Assembly: GCA_905250025.1 (NCBI GenBank)
Contig: CAJNOJ010000140.1
Span: 62,001-126,000 of the forward strand
Direction: 5' to 3'
DNA length: 64,000 nt
From: Adineta ricciae
Taxonomy: Eukaryota > Rotifera > Eurotatoria > Adinetida > Adinetidae
The translations under genes were made by a program, and so were the position numbers. The notes under the pieces were generated by a model. It was given only the letters and a program-made list of their open reading frames with translations, was not told the origin of the DNA and did no database searches. Position 1 is the first letter of the stretch; every line of letters starts with the position of its first letter. Shown piece by piece: positions 1 through 64,000 of the stretch.

Positions 1-439
1 AGAAATCGAACGATAAGAGAATTGAAACATTGATTTAGATCATTAAACGACTTAACGATTTCACAAGGTGATAGGTAAGCTAAAACAAAGCTCAATTAAT
101 TTGTTCGGTAGTGGCATTAAGTTCGATTTTTCATGAACTTAAGAAAAACAAACGGTATTTCTTTGGTTTTGTTCCTTGAGAAGAACATGATATTACTAGA
201 CTCTTTCTGTTCCATGTTTAATCGATAATATTTTTAGAACAGTATATCGTATAGTACTATAGTGTAGAGATGTTTTTGTTAGATCGTTGGCTGTGTATAA
301 GAAATTTCGAAATGTCGGTAGGATGGTACTTGATAGAGAAGACAGTGAGTTCCAAAAAAGTTCGTTAAGAAACTATATACAATTTTAATTTTATCATGGC
401 AATAAGGGTCGCCACTGATTGATATATGTACCGACAGTT
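1..439. other. Intergenic, 3' side of the MAM-like gene
   Basis: No coding region, RNA gene or repeat recognised. A+T-rich; it probably includes the 3' untranslated region of the minus-strand gene that ends at 440. Confidence 0.4.
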
Positions 440-1126
440 TTATTTTAAGGAAATCATGCTAAGAAATATGACAATGAATGAAGTAGAGGAAGTCAGTTGT
501 ATTGGACTACTGGATATTAGAGTAGTAGTAGTAGTAGTTGATTGTGCTAGCGCATCACACCAATCGACAATAATTTCATCGAGTGCTACTGCTACTCTAA
601 CCGATGTTCTCTGATTCACTGTAAAATAAAGCGAAATGGAACAGTTGCCATCGTGTAAAGGCACTGTCATTGTTTGCCATCCGTTACTATTATCTTGTTC
701 AATGAAAAATAAGGATGCAGCATAGCAACCTCCTGTCGATACATCTAGCCATGTACCATTGTCAGTGCCAGTCGATTTGATGTAATACGTAAATTCTAGG
801 CACATGTTTGTACCATCAGTTTGATGGAATTTTGGAGTATGTATTCGTCCATTGAATTCGTCGGCATATGGATAGTGATCAGGACGCGACCAATAGAGAA
901 ATGAACGACCAGAGAAAGGACCGAGATCAGGATAAGCAAGCGTTGAAGGTGATCGAATAGTGAAATTGATTGGCGGTGGTTGAGGATCGACAGGACTGCC
1001 ATTTTCTATACCACAAGTCGAATTCGATTCAAAATCACAGAAGAAAACATATGCTTCCGTTGCAGAATAGAAAATTAATAAAAAGAACCATGCAGTGAAA
1101 GCACAAGTAACGGACGCATATATCAT
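440..1126 (-). CDS. Secreted or GPI-anchored MAM-like domain protein
   Basis: A single-exon protein of about 228 aa. The first ATG is at 1126; upstream codons are open but lack an ATG. Residues 1-27 form a signal peptide. The core begins CDFESNSTCGIENG and has the spaced cysteines and aromatic residues of a MAM domain (an adhesion or receptor ectodomain), with several N-glycosylation sequons. A Thr-rich run encoded by (GTA/TAG)n repeats near 521-537 precedes a hydrophobic C-terminal tail (FIVIFLSMISLK), as in GPI-anchored proteins. Probably an extracellular surface protein. The MAM call rests on motif resemblance; the ligand is unknown. Confidence 0.6.
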   Translation of the reverse strand: MIYASVTCAFTAWFFLLIFYSATEAYVFFCDFESNSTCGIENGSPVDPQPPPINFTIRSPSTLAYPDLGPFSGRSFLYWSRPDHYPYADEFNGRIHTPKFHQTDGTNMCLEFTYYIKSTGTDNGTWLDVSTGGCYAASLFFIEQDNSNGWQTMTVPLHDGNCSISLYFTVNQRTSVRVAVALDEIIVDWCDALAQSTTTTTTLISSSPIQLTSSTSFIVIFLSMISLK

Positions 1127-1341
1127 GATGCGAAAGAGTAGACACAAAAAAAGATAAGTATTCGTTCTATGATGACATTGAAACGCTGTTTTTTATCTAT
1201 AATCATATACGTCGTTGTTTCATCTCCAAAAAAAAAACATTGATATCGAAGAGGTCAAGTCCTTTATTGCTACAACGAGTAAGTTTGTTAAGCTTTAACT
1301 AGAATTATTTTATGTTTATTGTTTTATGATAATGGAAAAAT

Positions 1342-3435
1342 TCAAAACATTGAAACAGTAATATATTTTCGTATTCGATTTAAAAACCTTATATAAACTG
1401 AGATGGGCAACACCTGTCGGAATCGTTTCTCTAATTCTTGATTTAATCGATCGAACCCCGCCCAATAGTCATCATCTATTTGACATCTATCAAATAATTG
1501 ACGCAGATCTTCACCATTCATTTGTTCGGTTAATAAAACCATTACATCTAGTTTATTGTCGTAGAGAAAATGTTGTACATGTTGATTCGTCCATAATTCC
1601 ATTGAACTAATTGTTTTGTAATCTGTATCCGATGAAACGTTTATTTGTTCAAGTTGAGATTTCGATTGAGATAAAAATTCTACTAATCTTTCTTGTTGAA
1701 TTTCGTCTATCAACAAGCGAACAGATTTGTCAAAGTCATGTTCGACTGAATCTATACGATGTGAATTAGTACAAATCGATCCCAGCCAACCATCAAATAC
1801 AGTCTGCTTAAGAACGAAAGGAATCAATCGTTTGTTTCGACTTCGTGCATGTTCAACTTCCATTCGACAGTTCGGATCGCTTTTGTATGTTTCAGACACA
1901 CATAGAAGAACACATTGACAGTCAACAATGGCCTGACATCTTGAACTCGGCATTGATTGTTCGTCGAACGAAATCCGATAATCACAATGCTCCGCTAGAT
2001 AATTATATAAATTTTTCACCAATGAACTATCGTGATCCTCATCATAACTAATCATTAAATCAAATCGATTGTTTTCTTCCTCATTTTGAGTTTCATCTTC
2101 TTCATCTAACTTCCAGAGGAAACCGTCGATGGCCTTTCTAACTCTTCCATAGGCTTCTATTTCACGAATAAATGATACGAATGCAGTCTGATCTTTGATT
2201 ATTGTCTTTGCTTCTTGATTGAATAACATTAGATGAAGACATTCTAGAGCGATCAATGCCATATCTTTCAATAAACTATTGAGTTCAGCTTCGTCGTTTG
2301 GTGTCGCTTCATTTGAAAGTTGAGTTGCATTCAAAGTAGACTCTTTACTCGGTGTTAAATCATTATCGATCTTTTCATTTCCTTCGATTTCAGTTTCCAC
2401 CGATGAAAATAACGGTTCGACTAATACAATCAATAAATCCAAATTTTCCTTTTCTAAAAAGACACTCTGCACTTGATTGTATTGTAAAAAGCCTACGAAA
2501 AAAATACGCTCGATACTTAAGATTAGAAGACGAAACCTCGACATACCCTTCAGACCAATCAATAGCTCAATATCGTAGACTCCATTGTTGCTAAACGAAG
2601 ACCTATTTCCATTTAAATAATTGATCTTTTTAATATTCTCAATTAGTATATTAATAGTTTCTTTTGTATTTTGTATTTCGCTTTCATTAATTATCGAAAC
2701 AATAATAACACGAAGAGCAAGTTTCACTGGATGTTGATCATCGATTAGCTGAGCTGCTCGTAGGAGGATGTTTTTGATAACTAAATTGTGTTTGACCATT
2801 GTGAAACAATCCCCATCTGTATTGGTGAACATTAGCAGAATCTTGAATATCAACCAAGATATAAATGATGATGTCATTTGTTCGACATCCGCATCCCACC
2901 GGAGATCGATTTGCGAATAATCATCAGCGTGTAAATTTTGAAGGAAATTCTCCTTGATTACCAGCGGCAGAGCCGTTTGAATGATGGCTAAGTACTCGTT
3001 ATTCTGTTTCAAATTACAAAATTCCAGTTCTTGTCTCATAAAATTCTCTGCTAAATTCTCGATCGTTATTTGAATTTGAATCAAACTCGATAAAATATAT
3101 TTAATTACATGCAATGATAAACTCTCGATGAATTCCTGCAATAAGACTTCATACTTTGGTAACCAAAACTCACAGAACGTGTCACGATGTTTATTATCAT
3201 AATATCCAATGTCCATCGCTGCATTAAAACCAGTGATCAATAGCCATTGAGAACTCTCATTTAGCGGCGATGTTGTATCAAGTTGACGAAGCGCATGAGT
3301 AAACTGTTCGACAACATCGGATGAGATAAAGTAATCGAACACAAGATCGTACAGCTCTTGATTTTGCTCACCGATTTCGTTGTCTTTAGTACATGATAAA
3401 GCGAATTTGTCAATAACAGATGTTAATAAAGACAT
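1342..3435 (-). CDS. TIR-domain protein with helical N-terminus and C-terminal SAM-like domain
   Basis: About 697 aa, single exon, starting at the ATG at 3435. Residues 1-440 are alpha-helical and resemble an armadillo/HEAT-type scaffold. An acidic linker (EEDETQNEEENN) leads into a TIR domain from about residue 456 (FDLMISYDEDHDSSLVKNLY) to about 580. In the segment CRMEVEHARSRNKRLIPF, Glu526 lies 13 residues before the Pro, the same spacing as the catalytic Glu of SARM1, so NAD+ hydrolase activity is plausible. The C-terminal 100 residues (WTNQHVQHFL, then EQMNGEDLRQLF) look like a SAM domain. SARM1 is ARM-SAM-SAM-TIR; here the TIR precedes the SAM-like part. Role inferred as NAD+ cleavage or innate/stress signalling; the ARM call is soft. 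Confidence 0.7.
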   Translation of the reverse strand: MSLLTSVIDKFALSCTKDNEIGEQNQELYDLVFDYFISSDVVEQFTHALRQLDTTSPLNESSQWLLITGFNAAMDIGYYDNKHRDTFCEFWLPKYEVLLQEFIESLSLHVIKYILSSLIQIQITIENLAENFMRQELEFCNLKQNNEYLAIIQTALPLVIKENFLQNLHADDYSQIDLRWDADVEQMTSSFISWLIFKILLMFTNTDGDCFTMVKHNLVIKNILLRAAQLIDDQHPVKLALRVIIVSIINESEIQNTKETINILIENIKKINYLNGNRSSFSNNGVYDIELLIGLKGMSRFRLLILSIERIFFVGFLQYNQVQSVFLEKENLDLLIVLVEPLFSSVETEIEGNEKIDNDLTPSKESTLNATQLSNEATPNDEAELNSLLKDMALIALECLHLMLFNQEAKTIIKDQTAFVSFIREIEAYGRVRKAIDGFLWKLDEEDETQNEEENNRFDLMISYDEDHDSSLVKNLYNYLAEHCDYRISFDEQSMPSSRCQAIVDCQCVLLCVSETYKSDPNCRMEVEHARSRNKRLIPFVLKQTVFDGWLGSICTNSHRIDSVEHDFDKSVRLLIDEIQQERLVEFLSQSKSQLEQINVSSDTDYKTISSMELWTNQHVQHFLYDNKLDVMVLLTEQMNGEDLRQLFDRCQIDDDYWAGFDRLNQELEKRFRQVLPISVYIRFLNRIRKYITVSMF

Positions 3436-3690
3436 AAGCAATTCGATTTTCGAATCGTTTGTTTTGTATAAGAAAACAAATGTAATAGTGTTATACTGTT
3501 CGTTTGTTTATGCTGTTTCGGTTTTATACGCATGAATAACGAGCACGTTGCAGAGAATGAAAATACTATCGCAATCAAAAGATGATTTGTTGCCTGAAAA
3601 ACAACCTATTTTCAAATAATTTTTACAATATAGCGTGTTTATTACAATACAATGATTGCTTCAAAATGTAAATGCTAAGATAAATACTGT

Positions 3691-4254
3691 TTATATGAAA
3701 AATTTTTGTAGAATATAATAGAATATCCCGATCAATGACCATAGATAGAAATTATTCATCATTCCTTTGTTTGTTTCGTCTTTTACCCCATGTGCTTGAG
3801 TGTTGATCGTGTTTCGTTGTGTGCTCATACTTTTTAAAGCTTTCATTGTTTTGACTAGTTCGTCAGTCGTTCGATTGAAATGATTCAATTCTTCGTCATG
3901 GTATTGGCCGTAGCGATAGATTCGTAATGTTGGAAAACCATCAATATTATATCGTTTGGAACATCGTGGTTCCGTAATGTTCGTACAATCCAGCTTTGCC
4001 AAATAGATTGGATTGTCTAGACTCTTGGATAGCTTCGTTGCTGCTTGTTCGTAATCCGGATGCATTCGACGACAGTGCGAACACCATTTGACATAAAACA
4101 GGACCAATAAAACATCATATTGTTGGATTTTCGAATGGAAATTTTCATTTGTGAGAATTATAACATCACCATTTTCGGTCCAACTTGACCCTGAAAGGTC
4201 ATTTAGAAGCAAAGAATATAAAACGATTGAGAATAAGATACGGTTTCTGTACAT
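3691..4254 (-). CDS. Membrane-anchored thioredoxin-domain protein (TMX/PDI-like)
   Basis: 187 aa with an N-terminal signal peptide (about residues 1-22), a thioredoxin fold and a C-terminal hydrophobic segment (FYLWSLIGIFYYILQKFFI). The active site is WCSHC (Cys58 and Cys61) in the context FYVKWCSHCRRMHPDYEQAA. A later GFPTLRIYRYG segment carries the cis-proline loop typical of thioredoxins. These features suggest an ER-resident disulfide oxidoreductase anchored by one C-terminal helix, as in thioredoxin-related transmembrane proteins, though shorter than most. The 5' end faces the DHCR24-like gene, which is on the same strand about 300 bp upstream. Confidence 0.8.
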   Translation of the reverse strand: MYRNRILFSIVLYSLLLNDLSGSSWTENGDVIILTNENFHSKIQQYDVLLVLFYVKWCSHCRRMHPDYEQAATKLSKSLDNPIYLAKLDCTNITEPRCSKRYNIDGFPTLRIYRYGQYHDEELNHFNRTTDELVKTMKALKSMSTQRNTINTQAHGVKDETNKGMMNNFYLWSLIGIFYYILQKFFI

Positions 4255-4550
4255 ATTAAAGACAGAAAAGGCAGATAACTACGTCGAAAACAAATTAGTA
4301 TGCCTGTGCTCTTTTTATCACGTTGTATATCGTTTATCTATCTCTGTATGATTTCTCTGGAGAAAAAAAAACAGAAAATATTTACCGAATGTGGCGAGAA
4401 GAGAGGAAGGAAGAATGCAAAGATATTCTGTTTACATGAATAAGAGATCGCATGTATCCAAGATTTATCTGTTAGCATATAAATAGATTTCTATTTCAAT
4501 ACTAATGCTAAAAGTGTAAACAAAGTCTTCTTCATGGTGACATAATTCGC

Positions 4551-6131
4551 TCAGAGTTGCTGTACGACTTTGTCATACACGTCTCCCCAAGCATAGTTCG
4601 GATCCCACTTCTTTTTCATCTGTCTATACCATCGCGTGTCATAAATAGTTGACCATTGCTCTTGAGAATAGAAGCTGAGCGCATATAACATTTTTCTTCC
4701 TCGCAAATTTTTCGCTTCGTTTTCTAATACTTTTGTTGCATTCTTTCCGCCGGATGAGCCCGTCTGCCAACGATATTGATGAGACCATAAACCAAAATTG
4801 ATAAACAATTGATCTTTATCAGTATAATGAGGACTTAGTTTTTGTGCTGTGGAACTTGATCGTATTGGACAAAGCCATATAGGTTCTATTCTTTCGTCCT
4901 TCTCGGTAGACAACTGTCCTGTTTGTAAGAAAGTTAAGAATTGCTTTGATTGAGATATTGGAATGTAGATATCCTGAATAAGTAATGTATCAGCAATGAG
5001 AGACGCGCAAGATGCATGAAGACGTTGGTAGAGTGCTGAGGTAGTGAAGAGAGGCGAAAGAAGTGTTCTGCTTATGATGTTGTAACCACCGAATGGAATT
5101 AGATTGATGAGCTTTCGAAGATAGAATGGTAAATGTTGGGTTTTATCATCGAATGGATAAAGAGGGTAATATCCCATCCAGAATGCACCTCGGTCGTATC
5201 GAAATAAGTAATCTTTCAATGGAATATATTCACAAATTACAGTTTGACGACTACGATCATGAAGTTTTTTCACATGCTGATAATACCAAGGGTCCCACGA
5301 ACGTGAAAATCGCTGTATACGTTCGCCTTTTGGTATTGAGGATTCATCGATACGTTGTCCCGTGATAACAACCGAATGATCGGAAAAAACAATCGCATCT
5401 ATATAATCTTCTTCATAATGCTCATAATCGAGAGTCGAAATAAATTCAATTGGTTCCTTTGTCCAATGATAATTACATTGCACGAAACAATTAAATGGTA
5501 TATCTAATACACGTAACGTTGCACGAGCCAATAATCCAAATGTTCCACAGGAACCTAATGCTCCATAGAAAAGGTCAGAATCTTTCGTCGGACTGCATGT
5601 TATCAAGTCTCCGTTACTCAAAACATATGTTGCTTCGATTAAGGAATCAGAAAATTGACCGTGCCGAAAACTTGAACTTTCCAAACCAGCTCCAGCCAAT
5701 ATACCACCAACTGTTAAATTTTTAAATTCCGGAACAACTGTAGGCACGAGATCATATGCTAATAACGCATCTACTAATTCCTCCATAGTGACACCAGGCT
5801 CGCATGTAACCGTTCTGGCTGATTTATCAATGGATAGAATCAGATTTGCTGAACCCATATGTACGGAATATGTTCTGTTAGTAATGCTACTCGTGCTAGT
5901 ATGACGTATCGAGTTTGACGGTGAATGACGTTCATGACGTTGAATTTTGATTTGACTACCATTCGGACGTTTTCGAATTGTTTGAGCTACGTATTCGACA
6001 TTCAACGATTGTGCTTTTCGAGATTTCATCCTCATTAGTGTTAACAGGTTTTGGTAAAACCATCGAATGTATACACTCACTGCCCATTTTATTGTTAGAA
6101 GAAATTCATAGATCTGAGAATGATTTCGCAT
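4551..6131 (-). CDS. FAD-linked oxidoreductase, delta(24)-sterol reductase-like (DHCR24/DWF1 family)
   Basis: About 526 aa from the ATG at 6131. The N-terminal half is a PP-loop FAD-binding domain: CEPGVTMEELVDAL, then TVGGILAGAGLESSS (from about residue 140) and SDLFYGALGSCGTFGLLA, the same order and wording as in animal and plant DHCR24. This family reduces the C24-25 double bond of sterols with NADPH. Length matches the family (about 516 aa in mammals). The N-terminal membrane anchor of DHCR24 is only weakly visible (aromatic-rich residues 10-35), and the segment after it is unusually basic. No introns are seen. Substrate cannot be fixed from sequence; a related sterol or lipid reductase is possible. 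Confidence 0.75.
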   Translation of the reverse strand: MRNHSQIYEFLLTIKWAVSVYIRWFYQNLLTLMRMKSRKAQSLNVEYVAQTIRKRPNGSQIKIQRHERHSPSNSIRHTSTSSITNRTYSVHMGSANLILSIDKSARTVTCEPGVTMEELVDALLAYDLVPTVVPEFKNLTVGGILAGAGLESSSFRHGQFSDSLIEATYVLSNGDLITCSPTKDSDLFYGALGSCGTFGLLARATLRVLDIPFNCFVQCNYHWTKEPIEFISTLDYEHYEEDYIDAIVFSDHSVVITGQRIDESSIPKGERIQRFSRSWDPWYYQHVKKLHDRSRQTVICEYIPLKDYLFRYDRGAFWMGYYPLYPFDDKTQHLPFYLRKLINLIPFGGYNIISRTLLSPLFTTSALYQRLHASCASLIADTLLIQDIYIPISQSKQFLTFLQTGQLSTEKDERIEPIWLCPIRSSSTAQKLSPHYTDKDQLFINFGLWSHQYRWQTGSSGGKNATKVLENEAKNLRGRKMLYALSFYSQEQWSTIYDTRWYRQMKKKWDPNYAWGDVYDKVVQQL

Positions 6132-6787
6132 CTTGCCAAGTACTTCTAACAATAATGAAAGAAGAAAATCTGGTCTTTTTTTACTGATTTATATAAGAGA
6201 TGTGTTTAGTATCGTCAATTGCGTGCTGTGTTTGTCACATTTTTCTCTTTTCGTTCGTGCTCACATTGCAATGACAAAGAACAGATACAGAAACAAACTG
6301 TGCGCGATAAAAAAGAGCGCCTGGATCGTCCAGCAACGTGAATAGTAATCGAAATTCTTTGGTTTTCATCAAAACAAGTATGTCAACTTCAGTTGCGCAG
6401 TGACCGATTGTCAAGATTATATAAACCATAATAAAATTATCAACTCAATTGACGTTATATCAAAGAATCTTTTTCCTCTCCGTTAATAATAACATGCTAC
6501 CGACCAATAATGAGCTTATTCTCTTTCATATGCGATGATGCAAACGAACTTTTTTTTGCGTTCTTTATTATTTGGCGACATAAGGTAACGTGTTGCGCAT
6601 GAAACGTGTGGGTAAATAGAGAGAAAAGGCAATGTTTTCTCTCACCGGTGTGAGTATAAGAAAGTATTATTTTTTTCATTCATAACGATGTTGTCACGAA
6701 ACAAAAGAGCAGAAGAAGGACTGAAATCGATAAATTTTTCTGTTTAGAAATCATATATTCAATAATTGAACAAATTAGAAAATTAGT
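6132..6787. other. Divergent intergenic region (DHCR24-like / ceramidase)
   Basis: Lies between two divergently transcribed genes and presumably holds both promoters. Short open frames here lack any recognisable protein feature. No repeat or RNA gene seen. Confidence 0.4.
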
Positions 6788-7747
6788 ATGTCGATATTTA
6801 TTATCAGCTGTCTTCTTCTTTCCCTATTGAACGGCATTGACGGCCGATCGCTATTGAAAAGTCATGAAAATCCATCTGATGTTAAACATTTCGAATCTCA
6901 ACTCGATGATACAATCGGCTTTTGGTCGCCGAGTACCAGCTCAATCGATTGGTGTGAACGAAATTACGTTGTTACTTATTACATAGCTGAATTCTGGAAT
7001 TGCATATCAAGTTTATTAATGTGTTTATTTTCATTGATTTTAATCGTTCGTGGTTTGTATTACCGAATCGAACGTCGATTTACTTTGCTTAGTTTCTCAT
7101 TTGGATTAGTTGGGTTTGGTTCTGCTTATTTCCATGGAACATTAACACATTTCGGTCAAATGGCAGATGAACTGCCAATGGTCTATTCAATGATTATTTG
7201 GTGGTTTATTCTCTTTCGAATGAATAAACATCATTTGGCGAGCCAACATATATCGCCGATAGATGTATTGATCGTATTTGGAATCGCATACGGTTTCCTG
7301 TGTAGTTATATTCATAGTCTGAAAACATTTGTGATAGTTTTTCAAGCTCATTTTACTCTAATGGTCATAGGCGGAATTGTCAAACTAATTTTCCTCTATC
7401 GGCAAACACAACATCATACGAACAATATCAAATACTTAATTTTGTGGTACGTTGGCTTATTAATACCAGCTGTGATATGTTGGTTAGTTGATCAGCAGCT
7501 CTGTGAGTATTTTAATAGTAAAAATGCATTTAATCCGCAATTACATGCATGGTGGCACGTTTTATGTGCTATTGATGCTTATGTTGGAGTTGTATGTGGC
7601 GAAGCTTTACGTCGTTTATCTATTCGATGTAATAAATATGAAGGAAATAAGAAATTATTCAAGCCTCAAGACCACTTACGTATTCGATTTTATCTTGGTT
7701 TACCTTTTGTGGATTATTCGACACATCAAGAGAATAAAACTGATTAA
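6788..7747 (+). CDS. Alkaline ceramidase (ACER family)
   Basis: 319 aa, single exon. The opening GFWSPSTSSIDWCERNYVVT and YYIAEFWNCIS are the ceramidase family signature, followed by seven hydrophobic segments. The zinc-site residues are present: His116 and Asp127 in YFHGTLTHFGQMADE (11 apart) and His253/His257 in HAWWH (4 apart), matching the spacing of human ACER3 His81/Asp92/His217/His221. The enzyme hydrolyses ceramide to sphingosine and fatty acid in ER or Golgi membranes. Unlike typical ACERs it has about 40 extra N-terminal residues beginning with a signal-like hydrophobic stretch. Apparently intact. Confidence 0.92.
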   Translation: MSIFIISCLLLSLLNGIDGRSLLKSHENPSDVKHFESQLDDTIGFWSPSTSSIDWCERNYVVTYYIAEFWNCISSLLMCLFSLILIVRGLYYRIERRFTLLSFSFGLVGFGSAYFHGTLTHFGQMADELPMVYSMIIWWFILFRMNKHHLASQHISPIDVLIVFGIAYGFLCSYIHSLKTFVIVFQAHFTLMVIGGIVKLIFLYRQTQHHTNNIKYLILWYVGLLIPAVICWLVDQQLCEYFNSKNAFNPQLHAWWHVLCAIDAYVGVVCGEALRRLSIRCNKYEGNKKLFKPQDHLRIRFYLGLPFVDYSTHQENKTD

Positions 7748-8291
7748 AAACTGTTTTTTTTTCATAAATGATTTAGAAGTATATGATGTTTTTTTTCTTA
7801 TACACATGTTTTGATATAAAACACAGTTTAGCTGATGCATCCCTTAAAAATAAGAAAATATTTGTGAAATTCCCGATATGTGCTAGTCAGAGAAGTAACA
7901 ATAACATCAGACGGTAAGTATTTATCGATGAAATGAGTGTCTAAATACAAATCTTGAGGGTGAGAACGAGAGACGTTTGTAGCATCAAAGTTAACTGTTT
8001 TCAGTACTGCTGCCTTTTAGCCTTAGTCTCACCAGCAGTGTTTTCGACTAAATCATTACTATGAGAATTCGACCTTTTATGACATTATAACAAGCACACA
8101 TAAAGGTTAAACTTAACCACTAACATCAGAATGAGATGACGAAATAATTCATAGGAACTTATACTTACGTAGCGCATTTATTAAAATTTAATGCTTGAAT
8201 ATTCAAAATATTCTCTTTCTAAGGAAATTAGAAACAAAATGTTCGCAGGTGTACAATTAGACGTGAGTTAATTATATTAATTAGTTTTGAT
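7748..8291. other. Convergent intergenic region (ceramidase / GH19)
   Basis: Probably the 3' untranslated regions of two convergent genes. Nothing coding or repetitive recognised. Confidence 0.4.
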
Positions 8292-8950
8292 TCAACATCC
8301 GAGCGCCTTCTTGGCTCTTGTCCAGTACTTTTCTCGATCAGCCTCTCCTTTTCTTCCTCCGTTTATTCGACGAGTAATCAATCGAAAAGATTGAAGCGTT
8401 TTCTTATCGGCAAGTTCATTCAGTCCGTGTTTTGTCCAAAACCAAACAGTTGTGCGAAAACCCACTTCTGGCGTTTTAACTTTCTCATGATGATTAATCA
8501 AATCTAAATTTAAAGCTTTACCGGCTGCTCGATAATTAGCGCGACCAGTTAACTGGATTGGACCACGACCTTTGTATCGTTTTCCATCACCTTTTTCTGT
8601 GTTACCCAGATCTTTTCGTCCTTCATACGCTGCACCAGATGCCAGTTCTTCCATGTAGAGTAATTCACCACTTTCATGAGCTATTTGTGCGAGAAATGCT
8701 GCTTTTCGATTGCAAGTGTTGATCGAGCCCTCGTTCATTGCGGCATTGATATGACTTAGGTATCCTGCATGCTTGCATCGCGGCATAATAGCTTTCAATT
8801 GACTTGCAGTGACACCTAAGTAGAATTAATGATACGGTCAGCAGATATTAAATAATAAGCAAAAAAGTTAATCTTACTTGCATCACCGCACGTCGTCGTG
8901 AATAGCGATAGGATGATGATGAGAAACAATAAACGACCGATAGGCAGCAT
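8292..8950 (-). CDS. Secreted GH19 chitinase-like enzyme (2 exons)
   Basis: Read as join(8292..8815, 8878..8950) on the minus strand, 198 aa, with a 62-bp GT-AG intron splitting a Ser codon. Exon 1 encodes a signal peptide (MLPIGRLLFLIIILSLFTTT, then CGDA). The mature part carries AAFLAQIAHESGELLYMEE with the GH19 general-acid Glu in HES, then KRYKGRGPIQLTGRANY, the substrate-cleft signature, and FRLITRRINGG near the end. GH19 enzymes cut chitin or, in phage and bacterial members, peptidoglycan. Sequence style is closer to the bacterial/phage-type GH19 group than to plant chitinases. It has acquired an intron and a signal peptide, so if transferred it has been domesticated. Antimicrobial or digestive role inferred. 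Confidence 0.85.
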
Positions 8951-9249
8951 GAATCTATTAGAAATGAAAGTATACAACAGGGAGGAATCAATCAAATAGA
9001 ATGACCTTTTCTTTCAATTTAGATTATAGACTATTTCTATTCGATCATTTCAGGTAAAGATTAGATAGACTTCCTCTTCACTTTTTTTAATCATATTTAT
9101 TCATGCGCATGAAGCATGTAAAGTTTACTTTGTGATCGGGACAAGAAATTAGTTCTCGGGATTTAGAAAAAGGAACAATACATATAATTTGAATAGAATC
9201 GTTTAGCTGATTAAACTACCGCTAATATATTGATGCGTATATGTCGGCC
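8951..9249. other. Intergenic, upstream of GH19 gene
   Basis: A+T-rich sequence upstream of the chitinase signal-peptide exon; presumed promoter. No other feature seen. Confidence 0.35.
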
Positions 9250-9975
9250 TTACCTTAATAATATCGGAAGATGTTATTAGGAACTGAAGTGTGAGCGCTG
9301 AAATTTGTAACAACAAACGCTGGTATACCACACGCGTATACAGTAATATTGCTCACAGTAGATATAAGATCATGGTAATTTTGCACGTGCATAACGTACT
9401 CCTTCTCATTTGTAATTTGTCAAAGTTCAGCATTGTTGATGCTACCTCCGACATCGATAGCAAACACACTAGCTATAGAGACACTTAAGAACAGATCCGA
9501 TTGTGGAGCAACACGTGTACCACAATTACTGTATCCATCAGTTAGAACCAAAACTACTCTCGATCTACCTTCGTCCAATGATCGACATTGTTTGCTACAA
9601 ATTTCCCTATGACGTGATGTAGTGCATCGCCAGTTGCAGTACAGGAACCATTTATATGACGAATACCCTTTATTTATTTCATCAGATTCTCTTTGGTGAG
9701 TTCAGTCATGAGAATGTTATGAAATAGAAAGAGCCGTCTCGACGACTTTCGTAGTTGATTAGCCATATTTGTACTTTTTTTGGTCCGATATCCACCAACC
9801 ATTGAGAGTATACAAATAACAACTTTTTTTTGCCTCTGCAAATGTTGTTAAATCAACACTACTTGATGAATCCAGAACAATAAAAAGATACATAAGTGTG
9901 TGACATTTGTCTTCAGCTGGCTTTTTCAAAAGCTGATGATACACTTAAAACCGAAAGAAAAACAAAAAGACTCAT
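9250..9975 (-). pseudogene. Broken von Willebrand factor A (VWA) domain gene
   Basis: Minus-strand remnant. An ATG at 9975 opens a signal-peptide-like start (MSLFVFLSVLSVSSAFEKAS) that hits a stop. The next frame continues with CHTLMYLFIVLDSSSSVD, a VWA strand with a MIDAS-like DxSxS motif. Further on, in other frames, come a TATGDAL stretch (the T-G-x-A-L helix start), then VVLVLTDGYSNCG and ASVFAIDVGGSINNAEL, the usual C-terminal half of a VWA domain. At least two frameshifts and several in-frame stops separate these pieces, and no plausible intron set restores one frame. Originally a small secreted VWA protein (collagen/matrilin-like adhesion domain). Boundaries approximate. Confidence 0.6.
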
Positions 9976-10279
9976 TTTTTGAAAGCGTATGAGGAGTGAC
10001 AGCTTCCTTTTATAGGGCTACTTGCAAGGGCCTGACTATTTGATTTGAGAGTAAACTCTAGCCTATTTTCTTATTTGATATCTATGTTGATAAAAGATAA
10101 AATTAGCACTGTAGATAGCTATCACACATTTCGAGAGTATAAATAAGTCTTTGTAATCATGTCAGTAGCCAACGATGCTTCTCGCCATATTTTACAGTGT
10201 CTCTGCGGACTGGTCTTATTTAAGTGTGCCAGCGAACGAAACCTTAGGTTACAGTTCTCATGATTTGTTGGATTTTCTT
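9976..10279. other. Intergenic between VWA pseudogene and membrane-protein gene
   Basis: No recognisable gene. Short overlapping frames on both strands here are not supported by any motif. Confidence 0.3.
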
Positions 10280-11656
10280 TTATTTGAAATGGCGATAAGC
10301 AAAATATATCGAAACAGCAAACATTGCTGCGAGAACTATGCTGCCAATAACGATCAGTGCGATGTGCCATGATTGCAGAACTAAATAAAAAAAAAAGGAT
10401 GCTACAAAATACTGTCGTGTTGAATGTGCTCAAAAAGTAGAAGCGTGAACCATCTTTCGATTGAATAGCATGTTAGGAGCAGCATCAGATAAGCTAGATC
10501 TATAAAAGCTGATGTTATAGTTAGTCAGAGTACTAATGAAACGTATCGGTGGCAATCTTTAATGGCTGAGAAGAGAAACGAGATGTAAATTCTTCGGATA
10601 TCATCGGAGGCAAGAAGAAAATCTGCTATCTGTCGAATATGAAATACCGTTATCTGATGTTTCTGGCGTCGTAAAACTCGATGTTAAAGTGTTCTGACTA
10701 GTCGGAAACTGTGTTGCTGGAAGATCAGTAGTAGATCGTGTGGTAGCGTTAGACATTTCTGGAGATGCAGTGCTATATGTACTCGGTGATGTAGTCGTTG
10801 ATGGAATCATTTCAATTGTTGTTGCTGTTATAGAAGTACCATTTTTAATCAAATCAAATGCTGCTAAATTGTATCGATCAAGAATAAGTTTGCCACGGTT
10901 TCTTGTTTCAACACTATTGCACAAATCCACATTGCATAGCAAAGTTAGTTTATCATTGTTAATATGGTCACTGTCGGGATTTTCTGGTTGATATCTGTTA
11001 AAAAATGCCGTTATACTTGTTAACTCCACTGTAGACAACACACTCAATTCACCAGGATAATTGCAACTATGGTGGGCCCACGTTGTTGTGCCATCAGTTA
11101 TACTTTCACAAAAGCCGCCATAACATTCCATTTCATCGACTGTACCGTTCTTACAAGTAATTGTTCGATTATCCATTGAACTTACCAAATAGAGCGGTAA
11201 TAACTCTTGAAGAATCGATTCACTATCAATTAATTGCTGCACAACAACAGATACATACTTATCTGCGCAATAGTCATCTGTGAGACAGGTAAAAATCAGT
11301 GTGTTGGTAAATATTCGTCGGTAGAACATCAAATACAATGCTTCATCTACTGAATAATCATAATCGACCGAAGTCATTTCGAAAGTGTCTTCTTCATGAG
11401 CAGAAAATGAGATAGAATAAGTGCGGCGTGTATAATTAACATCGATAGTCACTCGACAACCATAGAATGATGAAACACTGCCACAGTTTGATGGAATTGA
11501 GACGGTCTGTTGAAACGGCAAAGATGGTATTTTACAATTATTACGACATATACGTGTAGTATTTGCATGTGTCATGTTTTGTGCATTTCCATCGATAAAA
11601 TTTTGCGAAAAGATGTAGATTATTAAAATAATATTCGTTAATCGTTCGTTTGTCAT
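10280..11656 (-). CDS. Cys-rich type I membrane protein with Ser/Thr-rich stalk
   Basis: Exon 1 runs from the ATG at 11656 and encodes a signal peptide, a Cys-rich ectodomain (CRNNCKIPSLPF near the start, then ECYGGFCES and LLCNVDLCNS) and a long Thr/Ser/Pro stalk. Left unspliced it stops at 10601. A C-terminal exon at 10280-10380, preceded by a good acceptor (poly-pyrimidine then ATTTAG), encodes SWHIALIVIGSIVLAAMFA followed by a short cytoplasmic tail ending RHFK, a clear transmembrane helix. Joining from a GT at 10647 keeps frame and gives about 369 aa with a 267-bp intron; the donor is my best guess and another exon could intervene. The paired-Cys CNxxxCN ending resembles Ly6/three-finger proteins, but I do not recognise the family. 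Confidence 0.55.
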
Positions 11657-12375
11657 TGATAGAAAGTGACTTAAATAATTTACGCTTGTAGTTAGCTGAT
11701 TCTGGCAGCTCTGAATTTTTGTATAATATGTTTGTCAAAAACATCGTCATGAATTGTTTTGTTCTTATCATATTCAAATATTGATTTCGTCTCTGCATGA
11801 AAAACATGTCGTATGCATTCTTATCAAAGATCGACAGCCGAGCCGAGCGAGAAAAGAAAAAAAACTTCGTTCTTTATTTAATAGCCGTTGTCTGAGTTTC
11901 TTTCGCGGAAATGTTAAAGGATATTGTGTCAGATTTTCTGACGTTGAGGGTGTGGGGTGGATACGAAAATAGTTGAACACTTGAATTCAAGTTTGACGCT
12001 ACTGATTCAACGTATCCTATTGAAATGAAATGAATCAATTCGGAAAAAATCTCATTTAATCCAAAAGTTCATTGAAATAATATAATATTCGTAATAGCGT
12101 TTTTCAGCCAGAACTAATCTGTACGTTTCATCCTGGAATATAACTGTTTCCCGTTACTTTTCTCTCTCCTGCAACAAATTGAAACTTTCTTCCTAACTTA
12201 ATATGCACAAACACAATACATGTTGACTTTATCTCGACAACTTATATGATATATCATAGTAGTACTTTCCGTTTCTACATGTTCTCTTACAGTATCCATT
12301 GATGTTTTTTCTGTTTCTGTTGTACGTATTTATCTATCTATGCATCTGTATATAACATACATCAAATATCATTCT
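11657..12375. other. Intergenic upstream of the LINE insertion
   Basis: A+T-rich with no supported gene; presumed promoter of the minus-strand membrane-protein gene. Near 12313 a plus-strand ATG opens a short hydrophobic run followed by a GTACGT donor-like site, too short to call an exon (see findings). Confidence 0.35.
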
Positions 12376-12388
12376 TTCTTGTTATTTT
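12376..12388 (+). repeat. Left target-site duplication of the LINE
   Basis: TTCTTGTTATTTT, identical to 17945-17957 at the other end of the element. On this side it merges into the poly(T), which is the complement of the element's poly(A) tail, so its exact inner edge is ambiguous by a few T residues. Confidence 0.8.
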
Positions 12389-12816
12389 TTTTTTTTTTTT
12401 TATATTCAGATTTATTGTCCCTTTATAACTAGGTTGACAATTAATAATAATAAAATGAATAAATAATTAAACACACAACTAATTCAGTAGAATAACAAGA
12501 ACATATTTTATATAATTAACACTTTTGAATGAAACTATCAAGAAGAACAGGAAGATAGAAATCAGTAATACAGTTTATGAAGTGGCGACCTCTTTATGAC
12601 TTACATTTTCGAGAGGAATAAAGACAATGACATACATTTGACAACTGAATCGATCATACAGTAAGAGAAAAATAAGTAGAGAGAGAGGAGAGAGAGAAAA
12701 AAAAAAGATTCATATTCAAATTTTATATTACATTAACAATTCTATTTCTTACACTTATTTACACACATATATATCCCGTTGATAAGATTATTATTCATTT
12801 GCAATATATGCGTGAA

Positions 12817-15780
12817 TTATAGAAGGTATTTATATATAAAGTAACATAAAGAGGAAGAAGAATTTCTGAAGTACCCATATTGCTGATGATGAGTTATTAA
12901 AAAGTTGCTTACATCAATTTTGGTATGTTTAGCTCTTTTAGATAAACGGACGAGAAATCTCGTATTTTTTCGTAATCCCATGCTAAGATACCAAGCTCTT
13001 TGAGGCACTTTCACATAAAAATATTCATTGAACGTCAATTGATATTGATGAGCTTCTGGAGACTTGTCTAGATGTAAATTAAACTTGTACCAATATTTGT
13101 ATAGATAGTCATTGAGTGTGAATTCTCGTGTTAAAATGTATACAGTTAGATCATCCCATTGATTAAGATTATAGACTATGCGAAGCCCCGAGCAATAAAC
13201 ATGTTCAATATTTTTTTGTTGAATTTCAGTGAAGAAAAACCAACACGAGAATAGCCAATTGAGATGTGGTAAAGCATATGCAGTAAATAGTTTTCTTCTT
13301 AATTTGTATAGAGATATCGGTATTTGTTTAAATAATAAACGTAGCGCATGATAAATTTTTCTGACTTTTCGCAAACGATTGTCGATGTATATTCCCCAAC
13401 CAAGTTTAGTAGCAATATCTACTCCTAAGTATTTGAATCTTTTTACAAAATCAATTCCAATCCCTTTGTATTTAATTTTAGGATACATTGGAGCTACTAC
13501 ATCATGAACGAGCATGGCCTTTGTTTTGTTAATATTAACTGGAAGTATGTAATCATCAGCATATTTTTGTAATATTTTCATCGTCAGTTCTGCTTGCTTC
13601 TCAAGCGCCATTATATTTTTCGAAAATTTTTCTTCCATCGCGCCTTTCATTACGATTGCAAGATCATCAGCAAAAAGGTGGCAGACCATATTCATGAAAA
13701 AGGAAGGAAGAAAGTGAACATGAAGACGAAAAAGCGTAGCCGCCAAAACTGATCCTTGAGGAGCTCCAACAAAAATATTGATCTTTTTTGATATTGCTTC
13801 ACCAACATGTATACACATTGTTCGATTTTCCAACCAAGAAGAAATCCATTTTAGAAGAGGTAGTGGAAAATCAAGTTGACTAAGAGTTGAGAAAAGAGCG
13901 GGGTGCCACATTTTATCGAAAGCTGACATGAAGTCAACAAAGATAACTAGTGCCGGTCTATTGTTCGCCGCTGTTGTTAGTCTTAAATCTTCCACTAGTG
14001 ACAGAATACGTGTTTGCAATCGTCTTTCCGCTGTAAAACCTGATTGTTCGTCGATGAAAATATTTTTATCATTGCACCATTTTAATATACGTGCGTGAAT
14101 AATTCTCTCGAAGATTTTTCCAATGTTGGATAGAAGTGAAATCGGTCGCAATTTACTTACTTCAGGATATTGACCATCCTTCGATAGACAAATCACCTTC
14201 GCATGTTTACTAACCTGAAGAACACCTCCCTTCTCAGCAATTTTATTGAACGCTATAGTGAATATTTGCATATATTCACTTGGTAATTTGCTTAATAGAA
14301 ACGCCGATAGTCCCTCAGCATCCGTTGATTTCTTTTTTTTCGCTTTTTCAATTGTATTCATTACTTCTTGTAGCGTGATATTCCCAAGAGATACATCTGG
14401 TAGTTGAGATACTTTCTCGTATATTTTCATAGCATTTACGTGAACTGCGTTCTTCTTATCAAATGTTGGTTGTTCAAAATGTTTTTCATAGTGTTCGGCA
14501 AGTGTATCAGCTATTGCTTGAGGATCTTTCATGAATCCATATGCGGTTGTAAGTCCTTTAAACGGTGGTGCAAACGGATGAAATGTTGGATGTACATATT
14601 TCCATATATTGTCGCCTGTTGATATATAAGCTAATTTTTCTTCCATTTTGTTTCGCAAGTAAAGTAATTTCTCCTCGTGATATTTCTTTTTAAAATAAAG
14701 ATAATTGGCTAATTTTTCTTGTGTTTTAGATCTTCTGTATGTACGTCTCGCGGCATTCTGTTGTCTTGCCAGTTGAACAAGATATGTTGGCCAAGGTGGT
14801 CTATATTTTTTGACTGGTAAGTATTCGCTTGCTCTATCCCAAATAGAAGAAAGAAACTTTGAGAAAAGTTCGAAAAACGCATCGGGTTCGAAGTTGTAGA
14901 CAAGTGAGTTGAAATATGGATAGACACATGTTAAAAAATATGTAAAGATTTTCCAGTTTGTTTTGCGAAAAAAGTTTTTTGTTCCGGCTGAAAGTGGAGA
15001 TTTTATTAAAACAGGATAGTGGTCAGATGATCCTTCATTTAGAGTTTCTGCTTTCCATTCATTAGCATTGTGAGTAATTCCGAAATCAATGATTGCTTTT
15101 GATCGTTTTGATGTCGGTTGGTCTGTATGTATCATCTCGCAACCAGTCTCTTCTAGCCAGTTCTTGAGTTGCGAGCCACTAGCATTATTTTCAGTACAGA
15201 GCCAATCTGTATGCTTCGCATTAAAGTCTCCAAATATATAGAATGGTTTATTCTTTATATTATCAAATAGATGTCGTGGAAAAGATTTGTTTGGTGGAAC
15301 ATAGATAGCACCGATTAGTACTGGTTTAGGCTGTATTTCAAGTTCAACCAGAATAAAGTTTTTCTGTTTTTCTACCACTTTGGTTTTGAGAGAATCATGA
15401 AACAGCATTGCCACTCCTCCATACGCGTTAGTTCCCTCTTGACTTAACCAATAATAAGAAGTAATTTTTGGTAAATCTTTTATTTTTGATCCGACACCAG
15501 TTAATATAAAAACTTGAGGTAAATATGTTGATAAAAGAATATCAAGATCAGCAATATGAGTACTTAGACATTGACAATTATATAGAATGAGAGAAAGATT
15601 ATCACACGTTACAATAGGTCGCTTTTTATGCCATATTTTAGAGATATTAGATAAAGATGTTCTACTATTCCATTCCTCGAGAATTGTTTTTAAAATTGTC
15701 TTTTCGGTATCGCTACCTTGCAAAAGTTCACAGACATTGACATCAACATTCGGTGGATAGAAGTGAAAACTACTGTTCAT
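12817..15780 (-). CDS. LINE ORF2: endonuclease/exonuclease/phosphatase-fold domain plus reverse transcriptase
   Basis: 987 aa. Residues 1-270 resemble an AP-type endonuclease: LILYNCQCLS, GAIYVPPNKS, IFGDFNAKHTDW and EGSSDHYPV. The position that usually holds the catalytic Glu after the second strand reads FILTGVGSK, with no Glu, so target nicking may be altered. The reverse transcriptase follows: SKLRPISLLSNIGKIFERII, FVDFMSAFDKMW (motif A Asp), GAPQGSVLAATLF and HLFADDLAIV (the FADD catalytic box). A Lys/Arg-rich C-terminal region lacks RNase H motifs. The start ATG lies inside the last codons of ORF1 (overlap ATGAACAGTAG), suggesting coupled termination-reinitiation. Makes the element's cDNA by target-primed reverse transcription. 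Confidence 0.95.
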   Translation of the reverse strand: MNSSFHFYPPNVDVNVCELLQGSDTEKTILKTILEEWNSRTSLSNISKIWHKKRPIVTCDNLSLILYNCQCLSTHIADLDILLSTYLPQVFILTGVGSKIKDLPKITSYYWLSQEGTNAYGGVAMLFHDSLKTKVVEKQKNFILVELEIQPKPVLIGAIYVPPNKSFPRHLFDNIKNKPFYIFGDFNAKHTDWLCTENNASGSQLKNWLEETGCEMIHTDQPTSKRSKAIIDFGITHNANEWKAETLNEGSSDHYPVLIKSPLSAGTKNFFRKTNWKIFTYFLTCVYPYFNSLVYNFEPDAFFELFSKFLSSIWDRASEYLPVKKYRPPWPTYLVQLARQQNAARRTYRRSKTQEKLANYLYFKKKYHEEKLLYLRNKMEEKLAYISTGDNIWKYVHPTFHPFAPPFKGLTTAYGFMKDPQAIADTLAEHYEKHFEQPTFDKKNAVHVNAMKIYEKVSQLPDVSLGNITLQEVMNTIEKAKKKKSTDAEGLSAFLLSKLPSEYMQIFTIAFNKIAEKGGVLQVSKHAKVICLSKDGQYPEVSKLRPISLLSNIGKIFERIIHARILKWCNDKNIFIDEQSGFTAERRLQTRILSLVEDLRLTTAANNRPALVIFVDFMSAFDKMWHPALFSTLSQLDFPLPLLKWISSWLENRTMCIHVGEAISKKINIFVGAPQGSVLAATLFRLHVHFLPSFFMNMVCHLFADDLAIVMKGAMEEKFSKNIMALEKQAELTMKILQKYADDYILPVNINKTKAMLVHDVVAPMYPKIKYKGIGIDFVKRFKYLGVDIATKLGWGIYIDNRLRKVRKIYHALRLLFKQIPISLYKLRRKLFTAYALPHLNWLFSCWFFFTEIQQKNIEHVYCSGLRIVYNLNQWDDLTVYILTREFTLNDYLYKYWYKFNLHLDKSPEAHQYQLTFNEYFYVKVPQRAWYLSMGLRKNTRFLVRLSKRAKHTKIDVSNFLITHHQQYGYFRNSSSSLCYFIYKYLL

Positions 15781-17773
15781 TTGATAATTGATCGATTGGG
15801 TACATACCTCTTATTAACAACTCGTTTTGTTTGTCCATGATGACTTTGAGTTTCTGGTGATGATTGTCTAATGATAACAGTTGGTCGTTGAGTGTGCTTG
15901 TCGTAGTAATGACTGATTTGACCAAAGATTCTCTTGTATGCTTCTCTTTGGTATTAATGGATTCATTATTAATGTTTAATATAACATCGCTTATTATTTT
16001 AATAGAATCGAGTATTGGAGGTAGTATTTCATTCATATTTGAATACATATCAGACATAACTTCCGACTGTGTTTTTATTTGAAGATTAAATAGTTGCCAT
16101 TCTTCTGTCATTTTTTGTGTTTGCTTGTCAAATTCCATTTTCATTTGTTTAATTTCATTTTCATGTTCTTTCTTTAGATTGTGTAATTCATTATATAGCT
16201 TCTTCATCTCTGAACTCCAGATCGATCCTGTGCTACCTGCTTCATTTGTAGTGGGAGTTAATGATGGCCATGCTACACGATCACCACTATTCATATTGAA
16301 TATATTCTGTTGATGCACTTCTGGTTGTCTCTTATCAATGTTTTCATTAATCAAGAATTTCTTACTCTTTTGGTCACGAAACTGCTGTGGAATGTAGAAT
16401 TGCATATGAGGTGGTAATAAGTAAGTATTATTTTTCAATTGCTGTAATAAATTTTGTCTGAATTTGGATATTGTTGAACAGGTATAACTTGTCGCTTCAT
16501 GATTACCTCCACAATGGTGACATTTTATATTACATGTATAGTGATTATTCCCATCATTTCTGTCTTCACCACATCTTCTACATATATCAATAGTTGCTTT
16601 ACAATTCTTCTTAATATGACCTGGTGTATTGCATTTATTACATATTAATATTCTTGGTGATGGTAGAAATTCATCGACGCCATATAAATGACCATCAATA
16701 ACAAATTTACCAGCATTTAATGTTTTATCATGTTCTTCTTTTGATAATAAGTCAACTCTAATATGTCTTGAATGATTTGTAATTGTACCTAACATTTCTT
16801 CTAATGCGTATACACTTTTTAATTTTTCTTTAACAATTCGTTCAACATCTTCCATCTTTATTTTATTATCAATAAATTTTAAAATCAAGACGTTTCGAGC
16901 TGGTAGTCTTGTAGGTAATACTGGTTCGATTTTAATATTATTAATTATTTCTGGATAATTATTGATATTACACATGAAAATAAATAATTCAATGTATTTC
17001 GTGAAACAGAGTAAGTCACCATTCGTATCCATCATGTAATGGTCAAATCCGAGTGAATTAGCATATCGTGGATTTAATTTTTTAAATTCTTGTTCCATTT
17101 GTATCAGGAATTCTTTAACAACTAATGATGCATCTTCTTGTGATTTTAATGGTGGAACACACTTAATTTTTATTGGTGAAAAACGCTCTTCAACAGCAAA
17201 TTTCATTGCATGTCGCGATACATATATTTGTTCATTTTTCAAGCTTTCCCAATGACCTTCGTCATTTCTTTTTTCATACATCTTGCTTATTTTTTCTTTT
17301 TCATTATTGCTAGTTACACGTTGAACTTCTTGTGTAGAGACATGTTGATTGCTGTCAACGTTTGACACTTGTTGATATTTTTGTCTTTCCTCTTCTTTTC
17401 GTTCTTCATATTTTGATGTTCGTCGTGTTGAATTTTTATTCTCTATTCGATCATGTCTATATGTAGATGATGTTATTGTTCGTCCATGTACAAATGACTC
17501 TGTACGTGGTGTTTTGATTCTTCTTCTATTCGATCCTCTTTGTAAGGTCCATTGATTTTCATCGTTTTCGCTTGCAATTTCAGGTGAATAATCCGAATCT
17601 TCTTGATTGTTGCTTCTTTTGCTCTGAGTTCTTTTTAATGTTGTTTTATTATTATTGTCGTTTGAATTAATATGACTTTTGCTTCGTTCATAACTTTGTT
17701 TCATAATTTCATTATCACACATTCGATCTTTGTCTTCTTTGCTCATATTGGCATAATAATTGTATCTATTCAT
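15770..17773 (-). CDS. LINE ORF1: nucleic-acid-binding protein with zinc knuckles
   Basis: 667 aa. The N-terminal 200 residues are Ser/Arg/Lys-rich and disordered. A folded middle region follows, then a cluster of Cys/His knuckles at about residues 375-440: ICNKCNTPGHIKKNC, ICRRCGEDRNDGNNHYTC and KCHHCGGNHEATSYTC. The C-terminal third is coiled-coil (LHNLKKEHENEIKQMKMEF and a later heptad region), suited to oligomerisation. This is the gag-like ORF1 of Jockey/CR1/I-type LINEs; it binds element RNA in the ribonucleoprotein. Reading frame intact from ATG 17773 to TAG 15770. Confidence 0.9.
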   Translation of the reverse strand: MNRYNYYANMSKEDKDRMCDNEIMKQSYERSKSHINSNDNNNKTTLKRTQSKRSNNQEDSDYSPEIASENDENQWTLQRGSNRRRIKTPRTESFVHGRTITSSTYRHDRIENKNSTRRTSKYEERKEEERQKYQQVSNVDSNQHVSTQEVQRVTSNNEKEKISKMYEKRNDEGHWESLKNEQIYVSRHAMKFAVEERFSPIKIKCVPPLKSQEDASLVVKEFLIQMEQEFKKLNPRYANSLGFDHYMMDTNGDLLCFTKYIELFIFMCNINNYPEIINNIKIEPVLPTRLPARNVLILKFIDNKIKMEDVERIVKEKLKSVYALEEMLGTITNHSRHIRVDLLSKEEHDKTLNAGKFVIDGHLYGVDEFLPSPRILICNKCNTPGHIKKNCKATIDICRRCGEDRNDGNNHYTCNIKCHHCGGNHEATSYTCSTISKFRQNLLQQLKNNTYLLPPHMQFYIPQQFRDQKSKKFLINENIDKRQPEVHQQNIFNMNSGDRVAWPSLTPTTNEAGSTGSIWSSEMKKLYNELHNLKKEHENEIKQMKMEFDKQTQKMTEEWQLFNLQIKTQSEVMSDMYSNMNEILPPILDSIKIISDVILNINNESINTKEKHTRESLVKSVITTTSTLNDQLLSLDNHHQKLKVIMDKQNELLIRGMYPIDQLSNEQ

Positions 17774-17944
17774 GAGTATTTGTTTGGTTGATAATAATAA
17801 TTATTATAATGAATTAATGAATTAATCGATTGAGCGCTTTAATACCTAGAAAGTAAGTAAATACACGTTTGTCACACGATATACGTGTGTCAGAAGAAGA
17901 GGAACGATACGTCCGTCTTCTACGTGTACAAGAGAGAAGTGTGA

Positions 17945-17957
17945 TTCTTGTTATTTT
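17945..17957 (+). repeat. Right target-site duplication of the LINE
   Basis: TTCTTGTTATTTT, an exact copy of 12376-12388. It marks the 5' end of the minus-strand element, 66 bp before the chitinase ATG. Confidence 0.8.
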
Positions 17958-18023
17958 CTTCTGGAACATACGTACATATAATTAAATAATATTATAATAC
18001 TTTTCGAAGGAAAGAAAAAAACA

Positions 18024-19902
18024 ATGGTGGCTAGTCCAATAATTGTTGCTTATTTTGTTGCTTGGTCCATTTATCGTCGTTCATATTTTGTGAACGATAT
18101 ACCAGCAGATAAAATTACACATATAAATTATGCGTTTGCTAATATCAGTTCGGATGGACGTATTGCTATTGGAGATCCATGGGCAGATATAAAAAAACCA
18201 TTTGAGGGTGATATAGGTAACCAATCATTACAGGGAAATTTTAATCAATTAATTAAACTGAAAGAAAAATATCCACATTTGCGTACACTTATTTCGGTTG
18301 GTGGTGGGGTATATAGCATTGTAACATTGTTATCTTTTATTAAATGTTTTATACGGTTTTGCTGTAGACACGATCCGGCAAATTTTCCGATATTGCTGCA
18401 AGTCATCGGAGTCGATCAATATTTGCTGCCTCTTGTGTAAAATTTATTCAAAAGTACGGTTTTGACGGTATCGATTTAGATTGGTACGTAAACCAGTATA
18501 AATTTAAAAAAAATAAAGATCTTTATCTATCTTTTTATAAAAGGGAATATCCAGTATCTGGGGGTTTAGCGACTAATAGTCGTCGCCCTCAAGATAAACA
18601 AAATTACGTTTTTTTACTCAGAGAACTTCGTCATCAGTTAGATGCAGTATCCGATAAAAACTATTTGTTAACTGCGGCGTTCGTCATTGAAAATTTTTGT
18701 ATAGATTTATACAATTTACATATGTATGTCATTCTTATAGAACTGGAGCTACTGCTAAGACTATCGCAAATATGGATTTACCGGGTATGATTCCTTACCT
18801 TGACTGGATCAATGTTATGACATATGATTTCCATGGTGAGCTTTCTAAATACTTTAATGATTTGGTTGATTGAATCATCAAAGTTTTTTAGGAGGCTGGG
18901 AAGCAACAACAGGGCATAATGCTCCATTATATAAAAATGATGGTGAGGCAGTAAGTGATATTGCTCCATCATTCATTAAATCAAAATACAACTGTGATGC
19001 AGCAATTCAAGCTTATCTCGCAGCGGGAGTACCTTCTGAAAAGGTTCTTCTAGGTTTACCATTGTATGGGCGTGGTTGGCAAGGTCTGTTCGAAGATTAA
19101 CTTTTTCCTTTCACATAAATCAACCAGTTTAGGAGTAACGAACATAGATCGAGATGGCTTTTCACAACCAGCATCAAGTCAACTTCCGACTGGCACATGG
19201 GAAAATGGAGTTTTTGATTATGATCATTTGAAAAAATCTTATATACCATTCTATAATCGTTACTGGGATAACGAATCAAAGGTACCATTTCTCTACAATC
19301 CATTGGCTGCTATATGGATTAGTTATGATGATGTAGAATCCATAAATTTTAAGAATAATTATATTAATCAAAATCGATTAGGTGGAGCATTTTTCTGGCA
19401 GTTAAGCTCTGATCGACAAGCTGAATTAATTAGTGCAACATTTAATGCATTAAATAAAGATAACCTTTCATCAATAACAACAACAAAGCGTACATCGTTG
19501 ACTTCTCCTTCATTTGCAAAAATTTGTCCATGGAAACCCAAAGTTCAATACAAAATAGGGCATCGAGTGATGTACAATGGCAAAGTCTATCGATGTATTA
19601 AAACACACACATCAGTAGCAAAAAAGACGCCACCATTAAATTGTTCACTTTGGCGTCTCGAAATCGTAAGAGCATTAATGACAACCATCAAACAAGTTAA
19701 AACAACGACGACAACAGAGAAGATTACAACAACGATTCAGTTATCTGATCAAAACACTTCTTCTCAATGGACACCATTTAAATTGTATCTAGTAGGAGAT
19801 CAAGTAATCTATGAAGGAAAATCGTATCGATGTCGACAATCTCATACATCATTATCCGATTGGATGCCACCTGTTGTACCAGCACTTTGGTGGAAAATCT
19901 AA
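18024..19902 (+). CDS. GH18 chitinase with two C-terminal chitin-binding modules (6 exons)
   Basis: Exons read as 18024-18308, 18368-18483, 18544-~18682, ~18741/18760-18835, 18892-19083 and 19133-19902, giving about 525 aa. The exon 3/4 junction is uncertain (weak donor). The catalytic motif FDGIDLDWEYP (DxxDxDxE) is complete; intron 2 splits the Trp codon before the catalytic Glu. Other GH18 landmarks are AYFVAWSIYRRSYF, DWINVMTYDFHG and GLPLYGRGW. Two repeated modules at the C-terminus (YKIGHRVMYNGKVYRC and YLVGDQVIYEGKSYRC) are chitin-binding type-3/CBM5-12-like, joined by a Thr-rich linker. The fold starts directly at the Met with no signal peptide, unusual for a chitinase; a 5' exon may lie elsewhere or have been lost near the LINE. 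Confidence 0.82.
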
Positions 19903-20009
19903 ACTCGACATTTTTACTATTATTCAATTTTTTTTCATACCACTATAATGTAGTTCTTTTGAATGCTTTAAAAATTATTTCGATACTATTTCCCTTCAGA
20001 TTCTTTTCT

Positions 20010-20890
20010 TATTACGAGTGCACTTGACAATGAAAGTGAAGCCATTGTTCAGGATGCTTTGGATCGCACTGCACAAGGTTTTTTTTTCCACTTGTTAACA
20101 CGAGCCTGAAATATCAATCCATTTATTTCTATACACATAGGTCGAACAACAATCGTCATAGCACATTGTTTATCAACAATACGTCACGCTGATCATATCA
20201 TTATATTAAAAAACGGAGAAATAGTTGAAGAAGGCAACCATGAATCATTGATACCAGCTAAGAGTATTTATTTCGAACTGGTTCAACAGCGACTTATTCA
20301 TCAAGCTGACGAAGAAGAAGAATTGACATTTGAACAGCAAGAAATGAGAAAACAATTTCTTTCAGATCAATCACATTTAGATGTGACCAGGGACAGAAGT
20401 TCATCGGTCATTAGTACGACACCATCAGTGGTGACAAAACTGTACGGGAAAGAAAGCACAATAGTCAATTATGATGATGCTCAGGTAGATAACAAGATGA
20501 AAAGTACAAAGGTGATCGTTGGCATTAAACTATTTTTATATGCTATTAATCACTAATCGTTTAGGAAAAACAAAGCAATCCAATATCGGATATTCTCGAA
20601 ATGGCCAAACCAGAACGGATATGGATAAGTGTTGGATGCCTTCTTATGTTGATGATTACTGGCGCAATCTGTGTATTGCCTAGTATTTTTCAGGTGAATG
20701 TCATGACGGTAAGTGTTTATAGACGACTTACTGTTCAATGTCAATAATAGTCGTTGCGTTCTGTACTATTCTGGTAACAGACGTATCAATGGTACAAGAT
20801 ACTACTGGTGTCGTATTGGGTACTATTTTACAAAATCTAACTGTTTACTGCACTTGTCTCATCGTTGGGTTCATCTATTCAGAAGGAGTT
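20010..20890 (+). pseudogene. Fragment of an ABCB-type (P-glycoprotein) transporter
   Basis: Begins abruptly inside a nucleotide-binding domain (TSALDNESEAIVQDALDRTA, the region just after Walker B) and continues after a 63-bp intron (20078-20140) with TIVIAHCLSTIRHADHIIIL, the H-loop, and the inter-domain linker. Another intron (20512-20564) leads to ISDILEMAKPERIWISVGCL, the start of the second membrane domain. Next, a frame-shifted piece (TDVSMVQDTTGVVLGTI) matches a later part of that domain, so about 100 codons are missing between them. The first half, the rest of TMD2 and NBD2 are absent. Clearly a remnant; splice sites are still visible. Confidence 0.75.
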
Positions 20891-21079
20891 CGATACCAAA
20901 CAAATCGTAGCTGATCGATGAGTATACCACTTCTTCCAGTTACATAACTAACAATAAAACCAGTGGAATTCTCGCTGAATTCATGACCAGAGCGTTTTCC
21001 AAAGAAAGGACTTAATCGACCTATCGTGGTGGCGAACTGTATTCCTGTTACTATAAGAACATCCCTCGTTGACTCACAC
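20891..21079 (-). pseudogene. Jacalin-like lectin domain fragment
   Basis: On the minus strand an open stretch reads IQFATTIGRLSPFFGKRSGH and, after a short gap, VSYVTGRSGILIDQLRFVW. The GRSGxxIDQLxF ending is characteristic of jacalin-related mannose-binding lectins, and the ITxxGRxSPxFG strand usually precedes it. Only the last half of one domain is present, with no start, and it abuts the ABC transporter remnant head-on. Best read as a truncated relic of a lectin gene. Family call by motif only. Confidence 0.45.
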
Positions 21080-22555
21080 TGAAAAAAAAGGTGTTTTACC
21101 AAACCAAAAAAGCAATCGGTCGGCGGGCACAATCGCTAAACCTCACATGGTTTGGTCGCAAAAAGGTTTCGTATCGACCCTTTACATGATCGATGATAAA
21201 AAGGTTTCGCACATCAGGTTTCGTACGAAACCATTCCTGGAAAAAATCTATACAGTGTCGAGTGACTTTCTCAAACGTCGCTACAGTTTTTAAGATGATC
21301 TTTGTGACTATTGATAGAAGGTAACTAGATGCAGTTTTTTTTCGGGAAAAATCATGTTGGTACTCTTTGAGTCTTGGGATACAATGAGCTATTGCAAAAA
21401 GATTGAATTTCTTATTATTAGGATTTTTGAATTAAAAATTGTGATATTTTGATTGAGGACATTTGTTTTTATTCGCGTTTCAAATAAGATAATAAAATAA
21501 GTAGGATTGTAGAGCGCAAAAAAATCTCTACAAAACTTAATAGTTGCTACATTCTAATGGTGAACAATAGGGAACACAGGTTTGTCTAATTTTTCATATT
21601 TTCAAAGTTTAGCGAATGACATTATATACTGCGAAAGTTCTTGATTTTCTAAAGGAACCAAAATGTTTTACGTGCCACTAGATATAACTTTTTGAGCTCT
21701 GCAAAACCCTATATTCCGTTATTTAAAATCAGGACTTTGAAAAATCGACCATGTCCTGTGCTTCTATTGATTCTACAGATATAAATTTTTTTCTAAGATA
21801 TCGTAAGTACAGAATTCATTTCATTGTTTCTTTCGTAGGCAGTTTAAATTTTTATTTTCTCAGTGCATGTAAGCTGTTGTACACCAAAAAGAAATTTTTA
21901 TTTATTTTGAAGTGGACCGCCAGGAGGGTAATATGTCGTAGTGTGTAAAGATTTGTAATTTATTTTAGCCCTTTGACTAGTATCTTATGTGAACAACTTT
22001 CTCTGATGAAAGAGAAGTGCACGCTCATGGAGCTACACCTTTATTTATTTCTTCTTCTCAGATATTGTATGATTTCAATACAAAACACATGCTTATATAC
22101 TCGTCTATTCAACTCAATGAAAGAAAAGAGAATACCAAAGTGCATCAAAATGTACTGAGCAAAGATATGTATAGAGAATAATCTATCCAATAAGAAGAAT
22201 CGAAAGGACAATAGCTACACGTATAGCGCAACTAACCAAGAGCATTACAAATCCTTGTTCCCACTTACCATGGGAATGAGAATGGGAAGAATAGTGGAAA
22301 GGTCGTTCCCACAAGAGATTATTTCCCATATCCCTGATTTCTTATATATATACGTATATATATATATTACTGTTGATCTTCTTTATAGCAATAAATCGAG
22401 TATCTTTCTACATATTACTAACATGGGCAACGAACGACTTTCATAAGATCGATAGAATTCTAATTCTTTATATTCTTACATATTTTCTCATTACAGATTA
22501 TTAGATTGTGAACACTATCTACCAAAGGCACATCAATGAAAAAGATATTTGAAAT
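21080..22555. other. Long intergenic region with a GGTTTCG-repeat/palindrome
   Basis: No gene supported. Contains three copies of GGTTTCG (21165, 21203, 21217), the last opening a perfect 16-bp palindrome at 21217-21232. The rest is A+T-rich with short meaningless frames. Confidence 0.4.
21217..21232. repeat. 16-bp perfect palindrome
   Basis: GGTTTCGTACGAAACC reads identically on both strands. Two further GGTTTCG copies lie within 60 bp upstream. Could be a protein-binding site or the debris of a small inverted-repeat element. Confidence 0.5.
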
Positions 22556-23489
22556 ATGTGGAAGAAATTAGCCTTTTTCATTTCATTTGTATTATTGTCA
22601 TTCAGTATTGATCAAACTTTTTGTGGACCAATACGGAGAAAAGATCCAAAAAAAATACAAAGTTTAAAGTAAATTATCATTTCTCAGCCAACTAGTTCAA
22701 TTGATTTGAATTCATTTTTTTTATGCAGTTCACTATGTCGTCTATTGAATTATGGAGAATTTAATGAGCGTGGTATAAAAACATTTACATTAAACAATCC
22801 TAATGAACCCATTAAGAAGTATCAAACTGGATATAAAAATCGAGTAGAATACGTTCGTGCAGGTATTATTATTGTTTACAGTATTTTGACTTATCAAATA
22901 GAGTATTGGTTTTGAGAGTCAAAATGTTTTGAAATCTCTTGTCTCTCTGACTTATTGCGTTCGTTTGTAAGTGAATATAAATGATCCGAGCATATTATCA
23001 TTTTGACAAGAAAGTGTGCAGTGTTTTTGCTTTATAAATGCTCGTTTCACTGGCTGATTAAGAGAAATTAATTTGAATAATTTTTCTAATTTATAGTTTT
23101 TGATATGCTTTACTTATTTTGTTCTATTCGACATAGTTATTACATTTCAAGCTGTACAAAATAAAGGCTCACCAACAAATGACGCTGCTCGAAAATATGC
23201 ACGAGAAATGGGAAAATCTACAGATGATGCTGGTCATATTATTGGAAATCAATTGGGTGGTACTGGTCGAAGTCTCTATAATATTTTTCCTCAGAGCCCT
23301 AATATCAATCGAGGTGCATGGAGTAGAGAAGAGAAAGAAATTCGTAATTTAGTCTTAACTAACAAACAGCCTATTGAAGTTATTGTTCAACTGTATTATC
23401 CAACACCAACAGCAACAAGACCAAACCGTTTTACATACCGGACAGCTTATAACAATACTTGTCGTTCGGCTAATGTCTTCAACCCTTAA
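22556..23489 (+). CDS. Secreted DNA/RNA non-specific endonuclease (3 exons)
   Basis: Join(22556..22668, 22729..22862, 23152..23489), 194 aa; all three exons keep frame. Exon 1 encodes a signal peptide (WKKLAFFISFVLLSFSIDQ). Exon 3 carries the catalytic core: STDDAGHIIGNQLGGTGRSL, with the DxGH metal-nuclease motif, and NIFPQSPNINRGAW, with the conserved Asn that binds the metal. This matches the beta-beta-alpha-metal nucleases of the Endonuclease_NS_2 type, best known as bacterial secreted nucleases. Intron 2 is long for this window (289 bp). Possible roles are digestion of environmental DNA or defence; both inferred. A bacterial origin is likely but untested. Confidence 0.8.
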
Positions 23490-24339
23490 CAATTTTATCT
23501 TGCTATTTTGAAGATTGCAGTTTCTTTTTCTAATTTTTTCATATTTTATCCTTGCTTTTGGTCATCCTATTTTTTCACTAATAGAAATATTAACACGGCT
23601 GCATAATATATTCTCTGTTGTTAGTGCTCTGTCGTAAAACTGAGTTGCACGTACACTTATTCTGCAACGGAGCAAATCTCGGATTCGAGTTCTTCGACCT
23701 CAGTTACCCTTCGGTCGATCCTTACTCGGCAACAAAATAATTTTTTATTTCCCAATTAGCAATTAGCTGACTGAAATCTCGAAAAACTAAGGACGGATGC
23801 GAGGTCCTTGACCTCGATTACTTTAGAAGTGGTTACTTTCTAGTTTGTATGGGAAATTTCATTAATTTAAGAAATGCTGTTCTCTGATTGGATAGGACAG
23901 TCAGATAGACAAACTTTAAGCTTTTCGAGTCACGAATTTAACCGCTGTATAACCCTTTCTTTCAGAAAAGGAAATATATATCTACTTATATTTGAATTGA
24001 TGTTAGGCTGTGAGGGTCCACTTATAATATAAGTCGAATTAGGCAACTCATGCAACCACCCGTCAAAACCTAGTTACGCGACTCCTTTGAACGGCAAGAC
24101 GTAATATGCGTCTTTGAAATAAAACTGTTTCATGGACTGTTTTCTCTATTCTTTTATTTACCGCTGATAAGCTCAGAGAAGAATGCTTATTATATCAACA
24201 CAGTTTACATGACTTAGCATTTCTTTTACACTGGTAAAGAAAAGGTCTTATTTTTCATCGTGAGTTTATATTTCATCGACAGTTTCAAGTTGATATTACT
24301 CTTCCAGATTATTTCAGTGATAATCAATACTCGACTTGT
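23490..24339. other. Intergenic with a diverged direct repeat
   Basis: No gene recognised. Two related 27-nt segments (23681-23707 and 23795-23821, starting GGATTCGAG and GGATGCGAG) may be relics of a repeat. Acceptor-like CAG sites at about 24307 and 24317 lie just before the next gene's ATG. Confidence 0.35.
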
Positions 24340-27300
24340 ATGACATCTGATACGGAAGATATTTTCGTTTACGCACCTGACGTGCCAGCGGATATTCCTA
24401 ACAATGATGTTGAACAAATGCTCCAAAATCGCATTGAGAGGATCGGACGGATGAAAATCAAGAATGTTAAATACTACTCGAAACTCTGTATAGCTGTGAT
24501 TCGGATGATGAATGAGGATGATAAAATACATCTGATTAGTAATGTGCAGTCAGCTATCCTCGATTCCCAACGTGGCACAAGCATCTTCTTTACCGATCAA
24601 CTCGAACTTGATGCTTTTATAGTGCTCGATCGAAATGCATCGAAATTTCTTTCTTGTGAACAAGTTACATCTCGTCTCAAAGGAATATTTAAAATAAACG
24701 AAATCGTCTGTGAGTTGATATCGGATCAATTCCCCAACGTGTTTCACATTACTCTTAATTCACTCGATGATCTCGTCAAAGTAGCTAATACCAGAGAGAT
24801 TCAAATCGACAACATTGTTGTGACCATTTATCCACGTGCTGAATGTACTTTTCTAGAGGATTTACCACCATATATTACGAATGCCAAACTTCTATCTGCT
24901 ATTAGCAGTGAATCTGGTGGCAAAGAACTACCAACAACATCATTATACGTACAGTATAATAACGATACTGGTAATGCCATTGTTTTAACTGCAAAATTCA
25001 TTAAAACATGGTCCATAGAAAATGTCGTTACAATTGACGGGCGAAAAGTAGCAAAGAAGAAGAAACTTGACTACCGAGTACTTATCTCTCCAGTAGTTCG
25101 CGATTTTAATGTCAATCATATCCTGTATCATGAATTATTCGCAAATAAAGTTCTTGCCCACAAACACATCAAAGATCAACTTATTATTCAACTTGATAAT
25201 ATAGAAAGCTACAACAATTGTTTATCCAAAGGATTTCTACGACTAAACGACACAATGTTGGAAATAAAACCATATGCTGTTGTTATCGATGCAGAAACTA
25301 TGGATATCAATGCTGAGAACTGGTACGAGACAGCAATGTTGAAGATGGAACCGAATATTTTGACATTAATCCATAATCCTCAACATCCAATCTTTCATTA
25401 TCAGTGGAATGCTCAAAACTGGATTGAACAATTTCGAAAATTAGAATCGGCTGAACAGCGTTCAAAAAATGATGATTTACGTCGAGCTTTGCTACGCGTA
25501 ACAGTCATGTGGAATACGATCGGTGTTTTACGTAAACAACGTTATACAGTTAATGATGAAGAAATTATACTGAAACCCAAAACTATGAAAACAATTGTTT
25601 ATGATCATAAATCAAAACTATCGAGCGGATTGAAGATATCAAGCACTAATATTAAAATACCGTATGCATCGACTTCTGTTAAAATAGTTAATGAAGATTG
25701 TCTGATCGTTTACCAACGATTGGTTGCCGAAGGACGTCAACCACTACTATTGAATATGGCCAACCAAGTCAGTCCAGGAGGAGGTTATCGACAAGGCGAT
25801 GGAGCACAAGAAGAGAATCTTTTTCGTCGATCAAATTATTATCAAAGTCTTGACATCGAAGTAGCTGATAAGAATCAATCAGAGCGGCTGCGCACTAATG
25901 ATAAATGTGAACTTCGATCAATGTCACTAAGCGATACATTCTATCCAATGGACGAATTTGGAGCGATATATACAAGTGGTATTACAGTCTTTCGTCAAAC
26001 AGAAGCCGTGGGCTATGCATACATGAAATCGCCATTGTCGAATGTTTGTGCTATTGCCATGGCTGCTTATCGAGAACCGAAGTTAAAAACAAACAAAATA
26101 TTAGAGAATAAGTTTGCCATTCGTACTCGAAAGAAAATTGAAAATATTTTTGCCATTGCATATCATCATAAGCATGACTGTCTCGTTTTATCGGCTCTTG
26201 GGTGTGGCGTCTTTAAAAATCCACCTGATCATATTGCTGCTATTTTTGAGTCTGTCATCTTACAATATGCAGGTTTCTTTAGTACTATTTACTTTGCTAT
26301 TATTGATGATCAAAATATTGGTAATAAAACTAATCCACAAGGAAATTTTCTGCCATTTCACGAGTTACTCGATGGTGTAAGCATGCCATCGCCAACGTTA
26401 TTCCGTATCAATGCAGCGGTCGGACCAAACCGTATTACTGACAAGTCAGTAGATGGACAATTGATCTTAAGTGATGTTGTCATTTTACACCTTCCACCAT
26501 GTGATAATGGTGCAAAATGTCGTGATTATCAAAAGCCTGAGCATCGAAATCAATTTTCACATCCGCCTTTGTGTCCACTTGCAAATTTAACGTCTGCTTG
26601 TGATCGATTGGATGATCCGTCTCATACGTTCTTGTTCATGCACAATACTAAATGCAAAGATGGTGGTAAATGTGATAACAGTGACACAATGCATATTCTA
26701 AACTTTGATCATCCACCCTTTTGCAAATACGAAGGTGACTGTACAAATATTAGTGAAAGCCATTTGGTTGCTTTTCGGCATTTACCTAATTGTCCAGATG
26801 GTCCTGGATGTCGGAAAAAGCGAAGAAGGGATGCTGAACATTTAAAAATGTTTCGTCATTGCAAATCCGTCTGTCCTCACGATAACTGTTGCGCTTATTT
26901 TCATGACAAGACGCATTTAGACAATACGATACATTCATTTAGCTCGCCTTGTCCGCTAACACCATACATATGTCCTAAGTATATTGAATTCGTTCGATCA
27001 AGCGACGCCAAAGGAGTTTCTACAGAAGTAGAAGATCATTGTCTTGAGTATGCGCATGTTTGCTCATACGGCCGACGATGCCGAATCACAGATGAAAGTC
27101 ATTTGGAAACATCAATTCATATTATCCGGCAACTATGCCCAAAAGGTAGTAACTGCACGAAATTGACTCAAGAATATCATTTAGAATCGTACACGCATCC
27201 TGACATACGAGACATTCGTTTATTATGCAACATACCAGGCTACAAATGTTCTGAGCGATTTAACGAAAATCATTTAAAAAACTACCGGCACAACAAAAAT

Positions 27301-29803
27301 CACGATCATTTTTATGTAGCACCGTCTAGTAATCTCAATGTGTCGATTAATTTTGCGCGTAATCAAAGTCAATTAATTACGTCTGTGAATAACTACATTG
27401 ACAGAATGAACTGGCGAAAGGTCGCTATTTCTCCCGAAATAGTTAATTGGGTACGAGCATTGCAGCCCGTGCATCGATGTCGAGGAGAGATTTTCGAATC
27501 AATTCTTGTTCTAGGACATGTTATGAGTCGACGTTTTATGAATTTGCTAAGAAAACAAGAGAACGTAGTCAGAGCAGTACAACAACATAGCCAAGTACGT
27601 TCGATACTTCTTCGTCATAGTACTCCGACGGTGAAAAGCGGTGTATGCAAGCTTATTGAGATCGTGGTTGAGGCGGAATTTGTAAAGGAAAATTCAGATG
27701 GAACAGGTTCCTTGGATTCTGATTATCAGCAGAAAATTTCGAAGATAGAAAAACGTTTGAAACCACCGCTCAATATCAGAGAAGTTCAAATTATTCAAGA
27801 ATGGTCACTTAAAATTGCTCAAGCATCGATTATATTGAATAGAGTGCCAACAGGCATCGGATACGACCTCGATGAAAAACTAGGAACCGACCAACATGTG
27901 TTCAGCATACTTGGACCACATCTTGGTCATTATTACGGTGAAATTGTCATTACCTTCAAACAGGATATTATGTTTCATCCTGATGCTAATTTTTCCATTC
28001 ACGCTGGAACTGTTTTCTGTAACGAATCCGCTCATGAAATACGCCCATGGGTGAGAAATCCAGGCACACTAGAGAGACGCATCGAGCAATTCCATAATTC
28101 AAAACTTCATTGTTCTGTTCAAGGCTTTGAACATGCAGCAGCTGCCGAACTAGTGGCTGTAACAGGTCTCGATAAAAAATCAATGGAAGTTGACCTTCAA
28201 GCTATTCTTCAACAATGGATAAGTGTAGATTCGCATCTAACATTCGAAGCACATTTACCACAACTGATTCCATTGGATTATATCGAGTGTGTCTATATAC
28301 CCAAGAATATCTTCGAGTCTCTCTCGTCTGAAGCTCAACAAGCAGCGCGAGATGCTTTTAAAGATTCGCTTATGATAAGCTTGTACGAATGTGAAGAGTT
28401 CGATTCAGACATTGAACTGGCAGAATACCTTCGTCACAATTATCCAAAATACGTATACGAAGAACTTTGCGAAGCCATCAAACGTCGAATGGCGAATCTG
28501 GACGTTTCACGAGGAATAGTAATTACGGTTGCTGCTTCAGAATTCGAAGAACATGTTATTATTCCGATCAGCATTTCTCAAGCCTATCATTTATATTATC
28601 GTGACAAAACTCAATCAGAAAGCGGTCATCAAGTGACGTATATATATTGGCAAGCCATGAATGGTGATATGATGTTAACATTGGCTAATGAAAAGATCAT
28701 TACCGACGAGGAACAATTCGATCTTCGCTGTTTGATTTGCTATATTTCATTGAAGCCGTCAACGACAACAACAACTGATGAATATCGTGAAGCATATTCC
28801 TATTTAAATGATGGTTCACCATATCAACATGCAAACAATGTTAACACCAGTCAACTCAAAGCGAAATCAAATGCATTCTATCGTGGATGTAATACAGATG
28901 ATTACTTTACTCTGTGTCTAAAGATAGATCATGCAGCAGGTCTAGTAACGTTAAGTCATGCCGGGCCCAATAGTCTATATAATCATGAGAAGATTGAATG
29001 TCGCTTCAATAAATCTGATTTAGATTTATCAAAACTAGAATACATTCATTTAAGTGCTGGCTATCACGATGTTCCTGTACGAAATCTAACGATTAATTTT
29101 GAACCAATCCCTGAATTGCATCCATCGATTGATACAACTTTCAAAATAGATACATCTAGTTTACTTGAAAAACATCTTGTTCCAGTTTCCTATGTTGATC
29201 CCAATACGCTTGAAACTAAACGAATTAAAAGAATTCGACCTGTGCGAATTGTACCACCGTCCGATAATCAGACTTTCAGTCTATTAGATCGTGTGGGTCA
29301 TGCACTATGCTGTAATAACGTTAATGCAGTTGTGCCAGTTGAATTAGATGAGTCAGCTGCTCCAAAACTGAAACCTTGTCCTGATTCTGTTTATTGTTTG
29401 CAGCAGAAGTCATCGAGGCATATTAAAGAATATTCTCACCCTTGTAGCTTTTCAGAATTATGTACAAGAAAAGTAAAGGAACCTCACCTGACACACGAAC
29501 GGCATAATGTTCTGAAATGTGCACAAGACAAAAGTTGTCTGAAAAAAGATGATCCAGTGCATCGGGCAGAGTATCGTCATACTGATTTGCCTGATTATCT
29601 TATTCCATGTCAAAAACAAGCGAATTGCTCTGACAAATCACCCAAACATCGGATTAAGTATTTCCATGGTGAAGCTTTACCTTTAATTCGACGTAAACTC
29701 GATCCATTATAAAATATTCTATTTTAAATCTACTTTTTTCCTTTCAGGAGATCAACCATTAGAATACGTGCAATCGGAAAGATATCGTCGAAATGTTCGC
29801 TAA
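24340..29803 (+). CDS. Giant multidomain ADP-ribose protein: microbial-type PARG domain plus 14 PBZ-like zinc fingers
   Basis: A continuous frame of 1,790 aa from ATG 24340 to 29712. An alternative end splices 29669-29747 (G|GTGAAG ... TTTCAG|GA) and stops at 29803 (1,794 aa). Residues 1-400 contain repeated RRM/ferredoxin-like units, as in PARP10/14 (soft call). Residues about 420-660 are a microbial-type poly(ADP-ribose) glycohydrolase/macro-like domain (DUF2263/TIGR02452): QVSPGGGYRQGDGAQEENLF and HDCLVLSALGCGVFKNPPDH. Ten C-x5-C-x6/7-H-x5-H fingers follow (about 715-985; e.g. CDNGAKCRDYQKPEHRNQFS), with four more at the C-terminus (about 1685-1780), all matching the PAR-binding zinc finger pattern of APLF/CHFR. 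The region 1140-1335 (HVFSILGPHLGHYYGEIVIT) is a separate unrecognised domain, possibly akin to bacterial DUF3626. Likely binds and trims PAR or removes ADP-ribose. Confidence 0.85.
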
Positions 29804-30017
29804 TAGCGCCAAATTCTACCTTTATATTTGATTTTTCTTCGATATATAACACTGCTACTTTTTGCTTGCATTAAAAATATATGATAAAATGACTTACTAC
29901 CATAAATCACGTGATACTCAAAGGTTTGTAAAAAATAATCTGCATCTTATCAAAATAGAAAGCAAAGGTAAAGAGAAACACATGAATCTTTCTGATCGTA
30001 GTATATAGAAAGTGAAA

Positions 30018-31406
30018 ATGTTTTTTAAGTCTTACCAAAATATTTCATTGCTTCTGTTAGCATTTCTCTTCATAAATGACCATTTAATAAGCTCAATACA
30101 ACTCGATGATGAAATACTTGATAAATTCATCGAAGACGAAATTCAACAAGGTTTTCCCGGAGTTGCCCTCAGCGTGATACAGAACGGTAAAGTATTAAAA
30201 CAAAAAGTCTATGGTTATAAATTGAAGTACGACGACAATGGAACAGTAATAGATGAACCGCAATTGTTAGCGCTAGAGACTATGTTTGATATGGCTTCAT
30301 TAACAAAAATGTACGCAACAAATTATGCGTTAATGCACTTAGTCTATCAAGGAAAGTTAAATGTACATGATCCGATTATGAAGTATATTCCTTATTATCG
30401 TGGCTGTAATCCAGAACATGAATGTCGTGAAGCAAGGCTAATCAAAGATTTATTGACGCATACAGCTGGATATGCTTCAAGTGTCGAATTTTACAATCCG
30501 AAGAGAGTCTCGGCGGATTTATATTCTCAAGATAAGAATAAAACCGAAGAAATCATCGAAACAAAATTAGGCTTTCAACGTCCGAGAGGTGATGATCAAA
30601 TACCACTTTATTCAGACATTGATTACATGCTATTGGGTCTCGTCATCGAACATATTACTGGTATGCGAATTGATCAATACGTGAAGTCAACTATCTACCA
30701 ACCATTAGGACTAACTCATACATTATTTAATCCTGTGAACGGTTTCAATTATCAAAAAACTGATTTTGCTGCAACAGAACTTAAGGGCAACACACGGAAT
30801 AATACTATTGATTTTCCGAATGTCCGCCGATATGTTTTACAAGGACAAGTTCATGACGAAAAGTCGTTCTATTCCATGAATGGTCTTTCAGGGCATGCTG
30901 GTTTATTCTCAAATTTACACGACATGACTATTCTTACTCAAGTTATGTTAAACAATGGTACTTATGGAAATGTACAGTTTTGGAATGAAACTGTTCAAGA
31001 ACTTTTTTTGACACCCTATTCACGTGATCCAACGTACGGTCTAGGATGGCGTTTGAACTATAATCAGACTCTATCCTGGTTCGGTCTTCATGCGACCAAG
31101 GAAGCATACGGTCATACAGGATGGACAGGAACATGTACAGTCATTGATCCGAAATGTTCTATTGCTATTATTCTGCTGACAAATAAACGACATACACCAT
31201 GCATCAATGGTACTTTTGATGGTGAGAAATACGAAAGCGGAAGGTATGGAAAGATAATGACACTAGTCTATGAAGCCATACAATTAGATCAGCAGCAATG
31301 TTGTAATATAACACCAATAAATATGGGATGTCGAAACTCACTAGAGAATTTCTCTTCGTTAATTTTATTCTCTATGTGTGTTATCACTTCTCTATTAATT
31401 CATTAA
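30018..31406 (+). CDS. Secreted/GPI-anchored beta-lactamase-fold serine hydrolase (class C / PBP family)
   Basis: 462 aa from the ATG at 30018 (an upstream in-frame GTG is not used). Residues 1-28 are a signal peptide. The three class C beta-lactamase/penicillin-binding motifs are present: SLTK (Ser94, Lys97), YSD (Tyr198) and HTG (His366, in AYGHTGWTGT). The order and the LLTHTAGY segment match bacterial esterase/peptidase-type members. A hydrophobic C-terminus (LILFSMCVITSLLIH) suggests a GPI anchor. Intronless. Animals have LACTB-like relatives, but the wording here is closer to bacterial secreted enzymes. Substrate unknown: D-Ala peptides, esters and beta-lactams are all possible. Confidence 0.85.
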   Translation: MFFKSYQNISLLLLAFLFINDHLISSIQLDDEILDKFIEDEIQQGFPGVALSVIQNGKVLKQKVYGYKLKYDDNGTVIDEPQLLALETMFDMASLTKMYATNYALMHLVYQGKLNVHDPIMKYIPYYRGCNPEHECREARLIKDLLTHTAGYASSVEFYNPKRVSADLYSQDKNKTEEIIETKLGFQRPRGDDQIPLYSDIDYMLLGLVIEHITGMRIDQYVKSTIYQPLGLTHTLFNPVNGFNYQKTDFAATELKGNTRNNTIDFPNVRRYVLQGQVHDEKSFYSMNGLSGHAGLFSNLHDMTILTQVMLNNGTYGNVQFWNETVQELFLTPYSRDPTYGLGWRLNYNQTLSWFGLHATKEAYGHTGWTGTCTVIDPKCSIAIILLTNKRHTPCINGTFDGEKYESGRYGKIMTLVYEAIQLDQQQCCNITPINMGCRNSLENFSSLILFSMCVITSLLIH

Positions 31407-31822
31407 ATCATTTGAGTAGCACACAGACTCTTCAATTGCGAATAAATCAAAGCATACATTATTACATCAAATTCTTTCATTTCGATCGGAATAGAATGTA
31501 AAACATCGAATAATGTGAAAGACTATAAATATCTATATAGTACATTGAACTTAATTAATTGTTAATTTATATTATAATTAATTATGAAAAGGACTAGATT
31601 TAATTTCCGGCAAATCCTTATAAATCTGAATGCAACGTTAAAATTGCATTTGGCATATGTCTAGACTGAACTGGTTAGAAAGCGTTTCCTTTTCCTTTCT
31701 GCCATCATTTTAAATTCCTAAAAAGTCAAGAACAATGGTTCACAGATAGTCTTTTCTGTAGACGTCTATTCATGATATACAAAACGGCGATCTTTTAGTT
31801 GTTTTTAAACAAGTATATACGA
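31407..31822. other. Convergent intergenic region
   Basis: Probable 3' untranslated regions of the serine hydrolase and the GPCR. Nothing else seen. Confidence 0.35.
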
Positions 31823-32755
31823 TCATGTCAATGCAATTTGTGTATTAGGTCGCCGTGTTAATCTTTTCATTAGGAATGATTTCACTGGCTGGGTTAATTG
31901 AAACAAAGCAATGATGACCAATGCTAATGATACATCGACAAATAAAAATGCGATTCGATAGTGGTACTTTGGTGGCTTAGTGAAAAAAGTCATCCCAATA
32001 AATAATGCATAAGGAAAACCGATCGTTAATAAAATACCAACGACAATCATAATTTGTTGAGCCATTTTTAGATGTCGTTGTGCTCGAAATAATTTCGCAA
32101 CAGGTACCACACGACATTTCATTCGATGAACATGCTGCAACAGTTTATAATAAATAAACATGATTGCCGACACAGGTACTCCATAGATACATGAAGCGGG
32201 ATAAACAATGTAGAATGAGGGTACCACAGGTGTTTGACATATCTGATTATCTGCGTTGTAGATAACTTTTCCATTGAAAATAAATACAAATGGAAATATG
32301 ATTCCAATCAGCCATGTGATACAAATAATCATCAATTGAGATTTGGCTGAATGCCAAAATAAACGAGCCGGATAGACGGCAACGGTGTAGCGATAGAGTG
32401 CTTGCACTAAAAACGAATAGTTCACTAGAGCAGCAGCCACATAATCAAAATAGGCCCGGACAATACATTGCGAATCTTCATAATCAATTCTTTTGAGATC
32501 ATTTTCCAATGTAAAGATTGACATACTGAGCAATACACATGCGAATACAAGTACAGAAAGACATGAATTAGCAACTAACATCATCGGTACTGTATGACAT
32601 GACCGATCGACGATAATAATGCACAGAAAGATTGTTGAAAGTACAATAGCTACAATAGTACACGTAATCATAAAAATATCGACTGGAATGAACCATGACT
32701 GGATGACTGTTTCTAGTGTCATAATAGAAGACGAAGATGGTAGTGGTGATGACAT
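31823..32755 (-). CDS. Rhodopsin-like G-protein-coupled receptor
   Basis: About 310 aa from the first ATG (32755); upstream codons are open but lack an ATG. Seven hydrophobic helices are visible. TM3 ends LYRYTVAVYP in place of the classical DRY motif. TM5 (YGVPVSAIMFIYYKLL), TM6 (QQIMIVVGILLTIGFPYALF) and TM7 follow, then a short basic tail. Cys in TM3 (SQCIVRAYF) and in extracellular loop 2 (NQICQTP) could form the usual disulfide. It fits the large divergent receptor family seen in rotifers. Unlike the other two GPCRs here it has no intron in TM7. Ligand unknown. Confidence 0.75.
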   Translation of the reverse strand: MSSPLPSSSSIMTLETVIQSWFIPVDIFMITCTIVAIVLSTIFLCIIIVDRSCHTVPMMLVANSCLSVLVFACVLLSMSIFTLENDLKRIDYEDSQCIVRAYFDYVAAALVNYSFLVQALYRYTVAVYPARLFWHSAKSQLMIICITWLIGIIFPFVFIFNGKVIYNADNQICQTPVVPSFYIVYPASCIYGVPVSAIMFIYYKLLQHVHRMKCRVVPVAKLFRAQRHLKMAQQIMIVVGILLTIGFPYALFIGMTFFTKPPKYHYRIAFLFVDVSLALVIIALFQLTQPVKSFLMKRLTRRPNTQIALT

Positions 32756-33704
32756 TCTTTTGCGACGAGATGTTCTCAAAGAAGTAGAAAAATAAGAAAT
32801 AAATTTCGATGAGTGTCCTTCTACTTTTAAAGCATGCGACTGTTTTTCAAGAAGAGAAAAGATTAAATTTATATTAATCGGTACTGCGTTGTTTGAACAC
32901 ACAATCGTAATAGATGGTAAAAACAGAATTGTGGCCACAATGTATTCCCTATTTTCTTTATCGATTACCTAGAGAACAAGAAAATATGAAGTGTTTTATC
33001 GACTAGAATAGATGAGTAAACGGGAGACATTTTTTTTGTCACATCAATAAGGCAGTACTAAATTATTACGAGTTCTTTTGTGGCACATAAAATTAATTGC
33101 TTTTCTTTCTCCTTTTATGATCTTTCATGTCTATTTTCTCGGGATCTCTCTCTCTCTCTCTCACATTTGATTAGCTGTCATTCTATACAATCATGAAAAT
33201 ATTGAAATGGATGATTCAAGAACTGGCTTATGCTAATCTTGCGTGAGCGAAACTTTATTACGCAGTATTTATTCATCTAATTTCGTCGAAAGCTGATAGT
33301 CATGACGGTTCTATTATAATGCTATGCTAAAGTACCAGAAGAAAAATATGGCAACCATTGTCTGTGATTCTCTTTTATGCGATCAGGAGTTTTCATATAA
33401 TGAAGAATATGCTGTCAAGTAAAAAAGCTTGTTCATTTGAATACTGCTATCATTGAATTTTGGATGTTTATTTTAGCATCTTCGCTCGAGTTTTCTTCCA
33501 GTGACTTCCTTTGAAGTGTTCATTGTTTTACGTTATGCTATTAACATTTTCTAATATTTTTTTTTCTTTTTTCTTTTTTCATGCTACACTTGCTGAAGTA
33601 TAACACACTTTTCTTTCCATTTCTTTTATTTTTCATCTATTATATCACATTTATTGGTTTCCACGCAGAGTCGCTTCCTGTAACATCCATCTTATGTAGA
33701 AGAA
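32756..33704. other. Divergent intergenic region with a (TC)9 tract
   Basis: Holds presumed promoters of the GPCR and the four-TM gene. A simple (TC)n tract spans 33145-33162. No gene recognised. Confidence 0.4.
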
Positions 33705-34473
33705 ATGGCGGAAACACCAACTCCACATACCGGCATCGTTCCAATTGCATCCATACAGAATGTAATCGATTCCACCAGGAATCTGCGTTTTTCTGGTGTA
33801 GTTACGAGTATTATTCTTGTAACAGCCAGTCTGCCAATTACTAAATTATGTCTTGGCACTCTTTATAAAAAGCAATGTTCAGCACAAACACCAATTCCCA
33901 TTTGGTTAGTCACATCTGGATTTCGTGGGTTGCTTTGCATTTTTGTCATACTTAGTATAGTATGTACTTCTTTGTCAATAAGACTATGTTTTTGATGACT
34001 CGAACCGATTGTCTCTTTACAGTTAGGTTTTGCTATGCTAACAGATCGTTATTGCAGAAAAACATCGTCCAGTTTATTACTGTTCGTGGGCACATTAGTT
34101 ATAGTCATATCTGCTTTCTTTAATTTTTCATGGTCAATTGTGGTTCGTATGTTTGTTTGAAATTCTTACATGTCTGAGCATCAATTTTATATAGGGTATT
34201 TACTGGTCGACATCAATTCGATCCACAGTTCAACATACCGATCCAACACAAACTCAAACATATTGTCATTCGACGCCCTATACATTCGTTATGGCTGTTT
34301 CATTATTTCAAGCAATAACTATCTTGATATTTATCGTGATCTGTGTTATCTATATTCGCCGAGCTCTACCAACCATGATTACATATTCGAATAGTCAAGC
34401 AGTACATCAAGCACATAAACAGTATAGTCTCTATGTTGCAATCTTCATCTTATCATTCATTTTTCTCACATAA
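33705..34473 (+). CDS. Four-helix membrane protein (TMEM272-like), 3 exons
   Basis: Join(33705..33959, 34023..34142, 34195..34473), 217 aa; all three exons are whole codons. Four hydrophobic helices: GVVTSIILVTASLPITKLCL, WLVTSGFRGLLCIFVILSI, SLLLFVGTLVIVISAFFNFSW and VMAVSLFQAITILIFIVICV. The loop CSAQTPIPIWLVTSG recalls the C-P/T-IPIYL motif of TMEM272-like proteins, a poorly studied animal family. Introns are 63 and 52 bp with good GT/AG sites. Function unknown; the family link is a resemblance only. Confidence 0.65.
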
Positions 34474-34742
34474 ACATCACCTTAACAATTCTTTTCCGTA
34501 AATTTTTACTCTTTCTTTTTCTAATTTTAATATATTACAAACTGTCTATATTCATCATATAAATTACACTACAACAACGGTTTCTAAGGTTACAAAGGAA
34601 AGAAAATCATTCAACTAGATCAGTTTCTTACAATATAGTGATGTAGGATCGTTATATAAGACAAGGCGTGTTTTGCTTATCTCTTTTTTTTTCAATATAT
34701 TCCGAAAAGACAAAAATTGACAACACATATATATATCCTAAA

Positions 34743-37020
34743 ATGCATTTTCTTCTACTATTTGTCTTTACAATTTCCTTGTGTGATGGTTGGTCCGTTG
34801 GATTGTCATCGTACCGTCTACGAACACAGAGTCTTCGTGATCCAATCGGGATTGACGTAGAAATACCCTCATTGAGTTGGCGTATAAAAATTTCAAAGAA
34901 CATTCATGGTAAAGATTAGCAAGCTTATGAAATTCGATCTGGTCATCAGCGAGAAGATCTAAACTACAATCCTTTGTGGAATTCTGGAAAAGTTATATCT
35001 AATTTCACAGTAGTTCTATGGACAGGACCACGATTAGCTTCGAGAGAAAGAGTTTATTGGCGAGTACGTCTCTGGGATACGGATGAAGATATCTTTGCAT
35101 GGAGTGAAGTAGCAGTATTTGAAATTGGTTTTCGGCACAGATATGATTGGGATCCGGCAGTTTGGATCGAAAATAAAGATTATATGACTTACTTTCATGC
35201 TTTATCAAATATTTCACTAGCTCGAATTCGATAGCAAGCGCAAGATTATGGATAGTAGGTTTAGGACAATTTGTAGTAACGATCAATGGAAAGTCGGTTT
35301 CCAATGGTGTTCTGAATCCAGGATATGTTGATTGGAATAAAACGCTCGAATATTCAACTTATGATGTAACGCCTGCTCTTCAAACTGGAGACAATGTTTT
35401 AGGTGTAGTTTTGGAGAAAGGTATCTACAAAACAGAGAAACTCTTAGGAGATCGGTACTACAAGTTCATAACTATGCCACACATCCGATGAAATTAATTG
35501 CACAATTGCAGTTGAATTATACGAATGGAAGCAGCCAAACGATTGTATCAGACTCGAATCGAGTTGGTATGGTGGTGAAGAATACGATGCCCGGAAAGAA
35601 TTGCCCGGTTGGGATACGCCAAGCTATGATCATTCAACATAGAAAATAGCAGACGTTTCGAGTATGCCAAATCCTAATGCAACGTATCGTGCTCAAGAGT
35701 TTCCTGCGATAGAATTAGTGGAAGATATAAACGCTATTGCTGTCCATGATCAAGGTAATAGTACATATGTTGTTGATTTTGGAGTCAATCATGCCGGTTG
35801 GCCAGAATTAACTATGAAAGGTGCTCGTAGCACAACAGTAACGATGCGACCAGGTGAAATACTTTAACCGGATGGAATACCAATTTATGACCGTTATACT
35901 TATTCAGGAAATGGCACTGAAAAATATATTCCAACTTTTCGGTACGTCGTTAGTTTTTGATAAACAAAAGTCACCATTAACGAACTATAGTCTGATGTAG
36001 ATACCATGGATTTCGATATATACAAGTGGAAAACTTGACTGGGGAAATAGCATTATTCTATTACCCTTATACTTATATCAATCTTATAGTGAACGAGCAT
36101 TATTGGAAGAATTCTATCCAAACATGGCTGCGTTCTTAAATTATCTAACTACATGCGCAAAAAATAATATTGCTTCATATGGTCTTGGAGATTGGAATGC
36201 GATCGACCAATCAACACCTGCTGGAGTTATATACAGGCACGTATGGATAATGGATATCGGCGAATAGTTTAGCAATCATTGCAAAAGCTCTCAATAAAAT
36301 CATGGATGCCAAGAAATATTCAGTATTAGCTTTGAATATCTCATCTGCCTTTCACAAAACATTCTTCAACGCTAGTGCTCATACTTATGCAACTGGCAGT
36401 CAAGCAGCCGATGTTTTTGCCTTAGAAATGGGTGCAGTACCTCTTTCAGAGCAGGAAAATATTCTTGCACATCTTACCAATGACATTCGCCAACATAATT
36501 ACCATACGTCCTGTGGTGAAGTCGCATTGCCATCTTGGTTCCGAATGTTGAGCCACTATGGACATGCTATCGTTCATGGTGCCACGGCACTTACCGAAGA
36601 TTGGGATGGTCCTCTTCCAACCCGAGGACAACAACTAAGTAGCCAGAATCATTTCATGTTTGGTGCTGTAGACGAATGGCTGACGCGTTCTCTTGCTGGT
36701 ATACAACAAACGGCAGATTCGGTCGACTATCGTATTCTGTTTATTAAGCCAACAATCGTCGGAAATATTACTTTTGTCAAAGCAAGTTATATGACTACAA
36801 GAGGATGGATAAAAACTGAGTGAAATCGATTTGGCGTAGACCTCATTCTAAATATTGAAATTCCAGCTGGATCTGTTGCTTATGTTCACGTGCCTGGCTG
36901 GAATGTAACACCAAATTATGGTACTTTAGTTCAGCAGTCTGCGACAACAAACACGACAATATTTAGAATTAAAAGTGGAAATTATGGATTTCAATCAACT
37001 ACCTTTTTAAATACGCGATA
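34743..37020 (+). pseudogene. Alpha-L-rhamnosidase (GH78) pseudogene
   Basis: Starts with a signal peptide (MHFLLLFVFTISLCDG) and GH78 N-terminal sequence (LSSYRLRTQSLRDPIG), but a TAG interrupts at 34917-34919. Recognisable pieces continue in shifting frames: SARLWIVGLGQFVVTING, GYVDWNKTLEYSTYDVTPAL, YHGFRYIQVENLTG, ASYGLGDWNAIDQSTPAGV and GEVALPSWFRMLSHYGHAIV. A genuine-looking intron remains at 35942-36000. Stops near 35865 and 36821 and several frameshifts break the frame, and the central region that should hold the DCPxRDER-type catalytic segment is missing between about 36030 and 36050. Originally a bacterial/fungal-type secreted rhamnosidase that had acquired an intron and is now dead. 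Confidence 0.85.
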
Positions 37021-37174
37021 GATTTTTTTATATGCATCAATAACACTACGTATTTATTTGAAAATTAGAAACTTGAACTTCAGTTACAAATATAAAAGAG
37101 GAAAGAGTCATCTATAGAAAGATTGTAACAAACAAATAAATGTATTAAATCTATTTTGACGGTTTTCTTAGCGT

Positions 37175-38023
37175 TTATGATCGTCTGTTCTTAGTCATCC
37201 AATCAACACCAAAATCAACTAACAAATGCTGTGGTATTAGTTTGCATTCAGCTAATCCAACTTTCCCTATCTGTGTATTTCCCTCGATGGAATCAAATGC
37301 GTTGCCAATATCCATAAAATCGTCAGCACGATAATCATAATCCATCCATTCAATCCACTGACGTTCATTCGTTTCAGAATCCATTACTGCAGCGCTACAT
37401 CGAAATGTTTTCTCGTTGTTCTTATTAATCTGATATCGATATTCTGATAAATGTAGAGATGTGTTATTTTTATGTTGAACACCTAGTAAGAGCACGTAGC
37501 CGTTGTCCATACAAGCATAGAGGCGAGCTAATGGTGATTGTTCGCCACAAGAGTCATAATGATCTTCCGTAATAAGTTTTGCTTTTTCACCAAGAGCAAT
37601 AACAGAATACAACGGATGTTGACTACGCAAAACACCAGGCCAATGACGAAATGTCTCAGAAACTTTACCCATCTTAAATGTTGGTGTTATATCAGCTTGA
37701 TAACCAGGCAATGACTGGCGAAAAGCGTCGAACCATTCGGGCGGTATAAACGAGTTAGGTCCATATGTTGGATCCGTATTATCAGAAGTATGAGATGGCA
37801 TGAGAAGCGTCCCATGAGGACCGAGTAGATCTAATAGTGCTTGTATAACAGCGACTGGCCCACCAGCGATCCAACCTATTTTTGATAACGAACAATGCAC
37901 TAATAGGGTCATACCAGATGATACACCGAGCTTTCGAAAATCTTCTTTCAATCGTTCAGCTGTTAAACATGTTCCGAACACTTCATGTGTTCTAGCAACC
38001 AGGTTACATTCTTTTTTGCTCAT
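37175..38023 (-). CDS. AAC(3)-family N-acetyltransferase (aminoglycoside acetyltransferase-like)
   Basis: 282 aa, intact and intronless. It begins near LKEDFRKLGVSSGMTLLVHC and contains SKIGWIAGGPVAVIQALLDL, GTLLMPSHTSDNTDP, the RSQHPLYSVIALG motif and SPLARLYACMDNGYVLLLGV, all in family order for the antibiotic N-acetyltransferase (AAC(3)) fold. Bacterial members transfer acetyl from acetyl-CoA to the 3-amino group of 2-deoxystreptamine aminoglycosides; many chromosomal homologues act on other amines. Full family length with no signal peptide suggests a cytosolic enzyme. Almost certainly of bacterial origin (inference from the family's distribution). It lies next to the dead GH78, tail to tail. 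Confidence 0.88.
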   Translation of the reverse strand: MSKKECNLVARTHEVFGTCLTAERLKEDFRKLGVSSGMTLLVHCSLSKIGWIAGGPVAVIQALLDLLGPHGTLLMPSHTSDNTDPTYGPNSFIPPEWFDAFRQSLPGYQADITPTFKMGKVSETFRHWPGVLRSQHPLYSVIALGEKAKLITEDHYDSCGEQSPLARLYACMDNGYVLLLGVQHKNNTSLHLSEYRYQINKNNEKTFRCSAAVMDSETNERQWIEWMDYDYRADDFMDIGNAFDSIEGNTQIGKVGLAECKLIPQHLLVDFGVDWMTKNRRS

Positions 38024-38831
38024 TTTTAATCCTTATCGTGACATCAAATGATATTTGTCTTTCACAAACATAAAAGATGCGATGTCATCACGTGGCAGTG
38101 GCTTAAGCTTTTTTCTATTTTTCTCATTTTTCTTATCTAGGGTATGAAAGAATAAATGTTAACATTTTGTCATCTTCAACATTTTTTCCTAGTATCACTA
38201 AAAAAAAAGTCGTATTTATAAAAAGCATATACGTACGTCATTTTGTTATTGTCACAACAGGTGATCGATAATAGAAAAACAGAAGATATGTAGATGATCT
38301 GTTGATGTTCGATAAACTTAATCCCATCACTCTTGAGATAATATCAAAGACAGACAATATTTAATGGTTGTGTATGCTTTGTATAAGTTAACATTCTCGA
38401 TATTCAAGAATCTTGCCATCGTTTCATCGTATTTATGCACAAGTAACCAGGCTCGTATGTGATTTGAATAGAAACACACCTCCTCGGGACAGTTTCTCAA
38501 ATGATATACTTTGCGTTCAACATTTAGTACAACGGAAAAGATTTGACATGTTTATCATGAGAAGTGAATTTACTCGAACGCGTAAAAATGATTGATATCA
38601 CGCTAATGCTCTCGATATCAGTTTCAACAAGATAGAATTAGAGATATTATCCAGGGTACTTCTATGATCAGGTTCTGTTTCATGTAAATATGTATATCAG
38701 CATAAATTAAGTACAAAATAGGGTAAAAGCAAGCGGATATCTGATATTTGCAGATAGTATCTAGTTTCTAACAAGATCTGTTTTATAAATTGACCTATTT
38801 GAAATAATTGTGTTGTTTTTCAGTGCGCAAT
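38024..38831. other. Divergent intergenic region
   Basis: Between the AAC(3)-like and GH31 genes; presumed promoters. Ends with an acceptor-like tract TTGTTTTTCAG (AG at 38822-38823) nine bases before the GH31 ATG. Nothing else recognised. Confidence 0.4.
38822..38823 (+). promoter_or_regulatory. Candidate trans-splice or 5'UTR intron acceptor (GH31 gene)
   Basis: A pyrimidine tract and CAG sit directly before the start ATG. Bdelloids add a spliced leader to many mRNAs; this could be such a site. An ordinary 5'UTR intron is equally possible. Confidence 0.3.
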
Positions 38832-41800
38832 ATGCATCGTTTCGGGAAACTTCTGCTTCTTGTTGGAATAGTACTGGACTGCTCTGTTCATGTTCAAAGT
38901 TTGTCATTGGCAAAAATGAAGAGCGAGACAAACGCACGGCAAAATCAGAAGGATATACCAATTATTGAAGTGCCGGACTTCGTCAACGCAGATCCTAAAT
39001 ACCGTATTGATTGTTCGCCAGACAATGATGAGCATCGAACCTTTTGCCAAATTAATCTTACAAAAAACCGTACGTCAAACTTAAGCGAATCATTATGTAC
39101 TGCTCGTGGATGTGTCTGGGATACGAATAGCCAAGCAGACAAATCAACATGTTACATACCGAAAGAGAAAGGTGGCTACGAACTTAAACAAGGACCCGAT
39201 CAAATCTCAAATGCTATGACAGTGTATAGTCTAGGACGACTATCTTCACAATCATCACGATTTTCCATGTTCAATCATGATATTGATAATCTAAAAGTCC
39301 AGGTTAGTATTTCTGGTCCTGACATGGTTCGTATGACTATTCGAGATGAAAATGCTGAACGATACGAAGTTCCTGTTCCTCTCCAATGGGCACCATTAGT
39401 TCCACCAACATCTGCTCCACCTAAAATTCAGTTTCAAATGACAAAAACAGCCAATAAGCAAATAGGTTTTCGAATTCTGCGCACAGATGATACACAATCT
39501 CTCCTATTCGACACAACTTTTTTTGCTAATGGCTTTATATATGATGATCAATTCTTGCAAATAATAACTACCATTCCATCAAGAAATATCTACGGTGTGT
39601 TTTCTTTTGTTCTCGCTTGACGGAACCTCGTATTTGTTGTCACTTTCTTTAGGTTTTGGTGAGAATACGCACACTTCGTTTCGACACAATTTGAAAGATT
39701 CGAAACGCTATGGAATTTTCGCTCGAGATCAATGGCCAACAGGTGAAAACGAAAATTTATATGGTACACATCCATTCTACATGGTTATCGAACCCAATGG
39801 ACAAGCATATGGTGTATTCATTTTTAATTCCAATGCGCAAGATTACAGATTTGATGAATTTGATACTGATCAAGCGACGCTGACTTATCGCACAATTGGA
39901 GGTATTTTCGATATTTTCGTCTTCGCTGGAACTACTCCTGAACAAGTCATTCGACAATATCAATCAGTGATTGGTAAACCATATTTTCCTCCCTATTGGG
40001 GATTTGGATTTCAACTTTGTCGGTATGGTTATAATTCACTTGATAATATGAAGGCAGCGATGTATCGAACACTTAACGCTAGTATTCCTATTGATGTACA
40101 GTATGTAGTAAAATATCTTTGTGACTGTCATCTACCTGTTCTATTATTTAGCTACGGCGATATTGATTACTTTCATAATCGACTTGATTTCACTTGGAAT
40201 CCAGTTGATTTCCAGGGCATCCCAGAATATATCGATTGGTTACACGCAAGTGGCATGAAGTTCATCACTATGATTGATCCTGCGATTGATTCCGAAGCGC
40301 CCAACTATCCAGTTTTTGTAGAAGGCCAAAAGGCTGACGTATGGATCAAATGGCCTGAACGTCGAAATTTACAATTTAATGAAACAGGTAATCGTACTAT
40401 TCTTGGATACGTATGGCCTGATGGTAAAACAGCATTTCCTGACTATTTCTATCCATCGACTAACGAATGGTGGAGAACACAAATCCTTGAGTATCGCAAG
40501 AAAATAAAATTTGATGGTATTTGGATTGACATGAAGTAAAATATACGCAATAACTACTATTTTGCATGATTTCATTCTCTCTTGTTGTTCTAGCGAGCCA
40601 GCTAATTTCGATACTAACAGAAACAAACCATGGAATTGGAATCGAACAGAACTATGGAATCTGAAATGTCCAGTTGAAGATGAGATTCTAGATAATCCAC
40701 CCTATAAAACAGCTATATGTGGTGATTATATTTCCGACAAGACTATATGTATGATCTCTGAACAAAGGGACGGTCGTGGAAAGACGTACAATCATTATGA
40801 TGTACATAATCTATATGGTTGGTCAGAAACAGTAGCAACACTACCAGTTGCTCGTGCTCTCGAGAATAAACGATCAATTGTTATCAGTCGATCAACATTT
40901 CCTTCATCAGGCTCAATTAGCGGTCACTGGTTAGGAGACAATACAGCAGACTGGAAACATCTAAAATACAACATTATTGGCATGTTGGAATTTAATTTAT
41001 TTGGTATGCCATACAATGGCGCCGACATATGCGGCTTCTTTGCAGACACCACCGAAGAAATGTGCCAGCGATGGATGCAACTAGGTACAGCGAAATTGAA
41101 CTTTTCATAGAGCTAATTCAAATAATTTATCCTAGGAGCATTTAATCCTTTCTTCAGAAACCATAACGGCTACAAGTAAGCTAGTTCTCTATTAGATCAC
41201 AGCAAAAAAGTATTCTTCTTTAGGTTCGGATATGAAGGGAACGCATTTCGTGATCAGGATCCAGGCGTCTTTTCTGCACCGGCTGTGGCATCCAATCGTC
41301 GGGCAGTTGAGTTACGCTACACACTCATACCACATTTATACACATTGTTTCATCGAGTACATGTTTCTGGTGGTACAGTTGTGCGTTCAATGGCGCATGA
41401 ATTTCCAACTATACCAGAATGTTGGCCACTCGACGAACAGTTCTTATGGGGTTCGTCACTACTCATTGCTCCAGTTATATACGAGAATCATCGCACAAAA
41501 TATGTGTATCTTCCTCCGAGTGAACGATGGTATGACTTTTATACAGGCGAAGAGATGAGAACACTTGGCAATATCACTGTTCCAGCACCACTTGATTTTC
41601 TCCCCTTATACTTACGTGGTGGTGCCATCATACCTCAACAGCAATCAGCAATGAACACAGTGCAATCACGTAAAAATCCACTGTTTTTAACTGTCGCATT
41701 AGATAACAATCAGTATGCGCAAGGAAATCTTTTCTGGGACGACGGAGAATCGATTGATACATACGAACACTCCGTTTACAATGACTTTGCTTTCAGTTAC

Positions 41801-42037
41801 AAGTCACAACGTTTATCTATTGAACCGTGGACATACAAATATCCACAAATGGGCAATGACGTGAAATTGGAAGACATCAAAGTCTATGGTATGGACCGAG
41901 CACCAAGTCGAATTCTGTGGAATCGACGAGAACTATCTGCAACAACTCAGTGGACATTTGACAGTGCGAAGAATGTTCTATCTATGACTAAGTTAGCATT
42001 GGATGTTACGAAGTCACATGCATTCGTTTTTGTTTAA
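38832..42037 (+). CDS. GH31 alpha-glucosidase with trefoil domain (maltase-glucoamylase type), 6 exons
   Basis: Join(38832..39594, 39653..40100, 40152..40535, 40594..41084, 41136..41175, 41224..42037), 979 aa; all junctions keep frame. A signal peptide (HRFGKLLLLVGIVLDCS) is followed by a trefoil-like P domain (YRIDCSPD ... CTARGCVWD ... CYIP). The catalytic (beta/alpha)8 barrel contains GFGFQLCRYGY, the nucleophile Asp in GIWIDMNEPANF (an intron splits the Asn codon) and the acid/base Asp in GHWLGDNTADW, then MPYNGADICGF and PLYLRGGAIIP. Exon 5 is only 40 nt. Intact; cleaves terminal alpha-1,4 glucose units, probably in digestion or on the cell surface. One half of a mammalian maltase-glucoamylase is the same length. 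Confidence 0.95.
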
Positions 42038-42549
42038 TTTTCATTATGACATTTTATGAATACAAATAACTGTCTTGAGTATTTCATTCATAAATGATTT
42101 GTTTTTTGGAACCATCATAATAGATAAACATCCCTTTTGGTATCACTCTCGACAAAATAACAAAAAAAAAAGAAAGACATGCATGGACACAGTTCATTAA
42201 ATTGTGCCTAGACACATTATTTTTGCACAGGAAAAAGATCGAACTAGAAAAAAGGAGAATGCTTCAGTGATGATATCAAAATTAACATATTCGACAGTTC
42301 GTTCGAGAAATGTTGTGTACTTGTTTTTCTATTTGTTTTTGATAGAGTTTCAAAAGTAAAACCATCAGAAGAAATTGGCGTATGTAGCTATAACACAGCA
42401 CACTTTTCTTTTTGAAAAAAAAAGGAGAAAATCTGTTCATCGTATAAGTTTTCATTATTCTTCTAGTCTATTGTAATTTGTTTCGTATTCACTGGTTGTA
42501 AACTATATTCTTCATTTTATCATTTTAGATATATAGGATTCGATGTACA
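42038..42549. other. Intergenic between GH31 and type II membrane-protein gene
   Basis: A+T-rich with poly(A) runs. An acceptor-like CATTTTAG ends at 42528, 21 bases before the next ATG. No gene recognised. Confidence 0.35.
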
Positions 42550-44079
42550 ATGCAAACTTCTCATTGCTACACGAAACGAATCTTTTCTAAATGCTTTTCT
42601 CTTCCATTATGGACATCATTAACTATATTCGTCTTTCTTTGGATCGTGTTATTTACTATCCTGATGAATTCTCGTATATATACAGTCGCCGAACTCTTAC
42701 AAAGACTCACAGATCATGGTCAATTTCTTTCCCATGACGATTCACTGTCGTTCTCAAAATTCAAATCAGATAAACGTGGATACGTAGCTCTTTTGTACAG
42801 TGGCACGGCGAGAAGCTTTAGTGCCAATTTTGAAAGTCATATTATTAACTTAATGGCTGGATGTCCTTATACTGTTCATTTATTTTTACATACCTACACG
42901 AATGATAATTACCTTCAACAACAGTTGAATAATTCTGAGTATGCAAATTACTTGTCAGTCAATTCAACTCTTGCTTATTTCGAAGGCTACACGAATTTGG
43001 ATAATCAACGTGTCTTTTTTCATCATGCAGTTAAAGCGAATGTTTTTGAATATGTACCTTCGGAAACTTTACGCCAAATATATAAAGATACTTATGATAT
43101 TTCGATTAAACGCTTTCCTAGTCATCCGCCAGTTCCCAGTGTTTATTATATGTGGCATAGTCAACGTCGGAGTGAAGAATTACGTCAAAAATACATGAAT
43201 GAAACGAAGATTGTTTATAAATGGACATTTCGGATGCGTCATGACGGTGTTTACTATACGAATTGGTGGCAACGAGCATTTAATGTAATCGTGTATAATT
43301 CATCGGATCCAACACATAAAAATTTAACTCATGATGTAGCTGATGATTGGGGTATTTATCGCACTCGTCTCTATGATATGGTTTACGAGCCGAGAATACT
43401 ATTGCGTAATGCATTTTACATTCCTTTTGGTTGGTCTAACGGTGGGTATAACGATCAATTTGCGGCATTGTCATCTGTGAATGCGAATCATTATTTTATG
43501 CGTATATTACATGTTGATCGAATGCTAAACGGCTCGATTGTTCATCCTGAAACTTCAATTCGTCTGATTGCTCAATGGAATAATATTATTGTGGATAATA
43601 TTAGTGGGACGATGTGCTATGATATAGTCCGTGTATTTCCCAGCACTCCGCTACCGACAAACAATCGATCATGTCAATACAAGGGAAGTGGCCAAGAAGA
43701 TTGTCGAAGATTGTGTCCGAAATTAGAAGAGATTAACAAAAAACTACGAAACGATTTCATTCAGGATCCATCCGCTCTGAAACAGAATGTAACTCTCAAC
43801 AACAAACAAATACAGAGTCTATTGTTTCAACATATCTCGCGAATGAATAATCAAACTCTTTCGATCAGTATTCAATCATCATCGTTCTATTATTTCTACC
43901 GGTATATCAATACCAAAAACATCAATGATCCTTGTTTATCTGAAACATGGTCAAAAGATCAAGGCAATAATTATGAATCATACAGATTCTCATTTGTTTT
44001 ACGTTCATCTAATTCAAAAATCATAACCCAATACAATAAATTGTTAACATGTGGAACATCGGTACCTATCATTAGTTGA
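42550..44079 (+). CDS. Putative Golgi type II glycosyltransferase-like protein
   Basis: 509 aa, single exon. A short cytoplasmic tail, one transmembrane helix (LWTSLTIFVFLWIVLFTILM, about residues 20-40) and a large lumenal domain with many N-glycosylation sequons give the classic Golgi glycosyltransferase layout. The catalytic-type region starts GYVALLYSGTARSFSANFES and includes YKWTFRMRHDGVYYTNWW (a DxD-like MRHDG) and GWSNGGYNDQFAAL. A Cys-rich segment (CQYKGSGQEDCRRLCP) lies near residue 380. I do not recognise a specific CAZy family; the role is inferred from topology and the RxRxDG pattern. Confidence 0.6.
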   Translation: MQTSHCYTKRIFSKCFSLPLWTSLTIFVFLWIVLFTILMNSRIYTVAELLQRLTDHGQFLSHDDSLSFSKFKSDKRGYVALLYSGTARSFSANFESHIINLMAGCPYTVHLFLHTYTNDNYLQQQLNNSEYANYLSVNSTLAYFEGYTNLDNQRVFFHHAVKANVFEYVPSETLRQIYKDTYDISIKRFPSHPPVPSVYYMWHSQRRSEELRQKYMNETKIVYKWTFRMRHDGVYYTNWWQRAFNVIVYNSSDPTHKNLTHDVADDWGIYRTRLYDMVYEPRILLRNAFYIPFGWSNGGYNDQFAALSSVNANHYFMRILHVDRMLNGSIVHPETSIRLIAQWNNIIVDNISGTMCYDIVRVFPSTPLPTNNRSCQYKGSGQEDCRRLCPKLEEINKKLRNDFIQDPSALKQNVTLNNKQIQSLLFQHISRMNNQTLSISIQSSSFYYFYRYINTKNINDPCLSETWSKDQGNNYESYRFSFVLRSSNSKIITQYNKLLTCGTSVPIIS

Positions 44080-44174
44080 AAAAATATTTGGGTTTCTTTT
44101 TTCGTTTCACATTTCTGTTATATTTTCTATGAAAATAGATCGATTTATACAACTGTCAAAACAAAACGACAGCA

Positions 44175-45505
44175 TTATTGAATTATTACATCAGGTTCAA
44201 CACACTGTTGCTTATCATTCATGGAGAAGTCCGCGGTGCACGAAGGAGAACTGTTTAGCAATTGTTCAGTAGTAAAAATAATCTCGTTTGCTTTTCGTGC
44301 ACTAATATCTGATCCATAGCGATGTTCGAGTTCTATTCGAAAGTCTTTCACGTATGGCAATGGTGGAAATAGTAACGATTGACGATAGATTTGTAGAATT
44401 CCTTCTGAAAAGACTTGGTCTTGCATTTGTCTACGTTCGTTTTGTGCTAGACTTTTGATTGTTGCTAATATTTGAGTCCATCTTTTCGCCAATCGACGAT
44501 CGACCCATTCATGGAAAGCACCTGTTGGTGTACAAAACTGCGGAGTGAAATTATCAATAAATCGGCAAAGGAAAGAATATGAAACAGCTCGAATATAATG
44601 ATTGGCATCTAAAATGATGAACTATATCGAAAACACCAAATAATGATAAGTATATACACATACGTGCAAGGTACTGTGGAAATTGTTGCAGTCCAGATGC
44701 TTCTGGTTTGATATAGATTCGATCACCAGAGTATTGGCGACTTGTATTATTCGCTAAACTTCTTAGTTTGCCAAATAAAATATGAGAAAAACCATTTGGC
44801 ATACATCCATGAGCCATGTCGATTCCACTAAAAGATTGTATGTGATCATATTTTTGAAAGTCAAAACTTGAACGTTTTACTAGGCTGGATAGAGATGCCA
44901 TCGGTCATGCTTGTTGCCACGTTCATGAAAATGCGATGACTCATCGCCACGTAAATAGATGAAGGGTCTGTAAAACGACGTTTTCCGTTGGCGTAAAAAA
45001 TTAAATAACGATTTAAGTAAATCGATGAAAAAGTACGCCGGACGTCGAAAATAACCGGAACGATGTTCATCACTATGTAATTGATTATTCTTCGCTATCA
45101 TTAATTGAGTAAAAAAACGTTCAGTTGAGTCATATAGTATAAACATTCCTAAAAGTGCGTCCAGTCAATCGAATTACACCGAACAAGAAAAGAGACATTG
45201 TTACCTGATAAAAATTCCACCGGTTTACCGTTTTGAGCAGCTTCTTGGAAGAAGAAATGCATAAGTGAACAAACTGTATGTTCATTGACGTCATTGAAAG
45301 AACGATCATTGTGTATTAGATCTAAGAAAAAGCTTCGACCTAACTTAGCTCGTGCTATATTGTACTTGATTGTGGAAGCAGAGGCAGTCTTTGAAGCATT
45401 CGATCTCACTTGACGATAAATCCAAATCGCCAATAGAATAAGACAACATTGTACCAGCCATCGTGACCAGAATTTATTTATTTTCATTTTGTACAAAATT
45501 TGCAT
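44175..45505 (-). CDS. Unrecognised type II membrane protein (4 exons)
   Basis: Join(44175..44608, 44664..44827, 44881..45148, 45205..45505) on minus, 388 aa. Introns are 53-56 bp with good GT/AG sites, and all frames agree. A short N-terminal tail precedes one transmembrane helix (WLVQCCLILLAIWIYRQV), then a lumenal or extracellular domain rich in His, Arg and aromatic residues: GMFILYDSTERFFTQLM, YLRGDESSHFHERGNKHD (followed by RWHLYPAYGIDMAHGCMPNG) and SGDRIYIKPEASGL. The C-terminal part contains FCTPTGAFHEWVDRRLAKRW. The clustered His/Asp residues suggest a metal or hydrolase site, but I recognise no family. It ends tail to tail with the neighbouring glycosyltransferase-like gene. Confidence 0.7.
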
Positions 45506-46013
45506 TATAGATACAGTCAACTAAAAGAAAACGAAAAAGTAAACTTATGTTAAAATACTTCTTGGGACGCATAAGCATGATTCATGGTACGACGAACGAA
45601 CTTAATATAGCAGAGCGTCCTTTGAACTGTAAGACTTGTGGACTTCGATATGTGTAGAAATCATTTCTCTTGTCATATGAAACTAGTCAGCAGTCAATGA
45701 GAGGCATTGAGAGAGTTACAATTAAATATTTGCTATACACGTGAATATGGAGAACGAAGAAAAAGAAAGAAAGAAAGAAAGAAATTCGGTGCATATTATT
45801 TTCTTTTTTTTCTTTCATAGAGCAGAACGAGAAAAAAGATGGCGATGGTAAATAAAGATTGAATTTATTTTTCTATTTCAAAGACTATGATTCATTCTGA
45901 TTCACATTCAAGGATGGAGAGAGAGAGCGAGTACGAGATACATCAAATATCGAAAAAGAAAAGGTTAATCTATGTGAAAATGGATTTGAGTTCGAAGTTT
46001 TTTTCCCGAATGT
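45506..46013. other. Intergenic with a (GAAA)n microsatellite
   Basis: Contains a (GAAA)n tract at about 45761-45784. No gene recognised; presumed promoter of the 388-aa gene and 3' region of the GPCR. Confidence 0.4.
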
Positions 46014-47055
46014 TTAAGCTACGACGGGTACGATTTGATTTGTTCGAATTGTTCGTTCACGACATCGATTGAAGTGGATATCGAATAGGACGTATTTCAA
46101 TTGGCGACGAAATCGATTCGATGCCCAACAGTAGATGTAGAATGACGTCTAAATATCGAAATAGAACGCTCATAACAGAGTTATCTTTATATTTCATACT
46201 CACAGCAAAACTCATATACAGGACGGACATAGTGACTGACAATGCAAATTGAACTTGTGCTGAAATAACCGGATAACCAGTCAAATCTAGTGACGCTTGA
46301 AGGAGATATGTGATAATGTACGGTATGTTTGTAAATAGCATGACAACAGCTTGTAGGAGTACCATAATGGTCAATTGTTTCTCTAGTGCACGTCGAGCTA
46401 CAGGTAGTGCACGACGTGCGATATTTTTTACATTATAAAGTGCCAAAACTCCGAAGATGCACGTTATACAAATAGGTAAGAATTTTCCCACTAGAAAACG
46501 ATTCGCATAGTTGTTAAACTGAATAAAAATTCGGTCTGTGATCACACAGATCGCTTGTTGGTTTGTATTCGATACAATATAATTGTAATAAACTAAAATT
46601 GGAATGTTATAAAGAATCCAAATCAATATATTGACTGCCGTTAAACGATGTGCCACTCTAATATCAGCCCATCTCTGCCAGTGCAGCGATGCGCATGTAG
46701 CTAAATATTGGTCGATGACTGCTAAACACAAACAAGTCAATGATGTCATTGCACTGACTTGATAAAGATAGAAACGAAATTTACAATAGAATACAGATGT
46801 TTTTGACCAATCAATATCGAGTTTGGTGGGAATGACGCGATTGAATAAACTAGATAATAGTTGACAGATGTTGACCGTGGACATAATAGTTAAATAAAAT
46901 GCACACGAATTCTGTCGGAATGTTCGCAGGCTAAGAAATACAATAATATTCAAAGATTCGCCCAGAATACCTGCGACTACTACACATATGCCGACATAGA
47001 TAACTATTTGATTTCCGAGATAGTTTAAAAATAATATGTATGATGATGATGACAT
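46014..47055 (-). CDS. Rhodopsin-like GPCR with conserved TM7 intron (2 exons)
   Basis: Join(46014..46148, 46204..47055) on minus, 328 aa. Reading straight through gives a nonsensical tail after SVLYMSFA; removing a 55-bp intron (GTGAGT ... TTTAG) restores a typical TM7 and helix 8 (TSFYIYCWASNRFRRQLKYV). TM1 carries GILGESLNIIVFLSL (the GN motif region), TM3 ends CLAVIDQYLATC in place of DRY, and Cys in YCKF and ICVIT could form the extracellular disulfide. It belongs to the same group as the receptor at 55861 (shared intron site). Ligand unknown, perhaps a peptide. Confidence 0.82.
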
Positions 47056-47692
47056 CAATGGCGAAGATTCGAGCCGTCGATATAAAATGAAATACTCTTT
47101 GGGACATCAATTCTTTCTCTTCGACAATTATATCACACGAACAGGATTTTTAGCATCAGTGAACATGGATACAGGCACGCACGTTTATTTTTATATTTAT
47201 CAGGTACGAAGAAAAAATTTCTTGCCTTGAAGTTTTTTTGCGTGATTATATTATCCTACGTTAATCAAAGCACGCATCAGTTTATTTTTTATTCCATTAA
47301 ATCTTTTTAATAATTGCAAGGCATGAAATTGAGATCAGTCGAATATTGTTAGACTTGTGGGCTTAGTGATAAAGTTCATTAACAACATATGATACTTGAA
47401 GACAGATTGGTACAGTAAAGCTTCACTAGACTCGTTATTTTTAATACTACCTTACAAATTAATAATATCTTGTACTTTCGTATGAATTAACTTATTGAAA
47501 TTGCGATATGTATGGAAGCACGTTAACATATGTCATGCTTTTATATTGCTTGAAACGATATTGAGATCCCATACAAAAATAAGTAGGTGTCTTATTTGAC
47601 AATATTTTTGAGTACTTGAAATGAGTACAAAATAAGCGAATATATGTATGTATACATATAGTTCGTTTCTTTAAAGGGTATAATACTGAAGC
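47056..47692. other. Divergent intergenic region (GPCR / DEG-ENaC)
   Basis: Likely holds promoters for both neural-type genes. No other feature recognised. Confidence 0.4.
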
Positions 47693-49372
47693 ATGACAAC
47701 TGCCATGTCATTTGATCAAAACACCAAGGAAATGTCGAATTCGACAATTAGTAAGATAGCAACTGTATTGCCCGTAAATACTGAGAATTTATTAATGTCG
47801 ACACCAAAGCTACGTCGAAACAATACTTCGATTATCAAGGAGTTTAGTTTTAATACTTCTATGCACGGAATACCGGGTATTGCGCGAAGTGAAAGTCTAC
47901 TGAATCGTGCCTTTTGGAGCGTTTCATTTCTGATCTTCACTGGTATTATGTTATACTTTGTTGTTCAATCGATTATTACCTATTTCAATTATCCTACACA
48001 AACATCGGTAAGTTTCAGTGACGAATGGCCACAAAATTTTCCGGCAGTGACCATCTGCAATAATTCTCCATTTATGTACGATTCATTCATTGGGCCATTT
48101 TTAAATTATACTAACTCATTGAATTTAACACATACAAATGATACCACGGTACTTTCCTCTCAACAAGCACGTTATATTCGTGATTTTCTAATCTATAAAT
48201 TGAATCGAAATGAGTCTGTCACCGATTTCTTCTATCCACTCGAATCAATACTGATCAAATGCATCTTTAATGGTATTAGTTGTTCTGTAAATGATTTCAT
48301 TCAATTCGTATCTCCTGTATACGGCTCCTGTTATACTTTTAATGCTAAAGTAGATCACATCAACAACGGCACAATACATCAGTGTGGTGACTACGGTGGA
48401 GTCGGTCTCTTAGAACTAGGCTTGTACACACACAACCATCAGTATGTTCCATTTGTAAATGACGGTAAAAAGAATGTAATCATTCAATATGGATATTCAT
48501 ATCATTTTTCTTCGTAGATGTAGGTATAGTAGCGCTGGTACATGATAATACAAAACTGCCTGCTATTGATATAATTGGTAGTAAATTAGCACCTGGACGG
48601 AAGTATAGACTGAATTATCGTAAGAGAACCAATACGCTCTTACCAACACCTTACACAACGTGTACTGATGAAACTACAGAAAGATTACAAATTATATTTG
48701 ATCAATACGTTGGAGTGAAATATGACTATGTACAAGAATTATGCTTTCGAGTTACTCTACAAACTTACACGTATGTATATCACTGATCATCTGTTCAAGA
48801 TTTCCATTTGGTATTTATCTAGGTACGAACAATGCGGATGCATCAGTCCACTTCAATGGGCTTTTCGTTATATTCTTGTTCCCGGTACTAATAGAATCGT
48901 TCAAGCTCCTTTATGTAATATATCCGATCCATGTTATACCGAAGCAGCAATTCGAACGCAAGGTCCTAATCCCCCTTCTCCTACTTTCGACCTTAACTGC
49001 GGTCTTGAGTGTACTACAAATGAGTTTGTAGTTCGACTATCTTCTTCTTTAGCACCAACATCATGGTACATGGATGAAGTAAAAAGTTTTGTTGAATCAT
49101 CTTCCATTCGTTTGTCGAAAAATTGGTCAACAAACTGGGCTGCAGAAATTGGCCGGAACTATGTTGGTATAGAAGTCGTCACTGAATCAACTAAAGTTGA
49201 AGTCTACACACAACAAGCGTCTCTTAGTCGGGTAGATGTTCTTTCCAACATCGGTGGTCAAACTGGTCTTTGGATTGGTATTAGCTTTCTCTCACTGATG
49301 GAAATTGCTGAAATGGTCTTTCGATTGATTCGTTATCAATCCCATAGCATTTGTCGTAAACTTTTCAAATGA
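47693..49372 (+). CDS. DEG/ENaC family sodium channel subunit (3 exons)
   Basis: Join(47693..48464, 48518..48770, 48823..49372), 524 aa; frames agree across both introns (53 and 52 bp). Features in order: a cytoplasmic N-terminus with FSFNTSMHGIPGIARSES (the HG gating motif), TM1 (FWSVSFLIFTGIMLYFVVQS), the extracellular start FPAVTICNNSPF, a Cys-rich palm ending TYEQCGCISPLQWAF, and TM2 with the selectivity filter GxS (GLWIGISFLSLMEIAEMVFR). An amiloride-type, two-TM trimeric cation channel, plausibly peptide-, acid- or mechanically gated. Intact and of normal length. Confidence 0.92.
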
Positions 49373-49875
49373 ACACTGCTTTCCTTTTGTGTTGGATCCA
49401 CATACTTTGTTAAAAGAAAAAGACATATAAATCTTGATGAATGATTCGTTACGCATTGAGTCGTTTGTTTTTGTTACTTAGTGTATCGCGCTGAAAAAAA
49501 TATGTACGCTAATAACAGAATTGAAGATGAATGAAATAAAAAGCATCCAAATATTTGCTTTAGTCGTAGGTCCCATAAAACGATTAGACAAACAGAAAAG
49601 CAAACTTCTCGAAGCGCCGCTGGCTGAATCATACTTCATTTTCTCAATACATGACAAACTTTTTCAAGAAATAGTACTGCGAATAAATTGTCTTTAAAAA
49701 AAGTATTTGTCGTCCTAGCTATGATTCCATCTCTTTCTTTGATCTCTAGATAGTAACACATAGCACCAGAATATTTTACGTTCATAAATGGGAGAACCGT
49801 TTTATCCTAGACGCTTGTACTGGAAAGTAATAGTGTTCGTGTCAGCATTACAAAAGAGGGAACGACTGAGAAATG
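49373..49875. other. Convergent intergenic region
   Basis: 3' sides of the channel and the GT61-like gene. Nothing else recognised. Confidence 0.35.
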
Positions 49876-51600
49876 TCATTGTGTAGACTCTGATGAATTA
49901 CCTGTGCGATGTTCAATACCATATTTTTTTCTTAATTCATATAGTAGCGTCCGATTAAACGGACAACTAATATTACGACCACTGTAGATATATCCTCCTT
50001 GTTTCCATTGTTGATCTTCATGTACGAAATCTTCAACCCATAAGTCTAAACATCTATATTCATGGTCTGGCGATCTTGTTGTAACTAATTCACAAAATTG
50101 TCGATCAAGTTCACACATTTCAATAAATAGTTGACCATCAGGTGCTAAATTTTCTCGAGGATTCACCGGTATTCTAAAGCCTTGCAAAATGAGTCTACCA
50201 GCCTGACGAATCAGTTCGACTATGTGTTCTTTTCTTATCCCTTTCTGCCGTTCATTAATTGGATAGTAGAGACCTTTGAGATACGGCGCACCACTTGTCA
50301 TATGCTGTTCAAGGAATGAGGTATATGCTTTGGAAGTATCATGAACTCCCTGCGGTCTTATACCTCCAATATTAATTGAAACAGATCCATCAGATAAGAA
50401 GGTCTGATACATCTGACCTGTTCCTGGACCTGTTATGTGAATGTCCATTTGATGAAGAAGTTTCAATTGTGCCATAAAATTGCTATCCAATATTTCATAT
50501 GTTGGCGAGCGAGAATCAATTCGAGTTGCGTTGACTGACAGTGCACTCATATTCTGTGCTTTGATAGACTGATAATAAATGTATGTCACATTGATTAATG
50601 GCCATTCTAAATCATCATTTAACTGCTTTTCTGCTTGGTTCATATGTGAATAAGTATAGTTATGAATTTCTTTAATTGCATCGTTGATCGCTTCACGATC
50701 GTTTGGAGTAAAACGTTTATTATCGATTACATAAGCTTGTAGAACACTATGCAACGTTCGATGTTCTGCCGAAGATTGATATCGTCGAATCAGAGGAACG
50801 AATCCATGTTGTTGATACATTCGATCGCGAAATAATCTCGATGCATCTAATTCAACACCGCCAGCTAATTGTAGATTTGGTTGATTACAGCGTTGACACA
50901 TAGTTCCACTACCCATAATCATTTCTTCAAAAACATACCATCGATTTGTTGACAGTTTATTAAGAACGTTCTGTTTAACGATGCCAAGTCCAGCGAAACG
51001 ACTGTAGACATCCTCACTCCAACAGTCGCTACAATCATCAATACCTGCTAAGATGCGAAATGGATGGAGGTGTCGAGGCGAAAATCGTATCATTGCAACA
51101 TATGCCGGATACAATCCATCGAAAAGTGCATGACCAATATTAAAGTGCCATGGCTGCGAAAAATAAAGTGTAACATAAGGAAACCATTTAGGAAAGATCA
51201 CATGACGGACAAATAATTCAAGATCAGCATATGTGTCGAATTCGCGTTTATTTGGTGTTAATGACCGAAAATCGAAAGCATTTGTTCGTACGGAATATGT
51301 TGGTAAAGATCTTCCTTTAACGATTAGCATTATAAATGTACTATCGACGTAGTAGAGATTCTGAAAGAGACATGATTGGTTGTAAAGCGATCCAACACAT
51401 TGAACTGTGGATTCTAATGTTTGATTGACATGAATCGATAGCAGATCTTTGAGATTTGTCTGTTCTTTTATTAAGGGTTCTTTCGATTGAAAACGATTTT
51501 GTTTGGTTACGATATTCAGACCTCTCTGAATAAGACTACTGCTTTTGAATAGATTAGTTTGCATGGTAGCAACAAGAATAAGTATGAAGCAAATGAACAT
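49876..51600 (-). CDS. GT61-like glycosyltransferase (EOGT/DUF563-related)
   Basis: 574 aa, single exon. The N-terminal hydrophobic stretch (MFICFILILVATMQT) is a signal anchor. The region around residue 150 (QPWHFNIGHALFDGLYPAYV) and around residue 385 (MDIHITGPGTGQMYQTFL) resemble the conserved H-N-xxH and GPxGxG-type blocks of GT61 enzymes such as EOGT and plant xylosyltransferases. Several sequons and paired cysteines (CSDCW, CQRC) fit a secretory-pathway enzyme. Probable Golgi or ER inverting glycosyltransferase; donor and acceptor unknown. Confidence 0.65.
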   Translation of the reverse strand: MFICFILILVATMQTNLFKSSSLIQRGLNIVTKQNRFQSKEPLIKEQTNLKDLLSIHVNQTLESTVQCVGSLYNQSCLFQNLYYVDSTFIMLIVKGRSLPTYSVRTNAFDFRSLTPNKREFDTYADLELFVRHVIFPKWFPYVTLYFSQPWHFNIGHALFDGLYPAYVAMIRFSPRHLHPFRILAGIDDCSDCWSEDVYSRFAGLGIVKQNVLNKLSTNRWYVFEEMIMGSGTMCQRCNQPNLQLAGGVELDASRLFRDRMYQQHGFVPLIRRYQSSAEHRTLHSVLQAYVIDNKRFTPNDREAINDAIKEIHNYTYSHMNQAEKQLNDDLEWPLINVTYIYYQSIKAQNMSALSVNATRIDSRSPTYEILDSNFMAQLKLLHQMDIHITGPGTGQMYQTFLSDGSVSINIGGIRPQGVHDTSKAYTSFLEQHMTSGAPYLKGLYYPINERQKGIRKEHIVELIRQAGRLILQGFRIPVNPRENLAPDGQLFIEMCELDRQFCELVTTRSPDHEYRCLDLWVEDFVHEDQQWKQGGYIYSGRNISCPFNRTLLYELRKKYGIEHRTGNSSESTQ

Positions 51601-54600
51601 AAATGGCCGAAGCGAGACATTCGTTGAGAATGTTTGTGATATTTTCTTAAATGACTATAATAAGATATGTGTATAGCAAATTATTCAATATAATTTTCGA
51701 AATCTTTTTTACCATATAGATTTACCGTGTTGTTTTTGCTTTCACCTTTGATATACAAGAAGTTGTTCAAACGAAGTTCTGTATACGAAATACGAAGTCT
51801 ATAACATGAGACAATTCGGTTTTACTGCAAAATTACATCGACTTATCATTGTTGAGATTTAACAGGTCGCACGCCTTAGCATAGAAGAGAACGAAATGTT
51901 ATGAATCATGCTTGCTGTCGATGGTCTAGAATTAAGAAAATGCATAGATTCCTGCTGCGAAGTAGAAGTAATCTGAATAATCATCTGTCACATTCACATA
52001 TTTTCATTACCCATATTGTAGGTTGTCAGAATGATTGTAAAACGAAAAACTATGCATAGAAGATTATAGTATGAGATTGTGCAGATTTGTCAATCTATCT
52101 TCAAATTGAACAAGTAGCCTAGCAAGGAGCAGATACTTCTGGAGATATTTGCACTACCATATATGACGAGATTCGGCTATCGAAGTTTTATTATTTAGAT
52201 TTCGAGAAAATGTCGCCAACTTAAATATCGACGCTCCCGTGAAACAGAGTTGTCCATAGGTAACCGATCATACTCAAATAAAATCTAAGGACTTCTACGG
52301 CTAATGCATTCACCAAGGTCCTGCTTCCCCGGAAAGTGTGTTACTCATACAAAAAGATGCATTTTTCAAATTGATTTCCTCACATTGTCGGATGATATAG
52401 TACGCGAGATTGCGTTTGCGAATGTTTCATTAGTCACTGGTATCATAAAAGAAATAAAAACGGACATAATCACAATGTCAGTCCCCGTTTTGGACTTTCA
52501 TACTTTATAGCAACACAATATGTTAAATATGGTTTTCATAAAAACCATTCCGTCATAAGAATTTTTTCGACTGTGACTGTCATATCGTACGCCTATAGAT
52601 TGTTTACAGACTTCATGATTCGTAAATAACTCCAAGTATGCCCTTTGTGTAACAAACTCAGTTCAAACGTGGTTTTTTTGTTGATTTTGTCATTATTCAA
52701 TTCGTAGCTCACGTCTATTCCGAAGATAGGTGTTTCGTTCACAAGTCACTTTCTAGGTCGATGACGTCTGTAACGACGATTGCAAATAAAACTAGAGACA
52801 TGTTTTGCAAAAATTATTGGAAAATTTCTCAAGACAAGTCAGTGTACATGGCGACGCAACGATCATTTAACTCAAAAGAAATTTAAATACCTCCTTTACA
52901 TCTCAAACAAATGAGCGGTTTTTCTATTAATGATAGAGGCATGCTCAAGTTTTATATCGATAAAGACATACCTAGAGAAACACGTTGATATGTATTACTA
53001 AGAACCTCACCAAAGAAAAAGCTTACTCTCTGTCAAATAAAAGAAGAAAATAGTGCTGCATGAGCAAATGCAATTCAATAAGTGCATATGTACTAAATTA
53101 TATGAACATGTTCTTTTATTCATATACATTTCAAATACAAAAAAAAGTAAGAGTAAATTTTTTTTTCTTGATAGATCTTTTTTAACTAATAAATAAATGA
53201 TGTGATCAAGTTTAAGTGACTATCCACGGAAAATTTAAAAGCAAACACCATTGATAGATACGGTGATACCATTGAACATCACGGTCTCGATGTATGGCAG
53301 TAATCTTAAAAGAAACCGCAACGTGATATACCGTTGAAAATTGCGAGTACGAAAATTGGAGTGAGATGTAAATTAATGGTAATATTCGCGAAATGTCGTC
53401 TGTCATCATTTATATTTTGCAAACTTCTTATTGTAACATGCTAGTTTTAGATTTTCTCAAAAGCTTCTGTTGTTCTTACTCTCAAGCTTGATATTACCTT
53501 TCACAAGTGGTATTTTATTTTTATGCTGATGATGATGATAATACGACTTTATTTGCCTGATACATAAAGTCGCGATTCTACACGAGAACACTAAAAAGAT
53601 AAGGATTTATGAATTTGCAACGTATAATAAGCCCTTTCTTCCGTTTATCATTGTCATAAAAGGTTTTCTTTGCTGATGACATTTTGAATCTTTTAAGTGA
53701 AAGCTCGATTAGAGTTAAATTTATTTCTTTTTTTCATATGAATTAAAAAAGATTATAGAAGACCATTTAAAATAGAAAAAAGAAATGTTTTTATATCAAA
53801 TTCCAGCAAACTCCATGCATGTACTAGTATTACTGTTTACTTTATGTGCCAACGTGAAATAAATTTAAATTGAAAAGTATTCCACCAATTGAATGATGAG
53901 GAAAACGCCTTTTAAGTTATACCAATGTGAAATCTAAATAAACAGTACTTTAACCTAAGACTCTATGTGGAAAAAGCTAATATCATGTAGAATATGTATT
54001 GTTTTATTACATGGCTCTTGCTATACGATGACTATTTATAATATTCATAGATAGTAGAAATTCATATGTAATATTAATACGGATCTAATTTTTTCGATTT
54101 ATAAAGTTTCAATATCTTTTAATCATAGGTATATGTGTTTCAACGTATTGATTTACATATACGTACACTCTAAATTCGAATAGAAATACATAGTTAGACT
54201 TTTTATAAGTACTCAATATTGTGGTTTATTAACTAAATATCTCTTATATATAATTTACTTTCTGAGAAAATAGATCATTCATCTGGAGAGCAATCATCAT
54301 TCATGTTAATTTAAATAAAGGCAGCTTTTTATTTACATACAATTCATAACTAACATGAGTAACTCAGAAAGCTTGATGAATCAGTAGAATAGATAAAAAT
54401 ACCAATAATAATTCAAAGATTTTTTCATCATCGACTGGATAGACTGTCATATTTTATTTTATGGTATAAACATCACTCGATAGTTCAATGAAATAAATGG
54501 ATGAGAATCACAAGGTAAGGCGTTAGAGTTTATGAAGAGGAATTAAAATAAAATTAGATAGTGGTGTTTAGTGAGTTGACCGAGATGTTAGATTGAGAAC

Positions 54601-55022
54601 ACAGAATGAATGTCAAAGATGATATGTCATCTTGGTGACATAGTTTTTTAGGCCGTTAATAACTGCGGGTTCAGGTGGTATGAAAAAATCTAATAAAATG
54701 CTCGACCATCGCGGTTCGATTTAACCGCTAAAATGAATGTTGTTCAGCACGTTATCGAAAAATTTTTTCGTAGGTATATCGTGCTTGATCAAATAGGTAA
54801 TAATATGATAATATCCACGAGACACGTGGGTTGTACTTGATAGTAGAAAGAAAGACGTAATACAATGATGCTGCTCTTTGCTTTTTTGACGTACTTACCT
54901 ACTAATGTGGGTGGAACGAATTAGAAAATCAACGATGAATAAAATACATATTCGTTATTAGATAAGTAGTAATACGAAAACGATCGATAGTTATATTGTT
55001 CTTTCAGATTTTGGGTAAACTA
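51601..55022. other. 3.4-kb gene-poor region
   Basis: I found no coding region with recognisable composition, no RNA gene and no clear repeat family on either strand. Short open frames (for example at 52304 and 53212) look random. A small hairpin (GCGGTT, six-base loop, AACCGC) lies at 54711-54728. An acceptor-like TTCTTTCAG precedes the LRAT-like ATG. Confidence 0.4.
55006..55007 (+). promoter_or_regulatory. Candidate trans-splice or upstream-exon acceptor (LRAT-like gene)
   Basis: TTGTTCTTTCAG is a strong 3' splice site 15 bases before the first ATG of the LRAT-like gene. It may receive a spliced leader or an unseen 5' exon. Confidence 0.3.
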
Positions 55023-55625
55023 ATGCAACTTCTTTGTCCTATTCTTCGAGTATCGAATATCAGCCTCCAGCCAACGAATTCTCATTTGGTTGACATTGAA
55101 TCAGCTCGAACACAACTCTATCCTGGTGCTCATATAGCCGCTGCGAATCCATACGAACACTTTCATCATGGTATTGTCGTTGATCTAACATCAGCAGACA
55201 TCTCAGTAATTCACTTTTGGGGTGTGAAAAAACGTGAAGCACGTATTCAAGTAACTACACTTCCAATATTCATCGCCGGTAATATTAAACGTGTAGGAAT
55301 ACGAACTCGCCAGTTGTACATCGTTCAATATCACAATGATACACTCGAAAAACAACAAGAAACTAATCAACGAGCAAAGAGTATGCTCGATAAACCAGAT
55401 GAATATGAATATAATATATTTCGGTTAAACTGCGAAAGTTTCGCTTACTTCTGTCGTACGGAAAGATGGGAAAGTGAACAAGTCACAATAATGCGAAATC
55501 AGCTATTGAACACAATACGGAACATCCGAAACAAGATGAAAAGGCGAAAAAAACAATGCAAAACCAGTTGTCTATCAACTAATAAGACTATACCCATAGG
55601 TGTTCCCCTTTCTATTGAAATTTAA
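55023..55625 (+). CDS. LRAT-domain (NlpC/P60-type) acyltransferase-like protein
   Basis: About 200 aa from the ATG at 55023. The LRAT/H-rev107 catalytic order is visible: LYPGAHIAAA, EHFHHGIVVDL (catalytic His region), SVIHFWG (second His) and FRLNCESFAYFCRTERW, whose NCExFAxxC segment holds the nucleophilic Cys. In vertebrates these thiol enzymes move acyl groups between phospholipids and amines, or act as phospholipases. The C-terminal 50 residues are strongly basic (KMKRRKKQCK) and lack a membrane anchor. A 5' exon is possible because a strong acceptor precedes the ATG. Confidence 0.8.
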   Translation: MQLLCPILRVSNISLQPTNSHLVDIESARTQLYPGAHIAAANPYEHFHHGIVVDLTSADISVIHFWGVKKREARIQVTTLPIFIAGNIKRVGIRTRQLYIVQYHNDTLEKQQETNQRAKSMLDKPDEYEYNIFRLNCESFAYFCRTERWESEQVTIMRNQLLNTIRNIRNKMKRRKKQCKTSCLSTNKTIPIGVPLSIEI

Positions 55626-55860
55626 TCATATGAAAGCAAAGGAACTTAATTAATAAGAAAATGAACTTTATAGTTTTTCAGAATTAATTTAGTTTATCTG
55701 CCTTTTGAAGATAAAATCTCACGAAGTACTAATCTGATCTGATATGCTCAAAGCGTTATAAACTTTTTTCCCTTGTATCTACGAATGCGCTTACATATTT
55801 TCTTTTTCTTTTCCTTGAAAGAATTTAATATCGTACAGAAATGCACCAGAGTAGACAGTA

Positions 55861-56915
55861 ATGGCGTCACTTTCAACAGCTGTGTACATTATTTCCAGCA
55901 TTAGACAATATTTTTTATATGGATCGTATGTTGTACTTGCTGGTGGGCTGCTTGGCAATATTCTCAATCTGATCGTATTTTCACAATTGAAGCGTTTTCG
56001 AGAGAATCGATGGTCGTTCTATTTCATTGTCGAGTCAATTGTGGGATTAATTTTCATCGCATCGAGCATATCTAATACAACTGCACGTTTAATCATCGGA
56101 ACTGATTTTGATCAAGTGTCGCTCGTCTGGTGTCGATTGAGACTAATCTTGAATCAAGGAATTGGTTTGACATTATTTTTCATAATACCTTGTGCTGCTG
56201 TCGATCAGTTTTTCTCGACAAGTTATCTATTTAATTTAAGAAATTTGTGCACGTTGAAATTAATTCGATCGTTAGTATTCATCACCAGTTGTCTCTGGTA
56301 CGTTCATAGTATTACTTTTAGTTGTTTTCTCAATATTCGAGCACCTGCTGGCTGTATTATCACAGACGCAAATTTATCGCGTTATTCTGTTTATTTCTTC
56401 TATCCGATTTTATACGGTTCTATTCAGATTATCATCGCTTTTCTCTTTAGTTTATTAGCGTTTCGTAATGTTCGTCGTCTTGTCCGTCGGCAAATTCCAA
56501 TTGATCGCCGTCGAATGGATCAACAAATGACAGCAATGATCTTAACGCGTGTCGCGTTTTTCATTCTATATGCACTACCATATTCGATCTATCGTGTCTA
56601 TTCTATTGGTGAAGTGCCTGATCAGTCGAACGCTTTAAAGTACGCTATTACACAATTAACTATGCAGATCTGCATACTTTTGTTTACAATGAACTTTTCC
56701 GTATGTATGATTTCTTTGATTTTATAGATAAATAATGTGTTTTTTAGGCGAGCTTCTACATTTTTATTATAACGTGTGCACGATATCGAAATCAGGTGAA
56801 GTATGTTCTAGTGAAAAGATGTTGGGCAAGATTAAAACGTTGGATTTGCCGTCGAAATAATGGAATTACCCCGTTGAACACACTGACGACAACCTCGAAT
56901 GATGAACTTGATTAA
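55861..56915 (+). CDS. Rhodopsin-like GPCR with conserved TM7 intron (2 exons)
   Basis: Join(55861..56700, 56748..56915), 335 aa. A 47-bp intron (GTATGT ... TTTTAG) falls in TM7; splicing joins LLFTMNFS to ASFYIFIITCARYRNQVKYV, a normal TM7 and helix 8. TM1 carries GGLLGNILNLIVFSQL, TM3 ends CAAVDQFFSTSY in place of DRY, and TM6 contains FFILYALPYSIYRVY. The intracellular tail is basic and ends NDELD. Close in style to the receptor at 46014, so the two are probably paralogues. Ligand unknown. Confidence 0.85.
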
Positions 56916-57243
56916 CTCGTTTTTTTCCTCAAAAAACTGTCTGTAAGGGTTTATTATTTTTTCTTTGAAATACAGTCAAAAGAATTACTAATAAAAATGC
57001 AGCTGTCCGCTAGAGATGATGTGTTATTAATGAAAGTAAAGTGCATTGTAGTTTGGATTTTCCTTCAAGAAATATGTCATTTCTTAGAGATGATGATTTG
57101 TCAAAGATGAGCTTTGTTGTCTGGAGAATATGTGAAACAAAATGAACTTTATTAAAAGAACTTTAATTGAGTTCAGTTCTGACATAAATCTTAATAAAGC
57201 ATGAAATGTCTCTAAAAATGCGATGATAACTCCGAATGATAGT
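56916..57243. other. Convergent intergenic region
   Basis: 3' sides of the GPCR and the small inhibitor-like gene. Nothing else recognised. Confidence 0.35.
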
Positions 57244-57486
57244 CTATGAAATAGTTTTAACCTTCTTTGTTTCGGGATCTACTTGAAGTTGAACCATTTT
57301 GGGATTTTCGCTGCGAATAAGACCCATGTGATGATAAACACGCGGCTCCATACCTAGCAAATTTGCACTTAAAAGAACTTATTTAAAATAAACAAGTTTT
57401 AACATACCATCGGCTTTTAATGTTTCTACTGCTTCATCAACATGCTTTCCAACTAAATGTGCATAGTTTTCACGATGCGATGACAT
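57244..57486 (-). CDS. Small protein resembling potato-inhibitor-I / I78 protease inhibitors (2 exons)
   Basis: Join(57244..57353, 57408..57486) on minus, 62 aa; the 54-bp intron splits a Gly codon. The protein reads NYAHLVGKHVDEAVETLKAD, then GMEPRVYHHVGLIRSENPKM and ends KKVKTIS. The LVGKxVDEAxxxLKxD opening is the start of potato inhibitor I (I13) and I78 inhibitors, small single-domain proteins that block serine proteases. The reactive loop and the usual RVRxFVD strand are not clear (here VQLQVDPETKKV), so inhibitory activity is uncertain. No signal peptide. The clean splice and compact ORF support a real gene. Confidence 0.55.
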
Positions 57487-57919
57487 GAGTTTTTCTTTGT
57501 AATCTCTTGCTTGATAAATATATAATACTTTCGTCAATTAAGATACAGACGAAACGAATAAATAACGCCGGCTCAGCAGAAACTACCGGAGCATTACTTT
57601 GTTTTTTTTTCATAAAACATAATACAAAAATAAGGAAAAAACGAAGTCAGTTATGCATTCATTCGCAATTACGACTCTTGTTTTTCTCGATCGTACAGCA
57701 CATGTGTACATGATCAAGCTTCATTCTTAAGCTATACTTTTACATATACAGTGGCCCATAAAAAAAATTTCACTATTCAATACTCATTTTTTAATCATCT
57801 GTAAATAATCTTTGCAACAGTACGTGATTGTGATGCAAAATTTTATTCGAGAGATAGATAGGCAGATCAAAAAGTGGAAAATATCATCATGCAGTCAAGT
57901 TAAACTTTTCATTTATGCA
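57487..57919. other. Intergenic between two minus-strand genes
   Basis: 3' region of the hevein-DPBB gene and promoter of the small inhibitor-like gene. Nothing else recognised. Confidence 0.35.
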
Positions 57920-59147
57920 TTAAATGAAATGCCAAGCAACATCAGTGTGACCTGCACCTATTTCACCTGCAACGGCCATGAAACCATCGTATGTTAGAGC
58001 AATTTCACCTGAAAAAGAAACCATTCTTCAAGGTCTGGATATTATTGTATTAATCTTATTCACCTTCTTTACAACCGAAACAACGGTCCACGAATCGAAC
58101 GATGATCTCGCCTTTAGGTCCTGTGACAAGAGCTTTCTTTTCACAAACTGGATTGGTGCTTGGAATACCATCTCTAGTGTATGGATCGAACTGAGCTTCA
58201 TTAAGAGCGGCAGTGTAGATTTTCTGATTGTCTTCGTCTAACGACAGAGCACGACTTATGCCACATGTGCTGTATTCATAACTAGCTTTAGTTTCGTTGT
58301 AGTATCGCGCTTGACTTTGAAATTCGCCATCGAGTGAAGCTGGTTGTTTTCGAGACAGAAATCTAGCGAGAGAACAATGAGCAGCGGAAGAACCACAACT
58401 TGAATAAAGAAAAAGTTAGTTGAACAAAGCAATTCTTTACATCAACACGTACTAGCCAAATTTTGAACAGCAAAGACCGCCACCGCAACCAGTCGCACCA
58501 CAGCTACCATAACTGGCGCCTGCACCTCCGCCCGCACCAGCAGCTGCTCCTCCACAATGAGCAGCAGTATTTCCACAACTAAGGAATACAAATAGTACAT
58601 GAATGAAATTGTAAAGTGAATTTGTTTCGGTTGTATTGCTCACAATCCAAATGAAGAACAACATGATCCTGCTGGGCAGCCTGCTCCACCGCAGCTACCT
58701 TGGGCAGCACCGGCGCCATTATAACCGCCTCCAGCCCCAGCCCCAGCAACTGCGCTACCACAGTGTTCTGCAGTAGTGCCACAACTGAACAGATTCAGAA
58801 GTCGATGAATTCAGAACGAAAGAAAGATTTCACATACTAGCCGTATTGTGAACAGCACTGTCCAGCTGGACACCCGTAAGTACGGCAATTACCACCAGCA
58901 GCTGCTCCAGTTCCAGCTCCGGCTCCAGCACCAGCACCTGCTGCTGCACCGCAATACTGAGAACCACTGCCACAATAACCGTATGCTGAACAACAGAGGC
59001 CACCAGCACAACCACTTACCAAACAGTTACCAGCTGGTCAGAAAAGAAAAGATTTCGTCAGTTCTATCACTTCAATTGAAGTCTATTACCGGCGCTGTAT
59101 ACCATAGATAGTAGGAGGACACCTACACCAGCCACAGTAGCTAACAT
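57920..59147 (-). CDS. Secreted chitin-binding protein: four hevein (CBM18) domains plus RlpA/barwin-like double-psi beta-barrel (6 exons)
   Basis: Join(57920..58008, 58064..58398, 58453..58578, 58644..58784, 58838..59033, 59090..59147) on minus, 314 aa; every junction keeps frame. After a signal peptide (MLATVAGVGVLLLSMVYSA) come four hevein-type modules, each C-x4-C-x4-CC-x5-C-x6-C (e.g. GCAGGLCCSAYGYCGSGSQY), separated by Gly/Ala linkers. The C-terminal 120 residues (ARYYNETKASYEYSTCGISR, IIVRFVDRCFGCKEGEIALT, TDVAWHFI) are a double-psi beta-barrel of the RlpA/barwin/expansin class, with the VDRCxGC and Asp landmarks. Plant class I PR-4 proteins have one hevein domain plus barwin; this is a four-module relative. 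Likely secreted to bind chitin, for defence or for the animal's own cuticle or trophi. Non-metazoan origin likely. Confidence 0.9.
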
Positions 59148-61403
59148 CGTTGTCTATATACGTATATGGTAACGATGAGAGAAAAGTTTCGAATGTAAAA
59201 TAAATTTCCAGCTATATTTATACTATCCCTCGTCGACGAGCCTTTGTTTTTTTAAATTAACAAACTCGTCTCGTTAAGATATGCTAAGCCACGAATAAAT
59301 ATTCATAAAGACAATGAGTACATCTGAAGAAAATATTCGTTATTGGTAAAATGTCAAGATTTACACAAAAACAGATTAGAAGTAGATTAATAGGATGCCT
59401 GATCTATGAATAATAATGTGCGAAGGAAAATCGAGCATAGGCCTTTGCTTTATAATCTTCTACCCTCCATCAACGCATGATATTGCGAGCATTAAATATG
59501 CGATTACTAATATATGTTTCTATTTGACCAATAATCGAATAGATCAAAAACGAAAGATAGGAGAGGTACATCTATTTCTTTAATTTTAATTATGATATGA
59601 CCTGACCTTTTGTTGAGCCTAGATCAAATGAGGACCGCAATTCAGTCGAATGTATTTTATTAATTTTTTGTTAGATAATACGTAGCAGAATTCACATTGA
59701 TACTTATTTTAATAGAACAATTGCAAGGCGGAAGAACATCACTGTTCTTTTAAGTCATACTCTTATCATTATCAATGTTGAATACGATTCGCTGATATTG
59801 ATTTATTTTCACAAGAATATACAATATAAATTGATATCTCTTAAGACAGAAAACTGATCTTGTCATACAACTTTAGAATGGATCTCAATGTTTCACTTCA
59901 GTTGTCCTTTTAATATAATTTGCTGGTCATATTCATTCTGACTGCTCGCACTAATTTCTGAGAATTGTTCGTAATAAATAATTGCTTTTGCCAATCATTC
60001 ATACTCATGGATGATGCATGCCTATTAATAATAGACTTTCACAATTAAGTGAGTTAGTTGTGACGATTTTTGCCGGAAGAGATGTGTGTGCTGATGAAAT
60101 ATTATTAATGCCTTACATCAACCAACGTTTATTTCTGTTTGATAGTACTCAAATGACTTGGTGGATTTTTGCAAAAATAACAAGAACATTTGTAAGACGC
60201 AAAAATTAAAAAGAATCCTTTCTACAGGTTCTACTTTAAATCAATAGATTTTTTAATCGTATCCCCCGTCATGAATTTCATGTTTTCTCTCAAACGGTCT
60301 TGAGCGTTAATCGATTACCATATGCAAAATTTTTTGTGGGATAAAACAAAGATAATCATATCTCACGTGTAATGGCTAATTTTTTCTTTGTATTCAAAAC
60401 GAGTGATTCTGACTGTGATATAATGATGCTGTCAGAATTAGGATGTATGTGAAAGTAATGAGCTGGTGAGAATAAATTTTGGAATGAAGGTACAACAGAT
60501 GTGGAACATTGGTTTAGGCGATGGTGAAAACGGGATATCGATAATAGAAAGCCTGAAATTCAGAATTAATCCTATAGTAGAAGAAGTAAAGTTGATAAGT
60601 TTTTGCGGCGCAATTTACTTTAGTAGTTGTAATGGTTTTTTATCTGTTGACTTCATCTATATACATCTATATCAGCATCATAACCGTCAGAGAGCGCTGC
60701 CTTCTTCTCCCCTTTCTCTATTAAATTCGGCTACTACGATACAAATGTTGAAGATAACAGAAAAGATACAATTGTGTGGAATGTGCAGACCACGCAAGGC
60801 GCCGTCATGCCGAAAAGCACGAACAGCATATATCCCATTTCATCACAATGTCTTTATAGATGCCTCTTATCTTCTAAAATTTTCCAACTTGTGAAGCATT
60901 CGATAGAGATATTCTTATTTATCTCCTAGATATCCTGCTAAATAATTCATATAAATAAACATTCAAGGACTGAATACATGACACTGACTTAATATTACTC
61001 TAATATGTGCATCTTTTACGATTTGAAAGAGACGCAAACATATTATGCCATTATTAGGTATGCATGGCTATACATCTAAACTGCATACGAAATAGTTGTC
61101 AACGGTTTTGCTGTTTGTAGTCACATTTTTATAATCTCTCGGTGATATGGCAGCTATGGTGATAGGTCATTAAAGCAGAAACAGACGAAAAAAAAACAAT
61201 GAGAATAAACACAATTTAAAAGCAGCTTAGGAAGAAAAGAAAAGAAAAGAAAGGTAAAAAAGTGCTGTATGTCAACTATTTGCTTGAATTTTTCTTCTTC
61301 CTTTTTTGAAAGACTTAATTCGCAAGAAAAGGAATTTTCGTTGAAAATAACGCGGTGTTCGTGAGACAACTTCTATTATTTTCTGAAACAATCAACGCGC
61401 CAT
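59148..61403. other. 2.3-kb intergenic region
   Basis: No supported gene. Open frames at 60018-60209 and 60466-60894 lack family features, signal sequence or coding style. A+T-rich, with A/G-rich runs near 61230-61255. Confidence 0.35.
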
Positions 61404-63982
61404 ATGATGACCGATGTTCAACGTTTTTTTGCTACTGGTGATGAACCTATGGGAAGCCGACCACCTATTCTTGATCTGAAAGATGTTCCTGCACTGCCAT
61501 TAGAGAAAGCGGTCCACACCCTAAAAGAGCAAATCAAAATCATTCGCAGCATGGCCACCGAAGCGAAGAATAGAACAATGAATCTAGCCGATGGTCTTAG
61601 TCATGATGAATCTGCTTCCATCTACCTATATACCATGGAGCATAAACAGCCACAGAACAATGTTTTTATGAGACTTAATAAAGCTCTTTACAACAATAGC
61701 CAGGCGTCATTGAACGCATGGTGTACGTATTTGAAACTCTTTATGGCTGCGCTAGACAAACTACCACCCGTCCGCTGCACAGTTTACCGCGCTGGTAAAG
61801 GCGATTTAACAGGAAAATACAAAGTGGATTCATTTTGGTGGTGGTGGGGTTTTAATTCTTGCGTTAAGTCCAAAAAGAGTATAGATAGAATTATTGGCTC
61901 AAATGGTATTCGAACTGTATTTCGAATTGAGTGCTTCAATGGGAAAGACATATCCAAGCATTCGACTTCGAAGAATAATACTGAGATCTTACTGATGCCT
62001 GGTACCCGTTTACGTGTGACTGAAATTACAAAGCTTACAAAAGGAGTAGTCGTAATTCGCTTGAGCGAAGAAACGAACCAAGATGGTGAGAATGCGCCTA
62101 TTGACACTGCAACATCATCAATACCCGAGACGACGTCTTCGAAAAAAGTTAATATCACAACTTCAAACCAAGCGAATGGTAAGATTTCGTTCCTTCAACA
62201 AGGGTGTATAAAACCAATTCTCGTTCTTATCATCTTTTCGATTGTTTTAGATCTGTATGCATCTTCAAACGGTGATCAAGCATGTCAGTTTCGAACAGGT
62301 GAGTAACTATAAACGATACGAAATAAGTATGCAACCGCCTCGATCAAATGCTCGCTTTTTAGAACCACGATGCTTTGACTATCAGTATCATGAGAACGGA
62401 AATCGATCCATAGTAAAGCCAGATGAACTTGAAATTTACTTACAGCATCCTCCGTCCACTACACAAGCAGATACTATTGATCGCATTTCTGGATCGCTCA
62501 TTGGAATGGCTTTGGGTGATGCTCTCGGTGCTCATGTCGAATTTCGACCGAGAGACTTCCTCTTGGAGCATCCTGTAACAAACCTTGAGAGCGGTGGAAC
62601 TTGGGGTCTGGAAAAGGGACAGGTAATTTACTGATAGAAGGGCAGAAAAAATAATCTGAGGTTTTTACTTCACTCTTCATCATCAACATGTATTTTAGTT
62701 CACGGATGACACGTCCATGGCTTTGTGTTTAGCTATTTCACTTGTGGCTCGTCATGATTTTGTCATGTACGATCAATTAGTACGCTACAAATGGTGGTTT
62801 CAGCATGGTTATATGTCATCAACCGGATCTTGCTTTGATATTGGCACGGCCACTAAACAAGCTATATTGGAGTTTGAACAACGTCAGAAAGAATTTGCAA
62901 AGTCTCACAACATACCTCTTAATCGAATAGACTATCTTTCTGATCCTTATCTACTCTCGGCATTCGACGCCAGATGCAGTCAAGATGGTGTAGCTGGTAA
63001 TGGCGCTTTGATGCGATTGGCTCCCGTACCCTTGTTTTTCTATAAATATCCCGAATGTGCTGTCGAGTTGTCTGGTTTAAGTGGTCTAATTACTCATGGT
63101 GATCGGAAAGCTTACGATGCTTGTCGCTATTATGGCGCTCTTATTGTTGCAGCTGTTCGAGGCGAAACTAAGAACGCATTGACCGATAATAATTTCTATT
63201 ATAATCACGAACAATGGTTTAATGGTGTTAAACTTTGTCCAGAAATTATGGAAATTGCTAGAGGTTCATACAAACGAGAAGGGGGATACGATGAGGGCAT
63301 TCGAGGCAAAGGGTACATTGTCAGTGCACTTGAAGCTGCTCTGTGGGCTTTTTATTATGATAGCAATTCGTTCAAAGTCGGTGCGTTATCTGCAGTTAAC
63401 CTTGGTGACGACACTGATACGACAGCTGCTATTTATGGTCAATTGGCAGGTGCATTCTATGGTTATCATAGTCTACCTCGTGAGTGGGTACAGCAAGTTT
63501 ATGCTAGAAAATTTATCCTTTGTCTGAGCGATTGGATTATTTACGAAGGCAATCAATGGGGTCCGAAAAGATCGATGGTCAATCAACTTCTTCCATTGTC
63601 ACGGCATGAGAACGATGTTGATATTCATTCATTGCCTCCAAAGAAACCAACAAATACTGCTAAACCAAAGGAAATGTTCAATCCTAATCCGCCAGCTGGA
63701 AGACTATCTCGCAAAACTTCCTTTGTTGCGAAGGAAGAATCCATGCTGTCTACAAAAAAGTCACCGTCTCAGGCCCCTCAAGGTGCAAAATCATTCTCAA
63801 AGACAAGAACGAGCCCACCAAGAGCACAGACTCGTAGGAATAGCGTTCTCGATGGACGCAAACCTAGTTCATTATCTAGACAAAGAGTGAATTCTCAAAA
63901 CTCCAGAGAAAAGCCTGTTTCTAAAACAGCTCCACCCGTCCATCAACCTCAAAGACTTCGAGCGTTCAGTCAAAAAAAATGA
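61404..63982 (+). CDS. Predicted fusion: ADP-ribosyltransferase - membrane segment - ADP-ribosylhydrolase (3 exons)
   Basis: Join(61404..62298, 62363..62622, 62699..63982), 812 aa. Residues about 20-210 are an R-S-E type ADP-ribosyltransferase: CTVYRAGKGDL (Arg129), WWWWGFNSCVKS (Ser152/156) and NTEILLMPGTRLRV (catalytic-type Glu194; two residues earlier is Asn, not Glu/Gln). Residues 269-285 (IKPILVLIIFSIVLDLY) form a likely membrane helix. Exon 1 ends at a consensus GTGAGT; skipping 64 bp to TTTTTAG continues in frame into a DraG/ARH hydrolase: GSLIGMALGDALGAHVEF, FTDDTSMALCLA (386-397), AGNGALMRLAPVP and NLGDDTDTTAAIYG (metal Asps 622, 623, 625). A basic Ser/Pro-rich tail fills the last 130 residues. 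If the first intron is retained, the ART part stops at 62306 and the hydrolase would be separate. Confidence 0.75.
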
Positions 63983-64000
63983 CAACATATCAGCAAAATC

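What the first reader, a model, noticed from the sequence alone, without database searches (positions are those of the whole stretch)
61404..63982. ADP-ribosylation writer and eraser predicted in one polypeptide (ART-TM-ARH)
An R-S-E ADP-ribosyltransferase domain and a complete DraG/ARH hydrolase are joined in frame by a 64-bp intron with consensus GTGAGT donor and TTTTTAG acceptor, typical of introns in this window. ART toxins or enzymes and ARH hydrolases are normally separate proteins that counteract each other (as in the DraT/DraG pair). One protein holding both would be a self-limiting or cyclic ADP-ribosylation device. The hydrophobic segment at residues 269-285 might even place the two activities on opposite sides of a membrane.
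Basis: partly seen in the sequence, partly recalled or inferred. Interest (0 to 1): 0.9.

Follow-up and report, generated by a model that had tools for sequence, protein, structure and literature searches.

The report
Rotifer ADP-ribose writer–eraser fusion gene
A bdelloid rotifer gene really does join an ADP-ribosyltransferase-type domain and an ADP-ribosyl-hydrolase in one predicted protein, and related rotifers carry the same pairing, but the proposed membrane segment is an intron and the transferase half lacks one of its usual active-site residues.

Summary
The fusion holds at gene-model level; the membrane segment does not. The gene (bdelloid Adineta ricciae) has four exons (61404-62178, 62251-62298, 62363-62622, 62699-63982) predicting a soluble 788-aa protein: R-S-E-type ART, flexible linker, complete Tri1/DraG-like ARH, disordered tail. 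The 'TM' residues come from an unrecognised intron, 62179-62250. Three paralogues (85% to 37% identity in the ART) share the intron positions, phases and a 48-nt mini-exon; the deposited protein makes the same joins. ART+ARH proteins recur in Adineta and Rotaria (31 of 120 hits shown). The self-limiting writer/eraser idea is weakened here: the ART keeps R, S and the final E but has N-T-E for E-x-E, and its exon is no better conserved than the introns (dN/dS about 0.5 against 0.12 for the ARH core). Of 27 fused proteins with readable motifs only 2 keep both canonical sites. I favour an eraser guided or tuned by a modified ART (inferred). Writer–eraser fusions are known (PARP14; SirTM–Zn-macro), and bacteria use ART/ARH as toxin/immunity pairs: a new variant of a known kind. 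Transcription and activity are untested.

The parts
61404..62178 (+). Exon 1: start codon(s) and ART domain (R129 codon 61788-61790, S152 codon 61857-61859, N-T-E at 61977-61985), then start of the linker
62179..62250 (+).
   Evidence: GTAAGA..TTTTAG; same position and phase 1 in C143 (71 bp), C360 (46 bp), C470a (54 bp); absent from deposited protein P0001
62251..62298 (+). Exon 2: 48-nt symmetric mini-exon (phase 1-1), encodes DLYASSNGDQACQFRT with the split first codon
   Evidence: Exactly 48 nt in four A. ricciae copies, window included; similar peptides at this place in A. steineri P0004/P0005 and Rotaria socialis P0009 (exon borders in those species not checked)
62299..62362 (+).
   Evidence: same position and phase in three paralogous copies
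62363..62622 (+). Exon 3: ARH N-terminal region including the G-D-A-L-G motif
   Evidence: PF03747 profile positions 1-47 match here, 24.7 bits
62623..62698 (+). Intron 3 (76 bp), phase 0
   Evidence: conserved in three paralogous copies
62699..63982 (+). Exon 4: ARH core with metal-site motifs F-T-D-D-T (62699-62713) and G-D-D-T-D-T (to 63421), then disordered basic tail and stop

Best explanation
One nuclear gene of the bdelloid Adineta ricciae, with four exons, predicts a soluble 788-aa protein: ART-fold domain (about residues 30-224), flexible linker (about 226-268) and mini-exon, ARH domain (about 308-652), disordered basic tail. No membrane segment. Shown by computation: the fused gene model, its conservation, both folds, the catalytic motifs. 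Inferred: the ARH is an active Mg-dependent ADP-ribosyl hydrolase of the Tri1/DraG kind and is the main enzymatic output. The ART keeps R, S and the last E (so probably binds NAD+) but not the first E of E-x-E, so it is probably not a standard arginine transferase; it most likely acts as a target-recognition or NAD-sensing arm that brings the eraser to substrates of the large family of intact ART paralogues, or tunes it. My confidence: about 0.95 that it is one fused soluble gene product; about 0.4 for the ART-guided-eraser mechanism.
Against: No transcript or assay was seen. Loss of one residue does not prove loss of activity, and ARTs with other residues two before the catalytic E may use other targets (recalled). 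Two fused Rotaria proteins (P0008, P0017) keep both canonical sites, so a dual enzyme exists at sequence level elsewhere in the family. Between window and C143 exon 1 (ART) is 91.4% identical, no more than the introns (93.0-94.7%) or 500 bp upstream (92.9%), so constraint on the ART is weak; this also fits decay or fast target-driven change. The short ARH N-terminal region (275-345) has dN 0.019 and dS 0.021, too few changes to read. The ART profile match is modest: in 8 fused proteins scanned, ART passed the Pfam cut-off in 3, fell below it in 3 and was not reported in 2. Guidance to ART substrates is inference only.
Confidence: 0.5

Rival explanations
1. Self-limiting writer/eraser: both domains are active and the ARH removes what the ART adds, as the first reader proposed (without the membrane).
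For: R, S and catalytic E present in the ART, ARH ligand motifs present. P0008 and P0017 keep R-S-ExE plus all ARH ligands. PARP14 has both activities (abstract of PMC10499325).
Against: First E of E-x-E is N in the window copy; only 2 of 27 fused proteins with readable motifs keep both canonical sites; ART evolves faster than the ARH core.
Confidence: 0.2
2. NAD+-consuming switch: the ART half acts as an NAD+ glycohydrolase or modifies a non-arginine target, and the ARH clears ADP-ribose adducts.
For: R, S and final E kept; ART2.2-like fold. That R-S-E ARTs can be NADases is recalled.
Against: No direct evidence; mammalian ART3/ART4, which deviate in this motif, are described as apparently acatalytic (passages of PMC2576468).
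Confidence: 0.17
3. Decaying fusion: domain shuffling in a large gene family made the pairing, and one half is drifting without a role.
For: Fused proteins have lost ART residues (8 of 27 canonical against 23 of 25 unfused A. ricciae loci) and ARH ligands (20 of 27 intact against 87 of 89 unfused hits) more often than unfused ones; exon 1 is no better conserved between window and C143 than the introns; the fused label needs 10 changes on the ARH tree.
Against: Reading frame, splice sites and the 48-nt mini-exon are kept down to 37-40% ART identity and similar linker peptides occur across genera; dN/dS in the ART is about 0.5, below 1.
Confidence: 0.18
4. Two adjacent genes or transcripts, the ARH starting on its own.
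For: An ATG-headed ARH frame is open through intron 2 in the window, and in-frame ATGs inside intron 2 also exist in C143 and C360.
Against: C470a has no ATG before the ARH motif, and the longer C143 frame has stops; conserved mini-exon and phases; deposited models of several species fuse the domains.
Confidence: 0.03

Closest known systems
Tre1/Tri1-type and Listeria ART-ARH toxin/immunity pairs (PDB 6dre/6drh, 8za7)
   Different: In bacteria these are two proteins; here one chain, in an animal; the ART has N-x-E; the Tri1 curated cut-off is not reached.
PARP14 (ARTD writer plus hydrolytic macrodomain)
   Same: ADP-ribose writer and eraser types in one polypeptide (abstract of PMC10499325).
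   Different: Different domain families: PARP-type ART and macrodomain, not R-S-E ART and ARH.
SirTM-Zn-macro fusion (Mfs1), fungi and others
   Same: A writer/eraser pair found in operons and also fused in one chain (passages of PMC11490716).
   Different: Sirtuin writer and Zn-macrodomain eraser, other folds.
DraT/DraG
   Different: Separate proteins; DraG NCBIfam score 115.7, well below cut-off 337.
Vertebrate ARTC family (ART2.2)
   Different: First E of E-x-E missing; no predicted hydrophobic segment, whereas vertebrate ARTs are GPI-anchored or secreted (partly recalled).

Membership tests
R-S-E ADP-ribosyltransferase (PF01129, ARTC-like) | Profile match over curated cut-off | tested here: met
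   27.5 bits against 22.3 on exon 1; 24.5 on P0001
R-S-E ADP-ribosyltransferase (PF01129, ARTC-like) | ART fold and the three key residues R, S, E | tested here: met
Arginine-specific ART (R-S-ExE) | Glutamate two residues before the catalytic E | tested here: not met
   N-T-E in window and C143; N-D-E in C360; E-N-E in C470a
Arginine-specific ART (R-S-ExE) | Transferase activity on arginine | not testable with these tools
   needs enzyme assay
ADP-ribosylhydrolase ARH/DraG (PF03747) | Full-length profile match and fold | tested here: met
ADP-ribosylhydrolase ARH/DraG (PF03747) | Metal-site motifs T-D-D and D-x-D-T (role recalled) | tested here: met
   F-T-D-D-T and L-G-D-D-T-D-T present
Tri1 (NCBIfam NF041672 equivalog) | Score over curated cut-off 490 | tested here: not met
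   218.3 bits
DraG (TIGR02662 equivalog) | Score over curated cut-off 337.05 | tested here: not met
   115.7 bits
   Segment is intron 62179-62250; 19-residue hydropathy maximum 1.33 after splicing
Writer-eraser fusion proteins (PARP14, Mfs1) | Writer-type and eraser-type ADP-ribose domains in one chain | tested here: met
   (gene-model level)
Writer-eraser fusion proteins (PARP14, Mfs1) | Both activities demonstrated | not testable with these tools
   needs enzyme assay; motif evidence is against a canonical arginine writer here
Anti-phage defence protein (PADLOC models) | Match to a defence model at E up to 0.01 | tested here: inconclusive
   0 families for P0001 and P0008; the library is one of anti-phage systems

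The most novel reading that the evidence does not exclude
Bdelloid ART-ARH fusions follow a one-active-site rule: fusing a writer to an eraser makes one of them expendable as an enzyme, so each fused protein becomes either an eraser steered by a pseudo-writer, which borrows the writer's substrate recognition, or a writer carrying a pseudo-eraser that may sense ADP-ribose. Evidence: of 27 fused proteins with readable motifs (31 found, 4 dropped), 18 keep only the ARH ligands, 6 only the canonical ART site, 2 both, 1 neither, while 87 of 89 unfused ARH hits and 23 of 25 unfused A. ricciae ART loci are intact. The kinship-naive Fisher test gives p 6e-4, but only 4 independent contrasts on well-supported branches exist (on average 0 the same way, 2.4 opposite, 1.6 no difference), so it is not statistically established.
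Probability: 0.3. Interest if true: 0.75.

Novelty: new variant of a known kind. Interest (0 to 1): 0.55.

Why it matters
ADP-ribose writers and erasers usually meet as separate proteins. A natural, recurrent ART–ARH fusion in animals gives a system for asking how opposing activities evolve when tethered, and whether a writer domain can be turned into a guide for an eraser. It also shows a pairing known from bacterial toxin/immunity systems built into one animal protein, and it corrects a plausible but false membrane topology.

Tried and rejected
Transmembrane segment: rejected (intron 62179-62250). Separate ARH gene with its own start: thought unlikely, though ATGs in intron 2 exist in three of the four copies. 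Chance adjacency of two large families: same-strand ART-then-ARH pairs sit at C140 (window), C143, C360:22717-25140, C470:5666-7778 and C470:18620-20484, plus one interrupted at an assembly N (C360:13097); the shared exon structure was shown for the first four.

Prokaryotic origin of the fusion: 80 prokaryotic ARH loci were kept (of 383 relatives). Stop-to-stop ARH frames reach at most 524 codons; of the 20 longest printed, four have 129 or more codons before the ARH match (L111, L085, L131, L087) and L072 has 124. I did not identify what these encode; I read the 8 longest frames by eye (L111 and L085 among them) and recognised no ART. A Pfam scan of such frames failed and was not repeated. 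Best identities were about 46% (Anaerolineales L069, Paenibacillus L070, Chthonomonadaceae L081), which fits a bacterial-type ARH, but no tree of origin was built.

A PDB sequence search with the ART half gave nothing significant (best E 0.25); the fold search did. PADLOC gave no match. A second protein search with the profile A2 showed the same fused proteins at the top, and none of the 24 new rows carries a PF01129 label; I did not test those rows further. Only the best 120 of 2064 and 120 of 2644 hits were shown. No Adineta vaga fusion was among them; that is not proof of absence.

A test of independent evolutionary contrasts did not reach significance. The 31 fused proteins were cut to 27 because motifs of P0012, P0060, P0086 and P0108 were not covered. 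P0055 showed C at the arginine position and a gap; it counts as non-canonical either way. P0010 and P0014 have identical ARH cores, so rows are not independent. The ART control used 30 loci out of 133 matches and one species.

Full report
Identity. The protein database lists the window's gene as P0001, an 'unnamed protein product' of Adineta ricciae on a contig of 267340 bases, with both PF03747 and PF01129. The contig length equals that of the window's contig C140.

Gene structure. Two others are needed: 62623-62698, and 62179-62250, which the finding had read as protein. With all three removed the exons are 775, 48, 260 and 1284 nt and give 788 residues. I compared three other copies in the genome: C143 (85% identity in the ART, 94% in the ARH exon), C360 (40% and 60%) and C470a (37% and 64%). 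In all four the introns have phases 1, 1, 0 and the second exon is exactly 48 nt, although intron lengths differ (72/71/46/54; 64/62/52/51; 76/75/61/52). P0001 follows the same ART-to-ARH joins. P0001 differs at its C-end: it leaves the window's frame near the end of exon 4 and continues with a Cys-rich sequence with a hydrophobic stretch, located at about 65070-65300 in window numbering, beyond the window; the window's own frame reaches a stop at 63982, as does the C143 copy at the matching place. I take the deposited end to be a probable chimera.

The membrane segment. Residues 269-285 of the finding are the translation of part of 62179-62250. In C143 a one-base length change means the read-through frame is lost while the spliced frame is kept; in C360 and C470a read-through meets a stop. 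Without the intron the highest 19-residue hydropathy is 1.33 (2.22 with it); 14 other fused homologues lie between 0.97 and 1.58. P0001's own high value (2.72) comes from its aberrant C-end (position 770).

Catalytic residues. In the window the ART has R129, S152 and N-T-E with the final E194; the ARH has T-D-D-T, T-H-G-D and G-D-D-T-D-T. In 30 fetched A. ricciae ART loci (of 133 matches), N-x-E occurs in the four ARH-linked loci L009, L010, L013 and L014; the fifth ARH-linked locus, L015 (C470a), keeps E-N-E; of the 25 others, 23 have R and E-x-E, L034 has N-E-Q, and L033 reads H where R is expected. C470a instead has F-T-S-Q-T and G-D-E-T-G-S in its ARH. Passages of PMC2576468 describe R-S-EXE as typical of arginine-specific ARTs and ART3/ART4, which deviate, as apparently acatalytic.

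Selection. Between window and C143 (NG86): ART dN 0.074, dS 0.150; linker 0.083, 0.120; ARH N-terminal part 0.019, 0.021 (few changes); ARH core 0.017, 0.148; tail 0.073, 0.134. Nucleotide identity: exon 1 91.4%, introns 93.0, 93.5 and 94.7%, 500 bp upstream 92.9%, mini-exon 93.8%, exon 3 96.5%, exon 4 94.7%. So the ARH core is clearly the more constrained half, and the ART exon is no better conserved than non-coding DNA.

Spread. The fused label needs 10 changes on the ARH tree, at least 8 forced by starred branches, against 28.1 in shuffles: clustered, but with several gains or losses. Some 'unfused' rows are partial models (for example P0031), which may inflate the count.

One-site pattern. 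Of 27 fused proteins with readable motifs: ARH ligands only 18, canonical ART only 6, both 2 (P0008, P0017), neither 1; Fisher p 6e-4 without regard to kinship; with kinship only 4 independent contrasts on starred branches, on average none the same way, 2.4 opposite and 1.6 without difference. Controls: ARH ligands intact in 87 of 89 unfused hits against 20 of 27 fused; canonical ART in 23 of 25 unfused A. ricciae loci against 8 of 27 fused. These comparisons ignore shared descent, and the ART control comes from one species while the fused set comes from several.

Mechanism. I favour a soluble ARH eraser with an ART-derived arm for recognition or NAD sensing. A working writer plus eraser remains possible, most of all for P0008 and P0017. 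None of this is shown by experiment.

Literature. Searches covered rotifer, bdelloid, fusion, immunity and motif terms; one search covered PARP14. I read listings and abstract starts, plus passages of PMC9503650, PMC3482391, PMC10789625, PMC2576468, PMC11125620 and PMC11490716 and the outline and abstract of PMC10499325. None of what I saw reports a bdelloid ART-ARH fusion; (Adineta ricciae with ribosyltransferase) gave 0 papers; one search listed 20 of 29. Subscription papers are mostly not in that library. [quoted passage not shown] PMC10789625 describes PARP14 as a writer with an eraser macrodomain, and an ARH-type eraser as immunity in the Tre1 system. PMC11490716 states that the macrodomain-sirtuin pair occurs alone, in an extended operon or fused in one chain. 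So writer-eraser fusions are known; this domain pair in one chain appears to be a new variant.

Noticed in passing
P0124, P0125, P0127, P0128, P0131, P0133 (AIG1/GTPase); P0051, P0058 (caspase C14); P0025, P0029, P0030 and others (SAM); P0080 (EF-hand): Other bdelloid ARH domains are predicted in one protein with AIG1/GIMAP-type GTPase, caspase C14, SAM or EF-hand domains, an immunity-like set of partners. Precomputed Pfam labels only.
   Followed up: no
Whole genome G000: Large families: 150 PF01129 ART matches among 150 scored of 553 candidates, and 58 PF03747 matches (exon pieces counted apart) in 130 Mb.
   Followed up: partly
C360:11500-20500 (L149) and C470:15000-22500 (L151): Further ART-ARH copies interrupted at single assembly N positions, so their structure could not be read in full.
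   Followed up: partly
about 65070-65300 in window numbering (L039), beyond the window: Deposited model P0001 joins the gene to a small Cys-rich frame with a hydrophobic stretch; probably an annotation chimera.
   Followed up: partly
P0002, P0003 (Adineta steineri): Predicted proteins with two ARH domains in tandem, seen in the alignment.
   Followed up: no
P0007, P0020, P0021, P0022, P0026 (Rotaria): Predicted fusions with two or three ART matches before the ARH; the ART aligned with the window's has Q in place of the key R and the ARH has T-D-D-G.
   Followed up: partly
L133, L134, L136, L141, L145 (Pedobacter): Bacterial ARH frames with a C-terminal part that looks NADAR-like (recalled, not tested).
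   Followed up: no
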